This document shows, one piece after another, positions 1 through 60,820 of a stretch of DNA of 60,820 nt (position 1 is its first letter; the number at the start of each line of letters is the position of its first letter). Below the pieces are notes generated by a model. It had not been told where the DNA came from. It saw nothing but the letters and a program-made list of their open reading frames with translations, and ran no database searches. The DNA is taken from contig NZ_BJDK01000021.1 of NCBI RefSeq assembly GCF_005405105.1, positions 1-60,820 of the forward strand. Reading direction: 5' to 3'. This stretch comes from Lactiplantibacillus dongliensis (lineage in GTDB: Bacteria; Bacillota; Bacilli; Lactobacillales; Lactobacillaceae). A program made the position numbers and the translations under genes.

Positions 1-43
1 CAACTGAAACTGCGCTAAAGCATAACTCCATGGCTGGACTACT

Positions 44-445
44 TTACTGAGTGTTGCACTTGATTTGACAATTTGGGAACCAAAGACTGTTCAAGAAAAG
101 ATTCAAAATAAACGTCACAATGAAGTTAGCGATTAAGATACGGATAAATGAAGTCTGATGTTGAAATGCATAGCCGAATACGAGACCGGTTAAAAAAGCT
201 GTCAGAATAAAGCCTGGGAAGAATGTGAATTTGGGAAACAGTAGCATCCCTAAGAAGTATGCTAAAGCAGTACTGCCAGCTGTAACGAGTGGTGAAAAGA
301 GTCGGGCGGTAATGGCGACAACGATAAATGCAAAGGCAATTTTGGTGGTTAAGAATTGAATCGATAGCAGACTACCGAGAATAATTTGCATGGCCGTTAA
401 AACGCCAAGCGTCGTGAGTGATTTTACAGGTGTACTAGTGGTCAT
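44..445 (-). CDS. ECF-type (folate-family-like) transporter S component, short
   Basis: A 133-residue, very hydrophobic protein with about four to five membrane segments, resembling the N-terminal two thirds of substrate-binding S components of ECF vitamin transporters (the folate family is my best guess). Such proteins work with the EcfA/A'/T energising module, which is not in the window. The start is the ATG at 445, preceded by a G-rich ribosome site (GAGGGGG) about 10 bases upstream. S components are usually about 170-190 residues. Here the last hydrophobic helix breaks off after Asn-Ser-Leu-Trp into a polar tail (FPNCQIKCNTQ) and stops, so the gene may be truncated or frameshifted near position 85; a second frame stays open to the window edge. 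Family assignment is moderate, substrate is a guess. Confidence 0.55.
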   Translation of the reverse strand: MTTSTPVKSLTTLGVLTAMQIILGSLLSIQFLTTKIAFAFIVVAITARLFSPLVTAGSTALAYFLGMLLFPKFTFFPGFILTAFLTGLVFGYAFQHQTSFIRILIANFIVTFILNLFLNSLWFPNCQIKCNTQ

Positions 446-559
446 TAGTGTGAAGCCCCCTCAGTGATTTTGATCGTATTATAGCGGTTGTCTGTGGTGA
501 AAGCTAGCGGTGGTAGGTGAGGGTTGAATCATGAATAATTATTTTTATACTAGCTAATT

Positions 560-592
560 GATCAAAAATCACAAGTGAAAATGGTTTTGATC
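560..592. repeat. inverted repeat in the gap between divergent genes
   Basis: GATCAAAA and TTTTGATC arms enclose about 17 bases, between the minus-strand gene ending its promoter region near 446 and the plus-strand gene at 661. It could be an operator or a weak terminator; there is no T-run on either side. Confidence 0.35.
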
Positions 593-660
593 TGTAGGCA
601 CTCATGTTAGGAGCAGATCGCATTAAAAATAAAATATTTTAAGATGGGGCGTTTTAGTGA

Positions 661-933
661 ATGACAGCGACACTTGTGAATTATTTAGAATTTATGGCAA
701 CTCGATTACCCAATCATCAAATTACCGTTCAAAAAGCGATTGCGTTGACAATGACCATGGCTGAAAATTTGAATGCAGATTTTTGGCTCGAAGTCAGGTT
801 TAATGCCGTGACGGACTCGTATCGGTTAGAAACGCATTCTTGGTTTCAAGATTACCAGCGGTGGGACGAGGAATTGTTGGCTAGAATTGAGGCAGATTAT
901 GAAGAATTGTTAGAGGAGAGTGGGTTGATTTAG
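661..933 (+). CDS. small conserved-looking hypothetical protein (90 aa)
   Basis: I do not recognise a family. The 90-residue product is acidic at its C-terminus (LLARIEADYEELLEE), predicted soluble and mixed alpha/beta, with no signal peptide or membrane segment. The ATG at 661 directly follows a TGA and has only a weak G-rich stretch (GGGGCG) about 12 bases upstream. Codon usage resembles the neighbours, which supports a real gene. It stands alone: divergent from the membrane gene at 44-445 and followed by about 125 bases before the DUF262 gene. Confidence 0.6.
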   Translation: MTATLVNYLEFMATRLPNHQITVQKAIALTMTMAENLNADFWLEVRFNAVTDSYRLETHSWFQDYQRWDEELLARIEADYEELLEESGLI

Positions 934-1058
934 ATAAGCTAGATGGTGGCTGTAGTGTTCTTTATTCCGGTATGAATTAAATCATAACTTTTAACGTGGA
1001 AACCAACCGACCTTGCGTAACTAACTAATAGAAAACCTAAAAAACTTGGAGGATTCTC

Positions 1059-2675
1059 ATGGCAGGCAATCTATCTTTTACGCAGTACAGTTTAGAGGCA
1101 CTTTTCAAAGAAGTCACCAATATGGCGATTCCAATCTACCAACGTGGCTACGCATGGGGTGCGGATTAGGTTGATGATTTGTGGAATGACTTAATGGAAG
1201 TGATGGATGATGATCAGTCTGATCACTTCTTTGGTCAGATTGTGATGAACAATAGTGAGGGTAAGCAATACATTATCGATGGTCAACAGCGGCTAACGAC
1301 GACGGTTATTTTTTTAGCCGTGATTCGTGATGCTTTGCTGGCGCTGGCAGCTAGTGATGATCAAAATGGTTCAGAAGCATTGATTCGTGCGAACGATTTG
1401 CAGGATGATATTCTTGGCAAACGTGGGAAGTTTCATTTAGAGCAAAGCGACTCGGTACGAGATTACTTTGATACGTATGTGCAAACGCCGAATGCCTTTA
1501 GTAAGGCGCCTAAAACGAATAAGCAATCATTGAAGAATATTAATCAGACATTTACGTTATTGCAGAAAAACGTGACAAATGCACTGCATAAATATACAAC
1601 GAGTAATGAACGTTTGAATTACTTGAAGATGCTTTATCGGCACCTAACACAAAGTTTCTTTGTGATTACGATTGTCACTCCGGATGAAGCAGCGGCTTTT
1701 GTGATTTTTGAAACATTAAATGCGCGTGGACGGGATCTAAATGCTAGTGATTTATTGAAAAATCATATTTTCAGAACAGCGCAACATGAACTAGAACTGG
1801 TACAAGAAACTTGGAACCAGATGATGGATGCACTGAATAATGATTCGGGGGCAACAACCCGTTTTATTCGGGCTTATTGGAATGCAACTCGTAAATTTGC
1901 GACTGAAAAGTCACTGTACAAAGCGATTCATAATCATATTACGACTAGCAGTGAGGCTGTTCAATTTACTGAAGAATTAGCCGGATTGGCGGATGTGTTT
2001 GTGGCCATGACTAGCCCAAAAAATAATGCGTATTTTAGCGATACTAAAGTTGTTGATATGCTGATGGTTTTAAAAGATATGGGTGGTAAGACGTTCTATC
2101 CTTTAGTCTTAGCCATGGTGAAAAATAAGTATTCCGAGGCAGAGTTGTTACCAGTGCTACAAAAAATTTACAGCTTTATTGTCTATAACTTTACCGTTGG
2201 TGGTCTAGTGGCCAATAAGTATGAAAAGACGTTTTCGACGATTGCTGAGCAGGTGAATGATCATCGGTTAACTTCCGTTAAAGCGATCAATGACGCGATT
2301 GCTGAAGATATGATATCCGTTGACCAGTTTAAGGAAAGCTGGGTACATTTCCAAGTGAAGACAGAGAAGGTAGCGAAGCATTTGCTCTTCGAAACGTACT
2401 ATCAAGATGAACAGGCTAAGATTGATATTAATGCCGTTAAGGTGCTGATATTGAATGGCAACATTGAAAATGCTAATCAAATTGGTAATAAGGTTTTAAT
2501 TACAAAGGAAGAAAATGTCCGTATTAGAAAACAGAATCAGCCGATTGAAACGGTTCTGGCTGAGTCCAAGTTTGCGGGTACCCGTAAGTTAGCTGAGGTG
2601 AAGATTATCGATGATGATTTTGTGACTGAACGGCAATTAGCAGCTTTAAGTCCGGCAGCTAGTTTTTGGCGGTAA
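1059..2675 (+). pseudogene. DUF262 (GmrS/ParB-like) protein gene with in-frame amber codon
   Basis: From the ATG at 1059, which has a strong GGAGG 8 bases upstream, the frame reads 36 codons matching the DUF262 N-terminus (IPIYQRGYAWG), meets TAG at 1167-1169, then continues in the same frame for about 500 codons. The downstream part has the DUF262 signature IIDGQQRLTTT (Asp74 in full numbering) and FETLNARGRDLNASDLL. In relatives a Gln or Glu usually sits where the TAG lies, so a single CAG-to-TAG change would explain it. DUF262 proteins have ParB/Srx-like nucleotide-hydrolysing folds and occur in GmrSD-type modification-dependent restriction. No C-terminal DUF1524 HNH motif is visible, so this is a DUF262-only form. 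Rescue by TTG initiation at 1179 would lose the conserved N-terminus. Confidence 0.8.
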
Positions 2676-2681
2676 ATTCAA

Positions 2682-2721
2682 AAGTAGCTACTTTCAATTC
2701 AAATTGAGGGTAGCTTTTTTC
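2682..2721 (+). terminator. terminator after the DUF262 gene
   Basis: AGCTAC...GTAGCT stem with an inner TCAAT/ATTGA stem, followed by a T-run, beginning 7 bases after the stop codon. Confidence 0.8.
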
Positions 2722-2826
2722 TAACCTGTGAAAAGCGGAATCGATACCTGTGATATTAGTCTTATCAAGGGTTACCCCAGTTTGGTAACGTTTACTTAAG
2801 AACAATATCTCTTGGAGGGGATTAAG

Positions 2827-3510
2827 ATGCGATTCAAAAAAGGGTTAACAGGATTAGCTTTAGCAGCGCTGTTACTAGGGGTTGCAGGTTGTAGTAATGG
2901 TCTTTATAAAGCGGGAACTTATACGGGGACTGGGCAAGGTAAGGATGGTCCAGTTAAGGTTCAAGTTACAGTCGATAAGAATAAGATTAAACAAGTCAAA
3001 GTGCTTAGTATTCATGACAATCAGGTCTTATCAGCTGAAGCAACCAAGAAGATTACCAAAGAAATTGTCGCTGATCAAACGACTAAAGTTGATGTTGTCT
3101 CTGGGGCAACACACTCGTCTAATGGGATTATCGACGGGGCTAAAAAAGCGTTGAAGAAAGCAGGCGCTACCGATGCCCAACTGAATAAAGCAGCCAAACC
3201 TAAATCAACGCACACCGATGTTGCTGTTGTTGGTGCTGGTGCGGCCGGGACCGCGGCAGCACTCGCAGCTCGGCAACAAGGGGTTAATGTTGTTTTAATG
3301 GAAAAGACAGCTTCTCCAATGGGTGCTGGCACATTGGCTGGCGGGATGTTTGCCGCCGATAGTGCCCAACAAAAGGCCCAACATAAAACAGTTTCGAAAA
3401 AGTGGTTATATGATAAATATCTGGATGCGTCACAAGGTTATATGAACGGCGTTTTGGTTCGGCGGATCTGTTGCAGTATATTGATCAGGACTATGATGTC
3501 TGTACTTTAA
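2827..3510 (+). pseudogene. 5' part of fumarate-reductase-type flavoprotein lipoprotein gene
   Basis: The ATG at 2827 follows GGAGGGG by 7 bases. The product starts with a lipoprotein signal (lipobox LLGVAGC), then an FMN-binding domain (residues about 25-115, ending in the covalent-flavinylation-like VSGATHSS), a linker, and the FAD Rossmann start VAVVGAGAAGTAAALAARQ. This is the layout of extracytosolic fumarate/urocanate reductase-like flavoproteins, which are normally about 500-600 residues or more. After MNGVLVRR (about 3463) the similarity stops and the frame runs into unrelated residues and a stop at 3508-3510. The downstream DNA encodes the C-terminal part of an AraC regulator in another frame, so a deletion or rearrangement has removed the rest of the flavin and catalytic domain. 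Confidence 0.8.
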
Positions 3511-3770
3511 AAACAATGGCACAAGCGTTTCACTACAATCCTAATTATTTGTCTAACCGGTTAAAGTCGGTTACTGGTCAAAGCTTTATCCAACTGGTTG
3601 ATAGTCGGCGGATGGAAGCAGCAATGACGTTACTAGCTAATCCCCATATTTCAATCGATGAGATTGTGATGTACATCGGTTATTCATCAAAGTCATTTTT
3701 CTACAAAAAGTTTAAAGAACGTTACGGTGAGTCGCCCGCACAACGACGACAGGCAGTATTAACTGAATAA
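3462..3770 (+). pseudogene. 3' remnant of AraC-family regulator gene
   Basis: About 100 codons encode a complete AraC/XylS C-terminal DNA-binding region: first helix-turn-helix (TLKTMAQAFHYNPNYLSNRL), the linker FIQLVDSRRMEAAMTLL, and second helix-turn-helix (SIDEIVMYIGYSSKSFFYKKFKERYGESP). The N-terminal sensor domain is missing. The frame can be followed back to about 3462, where it meets the flavoprotein fragment in a different frame, with no ribosome site or start of its own (only a TTG at 3471). It is therefore a remnant, probably not expressed as a functional regulator, although a translational accident could yield a free DNA-binding domain. Confidence 0.8.
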
Positions 3771-3780
3771 AAGTATGACT

Positions 3781-3819
3781 GAAAGAAATCACTAAAGTTA
3801 AAATTTAGTGGTTTCTTTT
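3781..3819 (+). terminator. terminator after AraC remnant
   Basis: GAAATCACTAAA / TTTAGTGGTTTC stem followed by TTTT. Confidence 0.8.
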
Positions 3820-3870
3820 GATACTCATAACTGTAGTTGAGCCACCCTTTTGAAAATCACCACTTTAAAA

Positions 3871-3885
3871 TGTAACCGTTTTACA
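3871..3885 (+). promoter_or_regulatory. cre-like / LacI-type operator upstream of the GH31 gene
   Basis: TGTAACCGTTTTACA is a 15-base imperfect palindrome with the central CG typical of CcpA (cre) and other LacI-family operators. It lies 75 bases before the GH31 start and resembles the TGTTACCGTTAACA sites of the maltodextrin operons. Confidence 0.55.
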
Positions 3886-3959
3886 TTACACTGAACATAT
3901 TACCCAATCTCGGTATATCCGGGACATACATAAAAAAGTCGTTGGAGGGGTCAAATAAG

Positions 3960-6200
3960 ATGCAAGTGACAGACAAGATGGTACAAGGTGCTCACGTTCG
4001 GTTTACGGTCTTAACACCGCAACTCATTCGGATGGAATACTCGGCAAGCGGTCAGTTTGAAGACCGATTAACGCAAATGGTCCAGCATCGAGATTTTCCA
4101 GCGCCAACGTTTCAGGTGCGTCAAAATGAACAGGGTCATGTGGTAGAAATTATAACGACAGGCTTGCACCTTTACTACGATGGTGGGCCATTTGATGCGG
4201 GGAGTTTGTTTATTGATGCAGCGTCCAATTATGGTGTGCATTATAGTCGTTGGCATTTTGGTGAAGCTAATGAACAGAACTTAAAAGGAACCGCGCGCAC
4301 ATTAGACCGAGCAGACGGGGCGATTCCCTTAGCAGATGGCTTAATGTCAAAGGATGGTTTCAGTGTTTTGGATGATTCCCAGTCATTTATTTTAGACGGC
4401 GACCAAGTGACAGCCCGGACTGATTCAGAAACGGATCTTTATTATTTTGCCTATGGTCGCGATTATCGGCAGACACTCAAGGTGTATTATCAACTGACGG
4501 GCTTCCCACCGTTAGTGCCGCGTTATGCGTTAGGCAACTGGTGGAGTCGCTTCTATCCTTACACCCAAAGTGAATATTTAAAGCTGATGCAGACTTTTGA
4601 CCGGCAGCAAGTACCGATTGCGGTGACGGTCTTTGATATGAATTGGCATACGACGAAAATTCCGGTTAGATATGGTAGTGGCTGGACGGGTTACACGTGG
4701 AATCGAGATTATTTCCCAGATCCGGCTAAAATGATGCAGCAACTCCATGCGCAGGGGCGTAAAGTGACGTTGAATGTGCATCCAGCGTCTGGTATTCGGC
4801 CAAGTGAAGCTTGTTATCCGGCCGTAGCGGCGCAATTACACTTAGATTCGAAAAAAGAGCAACCAGCTTTGTTCAATCTCCAAGATCCGCAATTCAAATC
4901 GGTTTACTTTAAACTAGTTCATCATCCCCTAGAACAACAAGGTGTAGATTTTTGGTGGGTTGATTGGCAACAAGGTGGTGCACGTGGCGCTAAAAAAATT
5001 GATCCTTTATGGTTACTCAACATTGATCACTATACGGATAATGCCCGCCGTCATCCGGGCGAAGGCTTGATTTTGTCACGCTACGCTGGTCCAGGCAGTC
5101 ACCGCTATCCCATTGGCTTTTCCGGTGATACCGTGGCTTCGTGGGCCTCGTTACGGTTCCAGCCGTATTTCACCGCGACGGCCAGCAATATTGGCTATAC
5201 CTGGTGGAGTCATGATATCGGTGGCCACATGCGGGGCACGTATGATGGCGAGTTATCGTTACGATGGCTGCAACTAGGGGTCTTTAGTCCCATCTTACGA
5301 CTGCATAGTTCGAATAATATCTTTATGGGCAAGGAACCGTGGAACTATGACCAGACGATTGCGCCGGTCATGATTGATTTTCTACAATTACGTAGCCAGT
5401 TAGTGCCTTATCTGGATAGCGCCAACTACCAGACTCATACGGCGGGCCTCCCATTGGTGCAACCGATGTATTATGGGCATCCAGAGACGCGATTGGCCTA
5501 TGAGGTGCCTAATGAATTCCAATTTGGGCCAGCGATGGTGGTCGCACCGATTACATCGCCAGCCGATCCGGCAACCAATCTTGCCAGCACGGATGTCTGG
5601 TTACCAAAAGGTGGCTGGTATGATTTCTTTACCGGCTTGCGTTACCAGGGTGACCGGTATTTCCGGGCTTATCGGGAAAAGGCAACTTATCCCGTCTTTG
5701 TTAAAGCGGGCAGTATTATTCCGATGAATCCGAACTTTATGACGCCACTAACGACCTTACCGACTAAGCTGGTTTTAAAAGTTTATCCGGGTGCAGATGG
5801 CCACTATCAATTGGTGGAACATCAAGGCGAACAAGTGGCGATTACTGAGATGACTTGGGATGAGTTGCAACACAAATTAACGGTCACAACTGATGATCCG
5901 CACCACCTGTTACCTGCTGACCGGGAGTATCAAATCGTGCTGGTTGGGGCTGTGGCGAAAAAAGATCATCAGACAGCGACGGCTTGGACCTATCAAGACT
6001 TTAAAGCGGTTGACCAACATTCGCTAGTCACAGAGTTAATCAAGCAACGTTTACAGTTTGCTAAGCTGGATTTTGAAGCCAAATGGTCGATCTGGCAAGC
6101 CTATAGTGAGGCCGAAGATCCGGCTCGGGTCTTGAGTTATTTAAGTACCCTCGATACGGAAAGCATCAAGGGTATGATTTCAGAATTAATTGGGCGTTAG
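3960..6200 (+). CDS. alpha-glucosidase/alpha-xylosidase-type glycosidase, GH31
   Basis: A 746-residue cytoplasmic glycoside hydrolase (no signal peptide), start ATG at 3960 with GGAGGGG 10 bases upstream; an earlier in-frame GTG/TTG would lie in the ribosome site. The N-terminal beta-sandwich (about 1-170) is followed by a TIM barrel carrying the GH31 nucleophile region DFWWVDWQQG (Asp335) and the acid/base loop FSGDTVASW (Asp390), then C-terminal beta domains. GH31 enzymes retain configuration and release alpha-linked glucose or xylose from non-reducing ends. The nucleophile loop is VDWQQ rather than the common TDxxE, so substrate preference may be unusual. It is monocistronic, with a cre/LacI-type operator upstream, and probably belongs functionally to the malto-oligosaccharide locus that follows. 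Confidence 0.9.
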   Translation: MQVTDKMVQGAHVRFTVLTPQLIRMEYSASGQFEDRLTQMVQHRDFPAPTFQVRQNEQGHVVEIITTGLHLYYDGGPFDAGSLFIDAASNYGVHYSRWHFGEANEQNLKGTARTLDRADGAIPLADGLMSKDGFSVLDDSQSFILDGDQVTARTDSETDLYYFAYGRDYRQTLKVYYQLTGFPPLVPRYALGNWWSRFYPYTQSEYLKLMQTFDRQQVPIAVTVFDMNWHTTKIPVRYGSGWTGYTWNRDYFPDPAKMMQQLHAQGRKVTLNVHPASGIRPSEACYPAVAAQLHLDSKKEQPALFNLQDPQFKSVYFKLVHHPLEQQGVDFWWVDWQQGGARGAKKIDPLWLLNIDHYTDNARRHPGEGLILSRYAGPGSHRYPIGFSGDTVASWASLRFQPYFTATASNIGYTWWSHDIGGHMRGTYDGELSLRWLQLGVFSPILRLHSSNNIFMGKEPWNYDQTIAPVMIDFLQLRSQLVPYLDSANYQTHTAGLPLVQPMYYGHPETRLAYEVPNEFQFGPAMVVAPITSPADPATNLASTDVWLPKGGWYDFFTGLRYQGDRYFRAYREKATYPVFVKAGSIIPMNPNFMTPLTTLPTKLVLKVYPGADGHYQLVEHQGEQVAITEMTWDELQHKLTVTTDDPHHLLPADREYQIVLVGAVAKKDHQTATAWTYQDFKAVDQHSLVTELIKQRLQFAKLDFEAKWSIWQAYSEAEDPARVLSYLSTLDTESIKGMISELIGR

Positions 6201-6237
6201 CCTGTTAGAGAGTGTTATAATATTATTTTTTGTGGAA

Positions 6238-6256
6238 CTAGTGGTGAGCACTAGTA
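6238..6256. repeat. short hairpin 3' of the GH31 gene
   Basis: ACTAGTG and CACTAGT arms with a 5-base loop, about 40 bases after the GH31 stop. No T-run follows, so it is a weak terminator candidate at most. A second inverted repeat (AGCACCAAAAG / CTTTTGTGCT) lies near 6319-6340. Confidence 0.4.
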
Positions 6257-6383
6257 AGTAGAAGATTGCGATTATGAGTCGTGGTAATAACAAGTGTAAT
6301 CACTTTAAGATGGATGCCGAGCACCAAAAGCTTTTGTGCTGATGCGGTTGTATAATTTTTGAGAAAGAAAGTGATGGCTTATT

Positions 6384-6776
6384 GTGTCGGTATGTGAAAT
6401 TTGTGGGCGAACTATGATAAATGCAATTGTTGACGGCCACTACACTATGTTTTGCACCTACTGTCATTTTTTTGATTCTGAAACAAGCACTAAAGTGAGA
6501 GGAGTCGAGTATTCACTTAATCCAGATGAATTAAAATTATACAGATTTAATGATTTACGTTACTTTAATCGGTTGGAATTAACGGCTTTTTTGAAAGTAG
6601 CTAGAACAACCCGAAATGAAAAGTTTATGAGTAAGGATCAGCAGGGAATAGATACATGGGCTTACATCTGTAAGTTGTTAGAAAAGGTTCTTAAATCAAA
6701 GTATGATAAGGTTCCAAAGAGAATTTACAAGAAGACTTTGACGGAACTGGCGAAGAAAACGTTGTTAGAACAATAA
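6384..6776 (+). CDS. hypothetical protein with zinc-ribbon-like N-terminus (130 aa)
   Basis: Not recognised. The product starts with two Cys pairs, CEIC at residues 4-7 and CTYC about 20 residues later, which looks like a small zinc ribbon. The rest is helical and strongly basic at the C-terminus (VPKRIYKKTLTELAKKTL), so nucleic-acid binding is possible. The likely start is GTG at 6384; an A/G-rich stretch (GAGAAAGAAAG) lies about 13-23 bases upstream, so the start is uncertain. The coding region is more AT-rich than the GH31 gene before it and the regulators after it, which hints at separate origin. It is flanked by a terminator at 6857-6886. Confidence 0.6.
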   Translation: MSVCEICGRTMINAIVDGHYTMFCTYCHFFDSETSTKVRGVEYSLNPDELKLYRFNDLRYFNRLELTAFLKVARTTRNEKFMSKDQQGIDTWAYICKLLEKVLKSKYDKVPKRIYKKTLTELAKKTLLEQ

Positions 6777-6856
6777 TAGTAAGTGCAAAAGCTATTTAAA
6801 AGTGATGCTAGATAGTAAAAACTAGTTGGTTTTAATGATGTAGATAAAATCGGTCA

Positions 6857-6886
6857 AGAATCGTCGTGTCATTGGCGGTTCTTTTT
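6857..6886 (+). terminator. terminator upstream of the LacI-type regulator genes
   Basis: AGAATCGTC / GGCGGTTCT stem (G-U pairs included) followed by a T-run. Confidence 0.65.
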
Positions 6887-6899
6887 GTATGCAATATTT

Positions 6900-6913
6900 T
6901 GCAACCGATTGCA
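6900..6913 (+). promoter_or_regulatory. LacI-family operator, TGCAACCGATTGCA
   Basis: A near-perfect palindrome with central CG, identical to the site at 14904-14917 before the ABC transporter operon. It lies 59 bases before the first LacI-type regulator gene, suggesting autoregulation and a shared regulon. Two further partial sites (GAAACCGTTACA near 6924 and TGAAAGCGTTATAT near 6944) follow, one of them cre-like. Confidence 0.7.
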
Positions 6914-6971
6914 CTAGGACTACGAAACCGTTACAATGGGCTTATGAAAGCGTTATATTGGAGGAGATTTT

Positions 6972-7979
6972 ATGGCGACAATTAAAGATGTAGCGAAATT
7001 AGCTAAGGTCTCACCATCCACCGCGTCACGGGCGATGCATGATAATCCGGCGATTAGTGAGAAGACGAAAGCCCGGGTGCGTAAAGCCATGCAAACGTTG
7101 CACTATGCCCCGGATTTCAATGCACAAAGTCTAGCGAATAAACGCAGCAATGCGATTGGCGTGATTCTGCCGGTCGACCATCACGAAATTTTTACGAATC
7201 CATTTTTCTTAAAAGTCCTGCGTGGGATTAGTGAAGCGTGCTATCATGCGCAGGCGATGGTGAATCTAGCCACGGGGTCGTCACAAGCCGAATTGTTACA
7301 TAGTATTGATATTATGGTGACGCAGGGGATGATTCGGCGTTTTATCGTGTTGTATTCTGAACAAAATGACCCGATTTTGTTGAAGTTGCGCCAATTAGAT
7401 GCGCAGTATGTCATGATTGGCAAGCCTTATCAGTTAGTCAACGAGACACCATACGTAGATAATGACAATATCTTGGCAGGTTCAGACGCGGCCCAATTCT
7501 TAGTTGACCATGGGCATAAAAATATCTGTTTTGTGTATAATGATTTGAAAAAAATGGTCCAAAATGACCGGATGCTAGGTTATCAACGGGTTATGATGGA
7601 AAATGGCTTGTTAATTAACTCGTTCGAACTGCCCGCACAAGAATATCCGGGCGGCCGGCAATTGGTTATCCAGTATTTGACGCAACATCCAGAGATTACG
7701 GCCTTTGAAACGGTCGATGATATGTTGGGACTGCGGATTCAGCAAGTCTTACGGTCAGCGAAAATGGTGACGGACCGACAAGTCTCAATTATTGGGTTTA
7801 ATAATTCAGTTTATTCAGAAGCGGCCCATCCAGCATTAACGTCCGTTGAAGTCTTTCCGCGGCGCTTAGGTAATGAAGCCGCCAAGATTGCGGTCAGTCT
7901 ACAAATGAGTGAAAATCTATCGACAAAATTAATCGTCCCGCACCAAATTATTGAACGGCATTCAGTCGCAACGGTGTAA
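6972..7979 (+). CDS. malR: LacI-family transcriptional regulator (MalR-like)
   Basis: A 335-residue LacI/GalR regulator. The N-terminal helix-turn-helix with hinge (MATIKDVAKLAKVSPSTASR, then PAISEKTKARVRKAM) is followed by a periplasmic-binding-protein-like sugar-sensing domain. ATG at 6972 follows GGAGGAG by 7 bases. It is the first of two adjacent LacI-type genes (28 bases apart), next to GH31, GH13, MalEFG-type and GH65 genes, so it most likely represses them in the absence of maltodextrin. Matching operators occur before itself (6900), before the GH13 operon (11083) and before the ABC operon (14904, 14977). The name malR is by context; which regulator binds which site is not shown by sequence. 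Confidence 0.85.
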   Translation: MATIKDVAKLAKVSPSTASRAMHDNPAISEKTKARVRKAMQTLHYAPDFNAQSLANKRSNAIGVILPVDHHEIFTNPFFLKVLRGISEACYHAQAMVNLATGSSQAELLHSIDIMVTQGMIRRFIVLYSEQNDPILLKLRQLDAQYVMIGKPYQLVNETPYVDNDNILAGSDAAQFLVDHGHKNICFVYNDLKKMVQNDRMLGYQRVMMENGLLINSFELPAQEYPGGRQLVIQYLTQHPEITAFETVDDMLGLRIQQVLRSAKMVTDRQVSIIGFNNSVYSEAAHPALTSVEVFPRRLGNEAAKIAVSLQMSENLSTKLIVPHQIIERHSVATV

Positions 7980-8006
7980 AATAAAAGTGTTGAAGGGGGT
8001 GGCAGG

Positions 8007-8963
8007 GTGACGACTTTATCAGATGTGGCCAAGAAAGCCAATGTCTCAAAAATGACGGTTTCGCGGGTGATTAATCATCCCGAACAAGTCCGTGATGAAT
8101 TGAAGACCAGCGTCTTTAACGCGATGCGGGAACTTGATTATCGCCCCAATGTCGCGGCCAAGGCCTTAGTCAATAACCGGACCCAGATTATAAAATTATT
8201 CATCTTGGAAGACATGGATACAACGGAACCGTATTACATGAACCTGTTAACCGGGATTTCCAAAGAGCTGGGGAAAGAACAATACGCACTGCAACTGGTG
8301 ACGGAGCATCATTTCGATATTGGTGGCTGCGATGGCTATATCGTGACTGGTATGCGACACTCGGATTATGAATGGCTGCAACGATTGGAACGGCCAGTTG
8401 TCTTATTCGGTGAAAATCGGCTGGAGTTTGACTATTGTGATACTGACAATACGCTGGGTACCAAGATGGCGACGGAATACGCGTTAAAGCAAGGCTATCA
8501 GCAGGTGATTTTTATCGGGATTAACGTAAAGGAACCATTTGAATATTCGCGTGAAGCGGGTTATATGATGACGATGCAAAAACACCAGCTACCAACGGAG
8601 ATTAAACGGTTCAGTAACCACAGCCATTTGGCGATGGAATATATTCAGAGCCAGTGGTCACAATTAAAGCCGAATACGTGTTTTGTCTGTGCCAGTGACC
8701 GCTTGGCGTTTGGCGTTGAAAAAGCATTGAATTTGTTTAATGCTGATATTCCTAATGATTTTGGCGTTATTGGTTTTGATGGGGTCTTTTTGAACCAAGT
8801 CGCGACGCCAAAGTTGACGACGGTTCAGCAGCCTATTTTTGAATTGGGTGTTCAATGTGCTCGAATGTTATTGGCTAAGATTGCCAAAGACGGGCAGCCC
8901 CAAGGCATTGAACAATTAGCGCCGACCTTATCGATTGCTGGGTCTACGCGCAACGATAATTAA
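8007..8963 (+). CDS. second LacI-family transcriptional regulator
   Basis: A 318-residue LacI/GalR protein with the usual N-terminal DNA-binding start (TLSDVAKKANVSKMTVSRVI, PEQVRDELKTSVFNAMRELDY) and a ligand-binding domain. Translation most likely starts at GTG 8007, with GAAGGGGGTGG just upstream. It follows the first regulator by 28 bases and is probably co-transcribed. Having two different LacI-type regulators side by side fits the two operator types seen here (TGCAACCGATTGCA and TGTTANCGNTAACA). The effector is unknown; maltose or a glucose-containing oligosaccharide is the natural guess from the neighbours. Confidence 0.85.
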   Translation: MTTLSDVAKKANVSKMTVSRVINHPEQVRDELKTSVFNAMRELDYRPNVAAKALVNNRTQIIKLFILEDMDTTEPYYMNLLTGISKELGKEQYALQLVTEHHFDIGGCDGYIVTGMRHSDYEWLQRLERPVVLFGENRLEFDYCDTDNTLGTKMATEYALKQGYQQVIFIGINVKEPFEYSREAGYMMTMQKHQLPTEIKRFSNHSHLAMEYIQSQWSQLKPNTCFVCASDRLAFGVEKALNLFNADIPNDFGVIGFDGVFLNQVATPKLTTVQQPIFELGVQCARMLLAKIAKDGQPQGIEQLAPTLSIAGSTRNDN

Positions 8964-8978
8964 AAGCTGAAAGCATCA

Positions 8979-9021
8979 AAATAGGCCACACGCCTTTTGT
9001 ACATAGACATGTGACCTATTT
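8979..9021. terminator. bidirectional terminator-like inverted repeat
   Basis: AAATAGGCCACA and TGTGACCTATTT form a 12-base perfect stem with a 19-base loop, right after the regulator pair and at the left edge of the AT-rich AIPR island. T-runs are short, so strength is uncertain. Confidence 0.65.
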
Positions 9022-9192
9022 AGTGAGATCTAAAAGAATATATTAGGGTATTTAGATTTGCAATATAATTAGTCTAAAATATTGATTGTATTTAGATCCT
9101 GTGTTTTTAGTGCAATATTGTTTTGGGTAAAGCCTGTTACTAACAGTTACGAGGATTGAATTTTGAATGTTAGTGAATTAGGTTTGGCAGCA

Positions 9193-10371
9193 CTATTTGC
9201 GCGTGTAAGTTAATTTGATTTTGGCCGTCTCAACAGTGTCATAATTTTGGGCCCATAATGTAATACTTTTACCTGCACTTTGGGGATTGTTTCCTAATTG
9301 TCTTGACATAGAGATTGTGTTGGAAACCATTTTTGGGGATACGTTTTTCCAAACTTTGAGGGGATCAACCGACCACTCACCATCCTCGGTAATTAGTGCT
9401 CTAAAGCCGCCTAAAATTGGGAAAATAAGTCCAGTGGAAATTTGATAGTCCAACTTTTCATGGCTATATTTAGTAAAGCCACCTTTTGTATCAACCCCCT
9501 TAATCCGACCAAATTGTCCACCAGCGGTGCTTTCTCGGTAAACTTTCGGCATATCCATCTCGATTCTGTCATATAATTTAGCGATGTCGGGCAATAGTAG
9601 AGCCAATTTTTCGTAAGGATTGTTTGGATGTTGGGCTTTTTGAGCCTTGTCAAATTCATTTAAATAATCTTTCAGTACTTGGGCTTTGCCACTGTATGCT
9701 TGGATTGGCTGTTTAAGCGAATCTTCTCCATATTTTTTGAAATTCATTGCAAACATTAGGCGAATAAGATCGACTGCATCGATATCTTTGTCTGATTCGT
9801 TTTGTTTGTATGCAATGTTGTCTTTAAAAGGTTCATTTGCAATGGCATTTTTTACGAATTCGAATTTGTGAGCTAGTTCGGCTATGGCCTTATCATTAAC
9901 TTGAATGCTACTATTACGTGCCGAGGCCATCCCATCAATGTCATCAATTTCAGTCATGATTTCAAGATGAACAAATTGTATGTTTTCTGGATCAAGACTT
10001 GAACGTTTGTCTAAAATAGCACGATAGGTGTGTCCACCATCTAAAATTCCGTACTTACTTAAGTCTTCGTCAGTGTCTTGTCCCATATCAATCTGTAGTG
10101 CTCCCATATTATCGGTGACTGTCTTGGCCGAGAGTAGGATGCCACGATTTTTTTTATAAAATGCCTGATCGTTCTTAAGTAATCCATTTTCCATCGTAGT
10201 GGCAACTTTAGTGTTCATATTTGTTTTACGTGGATTAACTTCTGTAGGAATGTTATCAGGCATATTCATAACATTTACATAGGCATGCCAGATATAATTG
10301 TTTGAACCAACATAAGGACTTTTGATGCGGACAATACTAGCGGCTGGAATATTAAACTGTAATTCTTTCAT
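9193..10371 (-). CDS. AIPR-family (abortive infection phage resistance) protein
   Basis: A 392-residue soluble protein resembling the AIPR family (Pfam AIPR, linked to lactococcal-type abortive infection). The diagnostic core is visible: FYKKNRGILLSAKTV (residues 71-85), then the ParB/DUF262-like ILDGGHTYRAI (109-119), then a conserved ARNSSIQVNDKAIAEL stretch. ATG at 10371 has GGAGC 6 bases upstream. The gene is conspicuously AT-rich compared with the GH13 and MalEFG genes around it and splits the maltodextrin regulators from their operon, so it is probably a horizontal insertion. A small XRE regulator is transcribed divergently. Role in phage defence is inferred from family only; no partner nuclease or methylase is present. 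Confidence 0.7.
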   Translation of the reverse strand: MKELQFNIPAASIVRIKSPYVGSNNYIWHAYVNVMNMPDNIPTEVNPRKTNMNTKVATTMENGLLKNDQAFYKKNRGILLSAKTVTDNMGALQIDMGQDTDEDLSKYGILDGGHTYRAILDKRSSLDPENIQFVHLEIMTEIDDIDGMASARNSSIQVNDKAIAELAHKFEFVKNAIANEPFKDNIAYKQNESDKDIDAVDLIRLMFAMNFKKYGEDSLKQPIQAYSGKAQVLKDYLNEFDKAQKAQHPNNPYEKLALLLPDIAKLYDRIEMDMPKVYRESTAGGQFGRIKGVDTKGGFTKYSHEKLDYQISTGLIFPILGGFRALITEDGEWSVDPLKVWKNVSPKMVSNTISMSRQLGNNPQSAGKSITLWAQNYDTVETAKIKLTYTRK

Positions 10372-10383
10372 AAGTTGCTCCTA

Positions 10384-10413
10384 TTGAAAATGTATTTAGT
10401 GCATGGGTATAAT
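10384..10413 (+). promoter_or_regulatory. promoter of the XRE regulator gene
   Basis: TTGAAA at 10384-10389 and a perfect TATAAT at 10408-10413, spaced 18 bases. Confidence 0.7.
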
Positions 10414-10437
10414 ATACTTCCAATATATAAATATTCA

Positions 10438-10455
10438 TATGGTCCATAGACCATA
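10438..10455. promoter_or_regulatory. palindromic operator between AIPR and XRE genes
   Basis: TATGGTC-CATA-GACCATA: 7-base perfect arms with a 4-base spacer, just downstream of the plus-strand -10 box and in the shared divergent control region. It is the obvious binding site for the XRE protein encoded next to it, controlling itself and perhaps the AIPR gene. Confidence 0.65.
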
Positions 10456-10478
10456 AGTTTTAGAGGAAGATGATGTAG

Positions 10479-10751
10479 GTGACTCAAAAAAAGATACCTA
10501 GTACGTTAGATCGTTTAATTGGAAATAATTTGTCGTGTCTGTTACAAGAGAATGGAATTACTACTCAAGCATTGGCAGATTCAATGAATGTAGATTATAA
10601 AACTGTATGGAATTGTGAGAATGGACGTAATACTTTAACTATAAACCTGTTGATTAAGATGGAAACCATGTTTCGTGATAAAAATATTACACTCAGCATG
10701 CTTTTTGACTATATTGTTGTTGCAGCTATTGATGAATATAGAAATCAATAA
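10479..10751 (+). CDS. XRE-family (Cro/CI) helix-turn-helix regulator, 90 aa
   Basis: A small DNA-binding protein: residues about 10-65 form a Cro/CI helix-turn-helix (GITTQALADSMNVDYKTVWN, then NTLTINLLIKMETMF). Likely start GTG at 10479, with AGAGGAAG about 13 bases before it. It has its own TATAAT promoter and a palindrome overlapping the early transcribed region. It is divergent from the AIPR gene, 107 bases apart, and equally AT-rich, so the two probably travelled together as a regulated defence-like pair. Confidence 0.8.
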   Translation: MTQKKIPSTLDRLIGNNLSCLLQENGITTQALADSMNVDYKTVWNCENGRNTLTINLLIKMETMFRDKNITLSMLFDYIVVAAIDEYRNQ

Positions 10752-10845
10752 TGCAGTATTGATTAACTTCCAACCTTTAGATGATAACTTGATACTTATT
10801 TGTTATTTCGGGAGCCGTTTTTTGTTGGTAATTTTGGAAAGTAGT

Positions 10846-11038
10846 TGTGGCTGGACTAGCCATTCTAGTTAGCTCAGCATCAGATGGAACGTGGCGGCCG
10901 CGTTTATTAGCCACAGCTTGGTTTCATAAGCTGATTTTTGATTTAGCTGAGCCAATTTTGATCCGCCCGCCGTTAATGACCGGACTTGGCGCCTCAAAAT
11001 GGCTCCTGACGTTCCGCATTGTAGGAATCAACCGGGTA
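10846..11038 (+). repeat. A/B palindromic element, degraded copy 1 (gap 10752-11184)
   Basis: Positions 10846-10983 match the B module (GGAACGTGGCGGCCGCGTTT ... GAGCCAATTTTGATCCGCCC, ending CGTTAATGACCGG). Positions 10984-11038 match the reversed end of the A module (CCTCAAAATGGCTCCTGACG, then GTAGGAATCAACCGG). Internal hairpins have decayed. Apart from this and the operators at 11083-11162, the 433-base gap shows nothing coding. Confidence 0.75.
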
Positions 11039-11082
11039 AGTTGACAAAATAATAACAATGCCAACTAACACCGGCTTAAACC

Positions 11083-11096
11083 TGTTACCGTTAACA
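11083..11096 (+). promoter_or_regulatory. LacI-family operator, TGTTACCGTTAACA
   Basis: Palindromic 14-mer with central CG, 13 bases before the -35 of the GH13 operon; close to TGTTATCGGTAACA at 14977. Confidence 0.7.
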
Positions 11097-11108
11097 CCAT
11101 ATCCCCCC

Positions 11109-11162
11109 TTGTTTCCCGCTAAAATAATCAGTAATCTAAAGTTATTAATGAAACCGCTTTAT
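11109..11162 (+). promoter_or_regulatory. promoter of the GH13 operon with downstream operator
   Basis: TTGTTT at 11109-11114, 17-base spacer, TAATCT at 11132-11137. Just downstream lies TGAAACCGCTTTAT (11149-11162), a second LacI-type operator similar to the GCGAAACCGCTTTC at the ABC operon promoter. The arrangement of one site upstream and one downstream fits repression by looping or simple blocking. Confidence 0.6.
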
Positions 11163-11184
11163 AAAGTGGCTAGGGGGTGTTGGT

Positions 11185-12843
11185 ATGTTGAAGTGGTATG
11201 ACCAACAAGTGATTTATCAGATTTATCCGAAAAGTTTTCAAGATACCAATCAGGATGGTATTGGGGATCTCCGTGGTGTTATTCAGCGGATTCCGTATCT
11301 AAAGCAGCTCGGTGTCACGACGATTTGGCTGAATCCCATCTATGTGTCACCGCAAGTTGATAATGGTTACGATGTGTCGAATTACTATGCCATTGACCAG
11401 TCGCTCGGGACGATGGCCGATGTTGAGGCCTTGATTGCCGCGTTACACGCGAATGGCATGTTCTTATTATTAGACTTTGTTATGAACCATACGTCGGACC
11501 AACATCCGTGGTTCCAAGATGCAGTGGCGCATCCGCAGGGTCTTTATCGGGATTATTATTTATGGGCGGATGCCCCGGCCAAGCAGTTACCGAACAATTG
11601 GGGCTCGTTTTTTGGCGGTAGTGTCTGGGAACCTGATCCCGGTGCGACTGATCAATATTACTTCCATTTATTTGATCGACATATGCCGGATTTGAATTGG
11701 AAAAATCCAGAGGTTCGTCATTCGATGCTCGAGATTGCTAAGTTTTGGGTCGACAAAGGGATTGATGGGCTGCGATTAGATGCCTTTATTCACATTGATA
11801 AAGCCGATTTCCATCAAAATGTCCCTAATCAGTCAACTGAACCGACGATTGCTGAAGAATTTTATGCACACTTACCGCATGTGCAACCTTATCTTAGTAA
11901 GTTTTGTGGTGCCTTGCGGGAACTCAAACCAGATATCTTTATTCTTGGTGAGGCGGCATCGGCGAGTCCAGAATTACTGATTGATTATAGTCGACCGGAA
12001 AATAATCAGTGTAATGCGGTCATCACTTTCCGGTCCTTGGTTGATCGTGAAGACCAGTTAGACCCGCAGCTTCCCGCTGAATTTCAACCTAAAGGCTTAG
12101 ATGTTGAAGGCATGAAGCGGCAGTTGACCACGATTCAAACTAAGTTGGCCGGTGTGAGCCTCCCCGTTCTGTATTGGAGTAACCATGATATGGCCCGGGT
12201 TGCGACGCGGTACGCCAGCCCGCAATATCACCAGCGCAGCTTGAAATGCTTAGCGACGATGTTGTATTTGCAACGGGGTATTCCGATTATTTATTATGGT
12301 GAAGAATTGGGCTTAGAGAACTTACAGTTTAGTGATCTAACGTCCTTTAATGATTGGACTGTGCAGCCATTCTATGATCGGGCCTTAGCAGTCGGTTATT
12401 CGTCTGCCGAAGCCTTAGCGATGTTGAATCAAACGCATAAGATGGCAGCGCGCGGACCGATGCAATGGGATGCTAAGCAACCGAATACTGGCTTTTCACC
12501 GGCCACGCCATGGTTACATGGCACGACTAAAATAGCCGATGTGGCCAGTGAACAGGCTGATTCTCAGAGCCTATTACATTTTTATCAGCGTTTATTGCGG
12601 TTAAAGCAAACAGCACTATTCACACAAGGTAATGAAATCATTCAAGCCACCCCAGCGGGTATTTTTCGGTTTACTCGGCAACTTGACCAAACAGCGGCGA
12701 CCGTCACTTGCAACCTAAGTAATCAACCCGTCACAGTGATGACCGATACGACGACGGAAGTACAGTTGCTGGAAGGCAGTGTGAGCCACAGTGGCCAGCA
12801 GACGACTTACCAACCGTGGACCTTAACCGTGACTCAGAATTAG
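11185..12843 (+). CDS. GH13 alpha-glucosidase (alpha-1,4 type)
   Basis: A 552-residue cytoplasmic GH13 enzyme of the oligo-1,6-glucosidase/maltase group (starts WYDQQVIYQIYPKSFQDTN). Catalytic residues: nucleophile Asp199 (GLRLDAF), acid/base Glu256 (ILGEAAS), transition-state Asp335 (SNHDMAR). The residue after the nucleophile is Ala, which in this subfamily goes with preference for alpha-1,4 bonds, whereas Val marks isomaltase-type enzymes such as the one at 28742. ATG at 11185 follows AGGGGG. It is the first gene of an operon with the GH13 gene 13 bases downstream. It should hydrolyse imported malto-oligosaccharides to glucose. Bond specificity is inferred from one residue. Confidence 0.9.
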   Translation: MLKWYDQQVIYQIYPKSFQDTNQDGIGDLRGVIQRIPYLKQLGVTTIWLNPIYVSPQVDNGYDVSNYYAIDQSLGTMADVEALIAALHANGMFLLLDFVMNHTSDQHPWFQDAVAHPQGLYRDYYLWADAPAKQLPNNWGSFFGGSVWEPDPGATDQYYFHLFDRHMPDLNWKNPEVRHSMLEIAKFWVDKGIDGLRLDAFIHIDKADFHQNVPNQSTEPTIAEEFYAHLPHVQPYLSKFCGALRELKPDIFILGEAASASPELLIDYSRPENNQCNAVITFRSLVDREDQLDPQLPAEFQPKGLDVEGMKRQLTTIQTKLAGVSLPVLYWSNHDMARVATRYASPQYHQRSLKCLATMLYLQRGIPIIYYGEELGLENLQFSDLTSFNDWTVQPFYDRALAVGYSSAEALAMLNQTHKMAARGPMQWDAKQPNTGFSPATPWLHGTTKIADVASEQADSQSLLHFYQRLLRLKQTALFTQGNEIIQATPAGIFRFTRQLDQTAATVTCNLSNQPVTVMTDTTTEVQLLEGSVSHSGQQTTYQPWTLTVTQN

Positions 12844-12856
12844 GAGGAATTTCGCA

Positions 12857-14137
12857 ATGGCACGTGATACAGATACGAATTTACGTCAACAATTAATTTA
12901 TTCAGTCTTTACTCGTAATTATGGCCCGACTGGCACATTCAAGGCGGTCCAAGCTGACTTGCCGCGGATCAAGGCGTTAGGAACCGATATGATTTGGCTA
13001 ATGCCGATGTATCCCATCGGGGCGATGAATCGCAAAGGTACTTTGGGGTCACCTTATGCTATCAAAGACTATCGGGCGATTAATCCCGAATTAGGGTCGA
13101 TGGCCGACTTTATTAATTTGACCAAGGCCATCCATGCTCAAGGGATGCGAGTGATGATTGATATTGTGTATAATCACACCTCGCCAGATTCAAAGTTGCG
13201 TCAGGTCCATCCTGAATGGTTCTTCCGTAAGGCTGATGGGAGCTTTGGCAATCGGGTGGCCGATTGGTCAGATATTATTGATTTGGATTACAGTAATCAT
13301 GACTTGTGGGCCTATCAGATTGAGACCCTCAAACAGTGGGCGACCTATGTGGATGGTTTCCGTTGTGACGTGGCTCCGCTAGTGCCGTTAGACTTCTGGT
13401 TAGCGGCGCGGCAAGCTTTGGCCGATTATAAGCCGGGGTTGGTGTGGCTGGCTGAAAGCAATGACTCTGGGTTCTTAAAACAAGTTCGCGATGGCGGCTT
13501 TGAAGATTTATCCGATAGCGAACTTTACCAAGCCTTTGATATGGTCTACGACTATGATGTCTTGGATGATTTACATGCCACGGCGATGGGCGAACGCAGC
13601 TTGGGCGAATTTGCTCGTATCTTAATGAAGCAAGATGTGACCTTTCCAAAGAATTACGTCAAGATGCGATTCCTTGAAAATCATGATGTTCCGCGCGCTG
13701 CTAGTTATTTACGTGATCCGCAATTATTACGCAACTGGTTAGCTTTTAACTTATTCGAAAAGGGCAGTGGGCTGATCTATGCGGGTGAAGAATTTGGTGC
13801 AGACCATTTACCAAGTCTGTTTGATGCCGATCCAGTTGCGTTACAAGGGCCGATTGACTTGACGGCGACAATTCAACGGATCACGTCGGTGAAGCATAAC
13901 CAACTCTTCGTCAGTGGGGCCTATAGCGTCCAACCAGTCAATGACCAAGTGATGGCAATTCGCTATCAAGCGGCAGGTAAAGTGGCGTTAGGCTACTTTG
14001 CACTACGGCCGTTCAGTGGCACGATCAGTTGTGAATTAGCAGATGGTCAGTATCGCAACCAATTGACCGGCCAAGTTATCGATGTTGCGGACCATCAAGT
14101 CAGCCTTGATAACGAACCCTTGATTTTTGTGCAGTAG
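12857..14137 (+). CDS. GH13 alpha-amylase-like glycosidase (cytoplasmic, 426 aa)
   Basis: A compact GH13 enzyme with no signal peptide. The barrel motifs are MIDIVYNHTSPDS, nucleophile Asp171 (GFRCDVAP), Glu200 (WLAESND) and Asp277 (FLENHDVPR). It is shorter than neopullulanases (no N-terminal starch-binding domain) and has a short C-terminal beta domain. The ribosome site TAGGAGG overlaps the stop of the preceding gene, so translation is coupled. It probably trims longer maltodextrins in the cytoplasm before the alpha-glucosidase and maltose phosphorylase act. An exact activity (amylase, maltogenic amylase, 4-alpha-glucanotransferase) cannot be read from sequence. Confidence 0.88.
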   Translation: MARDTDTNLRQQLIYSVFTRNYGPTGTFKAVQADLPRIKALGTDMIWLMPMYPIGAMNRKGTLGSPYAIKDYRAINPELGSMADFINLTKAIHAQGMRVMIDIVYNHTSPDSKLRQVHPEWFFRKADGSFGNRVADWSDIIDLDYSNHDLWAYQIETLKQWATYVDGFRCDVAPLVPLDFWLAARQALADYKPGLVWLAESNDSGFLKQVRDGGFEDLSDSELYQAFDMVYDYDVLDDLHATAMGERSLGEFARILMKQDVTFPKNYVKMRFLENHDVPRAASYLRDPQLLRNWLAFNLFEKGSGLIYAGEEFGADHLPSLFDADPVALQGPIDLTATIQRITSVKHNQLFVSGAYSVQPVNDQVMAIRYQAAGKVALGYFALRPFSGTISCELADGQYRNQLTGQVIDVADHQVSLDNEPLIFVQ

Positions 14138-14163
14138 ATCAGTGAGGTGATTAATGCTGATTG

Positions 14164-14426
14164 GTACTAGTTGGATTAAAAAGCCACTCTGGTTGGCCCA
14201 GAATCGGCTGGAACGTGGTGGCCGCGTTTGGAAGCCAAGTGCGGTCTTTCTACAAGCCGGGGGTTATCTAAGTCGGAAAATCACCGACTAAGATAAACGA
14301 CACCACTGAGCCAATTCTGGCCCGCCCGACGTTAACTAACGGGGCTAAAAAACTAATAATTAGTGATTTTCAGTTCAGTCATTTAGTTGGCAGTCGGCAA
14401 TTTCAAATAGCACCAAGCGGAATGCT
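14164..14426 (+). repeat. A/B palindromic element, copy 2 (B module)
   Basis: A well-preserved B module. GGCCCAGAATCGGCT pairs with AGCCAATTCTGGCCC, with inner hairpins CTAAGTCGG/CCGACTAAG and GTTTGGAAGCC/AAGC. The element begins with ACTAGTTGG and ends with the inverted-repeat end ATAGCACCAAGCGG. The body at about 14270-14335 is almost identical to copy 3 at 22655-22715. It lies right after the GH13 operon. Confidence 0.85.
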
Positions 14427-14604
14427 TGTCTGTGATTTGACAAGACTAGCTCATCATTAGGACAGTTAATTTACCAACTATGATGACTTAATATGATTAC
14501 AGTCGATTACGCAAGTATCGATGGTGGATAGTATCAAGCTAATAGTTATGGTTTAGGGCTTAGCGTTTTATTAAAGCTGCAAGTCATCGCCAATCATAGC
14601 CGGA

Positions 14605-14760
14605 GTCGACCAGGATGTTCGCCGTGTCGAGTCAGTTAGGTCGGTGGGTTGCCGACCTTAGTGACTGGGCCGACTGGTTAGACGTGGGTTACGGCTGACC
14701 AGCGCCTGGCAGACCGGGCTGTGGCTGGCAGGGTTGCCCCACCGCGAACGTCCTGGTCAG
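14605..14760 (+). repeat. structured GC-rich element C, copy 1
   Basis: Outer stem: GACCAGGATGTTCGC (from 14608) pairs with GCGAACGTCCTGGTC (to 14758). Inner hairpins include AGGTCGG/CCGACCT, CTGGT...ACCAG, and a pair of CCTGGCAG/CTGGCAGG segments. It contains AGACGTGGGTTACGGC, shared with the copy at 54890-55065. It is clearly GC-rich against its surroundings. The flanking stretch 14427-14604 shows nothing I can name. Confidence 0.75.
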
Positions 14761-14810
14761 CGCAGGTGAGCAATCAGCGCTCAAGTTCAAAAGTTCAGGA
14801 TTTAAACCCC

Positions 14811-14873
14811 AAAACCTAAAGTGAAAGCCTACACAATACAACTGGTATAGGCCGACACTTTAGGCTTTTTATT
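14811..14873 (+). terminator. terminator-like hairpin before the ABC operon
   Basis: CCTAAAGTG...CACTTTAGG with inner AGCCTA/TAGGCC pairing, followed by CTTTTTATTT. It would end any transcript coming through the repeat region, including the GH13 operon or element C. Confidence 0.8.
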
Positions 14874-14903
14874 TGATGAAAATATGATAGAACCATGAAT
14901 TTC

Positions 14904-14990
14904 TGCAACCGATTGCATTCAGTTTAAGCCCTTACCGACCTTGATATAACAGCGTTTATAAAAAGGTCATAAATCTTGTTATCGGTAACA
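14904..14990 (+). promoter_or_regulatory. two LacI-type operators upstream of the ABC operon
   Basis: TGCAACCGATTGCA at 14904-14917 is identical to the site before the first regulator gene. TGTTATCGGTAACA at 14977-14990 is a perfect 14-base palindrome apart from its centre and resembles the site at 11083. The spacing of 73 bases between site starts (about seven helical turns) would allow looping. Confidence 0.7.
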
Positions 14991-15002
14991 TTGTGAAAAG
15001 GG

Positions 15003-15031
15003 TTGCGAAACCGCTTTCAGATTGGCATAAT
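15003..15031 (+). promoter_or_regulatory. promoter of the maltodextrin ABC operon with overlapping operator
   Basis: TTGCGA at 15003-15008, 17-base spacer, CATAAT at 15026-15031. The spacer contains GAAACCGCTTTC, a palindromic LacI/cre-type site, so binding there would directly block RNA polymerase. Confidence 0.65.
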
Positions 15032-15085
15032 TGAAAGTGTCATAAAGGTTATATATCTTAATAAAATTAAGTAGGGGGTAACATC

Positions 15086-16384
15086 ATGACAAAGGGATGG
15101 AAAAAGTTAGGCGTTTCTGTTTTAGCCGGCGCAATGGCATTAACATTGGTCGGATGTGGTAAAAGCAATTCTTCAAGTTCGTCTGACAAGAAAGTTAAGA
15201 TTACGATCTTCCAAGGGAAGGTTGAATCGAACAAGCAATTCAAACAAATTGCGGCAACATATCATAAGTTACATCCAAATGTAACAATTTCAGTTTCATC
15301 AGTTGGTGGCGGTACGGATTACAGTCCTGTCTTAAAGACCCGGATTTCTTCTGGGAATGCCCCAACAATCTTCAGTTTGGCTGGTCCAGCCGATGTTAAA
15401 CAATTTGCTTCTCAAGAAGCCGATTTGTCCAACACCAAAGCTGCCAAAGCCGCACAACCAGGGACTTTGGATGCGGTTAAGTCCAATGGTAAGACTGTTG
15501 GATTACCATTTAACGTTGAAGGTTACGGCTTTGTTTATAACAAGACCATCTTCAAGAAGGCTGGGATTAACCCAACTAGCTTAACCACTATGTCGAAGTT
15601 AACAGCTGCGGTTAAGAAGATTGATTCACAAAAGTCGAAGTTAGGCATCAAGGGTGTCTTCGCCTTACCTGGTAAGGAAACTTGGATCTTGTCTGACCAT
15701 TTAGCTAACTTATACGTTGGCCAAGAATTTGGCGGCAATGCGCAAAAGATGTACAAGTCAAAGAGCATGAAGTTCACTGCTAACAAAGAAATGAAGTCCA
15801 TGATCGACTTACAAAAGAAGTACTCCGTTGGCCCAGTTATGCAATTGGATTACTCCGCTCAAGTTAACCAAAACTTCTCACAAGGTAAAGTTGCCATGAT
15901 TCAACAAGGTGACTGGATCTATCCAACCGTTGAACAAATCGATAAGAAGTTTGCTCAAAATGATGTTGGTATGATTCCAATTCCTGTTAAGGGTTATGAA
16001 AACAAGATGCCTGTTGGGACGTCACTCTACTGGGGTGTTAACAAGAACAAGTCACAAGCAGAACAAACCGCTGCTAAGAACTTCTTAGACTGGTTATACA
16101 CTTCGAAACAAGGTAAGAAGCTCGTTGTTAACAAGTTACACTTTGTACCTGCTTACAAAGGTTACACCGGTATGAAGATGCCAGATGCCTTGACTCAAGT
16201 GGTCTTCAAGTACTCACAACAACACAAGACGATCGGCTGGGCTTTCCCTGCTTACACCGGGACTTCATGGGATCCAAACACGTTCCAACCAAACTTACAA
16301 AAGTATCTCTCAGGTAAGCAAAATTGGGACACTACAGTTAAGAACTCAATTAAGGGTTGGAATGAACAACAAGCGTCCAACTAG
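15086..16384 (+). CDS. malE: maltodextrin-type ABC transporter substrate-binding lipoprotein
   Basis: A 432-residue lipoprotein of the family-1 solute-binding proteins. Signal peptide with lipobox TLVGC (Cys23 region), a Ser-rich linker, then a mature domain beginning KVKITIFQGKVESNKQFK. It would sit on the outer face of the membrane and deliver malto-oligosaccharides to the permeases encoded next. ATG at 15086 follows AGGGGG. First gene of an operon continuing to the two permeases, DUF624 protein, ATPase and maltose phosphorylase. Codon use is strongly biased to preferred codons (AAG, CAA, GGT), as expected for an abundant protein. Confidence 0.93.
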   Translation: MTKGWKKLGVSVLAGAMALTLVGCGKSNSSSSSDKKVKITIFQGKVESNKQFKQIAATYHKLHPNVTISVSSVGGGTDYSPVLKTRISSGNAPTIFSLAGPADVKQFASQEADLSNTKAAKAAQPGTLDAVKSNGKTVGLPFNVEGYGFVYNKTIFKKAGINPTSLTTMSKLTAAVKKIDSQKSKLGIKGVFALPGKETWILSDHLANLYVGQEFGGNAQKMYKSKSMKFTANKEMKSMIDLQKKYSVGPVMQLDYSAQVNQNFSQGKVAMIQQGDWIYPTVEQIDKKFAQNDVGMIPIPVKGYENKMPVGTSLYWGVNKNKSQAEQTAAKNFLDWLYTSKQGKKLVVNKLHFVPAYKGYTGMKMPDALTQVVFKYSQQHKTIGWAFPAYTGTSWDPNTFQPNLQKYLSGKQNWDTTVKNSIKGWNEQQASN

Positions 16385-16435
16385 CGTGAGCTGTTAACTC
16401 ATTGAAAAAGTATTTCAGATAGAGGGGATTTATTT

Positions 16436-17296
16436 ATGAAGAATCGAAGCTTATCGTTCTGGCTCTTTCTGACGCCAACCCTCGTTGCGTTAGCACTGGT
16501 CGTCTTTATTCCAGCCATCATGGGGATCTTTTACTCATTCACTAACTGGGACGGCCTTGGCTATACTGAGATGCTCGGTTTCAAAAATTACATCACGCTC
16601 TTCCATAATAGCGGCTTTTTAGCCGCTTTATGGTTTACCGTCAAGTTTGTAATTGTAACCGTAATCTTACTCAACGTGATCGGTTTAGGATTGGCATTAC
16701 TAGTTACCCAGAAATTCAAGGGTAGTAATCTCTTACGAACCGTGTTCTTTATGCCAAACCTAATTGGTGGGTTGATTTTAGGATTCATTTGGCAATTTAT
16801 CTTCACCGAAGCTTTTGACGCGTTAGGCAAGGCCTTCCATATGGCTTGGCTGACCGGCTGGCTGACCGATGGCAAGACTGGTTTTTGGGGCTTAGTCATC
16901 GTGACGGTCTGGCAAATGAGTGGGTATATCATGATTATCTACATTGCCTACTTACAAAATATTCCGAGTGAAGTTATTGAAGCTGCTGAAATGGATGGCG
17001 CCTCACCGTGGCAACGGTTCGTTCATATTACGTTCCCAATGATTGCACCAGCCTTCACGGTCTGCATGTTCTTAACGCTTTCTAACGGGTTCAAGATTTA
17101 TGACCAAAACTTGTCCTTGACGAATGGTGGTCCTTATAAATCAACCGAAATGTTAGCGATGAACATTGTTAATACCGCTTATTCGGAAAATAACTTTGCC
17201 TTAGCGGAAGCTAAAGCCTTGATCTTCTTCCTGATTGTGGCGGCAATCTCATTATTGCAAGTTTACTATAATCGTAAGCGGGAGGTGGATCTGTAA
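16436..17296 (+). CDS. malF: maltodextrin ABC transporter permease (MalF-type)
   Basis: A 286-residue membrane protein with six predicted helices and the binding-protein-dependent transport EAA loop EAAEMDGASPWQRFVHITFP, which docks to the ATPase. ATG at 16436 with AGAGGGG about 9 bases upstream. It lacks the large extra N-terminal region of E. coli MalF, as is normal for Gram-positive CUT1 importers. The stop overlaps the start of the next permease gene by one base (TAATG), so the two are translationally coupled and form the heterodimeric channel. Confidence 0.92.
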   Translation: MKNRSLSFWLFLTPTLVALALVVFIPAIMGIFYSFTNWDGLGYTEMLGFKNYITLFHNSGFLAALWFTVKFVIVTVILLNVIGLGLALLVTQKFKGSNLLRTVFFMPNLIGGLILGFIWQFIFTEAFDALGKAFHMAWLTGWLTDGKTGFWGLVIVTVWQMSGYIMIIYIAYLQNIPSEVIEAAEMDGASPWQRFVHITFPMIAPAFTVCMFLTLSNGFKIYDQNLSLTNGGPYKSTEMLAMNIVNTAYSENNFALAEAKALIFFLIVAAISLLQVYYNRKREVDL

Positions 17297-18108
17297 TGAA
17301 AAAGACGAGTCGGTTCTTTCTGGGAATCTTCGGTCTCATTTTAGGCATTATCTGGATCTTCCCGTTTTACATGATTTTAACGAACTCCTTCAAGACGCCC
17401 AAAGGGATCTTCGCTTCAGTCCTTAGTCTCCCATCTAATGGGACGACCGCGAACTACGGCAACTCCTTTAAAGCGTTGGATTTCATGAATTCATTAGGTC
17501 ACTCACTCTTAATTACCGTGATTTCCGTATTGATCATCGTGTTCTTCTCATCGATGGCCGCTTACGCTTTGCAACGGAATAAGAGTAAGTTAAGTGGCGC
17601 TTTGTTAATGTTATTCGTTTCCGCGATGCTGATTCCTTTCCAAACGGTTATGATTCCGTTAACTGCTAACTTTGGTCACGTCCACATGTTAAACATGTGG
17701 GGCTTAATGTTTATGTATTTAGGCTTTGACGCCAGCTTATCGATCTTCTTGTATCAAGGGACGATGGGTAGTATTCCAATCGCGATGGATGAATCCGCCG
17801 AATTGGAAGGCGCCAACCGGTTCCAAATCTTCTTTAAGATTATCTTCCCAATGCTGACACCAATTACGGTGACGGTCGGGATCTTAAACATCATTGCGAT
17901 TTGGAACGACTACCTGTTACCATCACTGGTCTTACCGCAAAATCAATACACGATTCCACTGCAGATGTTCTTCTTCTTCGGTGAATACACGAAGCAATGG
18001 CATTTAGCCTTAGCCGGATTGACTTTGTCGATTATCCCAGTTATCCTCTTCTACATCTTTGCCCAACGTTACATTATCAAAGGTGTTACCGATGGTGCGG
18101 TTAAGTAA
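17296..18108 (+). CDS. malG: maltodextrin ABC transporter permease (MalG-type)
   Basis: A 270-residue partner permease with six membrane helices and EAA loop ESAELEGANRFQIFFKIIFP. It begins at the ATG overlapping the preceding stop. The ribosome site GGGAGGTGG lies within the preceding gene. Together with the MalF-type protein it forms the membrane channel of a CUT1 sugar importer energised by the MsmK-type ATPase encoded two genes downstream. Confidence 0.92.
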   Translation: MKKTSRFFLGIFGLILGIIWIFPFYMILTNSFKTPKGIFASVLSLPSNGTTANYGNSFKALDFMNSLGHSLLITVISVLIIVFFSSMAAYALQRNKSKLSGALLMLFVSAMLIPFQTVMIPLTANFGHVHMLNMWGLMFMYLGFDASLSIFLYQGTMGSIPIAMDESAELEGANRFQIFFKIIFPMLTPITVTVGILNIIAIWNDYLLPSLVLPQNQYTIPLQMFFFFGEYTKQWHLALAGLTLSIIPVILFYIFAQRYIIKGVTDGAVK

Positions 18109-18139
18109 TTAAAGGCTCGTAAGCGAAAGGAGGGTCCTA

Positions 18140-18808
18140 ATGTTAAATTTACAATCGAAATTCGGTCAAAAATTGATGACGATTGGCAATTGGGTGGCGT
18201 CACTGGTCACAATTAACTTGGTCTGGTTTGTCATTAACCTGCCGGTGTTGATTATGTTGATCTTAAGTTTCACCTTGCCGCTGAATCAAACGTATGCGGT
18301 CACGATGACTTTGGTCACCATCATGTTAGTGGCCTTCACGATGCCAGCAACCACGGCGGCGTACCATGCCGTTCATGAGTGGCAGACAACGGATAGCGGG
18401 TCCTTTATCAAAGTGACTTGGCACGCTTACTTGCAAGCTTTAATGCACTGGCAGCCCAACCTGTTAGGCGCGGTCTTTGCTAGCGGCTGGTTGATCCTGT
18501 TACGGACAACAACCGGCAATGTCATGCTCCATGTGGCGACGTTAGTCTATGGCTTAGTGCTCTTAACCGTTTGGAACGGATGGAATTACAGTCAGTTTGA
18601 AAAGCAGTCCTTATTAGCCTTAATGGTGGCGCATCCCGTGAAATTAGTGCTATCAGCAGTGGCGACGGTGATCTTATTTGCACTCAACTTTGAGTTGCAC
18701 TTGATCTTCTTCATCCTGTTGTTCAGCATGTCGTTAGCGGCGTTAGCAACTTATCGGTTGTTTACTCCGCGACCACTCACCAAGGATGCCACTGAACAGC
18801 AAAGCTGA
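18140..18808 (+). CDS. DUF624 (YesL-type) membrane protein
   Basis: A 222-residue membrane protein with about five to six hydrophobic segments, matching the DUF624/YesL family commonly encoded in carbohydrate ABC transporter operons of Firmicutes. Its molecular role is not established; a transporter accessory role is inferred from recurrent neighbourhood. ATG at 18140 follows AAGGAGGG. It sits between permease and ATPase genes in the same operon. Confidence 0.8.
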   Translation: MLNLQSKFGQKLMTIGNWVASLVTINLVWFVINLPVLIMLILSFTLPLNQTYAVTMTLVTIMLVAFTMPATTAAYHAVHEWQTTDSGSFIKVTWHAYLQALMHWQPNLLGAVFASGWLILLRTTTGNVMLHVATLVYGLVLLTVWNGWNYSQFEKQSLLALMVAHPVKLVLSAVATVILFALNFELHLIFFILLFSMSLAALATYRLFTPRPLTKDATEQQS

Positions 18809-18844
18809 CGAAATGAATATGGAAATTGAAGGAGCGTTTGCATA

Positions 18845-19948
18845 ATGGCAGAAATAAAACTAGAACACATTTATAAACGTTATCCTGGCAACGATACGGA
18901 TTCGGTAACTGACTTTAACTTAAATATTAAAGATAATGAATTTATCGTCTTCGTTGGGCCATCTGGTTGTGGGAAGTCCACAACGTTACGGATGATTGCC
19001 GGGCTTGAAGATATTACTAAAGGTGATTTGAAGATCGATGGGGAAGTCATGAACAATGTCCACCCTAAAGATCGGAACATCGCGATGGTCTTCCAAAACT
19101 ATGCCTTGTATCCTCAAATGACCGTTTTCGACAACATGGCTTTCGGGTTAAAGATTCGTAAGATGCCTAAAGATGAAATTCAAAAGCGGGTTGATAATGC
19201 CGCTGAAATCTTGGGCTTAACAGAATACTTGAAGCGTAAACCAGGCGCTTTATCTGGTGGGCAACGGCAACGGGTCGCTTTAGGCCGTGCGATTGTCCGG
19301 GATGCCAAGTTATTCTTACTTGATGAACCCTTATCTAACTTGGATGCCAAGTTACGGGTGCAAATGCGGACACAAATCGCCCAATTGCATCAGCGTTTGA
19401 AGACCAACATGATCTATGTCACTCATGACCAAGTTGAAGCCATGACGATGGCGGACCGAATCGTCATTATGAATGACGGTAAAGTGCAACAAGTCGGCAC
19501 GCCTGATGATTTGTACAACAAGCCAGTCAATAAGTTTGTGGCCGGGTTTATGGGCTCACCATCGATGAACTTCTTCGATGCTGTCCTCAAAGATGGCCGG
19601 GTCTCAAACGGTAAAGGACTCGATGTGGCCGTGCCAGAAGGCCGCTTGAAGGTCTTGCGCGACAAAGGTTATGACGGCAAGAAAGTTATTGTTGGGGTAC
19701 GTCCCGAAGATATTCACACGGAACAAGTGGCCTTAGAAGCCATGTCTGATGCCGTGGTGAATGCGAAGGTTGAAGTTTCTGAATTCTTAGGAACTGATTC
19801 AATGCTCTATTCACGGACTGGCGATACTGAGTTTGTCGCTCAAGTTAATGCTCGTGATTATCATAAACCAGGCGAAGAAGTCAAGATGGCCTTTGAAATG
19901 AGTAAGGCTCATTTCTTCGATGACGATACCGAATTGACGATTGAATAA
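18845..19948 (+). CDS. msmK: sugar ABC transporter ATP-binding protein (MsmK/UgpC type)
   Basis: A 367-residue ATPase with Walker A GPSGCGKST (about residues 38-46), Q-loop, signature LSGGQRQR, Walker B FLLDEPLSNLDAK, switch His in YVTHDQ, and a C-terminal TOBE regulatory domain. It energises the CUT1 importer encoded upstream and, as with MsmK relatives, may serve several sugar importers. ATG at 18845 follows AAGGAG. Strong codon bias indicates high expression. A terminator-like hairpin follows before the maltose phosphorylase gene. Confidence 0.94.
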   Translation: MAEIKLEHIYKRYPGNDTDSVTDFNLNIKDNEFIVFVGPSGCGKSTTLRMIAGLEDITKGDLKIDGEVMNNVHPKDRNIAMVFQNYALYPQMTVFDNMAFGLKIRKMPKDEIQKRVDNAAEILGLTEYLKRKPGALSGGQRQRVALGRAIVRDAKLFLLDEPLSNLDAKLRVQMRTQIAQLHQRLKTNMIYVTHDQVEAMTMADRIVIMNDGKVQQVGTPDDLYNKPVNKFVAGFMGSPSMNFFDAVLKDGRVSNGKGLDVAVPEGRLKVLRDKGYDGKKVIVGVRPEDIHTEQVALEAMSDAVVNAKVEVSEFLGTDSMLYSRTGDTEFVAQVNARDYHKPGEEVKMAFEMSKAHFFDDDTELTIE

Positions 19949-19980
19949 TCAAGCGTTAGGCGGTTAAGTTAGTGCTGCTG

Positions 19981-20018
19981 AAAAGAGTCTGGTGACAGGA
20001 ATGTCTCAGGCTCTTTTT
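19981..20018 (+). terminator. intra-operon terminator between msmK and maltose phosphorylase
   Basis: AAGAGTCTG...CAGGCTCTT stem with inner GACA/TGTC pairing and a T-run. It lies in the 98-base gap inside what looks like one operon, so it may partly reduce or regulate expression of the phosphorylase. Confidence 0.7.
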
Positions 20019-20046
20019 ATCGGGACCAATTAGGAGGACGCAAGTA

Positions 20047-22314
20047 ATGAAACGAATTTTTGAAGTTGATCCGTGGCACGTCATCAGTCATGAACTGGTC
20101 CCTACGGATAAACGACTACAAGAAAGTATTACAAGTATTGGTAACGGCTATATGGGGATGCGCGGGATGTTTGAGGAGCATTACTCCAATGACACGCTTA
20201 AAGGCATTTACCTCGGGGGCGTCTGGTATCCTGATAAGACCCGGGTCGGCTGGTGGAAGAATGGTTATCCGGCTTACTTCGGTAAGGTTATCAATGCGGT
20301 CAACTTTATCAAAGTTAACCTGACAATTGATGGTGACCAGGTCGATCTCGCCAAAGATAAGATTAGTGAGTTTACGTTAGATTTAGATATGCATACTGGG
20401 GTGTTACGCCGTTCATTTATCGTCACTAAAGGTGACAAGCGGGTCCAATTCATGATTGACCGCTTCGTCAGTGTGGCTCAAAAAGAATTATTCGACGTTC
20501 ATTACAGCGTGCATAACTTAAGTGAGGAACCCGTTCAACTGGGCTTTATCTCACAGATCGATGCCGATGTGTTCAATGAAGATGCGAATTATGATGAACA
20601 GTTCTGGCAAGTTTTAAGTAAGCAGCATGCGATTACGGGTGGCAGTATGATTGCGGAGACTAAGCCCAATGACTTTGGAACGCCGCGCTTCACGCTGGGT
20701 ATGCAGATGATCCATCAGACGGACTTACGGGGGGCCAATGCGCCTGAAACCGAAAAAGCCGTCACTAATATCTTCCGTGGACGCTTGGAACCTGACGAAA
20801 CGAAAAATTTTGAAAAGCGGGTCGTCGTGGTGACGTCGCGTGATTACGAAAAATTACCAGCGTTACGCAAGGGCTTAGCTGAAATCAGTGAACGCGTAGC
20901 TGTCCAATCATATGAAGAGCTGTTAAAAGCGCATACGGATGCTTGGGCGAAACGCTGGGAATTGGCAGATGTCGCGATTAGCGGTGATGATGCGGCGCAA
21001 CAAGGGATTCGGTTTAACCTATTCCAGCTGTTCTCGACTTATTATGGCGAGGACAGTCGGTTGAACCTTGGTCCGAAAGGCTTTACCGGTGAAAAGTACG
21101 GTGGGGCAACTTATTGGGATACTGAAGCCTTTGGCGTGCCGTTCTACTTGTCATTGGCGAAACCCAAAGTGACCGAGAACTTATTGACCTATCGCTATAA
21201 TCAACTAGATGGCGCCTATCACAACGCCCAGATGCAAGGCTTAGATGGAGCACTCTTCCCAATGGTGACATTTAACGGGATTGAATGTCATAATGAATGG
21301 GAAATTACCTTTGAAGAAATTCATCGGAATGGCTCGATTGCCTATGCCATCTTCAACTATACGCGCTATACTGGCGATGAGACTTACTTGAAGACCAAAG
21401 GCATCGATGTCTTAACGGCGATCTCCCGTTTCTGGGCAGATCGGGTCCACTTCTCAGAACGCAAGCAACAGTATATGATTCATGGGGTCACTGGCCCGAA
21501 TGAATACGAAAATAACGTTAACAACAACTGGTACACCAACTTTATGGCGCGCTGGACGTTGCGATATACGTTAGCTAGCCTGGATAAGGTGGATGCAGCG
21601 AAGCGGGCCGCGTTGAATATCTCGGCAGCGGAATTAGCTAAGTGGCAAGATATCATCGATCGGATGTACTTCCCACACGATGACAAGCTTGGCATCTTTG
21701 TCCAAAACGATACGTATTTGGATAAAGACTTGAAACCGGCTTCATCGATTCCAATCGATCAACGGCCAATTAACCAGAACTGGTCATGGGATAAAATCTT
21801 GCGGTCGCCTTATATTAAGCAAGCGGATGTGTTGCAAGGCATCTACTACTTTATGGACGATTTCACGCATGCCCAGAAGAAAGCCAACTTTGACTTTTAC
21901 GAACCATTAACGGTCCATGAATCCAGCTTGTCACCAGCAGTCCATGCGATTTTAGCTGCCGACTTGCACTATGAAGACAAAGCGGTTGAAATGTATGCCC
22001 GGACGGCTCGGCTAGACTTGGATAATTACAACAATGATACGGTCGATGGGTTACACATTACGTCAATGACCGGGTCATGGCTGGCGATTGTGCAAGGCTT
22101 CGCTGGGATGCGAGTCCGTGATGATAAGATTTCATTTGCCCCATTTGTACCTAAAGCCTGGCAGCAGTATCAATTCCACGTCAACTTCCGTGGGCGTTTG
22201 CTAAAGGTTGAAGTCAATCAACAAGAAACAACCGTTACCTTGGTTAATGGGGATCCATTAACCATTGAATTAAACGGGCAGGATGTTGCTTTAAATGATA
22301 CGGTTAAAGCTTAA
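20047..22314 (+). CDS. mapA: maltose phosphorylase, GH65
   Basis: A 755-residue GH65 enzyme. It splits maltose with phosphate to beta-glucose-1-phosphate and glucose, saving ATP. The catalytic acid is Glu486 in HGVTGPNEYENN, at almost the same position as the known catalytic Glu of Lactobacillus maltose phosphorylases. The phosphate-binding region HESSLSPAVHA (not a water-activating Glu) distinguishes phosphorylases from GH65 hydrolases. Layout: N-terminal beta-sandwich, helical linker, (alpha/alpha)6 barrel, C-terminal strands. ATG at 20047 follows AGGAGG. It would be followed by beta-phosphoglucomutase action; that gene is not seen here. Other GH65 disaccharides (trehalose, kojibiose) are possible but context favours maltose. 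Confidence 0.92.
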   Translation: MKRIFEVDPWHVISHELVPTDKRLQESITSIGNGYMGMRGMFEEHYSNDTLKGIYLGGVWYPDKTRVGWWKNGYPAYFGKVINAVNFIKVNLTIDGDQVDLAKDKISEFTLDLDMHTGVLRRSFIVTKGDKRVQFMIDRFVSVAQKELFDVHYSVHNLSEEPVQLGFISQIDADVFNEDANYDEQFWQVLSKQHAITGGSMIAETKPNDFGTPRFTLGMQMIHQTDLRGANAPETEKAVTNIFRGRLEPDETKNFEKRVVVVTSRDYEKLPALRKGLAEISERVAVQSYEELLKAHTDAWAKRWELADVAISGDDAAQQGIRFNLFQLFSTYYGEDSRLNLGPKGFTGEKYGGATYWDTEAFGVPFYLSLAKPKVTENLLTYRYNQLDGAYHNAQMQGLDGALFPMVTFNGIECHNEWEITFEEIHRNGSIAYAIFNYTRYTGDETYLKTKGIDVLTAISRFWADRVHFSERKQQYMIHGVTGPNEYENNVNNNWYTNFMARWTLRYTLASLDKVDAAKRAALNISAAELAKWQDIIDRMYFPHDDKLGIFVQNDTYLDKDLKPASSIPIDQRPINQNWSWDKILRSPYIKQADVLQGIYYFMDDFTHAQKKANFDFYEPLTVHESSLSPAVHAILAADLHYEDKAVEMYARTARLDLDNYNNDTVDGLHITSMTGSWLAIVQGFAGMRVRDDKISFAPFVPKAWQQYQFHVNFRGRLLKVEVNQQETTVTLVNGDPLTIELNGQDVALNDTVKA

Positions 22315-22412
22315 AATTGCTAACTTTAAACTTGATTTCGACGTGTCCGAAACTTGTCGGGATCAAGTCCCAAACCCTGGAATGATGTCAAACTCATTCT
22401 AACCTACTCCTT

Positions 22413-22453
22413 TGAGGGCTGCGTGATGTATTGTCACGTGGCTCTCTTTTTTT
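22413..22453 (+). terminator. terminator of the maltodextrin operon
   Basis: GAGGGCTGCGTGA / TCACGTGGCTCTC stem (G-U pairs included) followed by a run of T. Confidence 0.85.
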
Positions 22454-22459
22454 GGCAGA

Positions 22460-22526
22460 GTGTTCGGGCCGACGGGTTGGGGATGAGCATTGCCTAGCAA
22501 GCGGAATCCCCAGTCGGCCCGAACAC
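22460..22526. repeat. strong GC-rich nested hairpin
   Basis: GTGTTCGGGCCGAC (22460-22473) is perfectly complementary to GTCGGCCCGAACAC (22513-22526). Inside, GGGGAT (22479-22484) pairs with ATCCCC (22506-22511). No T-run follows. It lies between the operon terminator and A/B element copy 3. Confidence 0.8.
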
Positions 22527-22559
22527 GTTTCGACTCGAAAAAAATAACCCAGTTAAGTT

Positions 22560-22871
22560 TTAGCTTGCCACTCTGGGCGGGCCAGCATCGGCTGGAACGT
22601 GGTGGCCGCGTTTTTGAGCCATAGTGCGGTCTCAAAAGCCGGGCTTTATCTAAGTCGGAAAATCACCGACCAAGATAAACGACACCACTGAGCCAATGCT
22701 GGCCCGCCCGGCGTTAGGTAGTGGGTATTGAAGAATTAATGATTGATTATTTTTAGTCCAGTCATTTGGCCGAGAGATTGGTTCCAAAAATGCTCAGCTA
22801 GCTCGTTGCCCTATGATGTTCCAACATTTTAGGAACCAACCGGCAGGCGGCAATTTAACGAATGCCAAGCG
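22560..22871 (+). repeat. A/B palindromic element, copy 3
   Basis: A complete B module (22565-22725; GGGCCAGCATCGGCTGGAAC pairs with GAGCCAATGCTGGCCC) is followed by a reversed A module remnant (ATTGGTTCCAAAAATGCTCA ... CATTTTAGGAACCAACCGG). The end is GGCAATTTAACGAATGCCAAGCG, the inverted terminal motif. Between 22872 and 23080 only the hairpin at 22897 is notable. Confidence 0.88.
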
Positions 22872-22896
22872 TATTATCGCATTTTCTCCAACCCAA

Positions 22897-22934
22897 AAGC
22901 GCGCGACTCACAACAAGCTGTGAGTCGCGCGCTT
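22897..22934 (-). terminator. terminator of the fructokinase gene (minus strand)
   Basis: AAGCGCGCGACTCACA / TGTGAGTCGCGCGCTT, a 16-base perfect stem with a 6-base loop. On the minus strand it is followed by TTTT, about 150 bases beyond the fructokinase stop. Confidence 0.75.
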
Positions 22935-23080
22935 ACTCGTTAGATTAACCTGAACGAGGTGGGTGTGGTAACGCATCACACCGAAAACATTTATAGGGGT
23001 TGGCTAACAATGTTTACAAACATAGTGTACCAATCGATTACATAGTTCTGATAAAGGTTGTGTATGGAATGTGTAAAGAT

Positions 23081-23947
23081 TTAGGCTTGACTTAATGCAA
23101 GTTTGGCTAGTAACAGCCCACCGACGACGCCTGAGTTGTCACCGAGACCGGCTGGGACAATGTAATCGTCCAAAGCTGGCACGTCTTCATAATGGTTCAA
23201 GTAGGCGTCAAACTTTTCACGAATGATTGGGAAAAGTTGGGTTTGCTTCATGACGCCACCGTTTAGAATAATCTTGTCGGGAGCAAAGGAGACGGTTAAG
23301 TTTACACAGGCTTGGGCAATATAATCGGCCACAATGGTCCAGACAGGATCATCCGCGGCGACTTCTTTACCGGCTTTACCGGTCCGCTTGCCGACTGCCG
23401 GGCCAGCTGCCATGCCTTCAAGACAAATATCATGATACGGGCAGTTGTTTTTAAAGTCATCACCCGGTAAGCGATTCAAGCGCATATGACCTAGTTCAGT
23501 GTGCGTGCGGCCGTTAAAAATCTGGTTGTTGCTAATGACACCAGCGCCAACCCCCGTTCCAATCGTCACGTAAATGCTATTCGGAACGTCTTTAGCAATC
23601 CCTAGCTCGGCTTCACCATACGCGGCTTCGTTAACGTCGGTCGTCCAATAAAGCGGCACATCAACGTGTTGTTTTAAGTGACCGAGAAAGTCGAAGTCAC
23701 CCCAGCCGGGTTTAGGTGTCGTGGTAATGTAGCCATATTTAGGATCAGTTGGGTTCACGCCAATGGGACCGAATGAGCCAATCCCAATCGCCTCGACTGG
23801 ATGTGCTTTAAAATACGCATCAACGGCGGCCATCGTTTCATCAGGAGTCGTCGTGGAGATCGAAACTCGATCCAAAACGTCCCCAGTTTCAGTGCCAATC
23901 GCGCAGACAAATTTAGTCCCGCCGGCTTCAATTGCGCCTAATGTCAT
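23081..23947 (-). CDS. scrK: fructokinase, ROK family
   Basis: A 288-residue sugar kinase. It begins LGAIEAGGTKFVCAIG (the ROK ATP-binding start) and includes GTGVGAG and the zinc site with HxC...CPYHDICLEG typical of ROK fructokinases. It phosphorylates fructose to fructose-6-phosphate in the cytoplasm. I chose the ATG at 23947 because GGAGG lies 8 bases upstream; a longer frame upstream has no ribosome site. It is monocistronic with its own promoter and a LacI-type operator over the -35 box. No sucrose hydrolase or sucrose PTS is adjacent, so its fructose source (mannose-class PTS by-products, sucrose genes elsewhere) is open. Confidence 0.9.
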   Translation of the reverse strand: MTLGAIEAGGTKFVCAIGTETGDVLDRVSISTTTPDETMAAVDAYFKAHPVEAIGIGSFGPIGVNPTDPKYGYITTTPKPGWGDFDFLGHLKQHVDVPLYWTTDVNEAAYGEAELGIAKDVPNSIYVTIGTGVGAGVISNNQIFNGRTHTELGHMRLNRLPGDDFKNNCPYHDICLEGMAAGPAVGKRTGKAGKEVAADDPVWTIVADYIAQACVNLTVSFAPDKIILNGGVMKQTQLFPIIREKFDAYLNHYEDVPALDDYIVPAGLGDNSGVVGGLLLAKLALSQA

Positions 23948-24001
23948 AATTAATTCCTCCAAAATTTCAGTTATCAATAAATGTATATACTTTTGATTAT
24001 T

Positions 24002-24038
24002 AGTATACACTTTTTATGGCGATTTGTGAACGGTTACA
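24002..24038 (-). promoter_or_regulatory. scrK promoter with overlapping LacI/cre-type operator
   Basis: On the minus strand: TTCACA (24030-24025), 17-base spacer, TATACT (24007-24002). TGTAACCGTTCACA (24038-24025) overlaps the -35 box and resembles the maltodextrin operators, so scrK may be repressed by CcpA or a LacI-family regulator. Confidence 0.65.
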
Positions 24039-24125
24039 TTTAAATGTTGATTTAGTTATTGAGAAGCAATATCCATTACCAATCAAAATGATGGCTGGGC
24101 TGACAGTTGCCTAAAATGCTATATA

Positions 24126-24165
24126 AAAAAATCAGACTAGGGCGATTGACCCTAGTCTGATTTTG
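24126..24165. terminator. terminator of the oxidoreductase gene
   Basis: AAAATCAGACTAGGG / CCCTAGTCTGATTTT, 15-base perfect stem with a 7-base loop, T-runs on both strands; adjacent to the stop of the minus-strand gene. Confidence 0.9.
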
Positions 24166-25095
24166 CTATTCAGTAATATCTTTTTCAATAATGATACGGC
24201 CATTGTGCGGTTCATCTAACAACGCGTGGCCTTGGATAAAGCCCGCTAAAGTGAATGGCAGGTGGTAGCCGATATTGGTCTGTAGCTGGTCGGTACTTAG
24301 TAACTTAAATAACATTTGTAAGGCGGCCTGATCTGAAATCGCATTAGTTGGATGAATCGAATGAAACTCAATCGACTTACTGGTCGCAGGCAGGCGTTTC
24401 GCCACCGACACAATGGTGGCATCAAAGCGGGCCATTGCCAGATCAGTTTTACCGTCGGCGCCATTTAAGGACACATTGATAATCACATCGCCACGGTCAG
24501 CGAGCACGTGGGCTGGATCATGATGGTCGTAAGCCACGAACTGAGCCACACCCAAGTTTTTAACGGTTTCGGCATGGCGCTGACTAGCAATAGCAATGAC
24601 TTTTGCCCCTAAACGTTGTGCCAACTGGACTGCCAATGAACCAACGCCACCCGCGGCGCCTTTAACGATAACGGTTTGCCCGGGATGGATATCCGCAAAG
24701 TAACGCACCGCCTTGTAGGCCGTAATTCCCGGTGTAATCAGGCTAACCGCTTGAGCCGGACTGAGATTATCAGGTACAGTGACGACGGTGTCAGCGTCTA
24801 AGCAGACTTGCTCAGCGTAAGTGTGGTCAGTATGTGCGGCCACGATGGTACCGAGTGGCAAATCTGTGACGGCGGCGCCAACTTTGATAACTCGACCAAC
24901 AACATCATGGCCGGGAATCAGTGGTAACGGTGTGGTTGGCGTGGCCCCCAAACGTTCAATCCGATCAGCGTCATTTAAATTAACGGCGAGTGTTTCAATC
25001 ACCGCTTCATTCGGTGCAGGTTCTAAGGCCGGTTGCCGAATTGTTTCAAAAACGGCCGGTCCCCCAAATTTTCGATAACCATATGCAAGCATCAT
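24166..25095 (-). CDS. NADP-dependent quinone oxidoreductase-like (zinc-free MDR) protein
   Basis: A 309-residue medium-chain dehydrogenase/reductase. N-terminal GroES-like domain (GHDVVGRVIKVGAAV), then a Rossmann fold with GAAGGVGSLAVQLAQRLGAKV, the NADP-binding AxxGGVG form of the quinone oxidoreductase branch. Catalytic zinc ligands of alcohol dehydrogenases (Cys at the start, GHE) are absent, so it is a zinc-independent reductase of quinones, enones or similar electrophiles. Start at ATG 25095 (ATGATG; either ATG possible), with GGAGGGGG just upstream. It appears to stand alone, between scrK and the NhaC-family gene. Confidence 0.85.
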   Translation of the reverse strand: MMLAYGYRKFGGPAVFETIRQPALEPAPNEAVIETLAVNLNDADRIERLGATPTTPLPLIPGHDVVGRVIKVGAAVTDLPLGTIVAAHTDHTYAEQVCLDADTVVTVPDNLSPAQAVSLITPGITAYKAVRYFADIHPGQTVIVKGAAGGVGSLAVQLAQRLGAKVIAIASQRHAETVKNLGVAQFVAYDHHDPAHVLADRGDVIINVSLNGADGKTDLAMARFDATIVSVAKRLPATSKSIEFHSIHPTNAISDQAALQMLFKLLSTDQLQTNIGYHLPFTLAGFIQGHALLDEPHNGRIIIEKDITE

Positions 25096-25202
25096 TTAAT
25101 CCCCCTCCTTGTGGCGAAAAATCCTTTAGCCCAATTGTAGCGGGCACGAGGGCGAAACCACAAGTCAGAACCATTACATTCGAGACTTTGTTTAGTTAGT
25201 GA

Positions 25203-26600
25203 TTAAACTGTGGCCTTAGCTTGACGCTTGAGCCCCCAACCAGTGACCCCGCTAATAATGGAGAAGATTGGTGAAAGTAGACTGAAGAAGCAAAATGGTA
25301 AGTAGGCTAAGGTTGAGACGCCCAACGTGTTAGCGGCAAAGGCTCCGGCTACCCCCCACGGAACGAGGTAGTTAATGACGGTCCCGCCATCTTCCAGCAC
25401 GCGACTCAACGCTAAGTTCGCTAAGCCTTGGTCATTAAAGGTTTTTTTGAAGGCTTTCCCTGGTAAAATGACGGATAAGTATTGTTCCCCAACGAATATA
25501 TTAACGCCAATCCCAGCTAAGATAGCAGCGGTAACGGTCGAACCACTGTTGTTTAAGCGCTTAGCTAACGGCACCATAGCGGTTTGAATCAAGTTAAACT
25601 GCATTAGAAGGCCACCTAACGACAACGTCAATAAGATTAGAGAGACGGTCCCCATCATAGCGCTAATCCCACCACGCGAGAGTAATTGGTCAACGCCGAC
25701 GTTCCCAGTTTTAGCGACGAAGCCTGTTTCAACCATCGTGGCAATTTTACTGATGGCGATATGCGGTTGTTCAATAAAAATCATCACAATTGCTAAGGTG
25801 ATATTCATTAATAATGTGGCAATCGCGGGAATCTTTCGTAAAGCACAGACTAGCATTAAGATTAACGGTAACGCCGCCCACCAGCTGATGGTAAAATGCT
25901 GATTTAATACGGCTAACGTGGTGTTGATTTTACCGAGATGGGTCTCAGTCGCCGCACCCATCCCGAGAATCGTGTAGCCAATTAGAGACACAATAAACGC
26001 GGGAATTGTCGACCACATCAAGTTCCGAATATGGCTGAATAAATCACTTTCAGCTATCGCGGCGGCTAAGTTAGTGGAGTCCGAGAGCGGTGAGGTCTTA
26101 TCACCGAAGATAGCTCCAGAAATAATGGCTCCGGCGATCAAGGCCGGGTTAATGCCCATGGTTGTGCCAATCCCGAAAAGGGCGATCCCAATCGTCGAAA
26201 TAATCGTAAAAGCACTCCCAATTGAGGTTCCGATAATGGCACAGACGAGAAAGACTGAGGGCACAAACCATTGAGCCGAGATTAGGTGAAAGCCGAATAC
26301 CATCATTGAGGGGATAATTCCGGCCGCAATCCAGACACTGATTAAGGCCCCAATCAGTAAGAAGATAAAGATGGGAATAATCCCAGTCTTAATCCCTTCA
26401 ATGATGCCGCCATGAATATCATCCCAAGCAGCACCCCGAATCCGTGCCCATAGGATGACTAGCGCGATTACTAGAATCACTGGTGTTTGTGGTGAAAGGC
26501 CAAACTTAATGACCCCTAATCCCATAATGGCTAACATGATTAATAAAATAATTAAGGCTTCCGGTAAGCTCACTGGCCGCCATGATCGTTGTTTTTGCAT
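25203..26600 (-). CDS. NhaC-family transporter, probably tyrosine transporter
   Basis: A 465-residue, 11-12-helix membrane protein of the NhaC Na+/H+ antiporter family (motif GDKTSPLSDSTNLAA in the middle). Start is the ATG at 26600, GGAGG 8 bases upstream; longer reading would run into that site. Its mRNA begins with a T-box whose specifier reads UAC, so it is induced when tRNA-Tyr is uncharged. Comparative studies of T-box regulons in lactobacilli have proposed that T-box-controlled NhaC members carry amino acids such as tyrosine rather than acting as plain antiporters. The antiport mechanism could couple uptake to Na+ or exchange tyrosine for tyramine; substrate is inferred from the riboswitch. 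Confidence 0.85.
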   Translation of the reverse strand: MQKQRSWRPVSLPEALIILLIMLAIMGLGVIKFGLSPQTPVILVIALVILWARIRGAAWDDIHGGIIEGIKTGIIPIFIFLLIGALISVWIAAGIIPSMMVFGFHLISAQWFVPSVFLVCAIIGTSIGSAFTIISTIGIALFGIGTTMGINPALIAGAIISGAIFGDKTSPLSDSTNLAAAIAESDLFSHIRNLMWSTIPAFIVSLIGYTILGMGAATETHLGKINTTLAVLNQHFTISWWAALPLILMLVCALRKIPAIATLLMNITLAIVMIFIEQPHIAISKIATMVETGFVAKTGNVGVDQLLSRGGISAMMGTVSLILLTLSLGGLLMQFNLIQTAMVPLAKRLNNSGSTVTAAILAGIGVNIFVGEQYLSVILPGKAFKKTFNDQGLANLALSRVLEDGGTVINYLVPWGVAGAFAANTLGVSTLAYLPFCFFSLLSPIFSIISGVTGWGLKRQAKATV

Positions 26601-26769
26601 TGTAGATTCCTCCAAAGTTTATGATTGTATTGTATTAAGTTGTCCGTCTCCGTTAGTCTGCAGACCGAACCTGCTGGTCACTGCGACTATGATTGGTGGT
26701 CATATAGCAGATAGCGCCATTGGTTTTGATTGAATTTTGAGCAAATGAGCTTGTAGCGGCAATTTACAA

Positions 26770-27015
26770 CAAAAAAATCGTCCCCGTTGTCGATAAAGAC
26801 AACAGGGACGATTGATTGGACCGTGGTACCACCCAGCTTGAAAAATCCGAAGACTTTTCCACTCACTAGCAAGGTAACGGGTCTAGTTATTAACCGCCGG
26901 ACGTATCCGGACGTGATCCCCCGTATTTCAAAGCAAATAGCCTGATCGGTTCGCAGCAACCACCGACTTCCTGACGCTCAGCTATTGTTTTACTTGGGAG
27001 GGGACGTAGCGTTCA
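26770..27015 (-). promoter_or_regulatory. T-box riboswitch, Tyr (UAC) specifier
   Basis: On the minus strand: AGTA motif near 26995, a stem AATAGC/GCTATT, a specifier loop ending GAAA-TAC-GG with TAC at 26925-26923, the T-box GGGTGGTACCACGG (26834-26821), then a terminator stem ATCGTCCCTGTTGTC/GACAACGGGGACGAT with a T-run (26813-26770). Uncharged tRNA-Tyr would bind the specifier and T-box and form the antiterminator. The reader gene is the NhaC-family transporter 170 bases downstream. Confidence 0.9.
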
Positions 27016-27032
27016 TTAATTAAGTTGTTGTG

Positions 27033-27062
27033 ATGATAGCATGTTGTACGGGCTACCGTCAA
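27033..27062 (-). promoter_or_regulatory. promoter of the T-box transcript
   Basis: Minus strand TTGACG (27062-27057), 18-base spacer, TATCAT (27038-27033); the -35 overlaps the 3' end of the upstream recA-like gene. Confidence 0.65.
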
Positions 27063-28138
27063 GCGTCTTTGGTCGTTGGCTCGGCCGGTTCAGGGTCTGG
27101 GGCAGGGTGTAACACTTGTTGCATCAGGTCTTCGACTAGTTCTGGTCGGTCATTCAAATATTTAATGGCATTAATGCGGCCTTGGCCAATATGTTCATCA
27201 TGGTATGAGTACCAAGCGCCCGATTTTTGGACAATATCTGCCTTGGTCGCTTGATCTAAGATATCCGCCGTTCTGGAAATGCCATAGCCATAATCCATTT
27301 GGACTTCGGCGACTTTAAATGGTGGGAAAACCTTATTCTTAGTCACTTTTAAACGGACGGTATTCCCGACAACTTGGACTTCACCGTCCACTTTATCTTT
27401 GATTTGGCCGGTTCGCCGAATGTCGAGCCGGATTGAAGCATAAAACTTCAACGCCCGGCCGCCAGGGGTTACTTCGGGACTCCCAAACATCACACCGACC
27501 TTTTCACGGAGTTGGTTGATGAAAATAACGACGGTTTGCGTCGAATGGACAGCACTGGAAATCTTTCGTAACGCTTGAGACATCAAGCGGGCTTGAATCC
27601 CCACGTGAGCGTCCCCAATCTCACCATCAATTTCGGCTTTCGGTACTAAAGCGGCGACCGAGTCAATGACAACTAGTGCAATGGCACCGGATTCGATTAG
27701 GGTATTGGCGATTTCCAAGCCTTCTTCACCGGTATTCGGTTGTGACAAAAGGAGGTCGTCCAGATCGACACCCAGATTCTTCATATAGGCCGGATCTAAG
27801 GCATTTTCGGCATCGATATAGGCCACTTTGCCGCCTGCTTTTTGGACAGCTGCGGCTGCTTGTAGGGCTACGGTCGTTTTACCAGAACTTTCGGGACCGT
27901 ACATTTCGATAATACGACCGCGTGGTAAGCCACCACCGGTAATCTGATCCAGTGAAAGGATTCCAGTACTGAGCCGTTCGACGTTAGCTAGGCGATTGTC
28001 ACCCATCTTCATCACGGCACCGTCACCGAATTCTTTTTTGATCTTACCCAAAGCCTTATCTAAAGCCGTCTTACGGGCGGATGTTTCTGTTTGATCAATC
28101 GCACTGGGAGTCGCGGTTGCTAGTGATTTCTTACCCAT
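27059..28138 (-). CDS. recA: RecA-family recombinase (likely second RecA)
   Basis: A 359-residue, complete RecA: a 30-residue N-terminal extension, Walker [10 protein letters not shown], Walker [13 protein letters not shown], loop L1 ([19 protein letters not shown]), loop L2 ([20 protein letters not shown]), and the C-terminal domain ending in a short Pro/Glu-rich tail ([10 protein letters not shown]). It should form ATP-dependent filaments on ssDNA and promote strand exchange and LexA self-cleavage. ATG at 28138 follows AGGAGG. In lactobacilli the housekeeping recA normally lies next to cinA and rny; here the neighbours are sugar and amino-acid genes, and details differ from the L. plantarum housekeeping RecA as I remember it (about 380 aa). 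I therefore think it is a paralogue. A LexA-type box lies upstream. Confidence 0.88.
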
Positions 28139-28176
28139 GGTCAAATCCTCCTTTTAACTCGTTTGTTAATGTTTTA

Positions 28177-28206
28177 AGTATACCATTAAATCCAAACATA
28201 TGTTCT
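28177..28206 (-). promoter_or_regulatory. LexA (SOS)-like box and promoter of the recA-like gene
   Basis: AGAACATATGTTTG (28206-28193, minus strand) matches the Gram-positive SOS box CGAACATATGTTCG at 11 of 14 positions, including GAAC-N4-GTT. It overlaps the region where the -35 of an extended -10 promoter (TGGTATACT, -10 at 28182-28177) would lie, the normal place for LexA repression. Confidence 0.7.
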
Positions 28207-28247
28207 ATTTGGGCTTAACTATTTTAAATAGCGCTAAAATTTATGGC

Positions 28248-28650
28248 TGCTAGCGTTTGGTGTTAGTTGAAATTTCCGTCTGCCGGTTGGTTCCTAAAAT
28301 ACCGGAACGCCATGAGCCATTTTGAAGCCAGAGTCTTCAAAACTGACCTTGGCCTAAGTCCGAGCAGACCCACTCGCACTAAGGCCAACGATACGGCTGA
28401 ACATGTTAGAAACCAACCTCTCGGCTAAGTTGGCTGACTAAAATGAGAAACCGTAAGTTATCAGATCTGATAACTTAACGACGGGCGGGCCAGAATTGGC
28501 TCAGTGGTGCCGTTTATCTTGGTCGATGATTTTCCGACTTAGATAAAGCCCGGCTTTTGAGACCGAACTGTGGCTCAAAAACGCGGCCACCACGTTCCAG
28601 CCGATTCTGAACCAACCAGAGTGACAATTTAAACCAACTAGCATTTAGTT
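28248..28650 (+). repeat. A/B palindromic element, copy 4 (A then reversed B)
   Basis: Starts GCTAGCGTTTGGTGTTAGTT and ends AACTAGCATTTAG. The A module (28285-28430; GGTTGGTTCCTAAAAT ... ATGTTAGAAACCAACC, inner CTTGGCCTAAGTCCG/ACTAAGGCCAA) is followed by a hairpin AAGTTATCAGATCTGATAACTT and a reversed B module (28478-28620; GGCCAGAATTGGCTCAGTGG ... GTTCCAGCCGATTCTG). It fills most of the gap between the recA-like gene and the GH13 gene. Confidence 0.88.
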
Positions 28651-28710
28651 ACCGCTAACATGGCGGTAAGCACTACGAATGGGATGACCAACATGATAGA
28701 ATGGCTTTGA

Positions 28711-28724
28711 TGTAAGCGCAAACA
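28711..28724 (+). promoter_or_regulatory. cre (CcpA) site before the isomaltase-type gene
   Basis: TGTAAGCGCAAACA matches the cre consensus TGWAARCGYTWNCW with one mismatch, 18 bases before the start codon. Confidence 0.65.
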
Positions 28725-28741
28725 AAAAGGGGCTGACTAAG

Positions 28742-30418
28742 ATGGCAACAATGCAATGGTGGCAAAAAGCGGTCGTTTATCAAGTGTATCCACGATCGTT
28801 TCAGGATTCAAATGGTGATGGAATTGGTGATTTGCCGGGGATTACGAGTCGGTTAGACTATATCAAGCAGCTCGGTGCCGATGTCGTTTGGCTCAATCCT
28901 ATTTATCAATCACCCGGTGTCGATAATGGTTATGATATCAGTGATTATGAGGCGATTAATCCTGAGTTTGGGACGATGGCTGATTTTGATCAGTTATTGG
29001 CACAACTGCATCAACGGGGCTTAAAGTTGATGATGGATATTGTGGTTAATCACACGTCGAATCGGCATCACTGGTTTATTGAAAGTGCTAAGAGCCGGGA
29101 TAATCCTTATGCTGACTACTATATCTGGCGTGACCCCGTCGATGGTCATGCTCCGACCAATTGGGGCTCGTTCTTCAGTGGTTCTACTTGGACGTATGTA
29201 CCAGCGCGGCAGCAATATTACTTGCACTCCTTTGCCGTTGAACAACCAGATTTGAACTGGGAGAACCCTAAGTTGCGGCAAGCGGTCTACGACATGATGA
29301 ACTTTTGGGTCAAAAAAGGCGTTGACGGATTTCGGTTAGATGTCATTAATCTAATCTCGAAACCGACTGACTTTGTCGATGGTCAACCAAATTCTGGCGA
29401 ACCGTATGCAGATATCGGCCCGATTATCGCTAATGGGCACCGGTTAAGTGCCTTCTTACAAGAAATGCATACCCAAGTCTTAGCTGGCGCGGATTTGATT
29501 ACGGTCGGTGAAACGCCGAATGCGACAATCAAAGATGCGCAACAATCAGCCGGATTGACGACCAACGAATTAAATATGGTTTTTGAATTTGAACATATGA
29601 ATCTGGATGGCAATTCGAACCCGGCTTTAGGCAAGTGGAACGATCAACCGGTTAATTTGGTTGATTTGAAGCAGAGTTTAAGCAAGTGGCAAACGGGGCT
29701 GCACGGTAAAGCTTGGAATAGTTTGTATTGGAATAATCATGACCAACCGCGGATTGTTTCCCGGTTTGGCAATGATGATCCAAAATATCGGGTCATCTCG
29801 GCTGAGATGTTAGCCACGATGTTGCATGGCCTACAAGGCACTCCATACATTTATGAAGGTGAAGAAATCGGGATGACGAATGCGCACTTTACGGAATTGA
29901 GTGATTATAAAGATCTGGAAAGCTTAAATGCGTATCACCATTTAGTTGATGAAGAACACCGGCTCAGCAGTACACAGATGTTGGCCGACCTTGCGCATAT
30001 GTCACGCGATAACGCCCGGACACCGATGCAATGGGATAATAGCTTAAATGCCGGTTTTTCAACGGGGACGCCATGGTTACAAGTTAATCCGAATTATCCG
30101 CAATTGAATGTCCAGCAAACCTTAGCTGAGTCCAACTCAATCTTCACTTATTATCAACAGTTGATTCAGTTACGGCACACGAATGCTATTTTGACGACAG
30201 GCGATTATCAACTATTGGACGCTGATGATGGGGCTGTGTATGCCTATTTGCGGACAGCCGGTACTCAGCAGTTACTTGTGATTTGTAACTTTACGGCGCA
30301 TGATCAAGTGCGCGAGTACGACCAGTTGCCTAGTGATGTGCAACGATTGATTGGTAATTATATCGACGATCAAGGCGCGACATTGCGGCCGTATGAAGCG
30401 AAGATTTATCAGTTTTAA
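28742..30418 (+). CDS. malL: GH13 oligo-1,6-glucosidase-type alpha-glucosidase
   Basis: A 558-residue cytoplasmic GH13_31 enzyme. Catalytic Asp200 (GFRLDVI), Glu257 (VGETPN) and Asp334 (NNHDQPR), close to the numbering of Bacillus oligo-1,6-glucosidase. The residue after the nucleophile is Val and the enzyme has QPDLNWEN, both typical of enzymes acting on alpha-1,6 bonds (isomaltose, panose). This complements the Ala-type alpha-1,4 enzyme at 11185. ATG at 28742 follows AAAGGGG; a cre site just upstream indicates glucose repression. It ends before an A-module repeat and a bidirectional terminator. Sucrose isomerase-like or dextran-glucosidase activity cannot be excluded. Confidence 0.9.
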   Translation: MATMQWWQKAVVYQVYPRSFQDSNGDGIGDLPGITSRLDYIKQLGADVVWLNPIYQSPGVDNGYDISDYEAINPEFGTMADFDQLLAQLHQRGLKLMMDIVVNHTSNRHHWFIESAKSRDNPYADYYIWRDPVDGHAPTNWGSFFSGSTWTYVPARQQYYLHSFAVEQPDLNWENPKLRQAVYDMMNFWVKKGVDGFRLDVINLISKPTDFVDGQPNSGEPYADIGPIIANGHRLSAFLQEMHTQVLAGADLITVGETPNATIKDAQQSAGLTTNELNMVFEFEHMNLDGNSNPALGKWNDQPVNLVDLKQSLSKWQTGLHGKAWNSLYWNNHDQPRIVSRFGNDDPKYRVISAEMLATMLHGLQGTPYIYEGEEIGMTNAHFTELSDYKDLESLNAYHHLVDEEHRLSSTQMLADLAHMSRDNARTPMQWDNSLNAGFSTGTPWLQVNPNYPQLNVQQTLAESNSIFTYYQQLIQLRHTNAILTTGDYQLLDADDGAVYAYLRTAGTQQLLVICNFTAHDQVREYDQLPSDVQRLIGNYIDDQGATLRPYEAKIYQF

Positions 30419-30442
30419 AGTAGACTTATTCAATAGAAATAC

Positions 30443-30619
30443 ACTTGGCGCTAGTTACAATGGCCGCCTGCCGGTTGGTTCCTAAAACGTTGGCACGCCA
30501 TGGGTCATTTTGAAGCCAAAAAAACGGTCTTCAAAACTGACCTTGGCCTAAGTCTGAGAAAAGACACTCGCACTAAGGCCAACCAGAGTGGCAACTTAAT
30601 CTAACTAGCATCAAGCGTG
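30443..30619 (+). repeat. A/B palindromic element, copy 5 (A module with B-type end)
   Basis: Begins CTTGGCGCTAGTTACAATGG and ends CTAACTAGCATCAAGCG (inverted ends). It contains the A module up to ACTCGCACTAAGGCCAAC and then jumps to the terminal CCAGAGTGGCAAC of a B module, i.e. an internally deleted copy. Confidence 0.85.
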
Positions 30620-30642
30620 ATCAGTGATTAACTTCTAAGACA

Positions 30643-30680
30643 AAAAGGCATCTTGAGAAAATTTCTCAAGATGCCTTTTT
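30643..30680. terminator. bidirectional terminator
   Basis: AAAAAGGCATCTTGAG / CTCAAGATGCCTTTTT perfect stem with an A/T loop; serves the GH13 gene (plus) and the PTS operon (minus). Confidence 0.9.
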
Positions 30681-30741
30681 AGCAACGCTAATACCTGAAT
30701 TCCAGTCTCATACTATTTTGATTAATCGACTGGACACGGAC

Positions 30742-31047
30742 TTATTTAGCAGCATGTTTTTGTAGATAATCAATTTTTAACTCGTAATCATTCACCAATG
30801 CTTTAATATTCTGTTGGCCTTTCCAGCCCGAATAGCCAAACATTAACATGCCTAATGCCCCAATGACAAGTAGGGTAATACCAAAGATCGTTAGCCCCAA
30901 GCTTTTGGCATGGAAAAAGTAAGTGAGGACGATGCCAATACCGCCAGTAATGGTCCAAAGTTGAAACCAATACCCAAGATTTCTGAGCATGTGTTTCTGG
31001 TAAGCAACTTCTTGTTCATAACCGGTTCTCATTTCTTTAAGTGTCAT
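30742..31047 (-). CDS. small membrane protein at the end of the PTS operon (101 aa)
   Basis: Not recognised by name. The product has two hydrophobic segments (about residues 28-45 and 52-70) flanked by charged, helical ends (YEQEVAYQKHMLRN at the start, LVNDYELKIDYLQKHAAK at the end). The ATG at 31047 is supported by GGAGGAG 10 bases upstream; longer reading would extend into the IID gene. It follows the IID gene by 38 bases, is the last gene of the operon and precedes the terminator at 30643. Many mannose-class PTS operons end with a small accessory protein; this is not the soluble DUF956/ManO type. Confidence 0.7.
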   Translation of the reverse strand: MTLKEMRTGYEQEVAYQKHMLRNLGYWFQLWTITGGIGIVLTYFFHAKSLGLTIFGITLLVIGALGMLMFGYSGWKGQQNIKALVNDYELKIDYLQKHAAK

Positions 31048-31085
31048 TTTACTGCATCTCCTCCAGCTTGTCGTCAACTTGAAAT

Positions 31086-31934
31086 TTAGTATGAAAGACC
31101 AGGATTGAAGAATCCTAATAAGACCCCGATGAGTGAGATAACCACTAGAATTAACATGGTCCAAATAGCAGATACATGCTTCTTAGTCATTAACCACCAG
31201 CAGAAGAATGTTACCGCAACGGTTAAGATACCAGGGTAGATACTGTCTAATTTATCTTGAAGATTTAAGAAGACTTTGCCGTTTGAACCGTATAGTTTAA
31301 GTGATGTTGTAACGTTGACCCATGAAGCCAAGACCCCACCAACGACCATACTACCGACAATCCCAATCGCGTGGCGAATGGCGGCACCTTGCTTCCCAAC
31401 TAGGAAGCTGACCGCTTGATCACCGAATTTGTAACCACGGAAATAAAGGAAACGTTGGCCAAAGTAAGCAATTAAGACCCAAGCGACAATGTAGAAGATT
31501 GCCCCAACTGGTGAACCGCCGGAAGACATCCCTAGGGAAATCCCTAAGAGAATTGGAATCAAGGTCCCATCAATCAATGAATCACCGATCCCGGCAATAG
31601 GACCCATTAAACCGGCCCGCATATCATTGATCGTTTCGCCGTCAATATCCTGACCATTTGCGCGAGCTTGTTCCATACTAGCGGTAATCCCAACAATCAC
31701 TGTCCCAAGCATTGGGTTAGTGTTGAAGAAGGCGGTATAGGCTTGAATCGCTTTAACTTGGTCATCATGCTTAGGATATAACTTTTTAAGGATTGGTAAC
31801 ATGGAAGCCATGTAGCCAAAAGTTTGCATATGTTCTTGAGAGAAGCAGGTCAATGCACCCCAGAACCAACGATGAAATGATTTGGTAAGGGTCTTTTTAT
31901 CAAGCTGATTCGAATTACTAGTGTTTTGCATCAT
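31086..31934 (-). CDS. PTS mannose/fructose/sorbose-class enzyme IID
   Basis: A 282-residue membrane component of a mannose-class PTS permease. Family features: the N-terminal KSFHRWFWGALTCFSQEHMQ, MRAGLMGPIAGIGDSLIDGT motif, and a hydrophobic C-terminus. I take the start as the ATG at 31934, whose first base overlaps the IIC stop (TGATG) with GAGGAGG seven bases upstream. With IIC it forms the sugar channel; the IIA and IIB proteins encoded upstream phosphorylate the sugar on entry. Confidence 0.93.
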   Translation of the reverse strand: MMQNTSNSNQLDKKTLTKSFHRWFWGALTCFSQEHMQTFGYMASMLPILKKLYPKHDDQVKAIQAYTAFFNTNPMLGTVIVGITASMEQARANGQDIDGETINDMRAGLMGPIAGIGDSLIDGTLIPILLGISLGMSSGGSPVGAIFYIVAWVLIAYFGQRFLYFRGYKFGDQAVSFLVGKQGAAIRHAIGIVGSMVVGGVLASWVNVTTSLKLYGSNGKVFLNLQDKLDSIYPGILTVAVTFFCWWLMTKKHVSAIWTMLILVVISLIGVLLGFFNPGLSY

Positions 31935-32794
31935 CAAATATCCTCCTCATCATCGTTATTGGCGGGACCTTCAGCAACTGGGCCTTTGCCAGAACCATTA
32001 CCAGCATCTCTAGCCATTTCAACTTCATAGAAGATAACGGCGAACAATAAGGAAATAACGGTAACGGAAACTAAGTTCAGATGTAATGAAGCTGCTAAGG
32101 TAAAGCCGACTAGGAATGGCACGAAATCAATTGGATGGCCGATAATTTGACGAAGTAAAATTGCAATCCCAACACATGGCAACATGCCACCAACTGTAAA
32201 TAAAGTCTTCATTGCGATACCATCCATTGGTAACGCATTGCGTAAAGCTGTAACCGCGGTTGCACCGTAGTAAGTTAAAAACATGGTCGGTAAGAATGAG
32301 AATAAGGCATGTGAAATCCAAGGCCAGCCAAAGTTAACAGCAGTTAACTTATTTAACTTACCTTTATGAACATCTTTCCAACCGAATGATTGCCAAACCA
32401 AGTTCATGGTTGCAACGGCGTAATAGAGCACCGTTCCAACAGTCCCGACTAAAGTCCCGACTGACTTAGCCAAATCAGCAGCACTACCACCTAATGGATT
32501 TAAGCCTTGAGCGGAGATAGCGACCATGGCCAAAGGAATCCCAATATAAGAAATAGCCCGAACATCAGCTGAAACCGTCCCACCTGGCGTTACTAAAGCG
32601 ATATAAACTAATTGCATCGCAACCCCACAAGCAATCCCTAATGGCATATTGCCAAGGACGATCCCACAAACAAGTCCACCAACTAATGGACGACCAATCG
32701 TATAATTACCAACTGCTTGACCGGCCATACATGAGTTGGAACATAAACAAGCGAATATTCCTAAAATAGCTGCTTGAAACCAACTAATTGTCAT
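31934..32794 (-). CDS. PTS mannose/fructose/sorbose-class enzyme IIC
   Basis: A 286-residue membrane protein with about 7-8 helices. Typical IIC-Man features are the N-terminal FACLCSNSCMAGQAVGNYTI and RPLVGGLVCGIVLGN. The C-terminus is acidic and polar (AEGPANNDDEEDI). ATG at 32794 with GAAGGGG about 9 bases upstream. One-base overlap with the IID gene indicates translational coupling. The sugar (mannose, fructose, sorbose, amino sugars) cannot be told from sequence. Confidence 0.93.
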   Translation of the reverse strand: MTISWFQAAILGIFACLCSNSCMAGQAVGNYTIGRPLVGGLVCGIVLGNMPLGIACGVAMQLVYIALVTPGGTVSADVRAISYIGIPLAMVAISAQGLNPLGGSAADLAKSVGTLVGTVGTVLYYAVATMNLVWQSFGWKDVHKGKLNKLTAVNFGWPWISHALFSFLPTMFLTYYGATAVTALRNALPMDGIAMKTLFTVGGMLPCVGIAILLRQIIGHPIDFVPFLVGFTLAASLHLNLVSVTVISLLFAVIFYEVEMARDAGNGSGKGPVAEGPANNDDEEDI

Positions 32795-32824
32795 TTTAAT
32801 ACCCCTTCTTTGAAAGCTTAGCTG

Positions 32825-33319
32825 TTAATAACCAAATTTTGACTTGAACTTGTCCCAGCTACCGATGTGTTGATCTGGTAACAAAGCAAATTCAACTTTG
32901 TAACCGGCTTTTTCGATGGCTTCAAAGGCATCACCTTCAGCTTGGGTAAAGGATTGGTTGTCACCAAGTTTGATTGCATTTTCGCGATCATTCCCAGGGC
33001 CAACGATGATTGTCTTGATAGTGCCAGGTTTGAAGCCCATATCAACTAAAATTTGTTTCATGTCTTGCGGATTCTTGGTAATCACGAAGTACTTGGTTGC
33101 TGAATTTAAGACTTTGTCTTTTACTTGTTCAAAGTGAGCTAAGGTCCAAACAAAGGTCTTCTTATCAGATGCGGCTTTGTAAGCCTCTGATAAGATCGGG
33201 TTATTAGCGGCTTTATCATTAATGGCAATAATGCCATCGCAAGGATATTCTTTACCCCAACGTACCGTAATTAAACCGTGAATCATTCGATCGTCAATTC
33301 GTACAAAAGAAACTGCCAT
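32825..33319 (-). CDS. PTS mannose/fructose/sorbose-class enzyme IIB
   Basis: A 164-residue cytoplasmic phosphocarrier. The active-site His is in VRIDDRMIHGLITVRWG (His15), which receives phosphate from IIA and passes it to the sugar. IIB is separate from IIA here, whereas in the common L. plantarum mannose PTS the two are fused, so this is a LevDE-like arrangement. ATG at 33319 follows AGGAGG. It lies 11 bases after IIA and 30 before IIC. Confidence 0.93.
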   Translation of the reverse strand: MAVSFVRIDDRMIHGLITVRWGKEYPCDGIIAINDKAANNPILSEAYKAASDKKTFVWTLAHFEQVKDKVLNSATKYFVITKNPQDMKQILVDMGFKPGTIKTIIVGPGNDRENAIKLGDNQSFTQAEGDAFEAIEKAGYKVEFALLPDQHIGSWDKFKSKFGY

Positions 33320-33330
33320 GATGTATCCTC

Positions 33331-33768
33331 CTAAATATCATCATCTGAAAAATCTAATGATGTGTTTGTATTAAATACCTTGATTGCACTAGTTGCTTCA
33401 GCGAAAATCTTTTCTTTTAAGGCCGCGTTATCTAAAGTATCTTTAGACATTGTGGCGGTGATGGCCATTGGAAAGTTCATGCCACCGATGATTAGGCTGT
33501 CTTGTAACTTACCGTGATTATTTAAAACGTTGCAGACTGTGGTGAGCGGGCTACCACCAATAACATCAGCCAAAACGATGAACTGAGCGTCAGCGGGAAG
33601 CTCTGCTAAAGTGGCTTCAAACTGTTTACCTAATGTTGAAGCGGCTTCGTCAGGCTTCAGCCCGACTGCAATCACCGAGTTAATCGGATCTCCCCCGGCA
33701 AACATACTTAAGGTTTGTTTTAGCCCACTTGAAAAATCACCGTGGCTAACGAGTAACAAATATTTCAT
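33331..33768 (-). CDS. PTS mannose/fructose/sorbose-class enzyme IIA
   Basis: A 145-residue cytoplasmic phosphocarrier beginning KYLLLVSHGDFSSGL; His9 is the phosphorylation site that receives phosphate from HPr. Further family motif: VLADVIGGSPLTTVCNVL. ATG at 33768 has AGGAAG upstream. It is the first gene of the five-gene PTS operon, whose leader contains a tiny ORF, a strong hairpin and a perfect cre site. Confidence 0.93.
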   Translation of the reverse strand: MKYLLLVSHGDFSSGLKQTLSMFAGGDPINSVIAVGLKPDEAASTLGKQFEATLAELPADAQFIVLADVIGGSPLTTVCNVLNNHGKLQDSLIIGGMNFPMAITATMSKDTLDNAALKEKIFAEATSAIKVFNTNTSLDFSDDDI

Positions 33769-33814
33769 TTAATTTCTTCCTAATCTGTAGTGTCGTTAAA
33801 CGAGCTTGCAGAAA

Positions 33815-33866
33815 ACGGTAATTGTCAACCACGGTGACGTGGTGTCACGATGATTGTTACCGTCAA
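33815..33866 (-). promoter_or_regulatory. structured leader with 13-codon ORF upstream of the PTS operon
   Basis: On the minus strand AGGAGGTG is followed, 6 bases later, by TTG (33866) opening a 13-codon frame (MTVTIIVTPRHRG, stop 33827-33825). The same stretch folds into a hairpin: ACGGTAA pairs with TTACCGT at the base (33863/33815), CAATCA with TGGTTG, and GTGAC with GTCAC at the top. The ribosome site and start are as good as those of real genes. No T-run follows the hairpin. Confidence 0.55.
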
Positions 33867-33930
33867 GGAAGCACCTCCTTTCAATTTGAAATGTGTAGGT
33901 CGCTGGCCATACTCATCTGGACTTAAATAA

Positions 33931-33944
33931 AGTTAACGCTTACA
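33931..33944 (-). promoter_or_regulatory. perfect cre (CcpA) site of the PTS operon
   Basis: TGTAAGCGTTAACT on the minus strand fits TGWAARCGYTWNCW at every position. It lies in the divergent region between the IIA gene and the LevR-like gene. No -24/-12 (TGGCAC-N5-TTGC) sigma-54 promoter is visible here. Confidence 0.8.
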
Positions 33945-34028
33945 ATGACTATGTTAATCACATGCAAGTCAAATGTCACCTGTATGTTGTGCTTAATTAT
34001 CAAAAATAGTGCTTAAGGAGGAACCGTA

Positions 34029-36548
34029 TTGGATGCAATCGATAAGCTTTATACGACAATTTCGCAGCAATTTCCCAATGAACGGATTACAACTAAACAA
34101 GCCGCAACGGCGGTCGGACTAACTCGTGGCGTCACCAGTAGTTATTTATCACAACTGCATAAACGTGGAAAATTAATCAAAACTGGAACGCGGCCAGTTT
34201 ATTGGCAGGTTAGACGTGCGCACTCAGCTTTTGATGGGTTAATCGGTTATCGGGGCAGTTTAAGCACTGATATTCAGCATGCCCTCGAAGCCATTGTTTA
34301 TCCGGTCAACGGCTTACCCATTTTTATGACTGGGATTGCTGGTAGCGGTAAGTTAGCGTTAGCCCGGGCAATTTATCGCGAAGCGGTGCGTCGGCAGATT
34401 TTGCCGGTGACGGCCATTTTTAAGATCGTTGATTGTGCGAGCTACAAAGGCCAACCCGAAGCATTTAGACAGGCTTTGAACACGACTATTCAGGAGTTTA
34501 CAGCGGAAAAGACTGGTTATCTGTATATTGAAAACCTGCAAGCGTTGAATTCGTCAGCCCAGCATTACTTGTTCAATGATGCTAATCAACAAGAGGCAAC
34601 TGGTATTCGGTATATTTTTTCAGCAACTCACGCGGATTCGAAGGCTAATGGTTTATCTTTTAAGGCAGCAGCTGTTCAAATTAACTTAAAACCGTTAAAT
34701 GACCGTCCATTTGATGAACGGATTACCTTTGTTGCGATGTTTTTACAGCAACAGGCGGACCAAATTGGTCGAAAAATCATGATTACGCCTGATAAGTTGA
34801 TTGAATTGGCGGCCTCGGAACATACGACTAACATTCGGGAACTCAACAATCGGATTCAACTACTTTGTGCGGCGACGTATGCTCAGACGCCAGATGCTGA
34901 GCAATTAAGCATTGCCGGCGCTACTGCCGATGCAATTTGTATTACCCCTAATCAGTCTATGTTAACGGATCGGATTCGGTCACTGATTATTAGTGTGTTG
35001 CAATTGGGACCCACGGCGGAACTGTTATTTAAGTCATTATCAGAGTCGTTAGTTAATGGAGAGACCTTGACTGAGCAGAACTTTGCCGTATTGAAAGTCC
35101 TCAATCAGATTGATACGACAGCCAGTGAGACCTTACTTGTAGCCTTTGCGAAGCGGCTTCAAACGGCCACTCGCACGACAATTACCCACCGATACGGTAT
35201 TGGGTTTCCGCCGGATGCCGTATTTTGGCATAATGTAGCCTTAGCCTTTATATTTGCAAGCCTATGCAATGATAATCTACCAACTAATCAGGTGCTGACC
35301 AAGGTAGAGATTGAACTCAAGGATCGTTACCCTAGAAGTTACTATTTGTTTAACCAGTTTTTAAAGCAATTAGGGCCACAGTACACTCAGAGCAATTATT
35401 ATTGTTTGCCGTTCTTTATCCTGATGGTGCAATGTACGGGTAAAGTCGAATCGGTTCACTATAATGCGATTCTGTTGGCACATGGTGAAAAGACGGCCTC
35501 AAGTATTCAGCAGGTTGTCAACACATTATGTGGCAATTACTTTTTTGAAGCGTTTGATATGCCAATTGATGTCTCATTGGAAAAAATCAATGAGTACGTG
35601 CGCAGTTATTTAGTCGATCAGGCCCCAGCGACGAAGGGGAATATTGTGTTATTTGATATGGGCTCACTACGCGAGATGTTTAGTGAGATTAAGAAAATAT
35701 CGAATCAAGAACTTTTGGTTGTGAATAATGTGACAACGGCGATGGCTTTGGATATTGGCTTGCGGGTGCAACGTAACGAGACGTTCCAATCAATTGCGGA
35801 GGCCAGCAAAAAGTATAGTTCAACGACCGATGCGCAATATTACGAAGGCTTGTCGAATCGGAAGAATATTATTGTTTCGTGTATGTCTGGTGTGGGGCTA
35901 TCAGAGGAACTTAAGAAATTGATCGAATCTACGTTGTCACCATCACTGGAAGTCATTGCGGTGGACTATAAGAAATTGCATGACTTACTCAAAAATCACG
36001 ATCGGCAGTTTTTTGCTAATACGCAATTAATCTTGACCACCACCGATGTCAGTGGCGATTACGATTTAAATATTATGAATATCTATAATATTTTTGACAA
36101 GGCGGCTTCGCTGAAATTACAGTCAGTGTTACGTTATGCTGGTGAAAATCAAGAATCTAGTGATTTGTTGATTGAACGCCTCCTTCGTTTCTTATCGATT
36201 GAAGGTATTCGTGGGCGGCTACAAATCTTGAATCCTGATATTGTGATTCAGGATAGTCAGGACATAGTGGCGCATTATGAGGATTTCTATAACGTGAAGT
36301 TCAGTCCACGCCTCAAACTTAATCTCTATATGCACTTGTCATTAATGATTGAGCGGATGATCATGGACACTAAGGGCTCTGAGAATGTTATTAAACAGGC
36401 AACCCTAACGACTAAAGAGCAAGAATTCTTCTCACTTTCAAGTGGTATTTTTCAACCAATCGAACAAAAATTTAATATTCGTATTCAAGATTATGAGATT
36501 GAACTTTTGTATCAGCTGTTGAAAGATTTTATCTTTATCGCAAATTGA
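34029..36548 (+). CDS. LevR/ManR-like PTS-responsive regulator with degenerate AAA+ domain
   Basis: An 839-residue regulator, divergent from the PTS operon it presumably activates. Order: N-terminal winged helix (about 1-60), AAA+-like domain with Walker A GIAGSGK (102-108) but a weak Walker B (GYLYIENLQ) and no GAFTGA loop, a PRD-like region, an EIIA-Man-like domain with His485 (LLAHGEK), an EIIB-Gat-like domain with Cys618 (VSCMSGVG), and a C-terminal PRD with LYMHLSLMIERM. HPr and EII phosphorylation would control activity. Because GAFTGA is needed to contact sigma-54, this protein probably works with the housekeeping sigma factor. Start is TTG at 34029, supported by AAGGAGG. Confidence 0.88.
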   Translation: MDAIDKLYTTISQQFPNERITTKQAATAVGLTRGVTSSYLSQLHKRGKLIKTGTRPVYWQVRRAHSAFDGLIGYRGSLSTDIQHALEAIVYPVNGLPIFMTGIAGSGKLALARAIYREAVRRQILPVTAIFKIVDCASYKGQPEAFRQALNTTIQEFTAEKTGYLYIENLQALNSSAQHYLFNDANQQEATGIRYIFSATHADSKANGLSFKAAAVQINLKPLNDRPFDERITFVAMFLQQQADQIGRKIMITPDKLIELAASEHTTNIRELNNRIQLLCAATYAQTPDAEQLSIAGATADAICITPNQSMLTDRIRSLIISVLQLGPTAELLFKSLSESLVNGETLTEQNFAVLKVLNQIDTTASETLLVAFAKRLQTATRTTITHRYGIGFPPDAVFWHNVALAFIFASLCNDNLPTNQVLTKVEIELKDRYPRSYYLFNQFLKQLGPQYTQSNYYCLPFFILMVQCTGKVESVHYNAILLAHGEKTASSIQQVVNTLCGNYFFEAFDMPIDVSLEKINEYVRSYLVDQAPATKGNIVLFDMGSLREMFSEIKKISNQELLVVNNVTTAMALDIGLRVQRNETFQSIAEASKKYSSTTDAQYYEGLSNRKNIIVSCMSGVGLSEELKKLIESTLSPSLEVIAVDYKKLHDLLKNHDRQFFANTQLILTTTDVSGDYDLNIMNIYNIFDKAASLKLQSVLRYAGENQESSDLLIERLLRFLSIEGIRGRLQILNPDIVIQDSQDIVAHYEDFYNVKFSPRLKLNLYMHLSLMIERMIMDTKGSENVIKQATLTTKEQEFFSLSSGIFQPIEQKFNIRIQDYEIELLYQLLKDFIFIAN

Positions 36549-36557
36549 TGAAGCATG

Positions 36558-36818
36558 CTAGTCACGCTTGAGGATAGTTAAAGTTGCCACTTCTCGGCTA
36601 AGTGACTGGACTGAAAATAATCAATTTTTACCTTTTTAAGCCCCGTTATCTAACGTCGGGCGGACTAGAATTGGCTCAGTGGTGTCGTTTATCTTAGTCG
36701 TGAATTGTCGACTTAGATAAAGCCCGGCTTTCGAGACCGTTCTGTGGCTCGAAAACGTGGCCACCACGTTCCAGCCGATTTTAGGCCAACCAGAGTGGCA
36801 ATTTAATCCAACTAGTGT
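36558..36818 (-). repeat. A/B palindromic element, copy 6 (reversed B module)
   Basis: Starts GCTAGTCACGCTTGAGGATA-GTT and ends CCAACTAGTGTCAG. It holds a reversed B module (GGGCGGACTAGAATTGGCTC ... TTCCAGCCGATTTTAGGCCA) with inner hairpin CTTAGTCGTGAATTGTCGACTTAG. The A half is reduced to its outer end (CTTCTCGGCTAAGTGACTGG). It lies 3' of the LevR-like gene. Confidence 0.85.
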
Positions 36819-36824
36819 CAGAAC

Positions 36825-36875
36825 AAAAAGGTGCCAACTTGATTTCGTCATTCAAATCAAGTTGGTACCTTTTTA
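36825..36875. terminator. bidirectional terminator
   Basis: AAAAAGGTGCCAACTTGATTT / AAATCAAGTTGGTACCTTTTT, a very long stem (one G-U pair) shared by the LevR-like gene (plus) and the secreted protein gene (minus). Confidence 0.92.
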
Positions 36876-36882
36876 ATTATCC

Positions 36883-38322
36883 TTAGAAATCATTACTAGT
36901 CGCTTTTAAGACTTCCGCGCCCCGGTTAACGAGTAGATTAGCTTGGCCGTTAGTGGTAAAGCTCAACCCTTCAAATTCGCGGGTCGTTTGGAACATGGTC
37001 GATTCAATATTGCCGTGTTTGAGATGCCCTAAATGGGCAACGGGTAGCGAAGTAATACTGCCGTTTGAGACCAAGTAAAGCCGGTTGCGATGTGGATTAT
37101 AGCTCATCGCTTGGGTAATCGTACCAGGACTATAACGGAGACCTTGCATGATTAAGTGGAACCGGACAGTCTTGGCACCAATCTTACCAGCGAATAGCTT
37201 AACCGACCGCTTGGGGGACTTGCCAACGGTGGCGGTTTGACTGTAGAAATAGGCCGTCCCGTGTTGGTCAAACGTTAAGACGCTGCCCACTTTAAGATGA
37301 TTATTCAGGTGAAAGCTAATCTTGCGAATCGGCTTAAGTGTCGTCTTTGAGAGCCGTTGCACGTTGGCATGCTTACCGCCGTGCCCAATGAACCAAAGTT
37401 GCCGATTATGTGGGTTATAGGCTAAGGATTGGCCATGGCCAGTGTTGAATTGCGGGCCGACCTTTACTTGGGCCAAAATCTCGCGATCAGTCGCTGTTAG
37501 ATTGTTGGTTGCATGATTATGGGTAGCCCGTCGCAAGCGGTCCATATGCGTGCTCGTAATCCCATACTTTTTTAAGCCAGCTAAATTATAGTAAACCACT
37601 CGGCCGGTCGTCGAATAACTATGGGTTGTTTGCATAATGTACATGCCTTGCCCATGTGGGGTCATCACGATACTTTGGGGATTGCTATAGTCACCCGTGG
37701 TCTGCATGGTGATTGGTAAGTAGGTTAAGGTCTTGAAGCTGGCTAAATGGTTGCCGGCGACCGCTTTGATGGTCGATGGTGTCTTTTGGTAAGCTGATTG
37801 TTGATAATCACTACTGCGCGCGAAGGGATAGGTCGTGACATAATAATCCGCGTTGCTGAGTGTTTTGAAATGCCGACTATTAAACCAATCTAAGGCATCG
37901 CCGTGTTGCGTGTAATGGCCGTTAGTCGTGCGGGTTGACCGGATCCGGTTTGGATTCTTACCGCTGTGTAAATATTTGGTGTTGATCCAAACAACGGCCG
38001 CATGGGCACTCGGCTTAACGCCAAGTAACTTGAATGTTTTCTTGCCCGTCTTTAACTTGATTTGTTTATTGCTGGTATAGGTGTTGCGAGCCGTTTTAGC
38101 TAAACTATGAGCATGCTTTAAGGTCGCATGTTTGCCATGTAAGCCTAAGTACCAGCTATGCTGACTGAAATTTTTAGTGGGCACATAATAATGATGATGG
38201 GCCGTTTTGGTTAACTTTTTCACTTGATAGGTCTTGGTAGCGGCTTGCCCGGTAATCGCCGGTAAGCTGAGACCTAGAACCAGGGCACTGCCAATTAGTC
38301 CCCCGATAACTTTACTGTTCAT
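36883..38322 (-). CDS. secreted protein of unknown function (479 aa)
   Basis: The product has a clear Sec signal peptide (MNSKVIGGLIGSALVLGLSL, cleavage near GQA-AT at about 27-28) and no membrane anchor or sortase motif, so it is probably released or held by the wall. The N-terminal part (about 30-110) has short repeats rich in Lys, Tyr, His and Thr (KTYQVKKLTKTAHHHYYVPT; HSWYLGLHGKHATLKHAHSL) like SLAP-type surface domains. The rest (about 200-479) has recurring beta-strand blocks such as SLAYNPHNRQLWFIGHGG and AMSYNPHRNRLYLVSNGS, suggestive of a beta-propeller. High His/Lys content is notable. ATG at 38322 follows GGGGG. Function unknown. Confidence 0.8.
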   Translation of the reverse strand: MNSKVIGGLIGSALVLGLSLPAITGQAATKTYQVKKLTKTAHHHYYVPTKNFSQHSWYLGLHGKHATLKHAHSLAKTARNTYTSNKQIKLKTGKKTFKLLGVKPSAHAAVVWINTKYLHSGKNPNRIRSTRTTNGHYTQHGDALDWFNSRHFKTLSNADYYVTTYPFARSSDYQQSAYQKTPSTIKAVAGNHLASFKTLTYLPITMQTTGDYSNPQSIVMTPHGQGMYIMQTTHSYSTTGRVVYYNLAGLKKYGITSTHMDRLRRATHNHATNNLTATDREILAQVKVGPQFNTGHGQSLAYNPHNRQLWFIGHGGKHANVQRLSKTTLKPIRKISFHLNNHLKVGSVLTFDQHGTAYFYSQTATVGKSPKRSVKLFAGKIGAKTVRFHLIMQGLRYSPGTITQAMSYNPHRNRLYLVSNGSITSLPVAHLGHLKHGNIESTMFQTTREFEGLSFTTNGQANLLVNRGAEVLKATSNDF

Positions 38323-38344
38323 AAATAAAACCCCCGCTGATTTT

Positions 38345-38374
38345 AAAACTACAATGTCCATTGTAGCTTTTTTT
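38345..38374. terminator. hairpin between secreted protein gene and LysR gene
   Basis: CTACAATG / CATTGTAG with T-runs on both strands, positioned between two minus-strand genes; probably ends the LysR transcript. Confidence 0.65.
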
Positions 38375-38402
38375 CAGCGCAGGTGGGTTTTTTTCTGAAA
38401 AT

Positions 38403-39296
38403 TTAGTTGACTTTAACATTAAAGGTATCTTCGACAATATCCATGACTTGCTTGAAGAGCCCAATTGGAAATTGATGTGCCCGACGAATCAAGTTAATAT
38501 GCACACTCGGTGCTTGGACATCTGTGATTGGAATTTCGACCAGATCATCCGTTGGCGCCATCCCGATATCGGAGATAAAGCCGAGCGCGAGGTTTTCGCG
38601 AACTAAACCACTGATCAAGGTACTGTTATCAGATTCAAACATGACTTGTGGCTCAATTGATAACTGTTCTGCCAATTGATGGAAGACGAGTTTGTTTAAG
38701 TAGGTCGCATTCAAGATGACGAACGGATACTGTAAGGCGTCTTTAAATGTTGGCTTCTCCAACTTGGTTAAAGCGTGTTCCGGACTGCAAAGAATCTTGA
38801 AATGGAACGGCTTTAACGGCGTCACCGCAAGTCGTTCGTCTAATGTTTGGTCAAGATTACAGCTGATGGCGAGGTCTAATTGTCCGCCCAAGACTTGCTT
38901 GACCAATTGGTTAGCTCCCATTTCAACTGTATGGATACTCTTAAGTAAGTCTTGCTCAACGATAGGTTGAGTTAAGGCTGGTAAGTAACGTTCACCGACG
39001 GAAGGTTCAACGCCTAACCGTAACGTATGTTGCCGCAAGTGACCGATCGATTCGTTGACATGTTGCCAATTGGCGATGATATCATTTGCTGCTAGTAACA
39101 GTTGTTGACCGCTAGGAGTTAGGACTAAAGCTTTCGTCTTAGCTTGGCGGAAGAATAAGGTTGTTTGAAAATGTCGTTCCAGGCGTTTGATGGCTTGAGA
39201 AATCGTGGGCTGGCTGACGTGGAAATCGGCGGCCGTTTGCGTATAACTCTGCGTACTAATCAAACGTTGAAAATAGTACAAATCCTTAATATTCAT
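38403..39296 (-). CDS. LysR-family transcriptional regulator 1
   Basis: A 297-residue LysR-type regulator: N-terminal winged helix (LYYFQRLISTQSYTQTAADF, SQPTISQAIKRLERHF) and a two-lobed effector domain (RLGVEPSVGERYLP onward). ATG at 39296 has only a weak site upstream. LysR regulators usually act on a divergent or adjacent gene. To the right is a 1.35-kb non-coding gap, so its target may be the downstream secreted protein or lie elsewhere; a role in the shikimate cluster is also possible. Resembles malolactic-type (MleR-like) regulators in general form, but this is not firm. Confidence 0.85.
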   Translation of the reverse strand: MNIKDLYYFQRLISTQSYTQTAADFHVSQPTISQAIKRLERHFQTTLFFRQAKTKALVLTPSGQQLLLAANDIIANWQHVNESIGHLRQHTLRLGVEPSVGERYLPALTQPIVEQDLLKSIHTVEMGANQLVKQVLGGQLDLAISCNLDQTLDERLAVTPLKPFHFKILCSPEHALTKLEKPTFKDALQYPFVILNATYLNKLVFHQLAEQLSIEPQVMFESDNSTLISGLVRENLALGFISDIGMAPTDDLVEIPITDVQAPSVHINLIRRAHQFPIGLFKQVMDIVEDTFNVKVN

Positions 39297-39397
39297 GAAA
39301 ACGCAGCCTCCATAAAGATTATTAATCAGTAATTAACAATAAGCGCCAGTAGCAGTCCAAAATAAGTGACCCGCTGACGACGATGTATAAATAAAGG

Positions 39398-39960
39398 TTA
39401 TCAGTTAAGGTGGTGTTCGATTATGGTCGTTGGTTAGTTTAATTATCAATCGACCACTCAATCATACCACGATTAATCACGAAAGGGCGCAATTTATAGT
39501 CGCAAGGGCGTGTTTAACCGCTAGTTAACTGCTAATAGTTGATGGCTTAAAGCTATAACAGAAATTAATACTCAGAAATAACAAATTGGTCCACGCTCTA
39601 TCATAGCGGAGTGTTTAGTTTTTAGCTATGATTTTGGCTTATTGGTTAAGTAGGGCTGTTAATTTGTTAAGTCAAATTATTAAAGGTTCATAATGATTAT
39701 TAATTGTTGATGAAAAGCCCGTTACTGACAAGGCTGATTTAAAAATAGTTAATGGGTTTAAAGTATAAAAACTTATAATACCTTAGCAGTTAATGAGTCA
39801 ATTATCAACTGCTAAATCGCTATCGCATGATAAATGGCTATAATTATTTGTTATCAGTTAAGGGGTTGTTGGATTCTAGTGGCGACTCACACAGAACTGG
39901 TCATTCGACTGACGTCACTAAATTAGTTAACGGGTCAAAGCTATAATCGTCTGTAATACT
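39398..39960. repeat. degenerate dispersed duplications in the 39.3-40.2 kb gap
   Basis: AGTTRAYGG-N-TTAAAGCTATAA-N-TAATACT recurs at 39537-39572, 39747-39783 and 39925-39960 (spacing about 210 and 178). TTATCAGTTAAGG recurs at 39398 and 39851. A weaker block with TAATTATAATACTAAA lies near 40115-40140. There is no credible coding frame in 39297-40225. The blocks look like decayed copies of a promoter-type segment. Confidence 0.5.
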
Positions 39961-40225
39961 ATCTTCAGTTAGTAACGTCTAAAGCCTGCTAGATTAAGGA
40001 ATTTCCTTTAGCTAAATAAATTCGATTTATCTCTTAAAGGGGTGTCACAATTATCAGATACCGCTGATTTAGCCATTTAAGTGGCTAAAGTGGCCATAAC
40101 CTCTTAATTACTATAAGTAATTATAATACTAAAGGCAATTTTCCACACGTAAACGCCGTTATAAAAGGGGGTTCGTAAGTTGAGTATTAATTTAAATTAT
40201 AATAACTGTTAATTGCGGTTAATTA

Positions 40226-40252
40226 AAAACGCCCTGCGAATGCAGGACGTTT
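40226..40252 (-). terminator. terminator-like hairpin
   Basis: AAACG-CCCTGC / GCAGG-CGTTT, with TTTTT on the minus strand side. Confidence 0.6.
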
Positions 40253-40293
40253 GATAGAAACTAGTTAATTGGAGTGGCAATGTCATCGATCTT

Positions 40294-40638
40294 GCGCTTA
40301 GTGCTAGTTAACGTTGCCGCCTGCCAGTTGGCTGCTAAAATGCTGGAACGCCATGGGCCATTTTGAGGCCAACGATACGGCTGAGCATTTTAGCAGCCAA
40401 CTTCTCGGCTAACCAACTGAACTTAAAATAATCAATCGTTAACTTTTTAATCCCCGTTAGTTAACGCCGGGCGGTCCAGAATTGGCTCAGTGGTGTCGTT
40501 TATCTTAGTCGTGGTTTTCGACTTAGATAAAGCCCGGCTTGCGAGACCGATTTTTGGCTCGCAAACGTGGCCACCACCACGTTCCAGCCGATTCTGGGCC
40601 AACCAGAGTGGCAAATTAATCGAACTAGCACCAAGCGT
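40294..40638 (+). repeat. A/B palindromic element, copy 7 (full length, with inverted ends)
   Basis: The clearest full element. Left end CGCTTAGTGCTAGTTAACG-TTGCC and right end GGCA-AATTAATCGAACTAGC-ACCAAGCG are inverted repeats. A shortened A module (GTTGGCTGCTAAAATGCTGG pairs with GCTGAGCATTTTAGCAGCCA) is followed by a reversed B module (CCAGAATTGGCTCAGTGGTG ... CCAGCCGATTCTGG), with a small CCACCA repeat expansion near 40575. Confidence 0.88.
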
Positions 40639-40645
40639 ATCGGCT

Positions 40646-41551
40646 TTAGATATTATTAACTGACAGCTGCTTACTTTGTTCGCGGACAAAGTCGATGAAC
40701 TGCGTGATGGCTGGTTGCGGTGTGGCATTTTTTAAAGCGGCCATGTATAGGATGCGTTGCCACTTAGGGAATGACAATGGAATAATCTTGACGGGCATGG
40801 TTTGTAGCATCGACATATTCGGGACAACGGCAATCCCAAACCCATTGGCGACTAATCCAGCAATGGCTTGATCTTCTTCGACTGAATAAGCACTAATCGG
40901 TTGACCGCCACAGTCATTGAATAGTTTGGTCATAATTGGATGTAGACCGCTGCGTTCAGAAAATGTAATTTGCGGGTAGGCCAACGTTTCGGTCAAGTTA
41001 ATGTTTGAGCGCGTCGCCAGCGCATGATCCAATGGGGTGATGCAAACCATGGTCTGTTCAGCGACTGGGAAAAAGTTAATATCGGGATAATTATCCATCT
41101 TCGAACAAAAGGCCACATCATATTTTTTAGACCGTAGCCCATTCAGAATGTCCGGGGATAGGCCGGTATCGGTATTGAATTGAAAGCGGATGGCCGGATT
41201 AGCGGTTGCGTGTAGGAAGCGTTGTGCCATATCCGGTAGCCATTTGATACTTAATGTTCGTAAGGCCGCCACACGGATAATGGCTTTTTGCAGATTAAAG
41301 GTCTTCACATCGGCAATACTCTTATCCAAGGTGATTAAGGAAGATTCCACACCGTTGGCAAATAGCTTGCCAGCTGGGGTTAAAGCGACATTACGGCCGG
41401 TCCGCTTGAACAGGGCGATATTCAGTTCATTTTCTAACGAATGAATGGCCTTAGTTAAACTTGGTTGTGTAATATGTAACAGTTTAGCGGTCTGGGTATA
41501 GTTTTCGGTTCGGGATAGAGCCACGAAGTAACGTAAATGATCTAAGTTCAT
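40646..41551 (-). CDS. LysR-family transcriptional regulator 2 (shikimate-type cluster)
   Basis: A 301-residue LysR regulator with N-terminal helix-turn-helix (DHLRYFVALSRTENYTQTAK, TQPSLTKAIHSLENEL) and an effector domain. It is divergent from the catabolic cluster that begins at 41769, so it is the likely activator, with shikimate, quinate or an intermediate as effector. I chose ATG 41551 (MNLDHL), with GGGAGG 12 bases upstream; an in-frame TTG at 41563 is the alternative but overlaps the ribosome site. Confidence 0.87.
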   Translation of the reverse strand: MNLDHLRYFVALSRTENYTQTAKLLHITQPSLTKAIHSLENELNIALFKRTGRNVALTPAGKLFANGVESSLITLDKSIADVKTFNLQKAIIRVAALRTLSIKWLPDMAQRFLHATANPAIRFQFNTDTGLSPDILNGLRSKKYDVAFCSKMDNYPDINFFPVAEQTMVCITPLDHALATRSNINLTETLAYPQITFSERSGLHPIMTKLFNDCGGQPISAYSVEEDQAIAGLVANGFGIAVVPNMSMLQTMPVKIIPLSFPKWQRILYMAALKNATPQPAITQFIDFVREQSKQLSVNNI

Positions 41552-41628
41552 AAGTAACAACAACCTCCCGTGAAATCGCGAGTTATCAGCGACTCGTTAG
41601 CGCTTACTATAGCTAATATAACAGAATT

Positions 41629-41645
41629 GATAACTTTTAGCTATC
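41629..41645 (+). promoter_or_regulatory. candidate LysR binding site
   Basis: GATAACTTTTAGCTATC, an interrupted palindrome containing the T-N11-A pattern, midway between the divergent LysR gene and the cluster. A cre-like AGAAAACGATTACA (two mismatches) follows at 41681-41694. Confidence 0.5.
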
Positions 41646-41768
41646 GTTCACTGCGGATAAAAGCAATTGGACGCTGCTTTAGAAAACGATTACATTAGTC
41701 TTGTAAAATAAATTATGTGAATTAAAGAGCATGCATGTTGAAAAATCCACGATTCGGAGGAAGCAATT

Positions 41769-42620
41769 ATGACAAAGACACATCCAATTACAGTTAGTTC
41801 ATGGACTTTAGGTGACAAATGCAGTTTCGCAGATCGGTGCAAAGCCGCTAGTGAAGCTGGTTATGATGGGATTGGTTTACGGGCTGAAACTTACGTTGAC
41901 GCTGTAAACGAAGGCTTGAGCGACCAAGATATCTTGGATACCTTAGCTAAATACAACATTCGTTGTACCGAAGTCGAATATATCGTGCAATGGTGTGAAC
42001 CGGAACGCTCATACGAACAAAAATACAAGGAACAAGCTTGTTTCCATATGTGTGACTTGTTTGGTGTTAAACATATCAATACTGGTTTAATGGAAGACTA
42101 CTCCATCGACTACACCGCTAAGAAGTTGCAAGAATTGGCCGCTCGCGCTGGTAAGCATATTATCGCGTTGGAACCAATGCCATACAGTGGGTTACCAAAC
42201 TTGGATAAGACTTGGAAGATCATGCAAAAGGCTAACTGCGACAATGTCTATATGTTATTAGATATGTGGCACTGGGTCCGCGCTAACCAACCATACGATC
42301 TATTGACTAAGGAACAAGCTAAGCGGGTGATTTCAATCCAAATTGATGACGCTTACACTCGGCCTTACGCTGAATCCATCTTACGTGACGAATCCATGCA
42401 CGATCGTTTGGCACCAGGTGCTGGCGACTTAGATACCGCGGGCTTCGTTAAGATGATCAAGGATGCCGGCGTTGATCCAAAGGTGATCGGGGTTGAAGTT
42501 ATTTCCGATGCTTACATGGCTAAAGGCATTGATTACGTTGCCGATTACACTTACAAACAAACGGTCGCAACTTTGAAGAAAGCTTGGCCTGAAATTTTAC
42601 AAGATCCAGTAAACGCATAA
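41769..42620 (+). CDS. TIM-barrel isomerase/dehydratase-like protein (AP_endonuc_2 family)
   Basis: A 283-residue protein of the xylose-isomerase-like TIM-barrel family. Likely metal ligands are in ALEPMP, LLDMWHW and GVEVIS, with an intervening Asp/His region (QIDDAYTRPY). This family includes sugar-phosphate isomerases/epimerases and 3-dehydroshikimate dehydratases (AsbF/QuiC type), which make protocatechuate. Because it starts a cluster with two shikimate dehydrogenases and a transporter, 3-dehydroshikimate dehydratase is an attractive guess; L. plantarum has long been reported to form catechol from quinate/shikimate. ATG at 41769 follows CGGAGGA. Highly biased codon use indicates strong expression. 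Confidence 0.75.
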   Translation: MTKTHPITVSSWTLGDKCSFADRCKAASEAGYDGIGLRAETYVDAVNEGLSDQDILDTLAKYNIRCTEVEYIVQWCEPERSYEQKYKEQACFHMCDLFGVKHINTGLMEDYSIDYTAKKLQELAARAGKHIIALEPMPYSGLPNLDKTWKIMQKANCDNVYMLLDMWHWVRANQPYDLLTKEQAKRVISIQIDDAYTRPYAESILRDESMHDRLAPGAGDLDTAGFVKMIKDAGVDPKVIGVEVISDAYMAKGIDYVADYTYKQTVATLKKAWPEILQDPVNA

Positions 42621-42661
42621 TTGTTAATAACGATTGAAAACTGATTAGGAGGAACTAAATT

Positions 42662-43501
42662 ATGAGTAACAGTTGGTTAGGATTAAACGGTAAAGTTGTT
42701 GTCATCACCGGTGCTGTCGGTGGGATGGGGACAAAGTTCTGTGAAGAATTTGCTAAGCAAGGTGCCAATATTGCTTTAGTTGATATGTTAAAAGATAAGA
42801 CGGAAGCGGCCGCTAAGAAGTTGGCTGACGAATACGGTATTAAGACCGTTGCCGTTGTCTGCAACACGACGAGTGAAGCCGATGTTGATGCAGCCGTTAA
42901 GACTGTTGTTGACACATTCGGTGTTGTCGATGTCTTAGTTAATACCGCAGCTATCTTGCGCTTCTCACCATTAGAAGACTTGCGCTTAGATGAATGGCAA
43001 GCAGCTTTGAACGTTAACTTGACTGGTTATTTCTTAATGTCACAACGTTTCGGGAAAGTTATGATTCAACAAAAGCACGGCAATATGGTTCACATTTCAA
43101 CCGTTGCATCGCGTTATCCTGAAACATATAGTGGCGCTTACAGTACGACTAAAGCCGGCGTCAACATGATGTCGAAGCAAATGGCGGCTGAATGGGGCCA
43201 ATACGGGGTTCGCAGTAACTGTGTCCTCCCATGCTTAGTTAAGACACCATTATCCGCTAACTTCTACAGTGATCCTAAAGTTGAAGATGGCCGCAAGCGC
43301 TTAGTTGCCAGCAAGCGGATTGGTAACTTAGACGATATCGCGAACACGGTGCTTTGGTTAGCCAGTGATCGTTCTGACTACACTAACGGTGGCGAAGTTA
43401 CCGTTGATGGTGGGTTGAACATGATGATTTCTGACATGATTCCAAAGCCAGGTGGCCGTCGTCAATACGCCATCGATCACCATCAACCAGCCAAAAAATA
43501 A
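42662..43501 (+). CDS. short-chain dehydrogenase/reductase
   Basis: A 279-residue classical SDR. Cofactor motif TGAVGGMG (about 17-24), then NTAAI, catalytic Ser in HISTVAS, and YSTTK (Tyr and Lys of the active site). Asp at the end of beta-2 (ALVDM) suggests NAD(H). ATG at 42662 follows AGGAGGA, 41 bases after the TIM-barrel gene, so they are co-transcribed. It could oxidise or reduce a ring hydroxyl of quinate/shikimate derivatives, for example toward dihydroshikimate, but its substrate is not readable. The last 30 residues after the SDR fold are polar and His-rich. Confidence 0.88.
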   Translation: MSNSWLGLNGKVVVITGAVGGMGTKFCEEFAKQGANIALVDMLKDKTEAAAKKLADEYGIKTVAVVCNTTSEADVDAAVKTVVDTFGVVDVLVNTAAILRFSPLEDLRLDEWQAALNVNLTGYFLMSQRFGKVMIQQKHGNMVHISTVASRYPETYSGAYSTTKAGVNMMSKQMAAEWGQYGVRSNCVLPCLVKTPLSANFYSDPKVEDGRKRLVASKRIGNLDDIANTVLWLASDRSDYTNGGEVTVDGGLNMMISDMIPKPGGRRQYAIDHHQPAKK

Positions 43502-43511
43502 GGGTTGAGTT

Positions 43512-43882
43512 AGTGATTGCCGCCTGCCGGTTGGTCGCCAAAATGCTGGAACGCCATGGGTCATTTGGAAGCCAAGAGGCGGTCTTCCAAATTGACCTTG
43601 GTCTAAATCCGGGAAGTTCACCCGGATTAAGACCAACGACACGGCTGAGCATTTTGGCGCCCGCCCTCTCGGCTAGATTTCAATCTACTTAATTATAGTA
43701 GAAACTAACTTAGCCGTGAGGGCGGTCAGGCTGATGCTCAGTGGTGAAATTTAGCTTAGTTACCAGTGATTTGCTGGTGACTTAGCTAAAGGCCGGCTTT
43801 CGAGACCGTCCTTTGGCTCGAAAACGTGTCCACCACGTTCCAGCGTCAGCCTGGCCAACCGGTCGGCGACAATGAACCACCA
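43512..43882 (+). repeat. A/B palindromic element, copy 8 (A then reversed B)
   Basis: A module at 43518-43670 (GGTTGGTCGCCAAAATGCTG pairs with GCTGAGCATTTTGGCGCCCG; inner GGTCTAAATCCGGG/CCCGGATTAAGACC). Reversed B at about 43700-43870 (CCGTGAGGGCGGTCAGGCTG ... CCAGCGTCAGCCTGGCCAAC) with inner CTTAGTTACCAGT/GCTGGTGACTTAG. The stems differ in sequence from other copies but both sides changed together, which points to selection for pairing. It lies inside the catabolic cluster, between the SDR and shikimate dehydrogenase genes. Confidence 0.85.
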
Positions 43883-43907
43883 TTTAAAATTGAACGTTTA
43901 AGTCGAA

Positions 43908-43941
43908 GGGAGACTGGGACAACTGTCTCGGTCTCTTTTAT
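43908..43941 (+). terminator. terminator between SDR and first shikimate dehydrogenase
   Basis: GAGACTGGGACA / TGTCTCGGTCTC stem followed by TTTTATT, only 45 bases before the next start codon. Unless there is readthrough, the second half of the cluster needs a promoter within those few bases; I see no clear one. Confidence 0.75.
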
Positions 43942-43985
43942 TCGATTCATTGATCAATCAAATCGAGATAGGAGTGTCTTTGATT

Positions 43986-44870
43986 ATGGAAAAACGCATT
44001 TCAGGAACAACCGGTTTATTTACGTTACTAGGTACCCCCGTGGGTCATTCTGGCTCACCAGCCATGTATAACTTTAGCTTCCAAAAGCAAGGGCTAGATT
44101 ACGCTTATATGGCGTTTGATGTTAAAAAAGAACAAATGCCACAAGCCATCGATGCCTTACGGTTATTTAAAGTTCGGGGCAGCAATGTCACCATGCCTTG
44201 CAAGAGTGTCGCAGCGACGTTGGTTGATGAACTTTCACCAGCTGCTAAGATTATCGGCGCAATTAACGTCATCGTTAATGATAACGGCAAATTAACCGGT
44301 CACATTACTGATGGGATTGGCTTTGTCCGTAATTTGAAAGAAAACGGCGTCGAGGTTGCTGGCAAAAAGCTAGTAGTGATTGGTGCTGGCGGTGCGGCGA
44401 CAGCCTTACAAGTCCAAAGTGCGTTGGATGGGGCTAAAGCTATCTCAATCTTTAACCAAGATGATGAATTCTATGCTAATGCTGAAAAGACACAGGCGAA
44501 GATTAAGGAAGCTAAGCCTGAAGTTGAGGTTAACGTCTATCCTTTAGCTGACCAAGCAAAGCTAAAGTCCGAAATCGACAGTGCCGACATCTTAGTTAAC
44601 GCCACGATTGTTGGGATGAAGCCATTAGATGGTCAATCATTGGTTGATCCAGCCTTCTTACGGCAAGATTTAGTCGTTGCAGATACGGTTTATAACCCAT
44701 TGAAGACGAAGTTGATCGAAGATGCCGAAAGTCTTGGTTGCACGGTGGCACCTGGTAAAGGGATGCTCTTATGGCAAGGTGCGGCAGCTTATACCTTGTT
44801 TACTGGCAAAGACATGCCAACGGATGAGTATCAAGCTTACGAAGCGAAACAAGCGGCAGTACAACATTAA
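43986..44870 (+). CDS. aroE: shikimate/quinate dehydrogenase paralogue 1
   Basis: A 294-residue AroE/YdiB-type dehydrogenase. Substrate site VGHSGSP (19-25), catalytic Lys73 in NVTMPCKS and Asp109 in GHITDG; Rossmann motif VIGAGGAATALQVQ. Most AroE-type enzymes have Asn in the GxNTD motif; here it is Ile107, while paralogue 2 keeps Asn, so this copy may prefer a different substrate. ATG at 43986, AGGAG 11 bases upstream; a longer upstream reading lacks a ribosome site. It is followed by paralogue 2 after 26 bases. The catabolic context suggests it oxidises shikimate or quinate rather than feeding aromatic amino-acid synthesis. Confidence 0.9.
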   Translation: MEKRISGTTGLFTLLGTPVGHSGSPAMYNFSFQKQGLDYAYMAFDVKKEQMPQAIDALRLFKVRGSNVTMPCKSVAATLVDELSPAAKIIGAINVIVNDNGKLTGHITDGIGFVRNLKENGVEVAGKKLVVIGAGGAATALQVQSALDGAKAISIFNQDDEFYANAEKTQAKIKEAKPEVEVNVYPLADQAKLKSEIDSADILVNATIVGMKPLDGQSLVDPAFLRQDLVVADTVYNPLKTKLIEDAESLGCTVAPGKGMLLWQGAAAYTLFTGKDMPTDEYQAYEAKQAAVQH

Positions 44871-44896
44871 ATTAGACTGAAAGGGGATTAACGCTG

Positions 44897-45781
44897 ATGG
44901 AAGCAAGAATTGATGGACATACGACAATGTTAGGATTATTTGGGTCGCCAGTGGGGCATTCCGGGTCACCGGCCATGTATAACTACAGTTTTGAACAAGC
45001 GGGGATTAACGATGCGTATTTGGCATTTGATATTCAAGCCGATCAAATGGCTAGTGCTTTAGAAAAGATGCGCATCTTCAATATGCGCGGTGCCAATGTG
45101 ACGATGCCTTGTAAAAAAGTCGCTGCGGAATTGGTTGATGAACTCTCGCCAGCCGCTGAATTAATTGGCGCGGTTAATACGATCGTCAATAATGATGGCG
45201 TTTTAGTGGGTCATAATACTGATGGCGCGGGGTATGTTGAGAATTTACGGCACCATGGCGTTGATCCCAAGGGTAAGAAATTGACGGTCCTTGGTGCTGG
45301 TGGCGCTGGGACGGCGATTGCAGTTCAGATGGCCTTAGAAGGCGCTGCTTCGATTCGGATCTTTAACCCGAAAGATGACTTTTATAAGAATGCGGAACTC
45401 ACCGCACAAAAGATTATGAAAAAGGTCCCAGCTTGCCACGTTGAAGTTGGTGATATTAATGACCAAGCCGCATTAGCTGCGTCCATTAAAGCCAGTGATA
45501 TTTTAGCGAATGCCACGAAAGTTGGGATGAATCCGCATGCTGACCAAAGTAATATTAAAGATTTAAGTGTCTTTCGTGATAATCTGATTGTCACGGATAC
45601 GGTCTACAGTCCCGCAACGACGAAGATGTTAGCCGATGCGGCGGCCCATGGTAGTCAAGCTATCGGTGGTAAAGGTATGCTCGTTTGGCAAGGGGCTGCA
45701 GCCTTCAAGCTGTACACTGGTCAAGAAATGCCAGTTGATGATGTCAAACGGCTCTTCTTCAGCGATACTGGGGGTCATTAA
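44897..45781 (+). CDS. aroE: shikimate/quinate dehydrogenase paralogue 2
   Basis: A 294-residue AroE/YdiB-type dehydrogenase, clearly a tandem paralogue of the preceding gene (same length, same motifs: VGHSGSP 19-25, Lys73 in NVTMPCKK, Asn107/Asp109 in GHNTDG, VLGAGGAGTAIAVQ). Both have NVTMPC where biosynthetic AroE usually has NVTVPH, supporting a shared catabolic subgroup. ATG at 44897 follows AAGGGG. One paralogue may act on shikimate and the other on quinate, together giving 3-dehydroshikimate and 3-dehydroquinate. The ribosome site of the transporter gene lies in its last codons. Confidence 0.92.
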   Translation: MEARIDGHTTMLGLFGSPVGHSGSPAMYNYSFEQAGINDAYLAFDIQADQMASALEKMRIFNMRGANVTMPCKKVAAELVDELSPAAELIGAVNTIVNNDGVLVGHNTDGAGYVENLRHHGVDPKGKKLTVLGAGGAGTAIAVQMALEGAASIRIFNPKDDFYKNAELTAQKIMKKVPACHVEVGDINDQAALAASIKASDILANATKVGMNPHADQSNIKDLSVFRDNLIVTDTVYSPATTKMLADAAAHGSQAIGGKGMLVWQGAAAFKLYTGQEMPVDDVKRLFFSDTGGH

Positions 45782-45782
45782 C

Positions 45783-47024
45783 ATGTCAACAACACCGACG
45801 AGTTCGAATAAAAAGTTTTACCCGACCGCACTTGCGTTATATTTTGCTTACTTTATTTTAGGAATTGCGTCTTCCATTATGGGGCAATACAAGACCGAGT
45901 TCGCCAAAGCCTGGGGGGCCTCGACCTTACCTAGCGGGGCGATCGATGTTAGTATGGTCGTTTCCGTCATTGCGGCTTATGGGTTAGGCCGCTTGATTGC
46001 CTATCCATTTGCCGGTCCCGTTTCCGATAAAGTCGGTCGGCGGGTCAGTGGTTTCATTGGGATGGCGTTATACGCAGCGTTCTTCTTCGGCATGATTAGT
46101 GCCCACAGTATGTGGTTCGCTTATGGTGTCGGAATTATGAATGGGGTTGCTAATTCTTTCTTGGATACCTGTGTGTCACCGAGTGTCATGGAAATCTTTC
46201 CAAATTCGGCGTCGATTGCCAATTTGTTTACAAAGTTTGCCATTACGGTTGCCCAATTCGTATTACCATTTGTCATTGGATTAGTGGCAACGGCCAATAT
46301 GTCGTATAAAGCAATCTTCATTGGCTGTGGGATCTTGATGATTATCGATGCCATCTTAGTTTTGATTCTGCCATTTCCTAAGCAAGCTGGTAAAACGCCA
46401 GCCAACGGCGATGCGACGACTGCTAAGCCGAAAACTCATTTTTCGGCGGCATCAATTGCGTCAATCTTAATCGGATTTACGAGTTCTGCAACCTTTATGA
46501 TTTGGTTGAACTGTAATCAAGAATTAGGGATTAGTTATGGGATTAAAGATCCAAGTGTGTTGCAATCATTTTATGCGGTTGGGGCGACGATCGCGGTCTT
46601 GTTAACCGCTCAGTTCATTCATATGGGCTTAAAGGAAACCACTGTTTTGATCTTATATCCAAGTATTTCAGTAGTGATGTTGTTACTCTGCTACTTCATT
46701 CAAACACCGGTTATCTTGTATATCGGTAGTTTCGTGATTGGTTATGCCGCGGCTGGTGGGGTTCTACAACTCGCCACCTCAACGACAGTTGGTTTCTTCC
46801 CAGACAGTAAGGGACTGGCCACGTCGTTAGTCATGATTGCCTCAAGTGTAGCCAACTATGCCGTCTTATCCTTAGCGGCTTACTTGACTAAGGCCACTGG
46901 TGCCAGCGCACCGCGGATGATTATTTTGCTGAACGTTGTGATTACGTTGATTGGGGTCGCTTTAGCGGTTATCGTGAAGCGCCGTAGCCAAGGCAAAGGG
47001 AACGCTGAAGCGGCGAAAGCTTAA
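45783..47024 (+). CDS. major facilitator superfamily transporter (shikimate/quinate cluster)
   Basis: A 413-residue MFS protein with 12 hydrophobic segments. The loop 2-3 motif is GPVSDKVGRRVSG. The start is ATG 45783, one base after the stop of the dehydrogenase gene, with GGGGG upstream in the overlapping coding sequence; a much longer frame extends back into the dehydrogenase gene but is a shadow. By context it imports shikimate or quinate (or exports a product). Last gene of the operon, followed by a good terminator. Confidence 0.88.
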   Translation: MSTTPTSSNKKFYPTALALYFAYFILGIASSIMGQYKTEFAKAWGASTLPSGAIDVSMVVSVIAAYGLGRLIAYPFAGPVSDKVGRRVSGFIGMALYAAFFFGMISAHSMWFAYGVGIMNGVANSFLDTCVSPSVMEIFPNSASIANLFTKFAITVAQFVLPFVIGLVATANMSYKAIFIGCGILMIIDAILVLILPFPKQAGKTPANGDATTAKPKTHFSAASIASILIGFTSSATFMIWLNCNQELGISYGIKDPSVLQSFYAVGATIAVLLTAQFIHMGLKETTVLILYPSISVVMLLLCYFIQTPVILYIGSFVIGYAAAGGVLQLATSTTVGFFPDSKGLATSLVMIASSVANYAVLSLAAYLTKATGASAPRMIILLNVVITLIGVALAVIVKRRSQGKGNAEAAKA

Positions 47025-47033
47025 TACTGAATT

Positions 47034-47066
47034 TAAAAGCACTCGACTTGTTCGGGTGCTTTTTGT
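47034..47066 (+). terminator. terminator of the shikimate/quinate operon
   Basis: AAAAGCACTCGA / TTCGGGTGCTTTT stem with T-run. Confidence 0.85.
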
Positions 47067-47169
47067 GTTCACTGAGTGATGTGCGATTGTTTAATCAATT
47101 AAGCTTGAAAGCTAGGATTCGTGGTTTCAACGCAGGAACCATCACTAGCTAGCCTATACAATAAAGATG

Positions 47170-47227
47170 AAAAAATAAGCTAATGGTGGTAATCCCTAGT
47201 TTTTGTAGGAATCACCACCATTAACTT
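47170..47227 (-). terminator. terminator of the small membrane protein gene
   Basis: AAGTTAATGGTGGT / ACCACCATTAGCTT (read on the minus strand, one mismatch) followed by ATTTTTT. Confidence 0.8.
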
Positions 47228-47229
47228 AT

Positions 47230-47439
47230 TTAATCATCATCGTCAGTATCAAACTTAGCCAATTCAATCCGGCCGAAGATATCTAAACCAATACCCAGAA
47301 TAACCATACCGGTTAAATATAATCGTAGTGTCGGATATAAAGTTGCAGGGCTAACTCGCAATGTAATCAAAGCGGCGCCAATGACGCTAATTAAGGCGAA
47401 AATCAAGCGGCCATTAGTCATAATAAATTTCTGATCCAA
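47230..47439 (-). CDS. small membrane protein, two hydrophobic segments (69 aa)
   Basis: Not recognised. The product has two hydrophobic stretches (GRLIFALISVIGAALITLRV and LYLTGMVILGIGLDIFG) and an acidic tail ending in Asp-Asp-Asp-Asp. I place the start at TTG 47439, because GAGAGG lies 9 bases upstream; the ATG at 47421 lacks a ribosome site. It has a strong-looking promoter with a cre site between -35 and -10, so it is expected to be off in glucose. Its function is unknown. Confidence 0.7.
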   Translation of the reverse strand: MDQKFIMTNGRLIFALISVIGAALITLRVSPATLYPTLRLYLTGMVILGIGLDIFGRIELAKFDTDDDD

Positions 47440-47491
47440 GGTAATTTTCCTCTCAAGTAATGCTAGCAAACTTACTTACAATTTGGAACTA

Positions 47492-47521
47492 AGTATAATT
47501 GCGATAACGTTTACAAGTCAA
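47492..47521 (-). promoter_or_regulatory. CcpA-controlled promoter of the small membrane protein gene
   Basis: Minus strand TTGACT (47521-47516), 18-base spacer, TATACT (47497-47492). The spacer holds TGTAAACGTTATCG (47515-47502), matching cre at 13 of 14 positions. Confidence 0.75.
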
Positions 47522-47698
47522 TTCGTTTGACAAGTTTGGACAGTCAACGACTTAATTAGGCGAATTGACTAACGGGTTTAATAATATTTAATAATAATCA
47601 TTGTCTGTAATAGATAAAGTGATTTATAATTAAATCGTGGTGTTAGTTTATTTAGATTGAACTAATACTGCCAATCCTTGAAGAAAGGAGGAAAATAC

Positions 47699-50600
47699 AT
47701 GCGATTAAAAACAATTTTAGCCGGTACCGCGACGTTGTTAACTTTGATGGCAGCCAATACAGTGAAAGCTCAGGCTGCTAGTCAAAGTACAACAGCAACT
47801 AGTGATGCGGATACGACTGCGACTAGTTCAGCTACGACAACGAAACAAGTTGTCACGTTACATAATAGTAGCGCTGACTCTAGTGGTGGTAGCAACGACA
47901 CTAGTAACGGTACCACGGCTAATAATAGTAGTTCTACAAGCTCTAGTTCTGCGAGTTCTAGCTCTGTAAGTTCTAGTTCTGTAAGTTCTAGTTCTGTAAG
48001 CTCTAGTGCTTCGAGTTCTAGTAACTCAAGTTCTGACGATTCAAGTTCTAGTACGCCAAGTGCCAGTGCTTCAAGTTCGTCAACACCAGCACCGGTTAGT
48101 CCGGTAAAAGCCGATTCAACAGTCAAAGACGCAACGCCCGATACGACGGTCTCCGATGTGTCATCAGCCGCGAATCCAGCTGCCAGTGAACTTAATCAAC
48201 AGCAATTACTTGTTCAAAGTCAAGCCAAATCGACTAGTGCGACGCTTGCTAACTCGCAACTGGCCACACAGATGTATAATGCGGCAGTTACAAGTCAGAA
48301 AGGATCGTTATTTGCCAGTAATTTAGCTACTGGCATATTACCGTTTGCCAGTTTTAAAATGTTACTAGCTAAATCAGCGTTGCCTGTTAATGGTATTGAC
48401 GCCGATGATATCGTTTCAATCACGGATACTAATGGTAAAACGTATACGGCCAGTGATGTTTTAAGTGCTTATGCGAGTTATACTGCTGTTTATAATTGGT
48501 CCATTGCAGATGGCGTTGACATTGCGGATGGTGCTACAGCCACGATTACATTGCCGGATAGCTTAAGGTTTCCATCTAAAGTTATCAGCTTTGCGATTAT
48601 GATGAATGGTAATCAAGTTGGGACTGTTACTACAGACAAAGATGCGACGACTGCAACGATGACGTTTAATTCATACTTTGCCGATCACCAACTTGATAGC
48701 CGTCATGGGACCGTTCAATTCAGTACGGCTGGTACCGATACGACAGCTGGTGATGATAACTACAAAATCAACAAGGTCGGTTGGATTGATTCTAGCAATC
48801 CAGATCAGTTGTACTGGAACATTGTGATCAATCCTAACGGTGAAACTTGGAATAAGGTCAAGATCACAGATGAACTTGGGCTGTATCAGACACTTAACAC
48901 TAACTCTGTTACGGTTGAAACCGTTGATACGGCTGGTAAACATACAACGACAGCTGACTATACATTAACGGTTAATGGGAATGTCTTAACCTTTGATTTC
49001 TCACAAATCAAGACGGAGATTAACCTGTATTACACCGTTGTGATGGATCCGGGTCACTTGTATACGAACAGTGCCAAAGTCGCTTATACCCCGGCTGCCG
49101 GGACTGATCCTGATGGTAGTGGGACGACGACGCCTGGTGATGGCGGTAATCCAAGTACCGGGACTGATGATAATCAAGAAACGGCACAATCGAATCCAGC
49201 ACTGTCCTTTGATGGCAGTGCCACGGCTGATGGAACTGTTTATGGTGTGTTAATTACGAAGACCGATGCTGCTGATACGACTAAAGTATTGGCTGGTGCC
49301 ATGTATGATTTATACGATGGAACTGGGACTACGCTGATGCAACCAGGCTTGACTACGGATAAAAATGGTCAGATTTCAATTAGTCATTTAGCCGCTGGTG
49401 ATTATGTGTTGAAAGAAACCAATGCACCAACTGGTTATTTGCTATCGACAACGCCGGTCAGCTTTACAGTTAGTGCCGATACGGCAACGATTACGGCGGC
49501 CGGTAATACGACTGCGACAATTGTGCCGGTCAAGGTTACGGATAAGGCGATTGAACAAACAACCTTGGATGTAACGAAAGTTTGGTCGCAAGTGCCAACC
49601 GATGTCACAACACCAGCTGTGACGGTTACGTTATGGGCTAATGGTGTTGCCACTAGTCAGACATTAAGTTTGTCTAGTGCTAACAATTACCAAGGAACGT
49701 TTAGTAACTTAGATAAAACGGATGCTAATGGCACCGATATTAAGTACACAGTTGTTGAATCGACGTTAGCTGGCTATGTCAGCACACAATCGACCACTGG
49801 TAATCAAGTCACTATCACGAACACCTATCAAACTGGAACCATTAACATTGTTAAAACTGGTAGTGATACGAAGACCGGTTTGAGCGGTGCAACCTTTGCG
49901 TTAGTTGATGATAGTGGCAATACCGTTGCGAGTGGGACGACTGATAGTCAAGGTAAGTTAACGTTTACTGGTTTGAAGCAAGGGTCTTATACCTTAAAAG
50001 AAACCAGTGTGCCAACGGGTTATCAATTTGTTGCTGACCAAGCAGTCACGTTTGATGACACACAAGGTTATACGGCGAACTTAGCCATCACTGATCCAGT
50101 TATTGAAAAAACGACTGTTAAGGTGACGAAAGCTTGGGTTGCCCCAGCTGGCGTTACAACGCCCGCTGTTACAGTGATGTTGTATATCAATGGCGTTGCT
50201 TCTGATCAGACATTAACGTTATCTAGTGCTAATAATTATCAGGGAGCATTTAGTAATTTAGATGCTACCGATGCTCACGGAACGACCATTAAATACACGG
50301 TTAGTGAAATAAACGTACCAGATGGCTATACGAGTACACAAACAACTGTTGGTAATCAAGTTACGATTACCAATACTTATCGAACTGGGACGATTAACAT
50401 TGCTAAAACTGGTAGTGATACGAAGACTGGTTTGAGCGGTGCAACGTTTGTTTTAGTCGATCAGGATGGTCAAACGGTTGCGAGTGGTACAACGGATGCT
50501 AATGGTCAATTGTCGTTGACTGGTTTACTTCAGGGCACTTATACCTTAAAAGAAACTAGTGCGCCAGCGGGTTATCAATTCGTTGATGATCAAACGGTCA

Positions 50601-53350
50601 CGGTTAATAGCGGTAATGGCTATACTGCGAACCTAGCTGTCATTGATCCAGTGATTGAAAAGACAGCGGTTAATGTGACAAAGACCTGGGTAACGCCAGC
50701 TAGTGTCAAGACGCCCGCCGTTACGGTGACGTTGCAAGCTGGCGGTGTTACCACTGGCCAAACATTAACGCTATCTAGTGCTAATAATTATCAAGGGACG
50801 TTTAGTAACTTGGATGCCACCGATGCGCATGGGAAGACCATTATTTACACGGTTGTTGAAACCGTGCCGACTGGTTACACTAGTGCACAAACTGGGACCG
50901 ACCAAGTGACCATCACCAATACCTATCAGACTGGGACAATCAATATTGTTAAAACCGGTAGTGATACCAAGACTGGTTTGAGCGGTGCGACCTTTGTCGT
51001 AGTTGATGGTAGTGGTCAGGCCGTTGCGACTGGGACGACTGATAGCCAAGGTCAATTGACGTTTACTGGTTTACTTCAGGGTACTTATACCTTGAAAGAA
51101 GCTAGTGCGCCAGCAGGTTATCAGTTTGTTGATGCTCAAACGGTTACTGTTAATAGCGGTAATAAATATACGGCTAACTTAGCCATCACTGATCCAGTGA
51201 TTGAAAAGACGACTGTTAATGTTACTAAAGCTTGGGTAATTCCAGCTGGTGTTACAACGCCCGCTGTTACAGTGACGTTGTATATCAACGGTGTTACCTC
51301 TGATCAAACATTGACGTTGTCCAGTGCTAATAATTATCAAGGGACGTTTAGTAACTTGGATGCCACCGATGCGCATGGGAAGACCATTATTTACAAGGTT
51401 GTTGAAACCGTGCCGACTGGTTATACGAGTGCACAAACAACTGATGGTCATCAAGTGACTATCACCAATACCTATCAAACTGGGACAATCACCATTGTCA
51501 AAACTGGTAGTGATACGAAGACTGCTTTGGCTGGTGCGACCTTTACTTTAGTTGATGGAAATGGTCAGATTGTTAAGACTGGGACGACTGATAATCAAGG
51601 CCAATTAGCGTTCACTGATTTGAATCAAGGTAGTTATACCTTGAAAGAAACCAATGCGCCAGCTGGCTACCAGCTAGTTGCTGATCAAACAATTACAGTT
51701 GACTATACTAATGGTTATGCCGCTAACTTAGCCATCACTGATCCAGTTATCCCAATGACGACCATTACGGTTAACAAGCATTGGGCCAATACCCAAGGCA
51801 AGGTGGTAACATCGCCGGTGACGATGACCTTATCAGCGAATGGCAAGGCGGTACAAACGTTAATCCTAACGGCCGAAACTGGCTATACGGGTCAGTTTAC
51901 GAACTTAGCCATGACTACTGCTGATGGGACACCGATTGTGTATACAGTTAGTGAAACACCAGTTGCAGGTTATACGATGAGTGGTGGTCAGCTAGTTGAC
52001 GGTGTGGTTGACTTTACGAATACGCTACAAACGGGTTCGTTGACCATTACAAAAGTTGACAGTCAGACGCAAACAGCTTTAGCTGGTGCGACCTTTGACT
52101 TGCGTGATGCTAATGGACAGCTTGTTCAGACTGGCACCACGGATGTGCAAGGCCGATTAACCTTTACTGGTCTAGTTAGCGGCACCTATACGTTACATGA
52201 AGCGACCGCGCCAACTGGCTATCAGTTAGCCGCTGATCAAATGGTAACGGTCGATGCGACTAGTGCTAAAGCGGCTGGTATTACGGTGGCGGATGTCGCA
52301 GTACCCGTAATTGTTGTGCCACCAACGACCACAATTACCGTTAACAAACACTGGGTACAAGTGCCAGCGTCAACGACGACGCCAAGTGTCACGGTAACCT
52401 TAGTGGCTAATGGGACGTTAACTGATCAAACCTTAACGTTGACGGCAGCTAATGGGTACACGGGCCAGTTCACGAACTTAGCAGTGAACGATGCCAATGA
52501 CCAAGCGATGACTTATACGGTTGTTGAAACTCCAATTGCAGGTTATACCACAACTGGTGGCAACGTCGTTAACGGGGTTGCTGATATTACCAACACTTGG
52601 GTCAAGGTACCAGTTATTCCAATCCCAACTGGGTCGTTGCAAGTGATTAAAGTTGATGCCACCACTAAACATCGTTTAGCCGGTGCCGCTTTTGACTTGC
52701 GCGATGTCAGTGGAAACTTGGTTGCGAGTGGTGTGACTGCTGAAAACGGTCAAGTCATGTTTAACAACTTAACTTATGGGACGTATCAAGTCGTTGAAAC
52801 GACTGCGCCAGCTGGTTATGATTTAAATACTAAGCCACAACTGGTGACAATCGGGGAGACGACCATGCAATCGATCACGGTTGCGGATACCGCGACCGTT
52901 GTACCACCAGTTAAACCAGTTGTTCCTGTGACGCCAGCAACACCGACGAAACCAGAACAACCAAGGCAACCGACAACACCAACAATTCCGACTAAACCAG
53001 TTGTTCCGGTTAAACCAGAACAACCGGGATACCCTGATGTGGTGACCGTGACGGTAACGCCAGATCAACCAGCGGGGGTCACGTTTGGTGAATACTATGG
53101 TGGCATTACGCCAAAACAACCACAGTTAACCACGGTGACAAAGTCTTCAACCGATTGGCCAACAGTAGTAACCACAACGGTGACTGCCAGTGCTGCGACG
53201 GTGATGCCAACTAAAACGGCCACGCCGAAAGTTGCCCACCAACAATTGCCACAAACTAATGATGCGACTGCACTTTGGTTAAAGTTATTAGGGCTAATTG
53301 GCTTGTTATTAAGCGGCTTAAGTTATGCACGTTTTAAAAGGTTAGACTAA
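47699..53350 (+). CDS. giant LPXTG-anchored adhesin with SpaA/Cna-B repeats (1883 aa)
   Basis: A sortase-anchored surface protein. Order: signal peptide (MRLKTILAGTATLLTLMAAN, cleavage near AQA-AS); Ser-rich linker (about 57-127); an adhesin domain of MSCRAMM-like beta-sandwich type (about 220-460, e.g. ATITLPDSLRFP); then alternating SpaA-type and Cna-B-type modules from about 510 to 1730, with seven SpaA units (VKTGSDTKTGLSGATF ... YTLKETSAPTGYQ) and six Cna-B units (VTKAW ... ANNYQGTFSNLD). Lys in the first strand and Glu in LKET/VVET are the usual isopeptide-bond residues. A Pro-rich wall-spanning part, LPQTN (1850-1854), a hydrophobic helix and RFKR complete it. ATG 47699 follows AAGGAGG. 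Ligand unknown; collagen or mucus components are typical for relatives. Confidence 0.93.
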   Translation: MRLKTILAGTATLLTLMAANTVKAQAASQSTTATSDADTTATSSATTTKQVVTLHNSSADSSGGSNDTSNGTTANNSSSTSSSSASSSSVSSSSVSSSSVSSSASSSSNSSSDDSSSSTPSASASSSSTPAPVSPVKADSTVKDATPDTTVSDVSSAANPAASELNQQQLLVQSQAKSTSATLANSQLATQMYNAAVTSQKGSLFASNLATGILPFASFKMLLAKSALPVNGIDADDIVSITDTNGKTYTASDVLSAYASYTAVYNWSIADGVDIADGATATITLPDSLRFPSKVISFAIMMNGNQVGTVTTDKDATTATMTFNSYFADHQLDSRHGTVQFSTAGTDTTAGDDNYKINKVGWIDSSNPDQLYWNIVINPNGETWNKVKITDELGLYQTLNTNSVTVETVDTAGKHTTTADYTLTVNGNVLTFDFSQIKTEINLYYTVVMDPGHLYTNSAKVAYTPAAGTDPDGSGTTTPGDGGNPSTGTDDNQETAQSNPALSFDGSATADGTVYGVLITKTDAADTTKVLAGAMYDLYDGTGTTLMQPGLTTDKNGQISISHLAAGDYVLKETNAPTGYLLSTTPVSFTVSADTATITAAGNTTATIVPVKVTDKAIEQTTLDVTKVWSQVPTDVTTPAVTVTLWANGVATSQTLSLSSANNYQGTFSNLDKTDANGTDIKYTVVESTLAGYVSTQSTTGNQVTITNTYQTGTINIVKTGSDTKTGLSGATFALVDDSGNTVASGTTDSQGKLTFTGLKQGSYTLKETSVPTGYQFVADQAVTFDDTQGYTANLAITDPVIEKTTVKVTKAWVAPAGVTTPAVTVMLYINGVASDQTLTLSSANNYQGAFSNLDATDAHGTTIKYTVSEINVPDGYTSTQTTVGNQVTITNTYRTGTINIAKTGSDTKTGLSGATFVLVDQDGQTVASGTTDANGQLSLTGLLQGTYTLKETSAPAGYQFVDDQTVTVNSGNGYTANLAVIDPVIEKTAVNVTKTWVTPASVKTPAVTVTLQAGGVTTGQTLTLSSANNYQGTFSNLDATDAHGKTIIYTVVETVPTGYTSAQTGTDQVTITNTYQTGTINIVKTGSDTKTGLSGATFVVVDGSGQAVATGTTDSQGQLTFTGLLQGTYTLKEASAPAGYQFVDAQTVTVNSGNKYTANLAITDPVIEKTTVNVTKAWVIPAGVTTPAVTVTLYINGVTSDQTLTLSSANNYQGTFSNLDATDAHGKTIIYKVVETVPTGYTSAQTTDGHQVTITNTYQTGTITIVKTGSDTKTALAGATFTLVDGNGQIVKTGTTDNQGQLAFTDLNQGSYTLKETNAPAGYQLVADQTITVDYTNGYAANLAITDPVIPMTTITVNKHWANTQGKVVTSPVTMTLSANGKAVQTLILTAETGYTGQFTNLAMTTADGTPIVYTVSETPVAGYTMSGGQLVDGVVDFTNTLQTGSLTITKVDSQTQTALAGATFDLRDANGQLVQTGTTDVQGRLTFTGLVSGTYTLHEATAPTGYQLAADQMVTVDATSAKAAGITVADVAVPVIVVPPTTTITVNKHWVQVPASTTTPSVTVTLVANGTLTDQTLTLTAANGYTGQFTNLAVNDANDQAMTYTVVETPIAGYTTTGGNVVNGVADITNTWVKVPVIPIPTGSLQVIKVDATTKHRLAGAAFDLRDVSGNLVASGVTAENGQVMFNNLTYGTYQVVETTAPAGYDLNTKPQLVTIGETTMQSITVADTATVVPPVKPVVPVTPATPTKPEQPRQPTTPTIPTKPVVPVKPEQPGYPDVVTVTVTPDQPAGVTFGEYYGGITPKQPQLTTVTKSSTDWPTVVTTTVTASAATVMPTKTATPKVAHQQLPQTNDATALWLKLLGLIGLLLSGLSYARFKRLD
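49835..52030 (+). repeat. about 549-bp tandem coding repeat (SpaA + Cna-B pair)
   Basis: The segment starting GGNACNATTAACATTG recurs at about 49835, 50386, 50932 and 51482, a period of about 549 bases (183 codons). Units are highly similar at DNA level, e.g. CAAGGGACGTTTAGTAACTT and GCGCATGGGAAGACCATTAT are repeated. A diverged pair starts near 52030. Copy number should vary by recombination. Confidence 0.85.
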
Positions 53351-53402
53351 AAAAAGTTCGTTCGACATCTCAAAATTTTGAGGTGCTGAACGAACTTTTT
53401 TC
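53350..53402. terminator. bidirectional terminator after the adhesin gene
   Basis: AAAAAAGTTCGTTC / GAACGAACTTTTTT with inner CTCAAAA/TTTTGAG, T-runs on both sides. Confidence 0.92.
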
Positions 53403-53412
53403 TTGTTTAAGT

Positions 53413-53544
53413 TTAGCGACGATTCTGGCCAGACTCCTCATCATGACGTACTCGCACTGGTTGAGCAGCGGGTGTCCGCCCGCCTGCCAAAACGCCGGCG
53501 ACGGCAGCCAAACCCGCGGCCGCTAATAAACCTGCTAGTAACAT
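53413..53544 (-). CDS. 43-residue membrane peptide
   Basis: A tiny gene with convincing translation signals: ATG 53544, GGAGG 9 bases upstream. The peptide has one Ala/Leu/Gly-rich membrane segment (MLLAGLLAAAGLAAVAGVLA) and a charged, Arg/Glu-rich tail (VRVRHDEESGQNRR). It follows the Rgg/PlcR-like regulator gene by 87 bases on the same strand and ends at the shared terminator. It may be a small membrane regulator, a toxin-like peptide or a signal precursor; none can be shown from sequence. Confidence 0.6.
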   Translation of the reverse strand: MLLAGLLAAAGLAAVAGVLAGGRTPAAQPVRVRHDEESGQNRR

Positions 53545-53631
53545 AATCCAGGACCTCCTATCGTCATTTCCGCTTCTTGATACTTGCAGTTTAGGCGACT
53601 TGGGCAAGAATTGCAATTAATAAGCTGGTCC

Positions 53632-54474
53632 TTAAAGCGAATTTGAATAATTTGTAATTTTCTTAAGTAATTGCCGGTTATTGTTGATTCTTGCAAAGGC
53701 ACAAGCATCGCTTAATAATTCTTGTTGTTCAGGACCACCGGCACTTAATTGTGCTTGTAAGAATTTAATCTTTGCGACGTAGTAAGTCACATGATGTTCT
53801 GCGCAAACGGTAATTGCATAGGCGAGCAACGTTCTACTGATAGTTTCTTCGCCAATCTTGGCATAAAAATTACCGGTATAGTAAGCCAAATTGATGACGC
53901 GCCAAACACTGGCGGTAGTTTCTAATGAAAGATCGGTTAAAGCTTGACGGACTTTTTCAAAATAATATTCGGCTTTATCCGGTTCGTGATTATTTTGATA
54001 GGCGATCCCAGTACCACAATAAGCCAATTGGGTATAGATTGTGGCATGGGGTTCATCTAAATCTGTAATAATTTGATCGAAGTTAAATAACACGTCACTG
54101 ATTGGGTGCTGATTTAAAGCGGCAACGTAGCCTTTTAGATAACAGTATTGTAGCTTAGTTTCCAAGTCATGACGCGGTTTATCGGTGATTTTACTTAGTC
54201 GATTTTCGGCGTCCGTATATTCACTAGTGATGAGGTCGAATTCAATCGTGGCGAGTTCTTTTAAGACCGCCGCATCGGCAACACGCTCAGTTGGAAAGAC
54301 ATCTTCTAATTGTAAATGCAGTCGCTGACAAAGCTGTGCAACGATGCGAATCGCTGGCGCCTTACCATTGTTTTCAAATTTACTTAAAGTTGCTTGTGTA
54401 CAAATGCCGTCGGATAAGGCTTTCTGGGATAAACCTAGTGCCTTTCGACGGGCAATGAATAATTCGATATTCAT
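53632..54474 (-). CDS. Rgg/PlcR-like (RRNPP-type) HTH-TPR regulator
   Basis: A 280-residue cytoplasmic regulator. An N-terminal XRE helix-turn-helix (LSQKALSDGICTQATLSKFE) is followed by an all-helical region (about 70-280) with TPR-like repeats (GTGIAYQNNHEPDKAEYYFE). This is the design of Rgg/PlcR/ComR regulators, which bind short imported peptides. ATG at 54474 has GGGAGG about 5-10 bases upstream. The neighbouring 43-residue peptide gene and the OppA gene (a possible peptide importer) downstream of its promoter side make a peptide-signalling role worth testing, but no obvious pheromone precursor is seen. Confidence 0.82.
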   Translation of the reverse strand: MNIELFIARRKALGLSQKALSDGICTQATLSKFENNGKAPAIRIVAQLCQRLHLQLEDVFPTERVADAAVLKELATIEFDLITSEYTDAENRLSKITDKPRHDLETKLQYCYLKGYVAALNQHPISDVLFNFDQIITDLDEPHATIYTQLAYCGTGIAYQNNHEPDKAEYYFEKVRQALTDLSLETTASVWRVINLAYYTGNFYAKIGEETISRTLLAYAITVCAEHHVTYYVAKIKFLQAQLSAGGPEQQELLSDACAFARINNNRQLLKKITNYSNSL

Positions 54475-54759
54475 TTATATTTTCCTCCCTTGAAAGGCAA
54501 TTAGATTACCAATAGTATCGGGGCTGAGATGCGCTCTTATCTTTAATTAAACAATGTTTATATAATTTTGTCAATATTTATAAAGCATACTTGATATTCT
54601 GAAAATATATTGTTTTTATTGATTGATTTTCATGAAAAATGAATACATATCCCTAAATTGACCGCATCAGGCCGGTATTTGGTCGGGCTGAATGGAAGGT
54701 AGCAGTAAACTTTCACCAGAAAAGAAGACTTTAGTCGATTATCTTTGTTAATCAGTTAT

Positions 54760-54880
54760 CTTGGCTGTGAGGTTGATTTCCAAAATACTCGGACTTAGGA
54801 CAACGACAGTTTTGAAAACTTCAGAATGGTTCATGGTGTTCTAGCGCTTTAAAAGGACTATTGTCGGGAATTTAATTAAT
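54760..54880 (+). repeat. A-module vestige (copy 9)
   Basis: GAGGTTGATTTCCAAAATAC and the later TTTTGAAAACTTCAGAATGG and CTAGCGCTTT recall the A module and its end, but pairing has been lost. The stretch 54475-54759 is AT-rich and shows only the upstream region of the regulator gene. Confidence 0.45.
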
Positions 54881-54889
54881 AGGACTAGT

Positions 54890-55065
54890 TTAAGCGGAGC
54901 AGGGCAGGCATGGTATCTCCCGTGTCGATGCAGTTAGCCAGCGGGATGGGCTGGTTTACTGCATGGGACGACCTCAGAGACGTGGGTTTCGGCCTTGAGG
55001 CGAGGGCGTAGATGTACTTAGGCTATGACCGGTCCCCACCGGATAGCGTGCTTGCCTGGCGGAAC
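54890..55065 (+). repeat. structured GC-rich element C, copy 2
   Basis: Outer pairing GGCAGGCA ... TGCTTGCC; an inner hairpin GCAGTTAGCCAGC/GCTGGTTTACTGC; a second CCTCA/TTGAGG hairpin whose loop is AGACGTGGGTTTCGGC, nearly identical to AGACGTGGGTTACGGC in copy 1 (14680). It also shares CGTGTCGA and CCCCACCG with copy 1. It lies 3' of the oppA terminator. Confidence 0.72.
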
Positions 55066-55086
55066 GAGATTTAAGCACCATAACCC

Positions 55087-55133
55087 AAAACAAGGCCACA
55101 AGCTAAATCAAATTAGCTTGTAGCCTTGTTTTA
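55087..55133. terminator. terminator of the oppA-like gene
   Basis: AAACAAGGC-CAAGCTAA / TTAGCTTG-GCCTTGTTT with T-runs on both strands. Confidence 0.9.
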
Positions 55134-55152
55134 AATGTGAATGCTTAGTCAG

Positions 55153-56811
55153 CTATTTAGCCATGTAAGCATCCTTGAAGTTGTAGTTGATACCGGCAGT
55201 GTTATAAACCAAGCCCTTCAACTTAGGATTGACCATTTGAGCGACCACGTTTTGTGAAAGTGGTGCGACCCCTTGGTCAGTTCCAATTGTCTTTTCGGCT
55301 GTTGCCAAAGCTTCCCAACGCTTCTTCGTGCTGGTTGTGCTGTTAGCAGTCTTAACGGCAGCGTCGAATTGCTTGTTTTGCCATTTCCCGAAGTTGTAGT
55401 CATTGGTTGAAGTCATGATCCCTAAGTCAGAGATTGGATCAGCAAAGTCGGCTTGCCATGCGGAGATGACCAACTGGAAGTTCCCAGCGACTTCGCGTGA
55501 AATCCGGGTCTTATAAGGAACGGTGACACTCTTAACCGTCAAACCAGGTAATTCTTTTTCCAATTGACCTTGGACATATTCAGATAAAGCTTTCATTTGG
55601 TCAGTATCGTCATGAGTCAAGGTTAAGGTTAGCTTCTTCTTGCCAAGTTCTTTTAGACCTTGTTTCCAAAGGGTCTTGGCCTTAGCGTTGTTTTGCGTGA
55701 CCGAAGCTTTGACTTCATTTTCAGTGGCGAAATCTTTCTTAGTAGTTGGGTCCTTAGCTAAACCAGCGGTAACAAAGCCAGTTGGGGTTACGGAACCATC
55801 GCCTAAGACATTGTTAACCAATTCTTTACGGTTCAATGTCATGGACATTGCTTGGCGCACCTGCTTGTTAGCGAGTGCTTTAACTTTCTTTTGGTTGTAT
55901 TCCAAGTAATTCAACCGTGATGATTTACGAATCGTGAGCTTACTGTTGTTCTTTTCGTTCTTAACTTGTTGACCAGATAAGGTAGCGACGTCTAACTTAC
56001 CGCTTTGGAATAAGTTAAAGGCGGTCGTGGTCGACTTCACAACTTGATCGTTGATCTTAGTCAAGTGGACGTTCTTCTTATCCCAGTAGCTGTTGTTCTT
56101 AACCAAGGTCCAAGTTGAGTTCGTGCCTTGCCAACCGGTCATCTTGAATGGGCCATCGTAGACCATCTTGCTGGAGCTGGTCCCGTAGTCCTTACCGTAC
56201 TTTTCAACGGCGTGTTGGTTTTGTGGGAAGAAGACCACGAAGCCCATCAAGAGTTTAAAGTATTGCATGGGTTTTTCCAATGTGACAGTTAACTTGTAAT
56301 TACCATCTGCTTTGATCCCTAATGTTGAGGGTTTCGCTTTACCATTCGTGATCTTGTCAGCGTTCTTGATCCCAGAGTAGAGGTAAGCGTATTGTGAGGC
56401 CGTCTTTGGATTAACGGTACGACGCCAGCCATAGACGAAATCTTTAGCGGTGACTTTATCGCCGTTGCTCCATTTAGCGTTCTTGCGTAACGTGAAGGTG
56501 TAAGTCTTTTTATCTTTAGAGACTTTGGTGGCCGTGGCAATTCCGGGGGTCGCTTTGCTATCTTTACCTAAACGATACAACCCTTCTTGCGAATTGTTGA
56601 TCATCGTCCCACTGATAACATCAATGGCCAATGATGGGTCCAATGTGGATAAGTCTTGGCCGTTTTCGGACCAATTTAAGACTTGGGACTTGGCCAAATT
56701 ACCTGAAGTGGCACTGCTGCTAGAACTTGAGCTTTTGCTACCGCAAGCGGTTAATAAGAAAACGGCGGCCGCTGTGACGGCTAAAACAGTTGAAACTTTT
56801 TTTAATTGCAT
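55153..56811 (-). CDS. oppA: oligopeptide ABC transporter substrate-binding lipoprotein
   Basis: A 552-residue lipoprotein of the family-5 solute-binding proteins (OppA/DppA). Lipobox LLTAC near residue 22, Ser-rich linker, then the family core (STLDPSLAIDVISGTMINNS; WSNGDKVTAKDFVYGWRR). It binds oligopeptides outside the membrane and delivers them to Opp permeases, which are not encoded here, so it is an orphan binding protein sharing another system's permease. ATG 56811 with AGGGGG about 11 bases upstream. Codon use is highly biased, indicating strong expression. It could import signalling peptides for the Rgg-like regulator nearby. Confidence 0.92.
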   Translation of the reverse strand: MQLKKVSTVLAVTAAAVFLLTACGSKSSSSSSSATSGNLAKSQVLNWSENGQDLSTLDPSLAIDVISGTMINNSQEGLYRLGKDSKATPGIATATKVSKDKKTYTFTLRKNAKWSNGDKVTAKDFVYGWRRTVNPKTASQYAYLYSGIKNADKITNGKAKPSTLGIKADGNYKLTVTLEKPMQYFKLLMGFVVFFPQNQHAVEKYGKDYGTSSSKMVYDGPFKMTGWQGTNSTWTLVKNNSYWDKKNVHLTKINDQVVKSTTTAFNLFQSGKLDVATLSGQQVKNEKNNSKLTIRKSSRLNYLEYNQKKVKALANKQVRQAMSMTLNRKELVNNVLGDGSVTPTGFVTAGLAKDPTTKKDFATENEVKASVTQNNAKAKTLWKQGLKELGKKKLTLTLTHDDTDQMKALSEYVQGQLEKELPGLTVKSVTVPYKTRISREVAGNFQLVISAWQADFADPISDLGIMTSTNDYNFGKWQNKQFDAAVKTANSTTSTKKRWEALATAEKTIGTDQGVAPLSQNVVAQMVNPKLKGLVYNTAGINYNFKDAYMAK

Positions 56812-56910
56812 ATGTATAATATCCCCCTAGTTCTTTTTATGATATGTGTATGAGAATACATTAGAATTGGATTAAAATCAACTGTTATTTTTTAATAATT
56901 TAATTTAGTG

Positions 56911-56961
56911 GACACAAAAACCCACCCAGCCTTGATTTAAAGGGTGAGCGGGCTTTTGTGA
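56911..56961 (-). terminator. terminator of the serC-serA-GNAT operon
   Basis: On the minus strand ACAAAAGCCCGCTCACCC pairs with GGGTGGGTTTTTGT across an A/T loop, immediately after the GNAT stop. Confidence 0.8.
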
Positions 56962-56962
56962 A

Positions 56963-57397
56963 TTAACGGTACCAACGCATCGTGTATTCCGGTTGATGGG
57001 TGGCTTTATCAACACCTTGCTTGTGCACGTGAAAGCCGCTGTGATGGTAGAAGGCAACGGCATTACGATTGGCCACATATACCGAAAGCTGCAATTTATG
57101 ATGCTGGGCTTTAGCAGCATCTAATAATGCGGTCCCAACGCCATGTTGCTGGGCCGTTGGTTGGACGAACAGCCCAGCAATATCGTTACCTTGTAGACCA
57201 ATAAAGCCAAGGATTTGGTCGGTTTCCAGCGCCGCAATCAAAATTGCTTGCGGTAACGCCTGACGAACCGCGGCGGCTTGTTTACGCCAATAATCAGCAC
57301 GCACGAAGTCGTGAGCATGCAGGTTGCCGGCTAACCAGAGTGACATCAGCTGATTAAGTTGTTGATCCGTAGGTTGTTTCAAGGTTTGTATCTGCAT
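56963..57397 (-). CDS. GNAT-family N-acetyltransferase
   Basis: A 144-residue acetyltransferase with the acetyl-CoA motif IAGLFVQPTAQQHGVGTALL (about 73-92) and the C-terminal NRNAVAFYHHSGFHVH motif typical of YjaB/YiaC-like proteins. The substrate is unknown. It starts 12 bases after the serA stop, so it is the third gene of the serine operon. ATG 57397. A role in serine metabolism is possible by position only. Confidence 0.85.
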   Translation of the reverse strand: MQIQTLKQPTDQQLNQLMSLWLAGNLHAHDFVRADYWRKQAAAVRQALPQAILIAALETDQILGFIGLQGNDIAGLFVQPTAQQHGVGTALLDAAKAQHHKLQLSVYVANRNAVAFYHHSGFHVHKQGVDKATHQPEYTMRWYR

Positions 57398-57409
57398 TTG
57401 ACCGAATCC

Positions 57410-58579
57410 TTAGTGATTGATTAACAGTCGGACGCGATTGACTGCCGGAATTTTATTTAGCGCGTCGATAAGTTGTTGACTGCTTTCGTGATCCAAGTCA
57501 TCAACATCAATAATCGTGTAGGCGGTCTGCTTCTTGGCAGCGTTAGCCATCGTGGCGATGTTTAATCCGGCGGCGGCTAACTTTTGCGTGATTTGGCTGA
57601 CCATATTAGGCACGTTTTGATGGATGACGGTGAAGCGATAAGCAGCATTGAAGGGCACGTTTAACGTTGGCAGATTAATCGCATATTGAACATTGCCAGT
57701 CTCCAAATAGGTCATAATCGTCTGGGCAGCTTGCGTGGCCCCGTTGATCTCGGCTTCAATGGTGGACCCGCCAATATGTGGCGTGACGGTAATATCAGCG
57801 TGATTAGCTATTCGTGGCTCACCAAAGTCGGTGTAATAATGTGCGAGTCTGCCGGCTTTTAAGGCATCCAAAACAGCCCCGTTATCGACAATCCCACCCC
57901 GCGAGTAATTAAACAGTTGGACTTGTGGCTGCATTGCGGCCAGCTCAGGAGCGCCTAGTAAGTTTAACGTGTCTTCTTCTTTAGGTACGTGAACAGTGAC
58001 ATAATCTGCGTTTTTAACGGCGGTTTCGATGCTATCGGCGCGTTGGACTTGTTTGGCAATGTTCCAAGCAGCGTCGGCTGACAAATATGGGTCGTAACCG
58101 ATAACGTGCATCCCGAGACCTAGGGCAGCATTAGCGACCAGAGAGCCGACGTGGCCTAAGCCAATGACAGCCAGGGTCTTGCCTAATAATTCAGTGCCGT
58201 TAAACTTCGTCTTATCGTGTTCTGTCCGTTGTGAGACATCGGCTTCCGTGTGTTGGGCGGAGTAGTTGGCCGCAGCCATCAAGTTGCGTGACGCGATTAT
58301 CAGAAGCGCAATAATCAATTCTTTGACCGCGTTGGCGTTGCTACCGGGCGTGTTGAAGACGGCAGTCCCGTTCGCCGTGGCAGCCTCTAAGGGCACATTG
58401 TTTACCCCAGCACCGGCCCGGGCGATGACTTTGAGGGATTTTGGTAAAGCTTGGTGGTGCAGATCAACGGAGCGAATCAAATAAGCATCCGGTTCGTCAC
58501 TTTGATTTAATTGATAATCGGTTGTAAAGGCATCCAGACCAGCTTGCGCAATCGCATTATAAGTTTTAATTTGATACAT
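57410..58579 (-). CDS. serA: D-3-phosphoglycerate dehydrogenase
   Basis: A 389-residue NAD-dependent dehydrogenase, first step of serine synthesis (3-phosphoglycerate to 3-phosphohydroxypyruvate). Rossmann motif VIGLGHVGSLVANAALG, catalytic region NYSRGGIVDNGAVL, active-site His in VTPHIGGSTIEAE, and a C-terminal ACT domain (RFTVIHQNVPNMVSQITQKL), the shorter type without the allosteric-substrate-binding domain; the ACT domain may bind serine. ATG 58579 overlaps the end of serC by 14 bases with GGAGGA upstream, so it is coupled to serC. Controlled from the serine leader upstream of serC. Confidence 0.93.
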   Translation of the reverse strand: MYQIKTYNAIAQAGLDAFTTDYQLNQSDEPDAYLIRSVDLHHQALPKSLKVIARAGAGVNNVPLEAATANGTAVFNTPGSNANAVKELIIALLIIASRNLMAAANYSAQHTEADVSQRTEHDKTKFNGTELLGKTLAVIGLGHVGSLVANAALGLGMHVIGYDPYLSADAAWNIAKQVQRADSIETAVKNADYVTVHVPKEEDTLNLLGAPELAAMQPQVQLFNYSRGGIVDNGAVLDALKAGRLAHYYTDFGEPRIANHADITVTPHIGGSTIEAEINGATQAAQTIMTYLETGNVQYAINLPTLNVPFNAAYRFTVIHQNVPNMVSQITQKLAAAGLNIATMANAAKKQTAYTIIDVDDLDHESSQQLIDALNKIPAVNRVRLLINH

Positions 58580-59669
58580 CGGTCAATTCCTCCTTGGCAT
58601 GAGTCGCTTCAAAATCAGCTAAATAATCAACTAGTGCTTGGACCCCGGCTTTCGGCATGGCGTTATACAGACTGGCGCGCATACCGCCGACTAACCGGTG
58701 GCCCTTTAAGTTTAAGAGCCCACGATCCGTGGCGCCCGCGATGACTTGGGCATCCAATGCCGGTTTACCAGTGACAAATGGCATGTTCATTAACGAGCGG
58801 TCAGCGGGTTTGACGTGACTTGTGAAGAGTTTTGATTGGTCTAAGAAGTCATATAACAACGCGGCTTTGTCACGATTGCGCTGTTCCATTGCGGCTAAAC
58901 CACCTTGGGCTTTTAACCATTTCAAAACTAATCCGGCCGCATAAATAGCAAAGACGGGTGGCGTGTTGAACATTGAACGCTTGTCGGCGAATAGTTGATA
59001 ATCCAGCATGCTAGGTAGATTTTGAGCTTGACCGATTAAGTCGTCGCGGACAATGACAATCGTTAAGCCAGCTGGTCCTAAGTTCTTTTGGGCGCCGGCA
59101 AAGATCATGCCAAAGTCGGTCACTTGATACTGTTGGCCTAAAAAGTTTGACGACATATCTGCCACCAACGGGACATGACCCGTTTGTGGGAGCATCGTGT
59201 ACGCCGTGCCTTCAATCGTATTGTTAGTCGTGAGATGCACGTAGTCGAGGGCTTGATCAACTGGCTGGTCCAGTGTTGGTAGTGCCGTGAAGTGATTGTC
59301 CGCAGCCGTGCCAAGAATATCAACTTTAGTGCCGACTCGCCGGGCTTCATCGGCTGCCCGACTCGCCCAATGCCCACTATCGAGTAGCCCGATATGATGA
59401 TGCTTAGTCGCCAGATTTAATGGCGCCGCGGTGAATTGCAAGGTGCCGCCACCTTGGAAGAAGAGCACACGATAATTAGCTGGAATCCCCATTAACTCAC
59501 GCAGATCTGCTTCGGCGTCACTGATGACTTGATCGAAGAGGGCGGAGCGGTGTGAGATTTCCATAATACTCATGCCAGAACCTTGAAATGATGGTAGTTC
59601 GGCTTGAATTTGGTCAATCACGGGTTTCGGCATAACGGCGGGACCCGCTGCAAAGTTATAAGTTGTCAT
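58566..59669 (-). CDS. serC: phosphoserine aminotransferase
   Basis: A 367-residue class V PLP aminotransferase, second step of serine synthesis (phosphohydroxypyruvate plus glutamate to phosphoserine). Starts YNFAAGPAVMPKPV, has the PLP Lys in AGAQKNLGPAG and RSLMNMPF near the C-terminus. ATG 59669, with GAAAGTGGG upstream (weak site). It is the first structural gene after the leader peptide and attenuator. The phosphatase SerB, needed for the last step, is not in this window. Confidence 0.94.
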   Translation of the reverse strand: MTTYNFAAGPAVMPKPVIDQIQAELPSFQGSGMSIMEISHRSALFDQVISDAEADLRELMGIPANYRVLFFQGGGTLQFTAAPLNLATKHHHIGLLDSGHWASRAADEARRVGTKVDILGTAADNHFTALPTLDQPVDQALDYVHLTTNNTIEGTAYTMLPQTGHVPLVADMSSNFLGQQYQVTDFGMIFAGAQKNLGPAGLTIVIVRDDLIGQAQNLPSMLDYQLFADKRSMFNTPPVFAIYAAGLVLKWLKAQGGLAAMEQRNRDKAALLYDFLDQSKLFTSHVKPADRSLMNMPFVTGKPALDAQVIAGATDRGLLNLKGHRLVGGMRASLYNAMPKAGVQALVDYLADFEATHAKEELTDVSN

Positions 59670-59704
59670 TAAAAGTTCCCACTTTCATTATTAAAATTAG
59701 CCAT

Positions 59705-59740
59705 AAAAAAAGTCCCAATGGTCAGATGACCACGAGGACT
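59705..59740 (-). terminator. attenuator terminator upstream of serC
   Basis: Minus strand: AGTCC...TGGTCA/TGACCA...GGGACT stem followed by seven T, 35 bases before the serC start. Its 5' strand (AGTCC, 59740-59736) is also the 3' part of an alternative helix, see the antiterminator. Confidence 0.85.
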
Positions 59741-59792
59741 GTTAACGTCAAATAGAATAACTGCCCTCATCATTGAATGTTGGTTAACATCC
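59736..59792 (-). promoter_or_regulatory. antiterminator helix of the serC attenuator
   Basis: Minus strand GGATGTTAAC (59792-59783) can pair with GTTAACAGTCC (59746-59736) with a single bulged C. This uses the bases needed for the 5' side of the terminator, so the two structures exclude each other. GATGTT (59791-59786) can in turn pair with AACATC inside the leader ORF, giving a protector helix. Confidence 0.7.
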
Positions 59793-59818
59793 ATGTTCGG
59801 GCTAGTGTTTACACGAAA

Positions 59819-59887
59819 TTAGGCCGACACAGATGTTTGTGTTGACCAGGAGGAGACGATTAAATTGGCATTTTGGTTCATAAACAT
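59819..59887 (-). CDS. serine-rich leader peptide (22 aa) of the serCA attenuator
   Basis: ATG at 59887 with GGAG 8-11 bases upstream opens a 22-codon frame ending in TAA: MFMNQNANLIVSSWSTQTSVSA. Five of the last eleven residues are Ser, encoded by TCC, TCC, TCA, TCT and TCG. It lies between a consensus promoter and a terminator/antiterminator pair ahead of serC. This is the classical layout of ribosome-mediated attenuation: stalling at Ser codons when charged tRNA-Ser is scarce would favour the antiterminator and expression of serC-serA. Confidence 0.8.
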   Translation of the reverse strand: MFMNQNANLIVSSWSTQTSVSA

Positions 59888-59918
59888 CTTGACCACTCCT
59901 TTGATTTCGTATGCCCCC

Positions 59919-59947
59919 AATTTACCAAGTTTATTGCGGCTTGTCAA
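59919..59947 (-). promoter_or_regulatory. promoter of the serine operon
   Basis: Minus strand TTGACA (59947-59942), 17-base spacer, TAAATT (59924-59919) with an upstream TGG; transcription would start about 25 bases before the leader ATG. Confidence 0.8.
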
Positions 59948-60099
59948 TATGAAAATTAAATAAAAATGTGAAAATATATAGAGAATTTAACGATAAGCTC
60001 ATTTTAAGCTACTGTACTAGTGTCCAAGTGTTTGAGCTATTGAATTGGGTTAGTTAGGACTGAAATGACTAGCTAAAGGATTGTGGGTAACTTACAATG

Positions 60100-60244
60100 G
60101 TGATAGTCAATTGCCCCTGAATAAATTCAGAGGCTTGTCGCTCACGTGTCTGACGGCACAGTAGTCCAACATGCCCGTTAGGCACTCCTACGCGTAGTGG
60201 CAACATCATCGGGTAATTGACAGCTACCCGTTTAACTGCCGGGT
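60100..60244 (-). ncRNA. right end and candidate omega (reRNA) region of an IS605-type element
   Basis: Minus-strand sequence 3' of tnpB is non-coding and highly structured (GCCCGTTAGGC- and TACGCGTA-type hairpins) and ends with CCTCTGAATTTATTCAGGGG (60133-60114), the imperfect palindrome expected at an IS200/IS605 right end, then CAATTGAC. In this family the 3' end encodes the guide scaffold of TnpB and the flank supplies the guide. The stretch 59948-60100 shows nothing else. Confidence 0.6.
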
Positions 60245-60820
60245 TTACCCAGCAGTTGTTAGCTTCTTAATCTTTGGGTGCTTGACACCGTTCAACCAGT
60301 CTTGCCCAAGTATTGCAATATTCATGGCTCCTAATCGGTCATCGTTACAACGATATTGACATTGAGCGCACCAATATTCGTGAGTCTCGTGATGACGATT
60401 ATTTTTCTCAATCATGCCACACTTGGGGCATCTCTGTGAGGTGAAGGCCGGATTGACCTTCACAACAGCACTCTGAATGGCTTGAGTCTTATACGTTAAG
60501 AAAGATTCTAGCTGGAAAAATGCCCACGAACGATGACTATTGCGTAGAGGCTTAGGCAGGTCATCGGTGTTAAACGTCACATTAGTTAAATCTTCCAAAA
60601 CAAAAAGCGTATGCGACCCATATGCCGTAACGAGTGTCTTAGCTAACCAATGATTCACATCGGTCATCCAGCGGTTCTCTCGTTGAGCTAGTTGCTTGAG
60701 CTAGTTGCTTAAGCTTTTTCTTAGCAGACTTGGTACCTTTACCTTGTAATTGCCGACGGATCTCTAAGAACTTCTTCCGCTTAAGTAAGATTTTTTGACC
60801 ATCAAAGAATAGTGTTTTCC
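60245..60820 (-). pseudogene. tnpB: tnpB (IS605 OrfB) with 13-bp tandem duplication, 5' end outside window
   Basis: The C-terminal part is intact: FVLEDL (RuvC Glu), the zinc finger TSQRCPKCG ... CAQCQYRC, and NDDRLGAMNI (RuvC Asp). Upstream, codons for KTLFFDGQKILLKRKKFLEI continue in another frame. The break coincides with two adjacent copies of GAGCTAGTTGCTT (60685-60697 and 60698-60710). Removing one copy restores a continuous reading KQLAQRENRWMTDVNHW. TnpB is an RNA-guided nuclease; this copy should be inactive unless the frame is restored. The gene runs off the right edge. Confidence 0.85.

Follow-up and report, generated by a model that had tools for sequence, protein, structure and literature searches.

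The window analysed here, a stretch of 60,820 nucleotides from Lactiplantibacillus dongliensis, carries the serine synthesis genes serC and serA on its minus strand. The serC gene, the presumed target of the regulation discussed below, encodes phosphoserine aminotransferase (58566..59669; Pfam Aminotran_5, PF00266) and overlaps serA, which encodes phosphoglycerate dehydrogenase (57410..58579; Pfam 2-Hacid_dh with a weak ACT match). SerC is 84-98% identical to that of Lactiplantibacillus relatives, and a serA homologue follows serC in 36/36 loci (L021-L056), whether the leader is present or not. Upstream of serC, a sigma-70-type promoter TTGACA-N17-TAAATT at 59919..59947 agrees with the consensus at 10 of 12 bases (TTGACA at 59947..59942 and TAAATT at 59924..59919, separated by a 17-nt spacer, with TG preceding the second hexamer). 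It is followed on the same strand by a Shine-Dalgarno site AAAGGAG (59896..59902) and a leader ORF of 22 codons (59819..59887), with its ATG at 59887 and the stop codon TAA at 59821..59819, which encodes the peptide MFMNQNANLIVSSWSTQTSVSA with five Ser among the last eleven residues. The putative control codons TCC TCC TGG TCA, corresponding to the SSWS serine cluster, occupy 59843..59854. Between the ORF and serC lies an intrinsic terminator with a stem at 59740..59711 and a T-tract at 59705..59711, of whose seven T the first is inside the stem; a folding search gave -17.0 kcal/mol for this hairpin, and a simple scan of 59600-60250 flagged no terminator. The folded leader surpassed all of 200 shuffles in stability (z -2.61). 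An earlier note on this DNA had proposed a serine leader-peptide attenuator in front of serC-serA, and the promoter, the 22-codon ORF with its five Ser, the terminator and the gene order were all found as it described them. A detail was miscounted: the Ser codons of the ORF, TCC TCC TCA TCT TCG, are four different ones and not 'five different TCN codons'. The contig end carries, about 300 bases ahead of the serC promoter, remnants of a TnpB-type transposon gene in two reading frames (60245-60820, minus strand; Pfam Cas12f1-like_TNB); the adjoining 60069-60240 with GCCTCTGAATTTATTCAGGGGC, for which Rfam gave no match, might, as a guess, be the terminal part of its guide RNA.

Conservation of the leader was followed in 397 Lactobacillaceae genomes, 171 of which have serC. 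From these, 150 loci were taken (130 plus 20 of the genus), leaving out the 21 weakest serC matches, and a leader was counted when an ORF of 12-35 codons with the motif SS.S and a Shine-Dalgarno site was present upstream. These criteria, which replaced a first screen by Ser count in a 6-codon window that had picked wrong ORFs in some loci, recognised a leader in 96 of the 150 upstream regions and in 12 of 20 genera, against 1/150 in reverse complements and a mean of 0.75/150 (maximum 2) in 20 rounds of dinucleotide shuffling. Short ORFs and terminators are common, and an ORF of this size containing some Ser codons could by chance come to stand beside an ordinary terminator; the excess over both controls refutes this explanation and leaves it a negligible probability. 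Within Lactiplantibacillus, serC was found in 20 of 21 genomes and the leader ORF with its Ser cluster in 20/20 of these; the sole serC-less genome (G006) is also without a match to the leader pattern. The Ser codons that the earlier note expected to see conserved in relatives are thus kept in the genus and in much of the family. Leaders were also present in Companilactobacillus, Lentilactobacillus, Lacticaseibacillus and Secundilactobacillus. The strict leader is absent from 54 of the 150 family loci, including every locus of 8 of the 20 genera; some of these misses carry similar clusters (SSSWF, SSFGS, SSSTQS, and SFSWS in an ORF starting with TTG), and others have no leader at all. Six loci of Liquorilactobacillus and two of Paucilactobacillus showed no leader, nor did any of 40 serC loci representing six further families of Lactobacillales or of 40 more distant serC loci with at least 250 nt of upstream sequence each.

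A 33-base core pattern, allowing up to three mismatches, matched 55 of the 397 family genomes once each, and the backward pattern matched none. All 55 matches precede serC on its own strand, at a distance of 118-688 nt, and judged by this pattern the leader is therefore dedicated to the serC operon. Folding assigned a hairpin with a T-run between leader ORF and serC in 96/96 leader loci; three of these terminator calls (G240, G371, G348) looked wrong and were dropped, so that 93 loci were folded further, the over-extended G255 and G126 being kept. Searches with the leader peptides gave no match in NCBIfam (five peptides, E up to 1) or in Pfam (the window peptide). In the 10 codons before the cluster, the 20 genus leaders differ 861 times at third positions versus 702 and 552 times at the other two. 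Since the concentration at third positions is only mild, this part of the peptide is weakly constrained.

Individual loci show further variations around serC. Within the genus, the leader of L005/L261 is 688 nt away from serC, with an insert carrying an inverted repeat in between, and in L017 and L018 about 125 extra bases separate the attenuator terminator from serC. In Lacticaseibacillus camelliae and hegangensis (L045, L046) and in L171, the leader reads ISSSRSCCSHLRRP and two Cys codons adjoin the Ser cluster; such a leader may read cysteine too, cysteine being made from serine. All of the six leader-less Liquorilactobacillus loci (L049, L051-L053, L055, L056) share a similar promoter-proximal block CTTGACATA...TACATTCG.AACATTG, which is perhaps a candidate protein-binding site replacing the attenuator. 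Finally, the leader-less L253, L254, L256, L258 and L260 have an opposite-strand tRNA gene about 250-300 bases upstream of serC, a possible gain/loss junction of the operon.

Across the family, the cluster consists of two to four Ser around one variable residue (SSWS, SSSWS, SSKS, SSSLS, SSSSRS, SSWSSS, SSQSSS and others). Its 366 Ser codons comprise TCC 180, TCT 97, TCA 68, AGC 11, AGT 10 and TCG 0, whereas long ORFs of L021-L056 (n = 2436) encode Ser by TCC 10%, TCT 14%, TCA 26%, TCG 11%, AGC 17% and AGT 22%. Codons of the UCN type thus make up 94% of the cluster (345/366) versus 61% of the background, and TCC alone 49% versus 10%, where the loci are related and hence not independent draws. 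Because two to four Ser are retained around one variable residue and AGC or AGT, each no fewer than two substitutions away from TCN, stands in for TCN at 21 of the 366 positions, we attribute the conservation to selection on serine. The bias towards UCN, and within it towards TCC, leaves the 'general serine charging' proposed in the earlier note unsupported. In Bacillus subtilis under serine starvation, ribosome density was described as rising at UCN and not at AGC/AGU codons (PMC3862929, in the part considered here); a slowing of this kind would explain the avoidance of AGY in the cluster. The preference for TCC would in turn be explained by complementarity of TCCTCC to the Shine-Dalgarno site of the leader. 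The two readings of codon choice compete, yet they can coexist and need not exclude each other.

The trp attenuator has four segments. In the serC-serA leader, folds with the ribosome placed at various codons in 19 representative loci gave a scheme of six, A to F, with A:B taken from a separate fold. On the minus strand of the window, segment A (GGTCAACACA, 59838..59847, coordinates obtained by counting) has the 3' part of B as its partner when free of the ribosome. Segment B (AACATCTGTGTCGGCC, 59822..59837) is the end of the ORF and pairs either with A, through 59822-59831, or with C, through 59827-59837, and segment C (AGCCCGAACATGGATGTTAAC, 59783..59803), directly past the ORF, has B or D as partner. 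Segment D (AACATTCAATGATGAGGGC, 59763..59781) pairs with C in the off state or, via GATGAGGGC at 59763-59771, with E in the on state, where it would act as antiterminator; E (AGTCCTCGTGGTC, 59728..59740) and F (GACCATTGGGACT, 59711..59723) are the 5' and 3' arms of the terminator. The pairing set A:B, C:D and E:F (off) is thus opposed to B:C and D:E (on). B begins to pair at a median of 9 nt after the start of the final Ser codon of the cluster (91 loci). The individual steps were not equally clean in all representative folds, and in several of them D:E persisted with the ribosome at the stop codon until F was added. The leader therefore comprises an ORF rich in serine codons with a ribosome-binding site (the promoter scan being that of the window), an intrinsic terminator and an antiterminator, D:E, that excludes it. 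The earlier note had missed segments A, B and C, which lie inside the ORF and directly behind it.

Within the genus (20 sequences), 93% of the cells are paired in B:C, 90% in C:D, 88% in D:E and 97% in E:F. The covariation score was reached by none of 500 shuffles for D:E and for E:F, by 2 for C:D and by 7 for B:C; when pairs changed on both sides are considered, E:F alone stands out clearly, and covariation of B:C and C:D within the genus is modest. Because relatedness of the sequences can by itself produce values above those of the shuffles, even where there is no structure, we take the genus covariation as modest support. Partners were then exchanged between genera, and own partners were compared with those of other genera: BxC went from -17.0 to -13.4, CxD from -12.9 to -10.1 and DxE from -12.0 to -8.4, so that other-genus partners were worse by 2.9-3.6 kcal/mol, and own partners did better than the swapped mean in 78/93, 67/93 and 81/93 loci for B:C, C:D and D:E, respectively. 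Compensation keeps these helices more than sequence does. Together with the conservation of the ORF, these compensatory changes in alternative helices support the serine attenuator that the earlier note had placed before serC-serA. The specific antiterminator it had drawn, GGATGTTAAC:GTTAACAGTCC, corresponds to a C:E helix and is not supported: it can be drawn in the window and 81% of its cells are paired in the 20 genus sequences, but 81 of 500 shuffles reach its score and it gives no covariation signal, whereas D:E does. In two Secundilactobacillus-group loci C and E are alike and both complementary to D, and a C:E antiterminator could therefore not be general.

A structured RNA working without a translated ORF, that is, a T-box, a riboswitch or a protein-binding leader followed by a terminator, would have precedents at serine genes. 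A serine T-box has been described on serA of Paenibacillus polymyxa (PMC8002221), which resembles the present leader in preceding a serine-synthesis gene, in its leader terminator and in serine supply as the signal; its effector is a tRNA and the part of that study considered describes no leader peptide, whereas the serC-serA leader has no Rfam T-box. The alphaproteobacterial element RF00517 (PMC1273637) shares the position before serC-serA, but it consists of two stems believed to mask the ribosome-binding site, with no leader peptide or attenuator described in the portion of the paper drawn on, and it has no match in the window. At gathering score, no Rfam family at all, T-box and RF00517 included, was matched in the window, in nine leader-bearing or in two leader-less relatives, in line with the absence of a T-box stated in the earlier note; below threshold, the window gave three matches to unrelated families. 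The T-box motif was absent in 26/26 relatives (L032-L056, L092), and Rfam scans of the regions preceding serC in 20 of the 54 leader-less loci and in 20 of the 40 other-family loci found no T-box in either set. The ORF retains its start codon, Shine-Dalgarno site, reading frame and Ser cluster, and the helices are maintained by compensation as shown above, both of which argue against an RNA acting by itself; we consider this explanation highly improbable.

The one variable codon of the cluster shows a different behavior from its Ser neighbours. When compared with its partner in B, TGG faces CCA in 25/66 loci, with GG:CC alone in 34 more, AAG faces CTT in 8/10, CGG faces CCG in 5/6, CAG faces CTG in 2/2 and TTG faces CAA in 1/9; at least two of its three bases are paired with B in 83/93 loci. 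When the variable codon was exchanged among loci, the fold lost stability (-11.67 versus a mean of -10.90 over 50 rounds, best -11.05). The variable codon thus tends to match the A:B pairing; Ser is kept as an amino acid and the neighbouring residue can follow the helix. These data also bear on a nascent-chain arrest peptide, in which SSWS would stall the ribosome alone or together with a small molecule and serine supply would not be read. The motif is compact, conserved and close to the C-terminus, as would suit such a peptide, and drug-responsive leaders are known, for example that of streptococcal msrD (PMC10314930, as far as the cited part goes). However, the position inside the cluster is filled by W, K, L, R or Q, with a tendency to match the RNA pairing partner, the residues past the cluster vary or are nearly absent so that the Ser run is what stays, and the downstream genes make serine. 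An arrest peptide is thus quite unlikely.

The dependence of the structure on ribosome position was assessed in 93 loci as the energy needed to open E when the transcript stops short of F. Such transcripts were used because equilibrium folding of the full leader yields the terminator in nearly every state: once the terminator is complete, E:F dominates nearly wherever the ribosome stands, and the effect of ribosome position disappears. If real, the switch must therefore be kinetic. In the shortened transcripts, the mean opening cost of E was 9.64 kcal/mol for a ribosome on the cluster, compared with 4.20 for one at the stop codon, which means that the antiterminator is favoured with a ribosome on the control codons. 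The difference exceeded 1 kcal/mol in 89/93 loci and did so in the reverse direction in 0/93; it was lacking in four loci, G144, G255, G126 and G013, the last of these deviating by 1.0 in the opposite direction. Along the ORF, the mean profile ran at 5.0-5.8 kcal/mol upstream, peaked at 10.4 on the cluster and fell to 4.6 some codons past it. The cluster value reached the upstream maximum within 0.2 in 91/93 loci and, among the 82 loci long enough for the comparison, lay above the downstream maximum in 81. In the window, opening E cost 9.6 with the ribosome at the second Ser, 4.0-5.4 with it ahead of codon 11 and 2.7 with it at the stop codon.

Shuffling the RNA that is exposed between both ribosome positions reduced the difference from 5.72 to 1.29; 90/93 loci lay above their own shuffle mean and 55 above all 30 shuffles. 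In three g13 loci the real sequence was on average no different from its shuffles (3.4 versus 3.2), which do as well. With footprints of 9, 12 and 15 nt, 79, 88 and 86 of the 93 loci fitted and 3, 0 and 0 showed the opposite. Two attenuators of Escherichia coli served as positive controls and behaved as expected (trpL 9.3 to 0.0, thrL 8.3 to 0.4). For hisL the assay barely responded (3.3 to 3.0) and thus fails to detect at least one genuine attenuator. Without a ribosome the mean was 5.41, nearer to the stop state than to the Ser state in 79/93 loci. The window itself does not fit a default-off step, its ribosome-free value of 7.8 being nearer to the Ser stall (8.6) than to the stop (2.7).

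The preference for TCC noted above leads to another explanation, in which the Ser codons act mainly as RNA, TCCTCC closing the Shine-Dalgarno site of the leader and gating its translation, with serine sensing secondary or absent. In the window, TCCTCC at 59849-59854 is a partial complement of the site at 59896-59902. At least five contiguous bases of the site are complementary to the cluster in 78/96 loci, and opening the site costs 5.7 kcal/mol versus 2.8 when the Ser codons follow background usage. Own pairs of site and cluster reached -10.56 versus a swapped mean of -10.21 (best -10.44, 20 rounds); this gain is small, however, and 18/96 loci are without five contiguous pairs. Moreover, the A-F pairings are fitted to a ribosome positioned at the cluster. 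As the main function of the codons, it is unlikely; gating and attenuation may coexist.

Leader-peptide attenuation is a textbook control of amino-acid operons. Those parts of the literature that were consulted describe it for trp, phe, thr, leu and his and name candidate cases among cysteine and ilv genes; serine is not included. Amino-acid genes of Lactobacillaceae are known above all for T-boxes, 291 of them in 15 genomes according to the portion of one survey used here (PMC3766115), and a term search in the main text of another that covers L. plantarum gave no mention of serA or serC (PMC2494555). Phrase searches of the open-access literature gave no paper on a serine leader peptide or serine attenuator, and there was none among the papers listed by wider searches, in agreement with the earlier note, which knew of no description. 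Classical attenuators are found in this T-box-known phylum, the Firmicutes: the portions of the reports considered describe His leaders of bacilli (PMC2965389), his operon attenuators in the B. cereus group, some Eubacteriales and Erysipelotrichales (PMC9413887) and a Leu-rich ilv-leu attenuator in Staphylococcus aureus (PMC5794164). The serC-serA leader is like them in this respect and differs in that none of them, as far as these sources go, senses serine, precedes serC-serA or is reported from Lactobacillaceae. With E. coli thrL and trpL it shares a leader ORF with control codons and a sequestration of the terminator arm that is highest with the ribosome there, whereas the amino acids and the organisms are others. 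The closest topology is that of the enteric his operon, where AB, CD and EF form the off state and BC and DE the on state and where a ribosome covering A leads to the on state (PMC10989985, in the part considered); unlike in hisL, the codons are those of serine, segment A overlaps the control codons and the host belongs to the Lactobacillaceae. Because hisL gave almost no signal in the folding assay, this likeness rests on topology and not on that assay.

From this entirely computational evidence we therefore propose, with a probability of roughly 0.87, that the serC-serA leader is a ribosome-mediated transcription attenuator that would read serine tRNA charging, most likely of the UCN kind. 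Transcription is predicted to start just downstream of 59919, after which a ribosome would load on the leader ORF. With charged serine tRNA, it would reach the stop codon and cover B, leaving C:D and E:F to form, and transcription would end. With uncharged serine tRNA, it would wait on TCC TCC TGG TCA and cover A, so that B stays free; B:C and then D:E could form before F is made, no terminator would arise and serC-serA would be transcribed. In the ribosome-free transcript an A:B helix is possible, and it would place the leader of most relatives nearer to the off state. The interpretation of the earlier note is retained in the serine leader-peptide attenuator and the missing T-box, and abandoned in its specific antiterminator, its codon count and the general charging.

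A wider reading, to which we give somewhat less than an even chance, is that the attenuator is old within Lactobacillaceae and that its control codons have three jobs: they would read the charging of UCN tRNA, with AGY nearly excluded and TCC preferred, supply strand A of a helix competing with the on state, and, as TCCTCC, close their own Shine-Dalgarno site, so that the sensing codons would gate translation of the leader. The attenuator class itself is old; new are its specificity for serine, the clade in which it occurs and a possible threefold use of its control codons. With 345 of 366 control codons of the UCN type, the element is a natural test for unequal charge loss among isoacceptor tRNAs. 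A leader-peptide attenuator for serine, common to many food and gut lactobacilli, would fill a gap in amino-acid attenuation.
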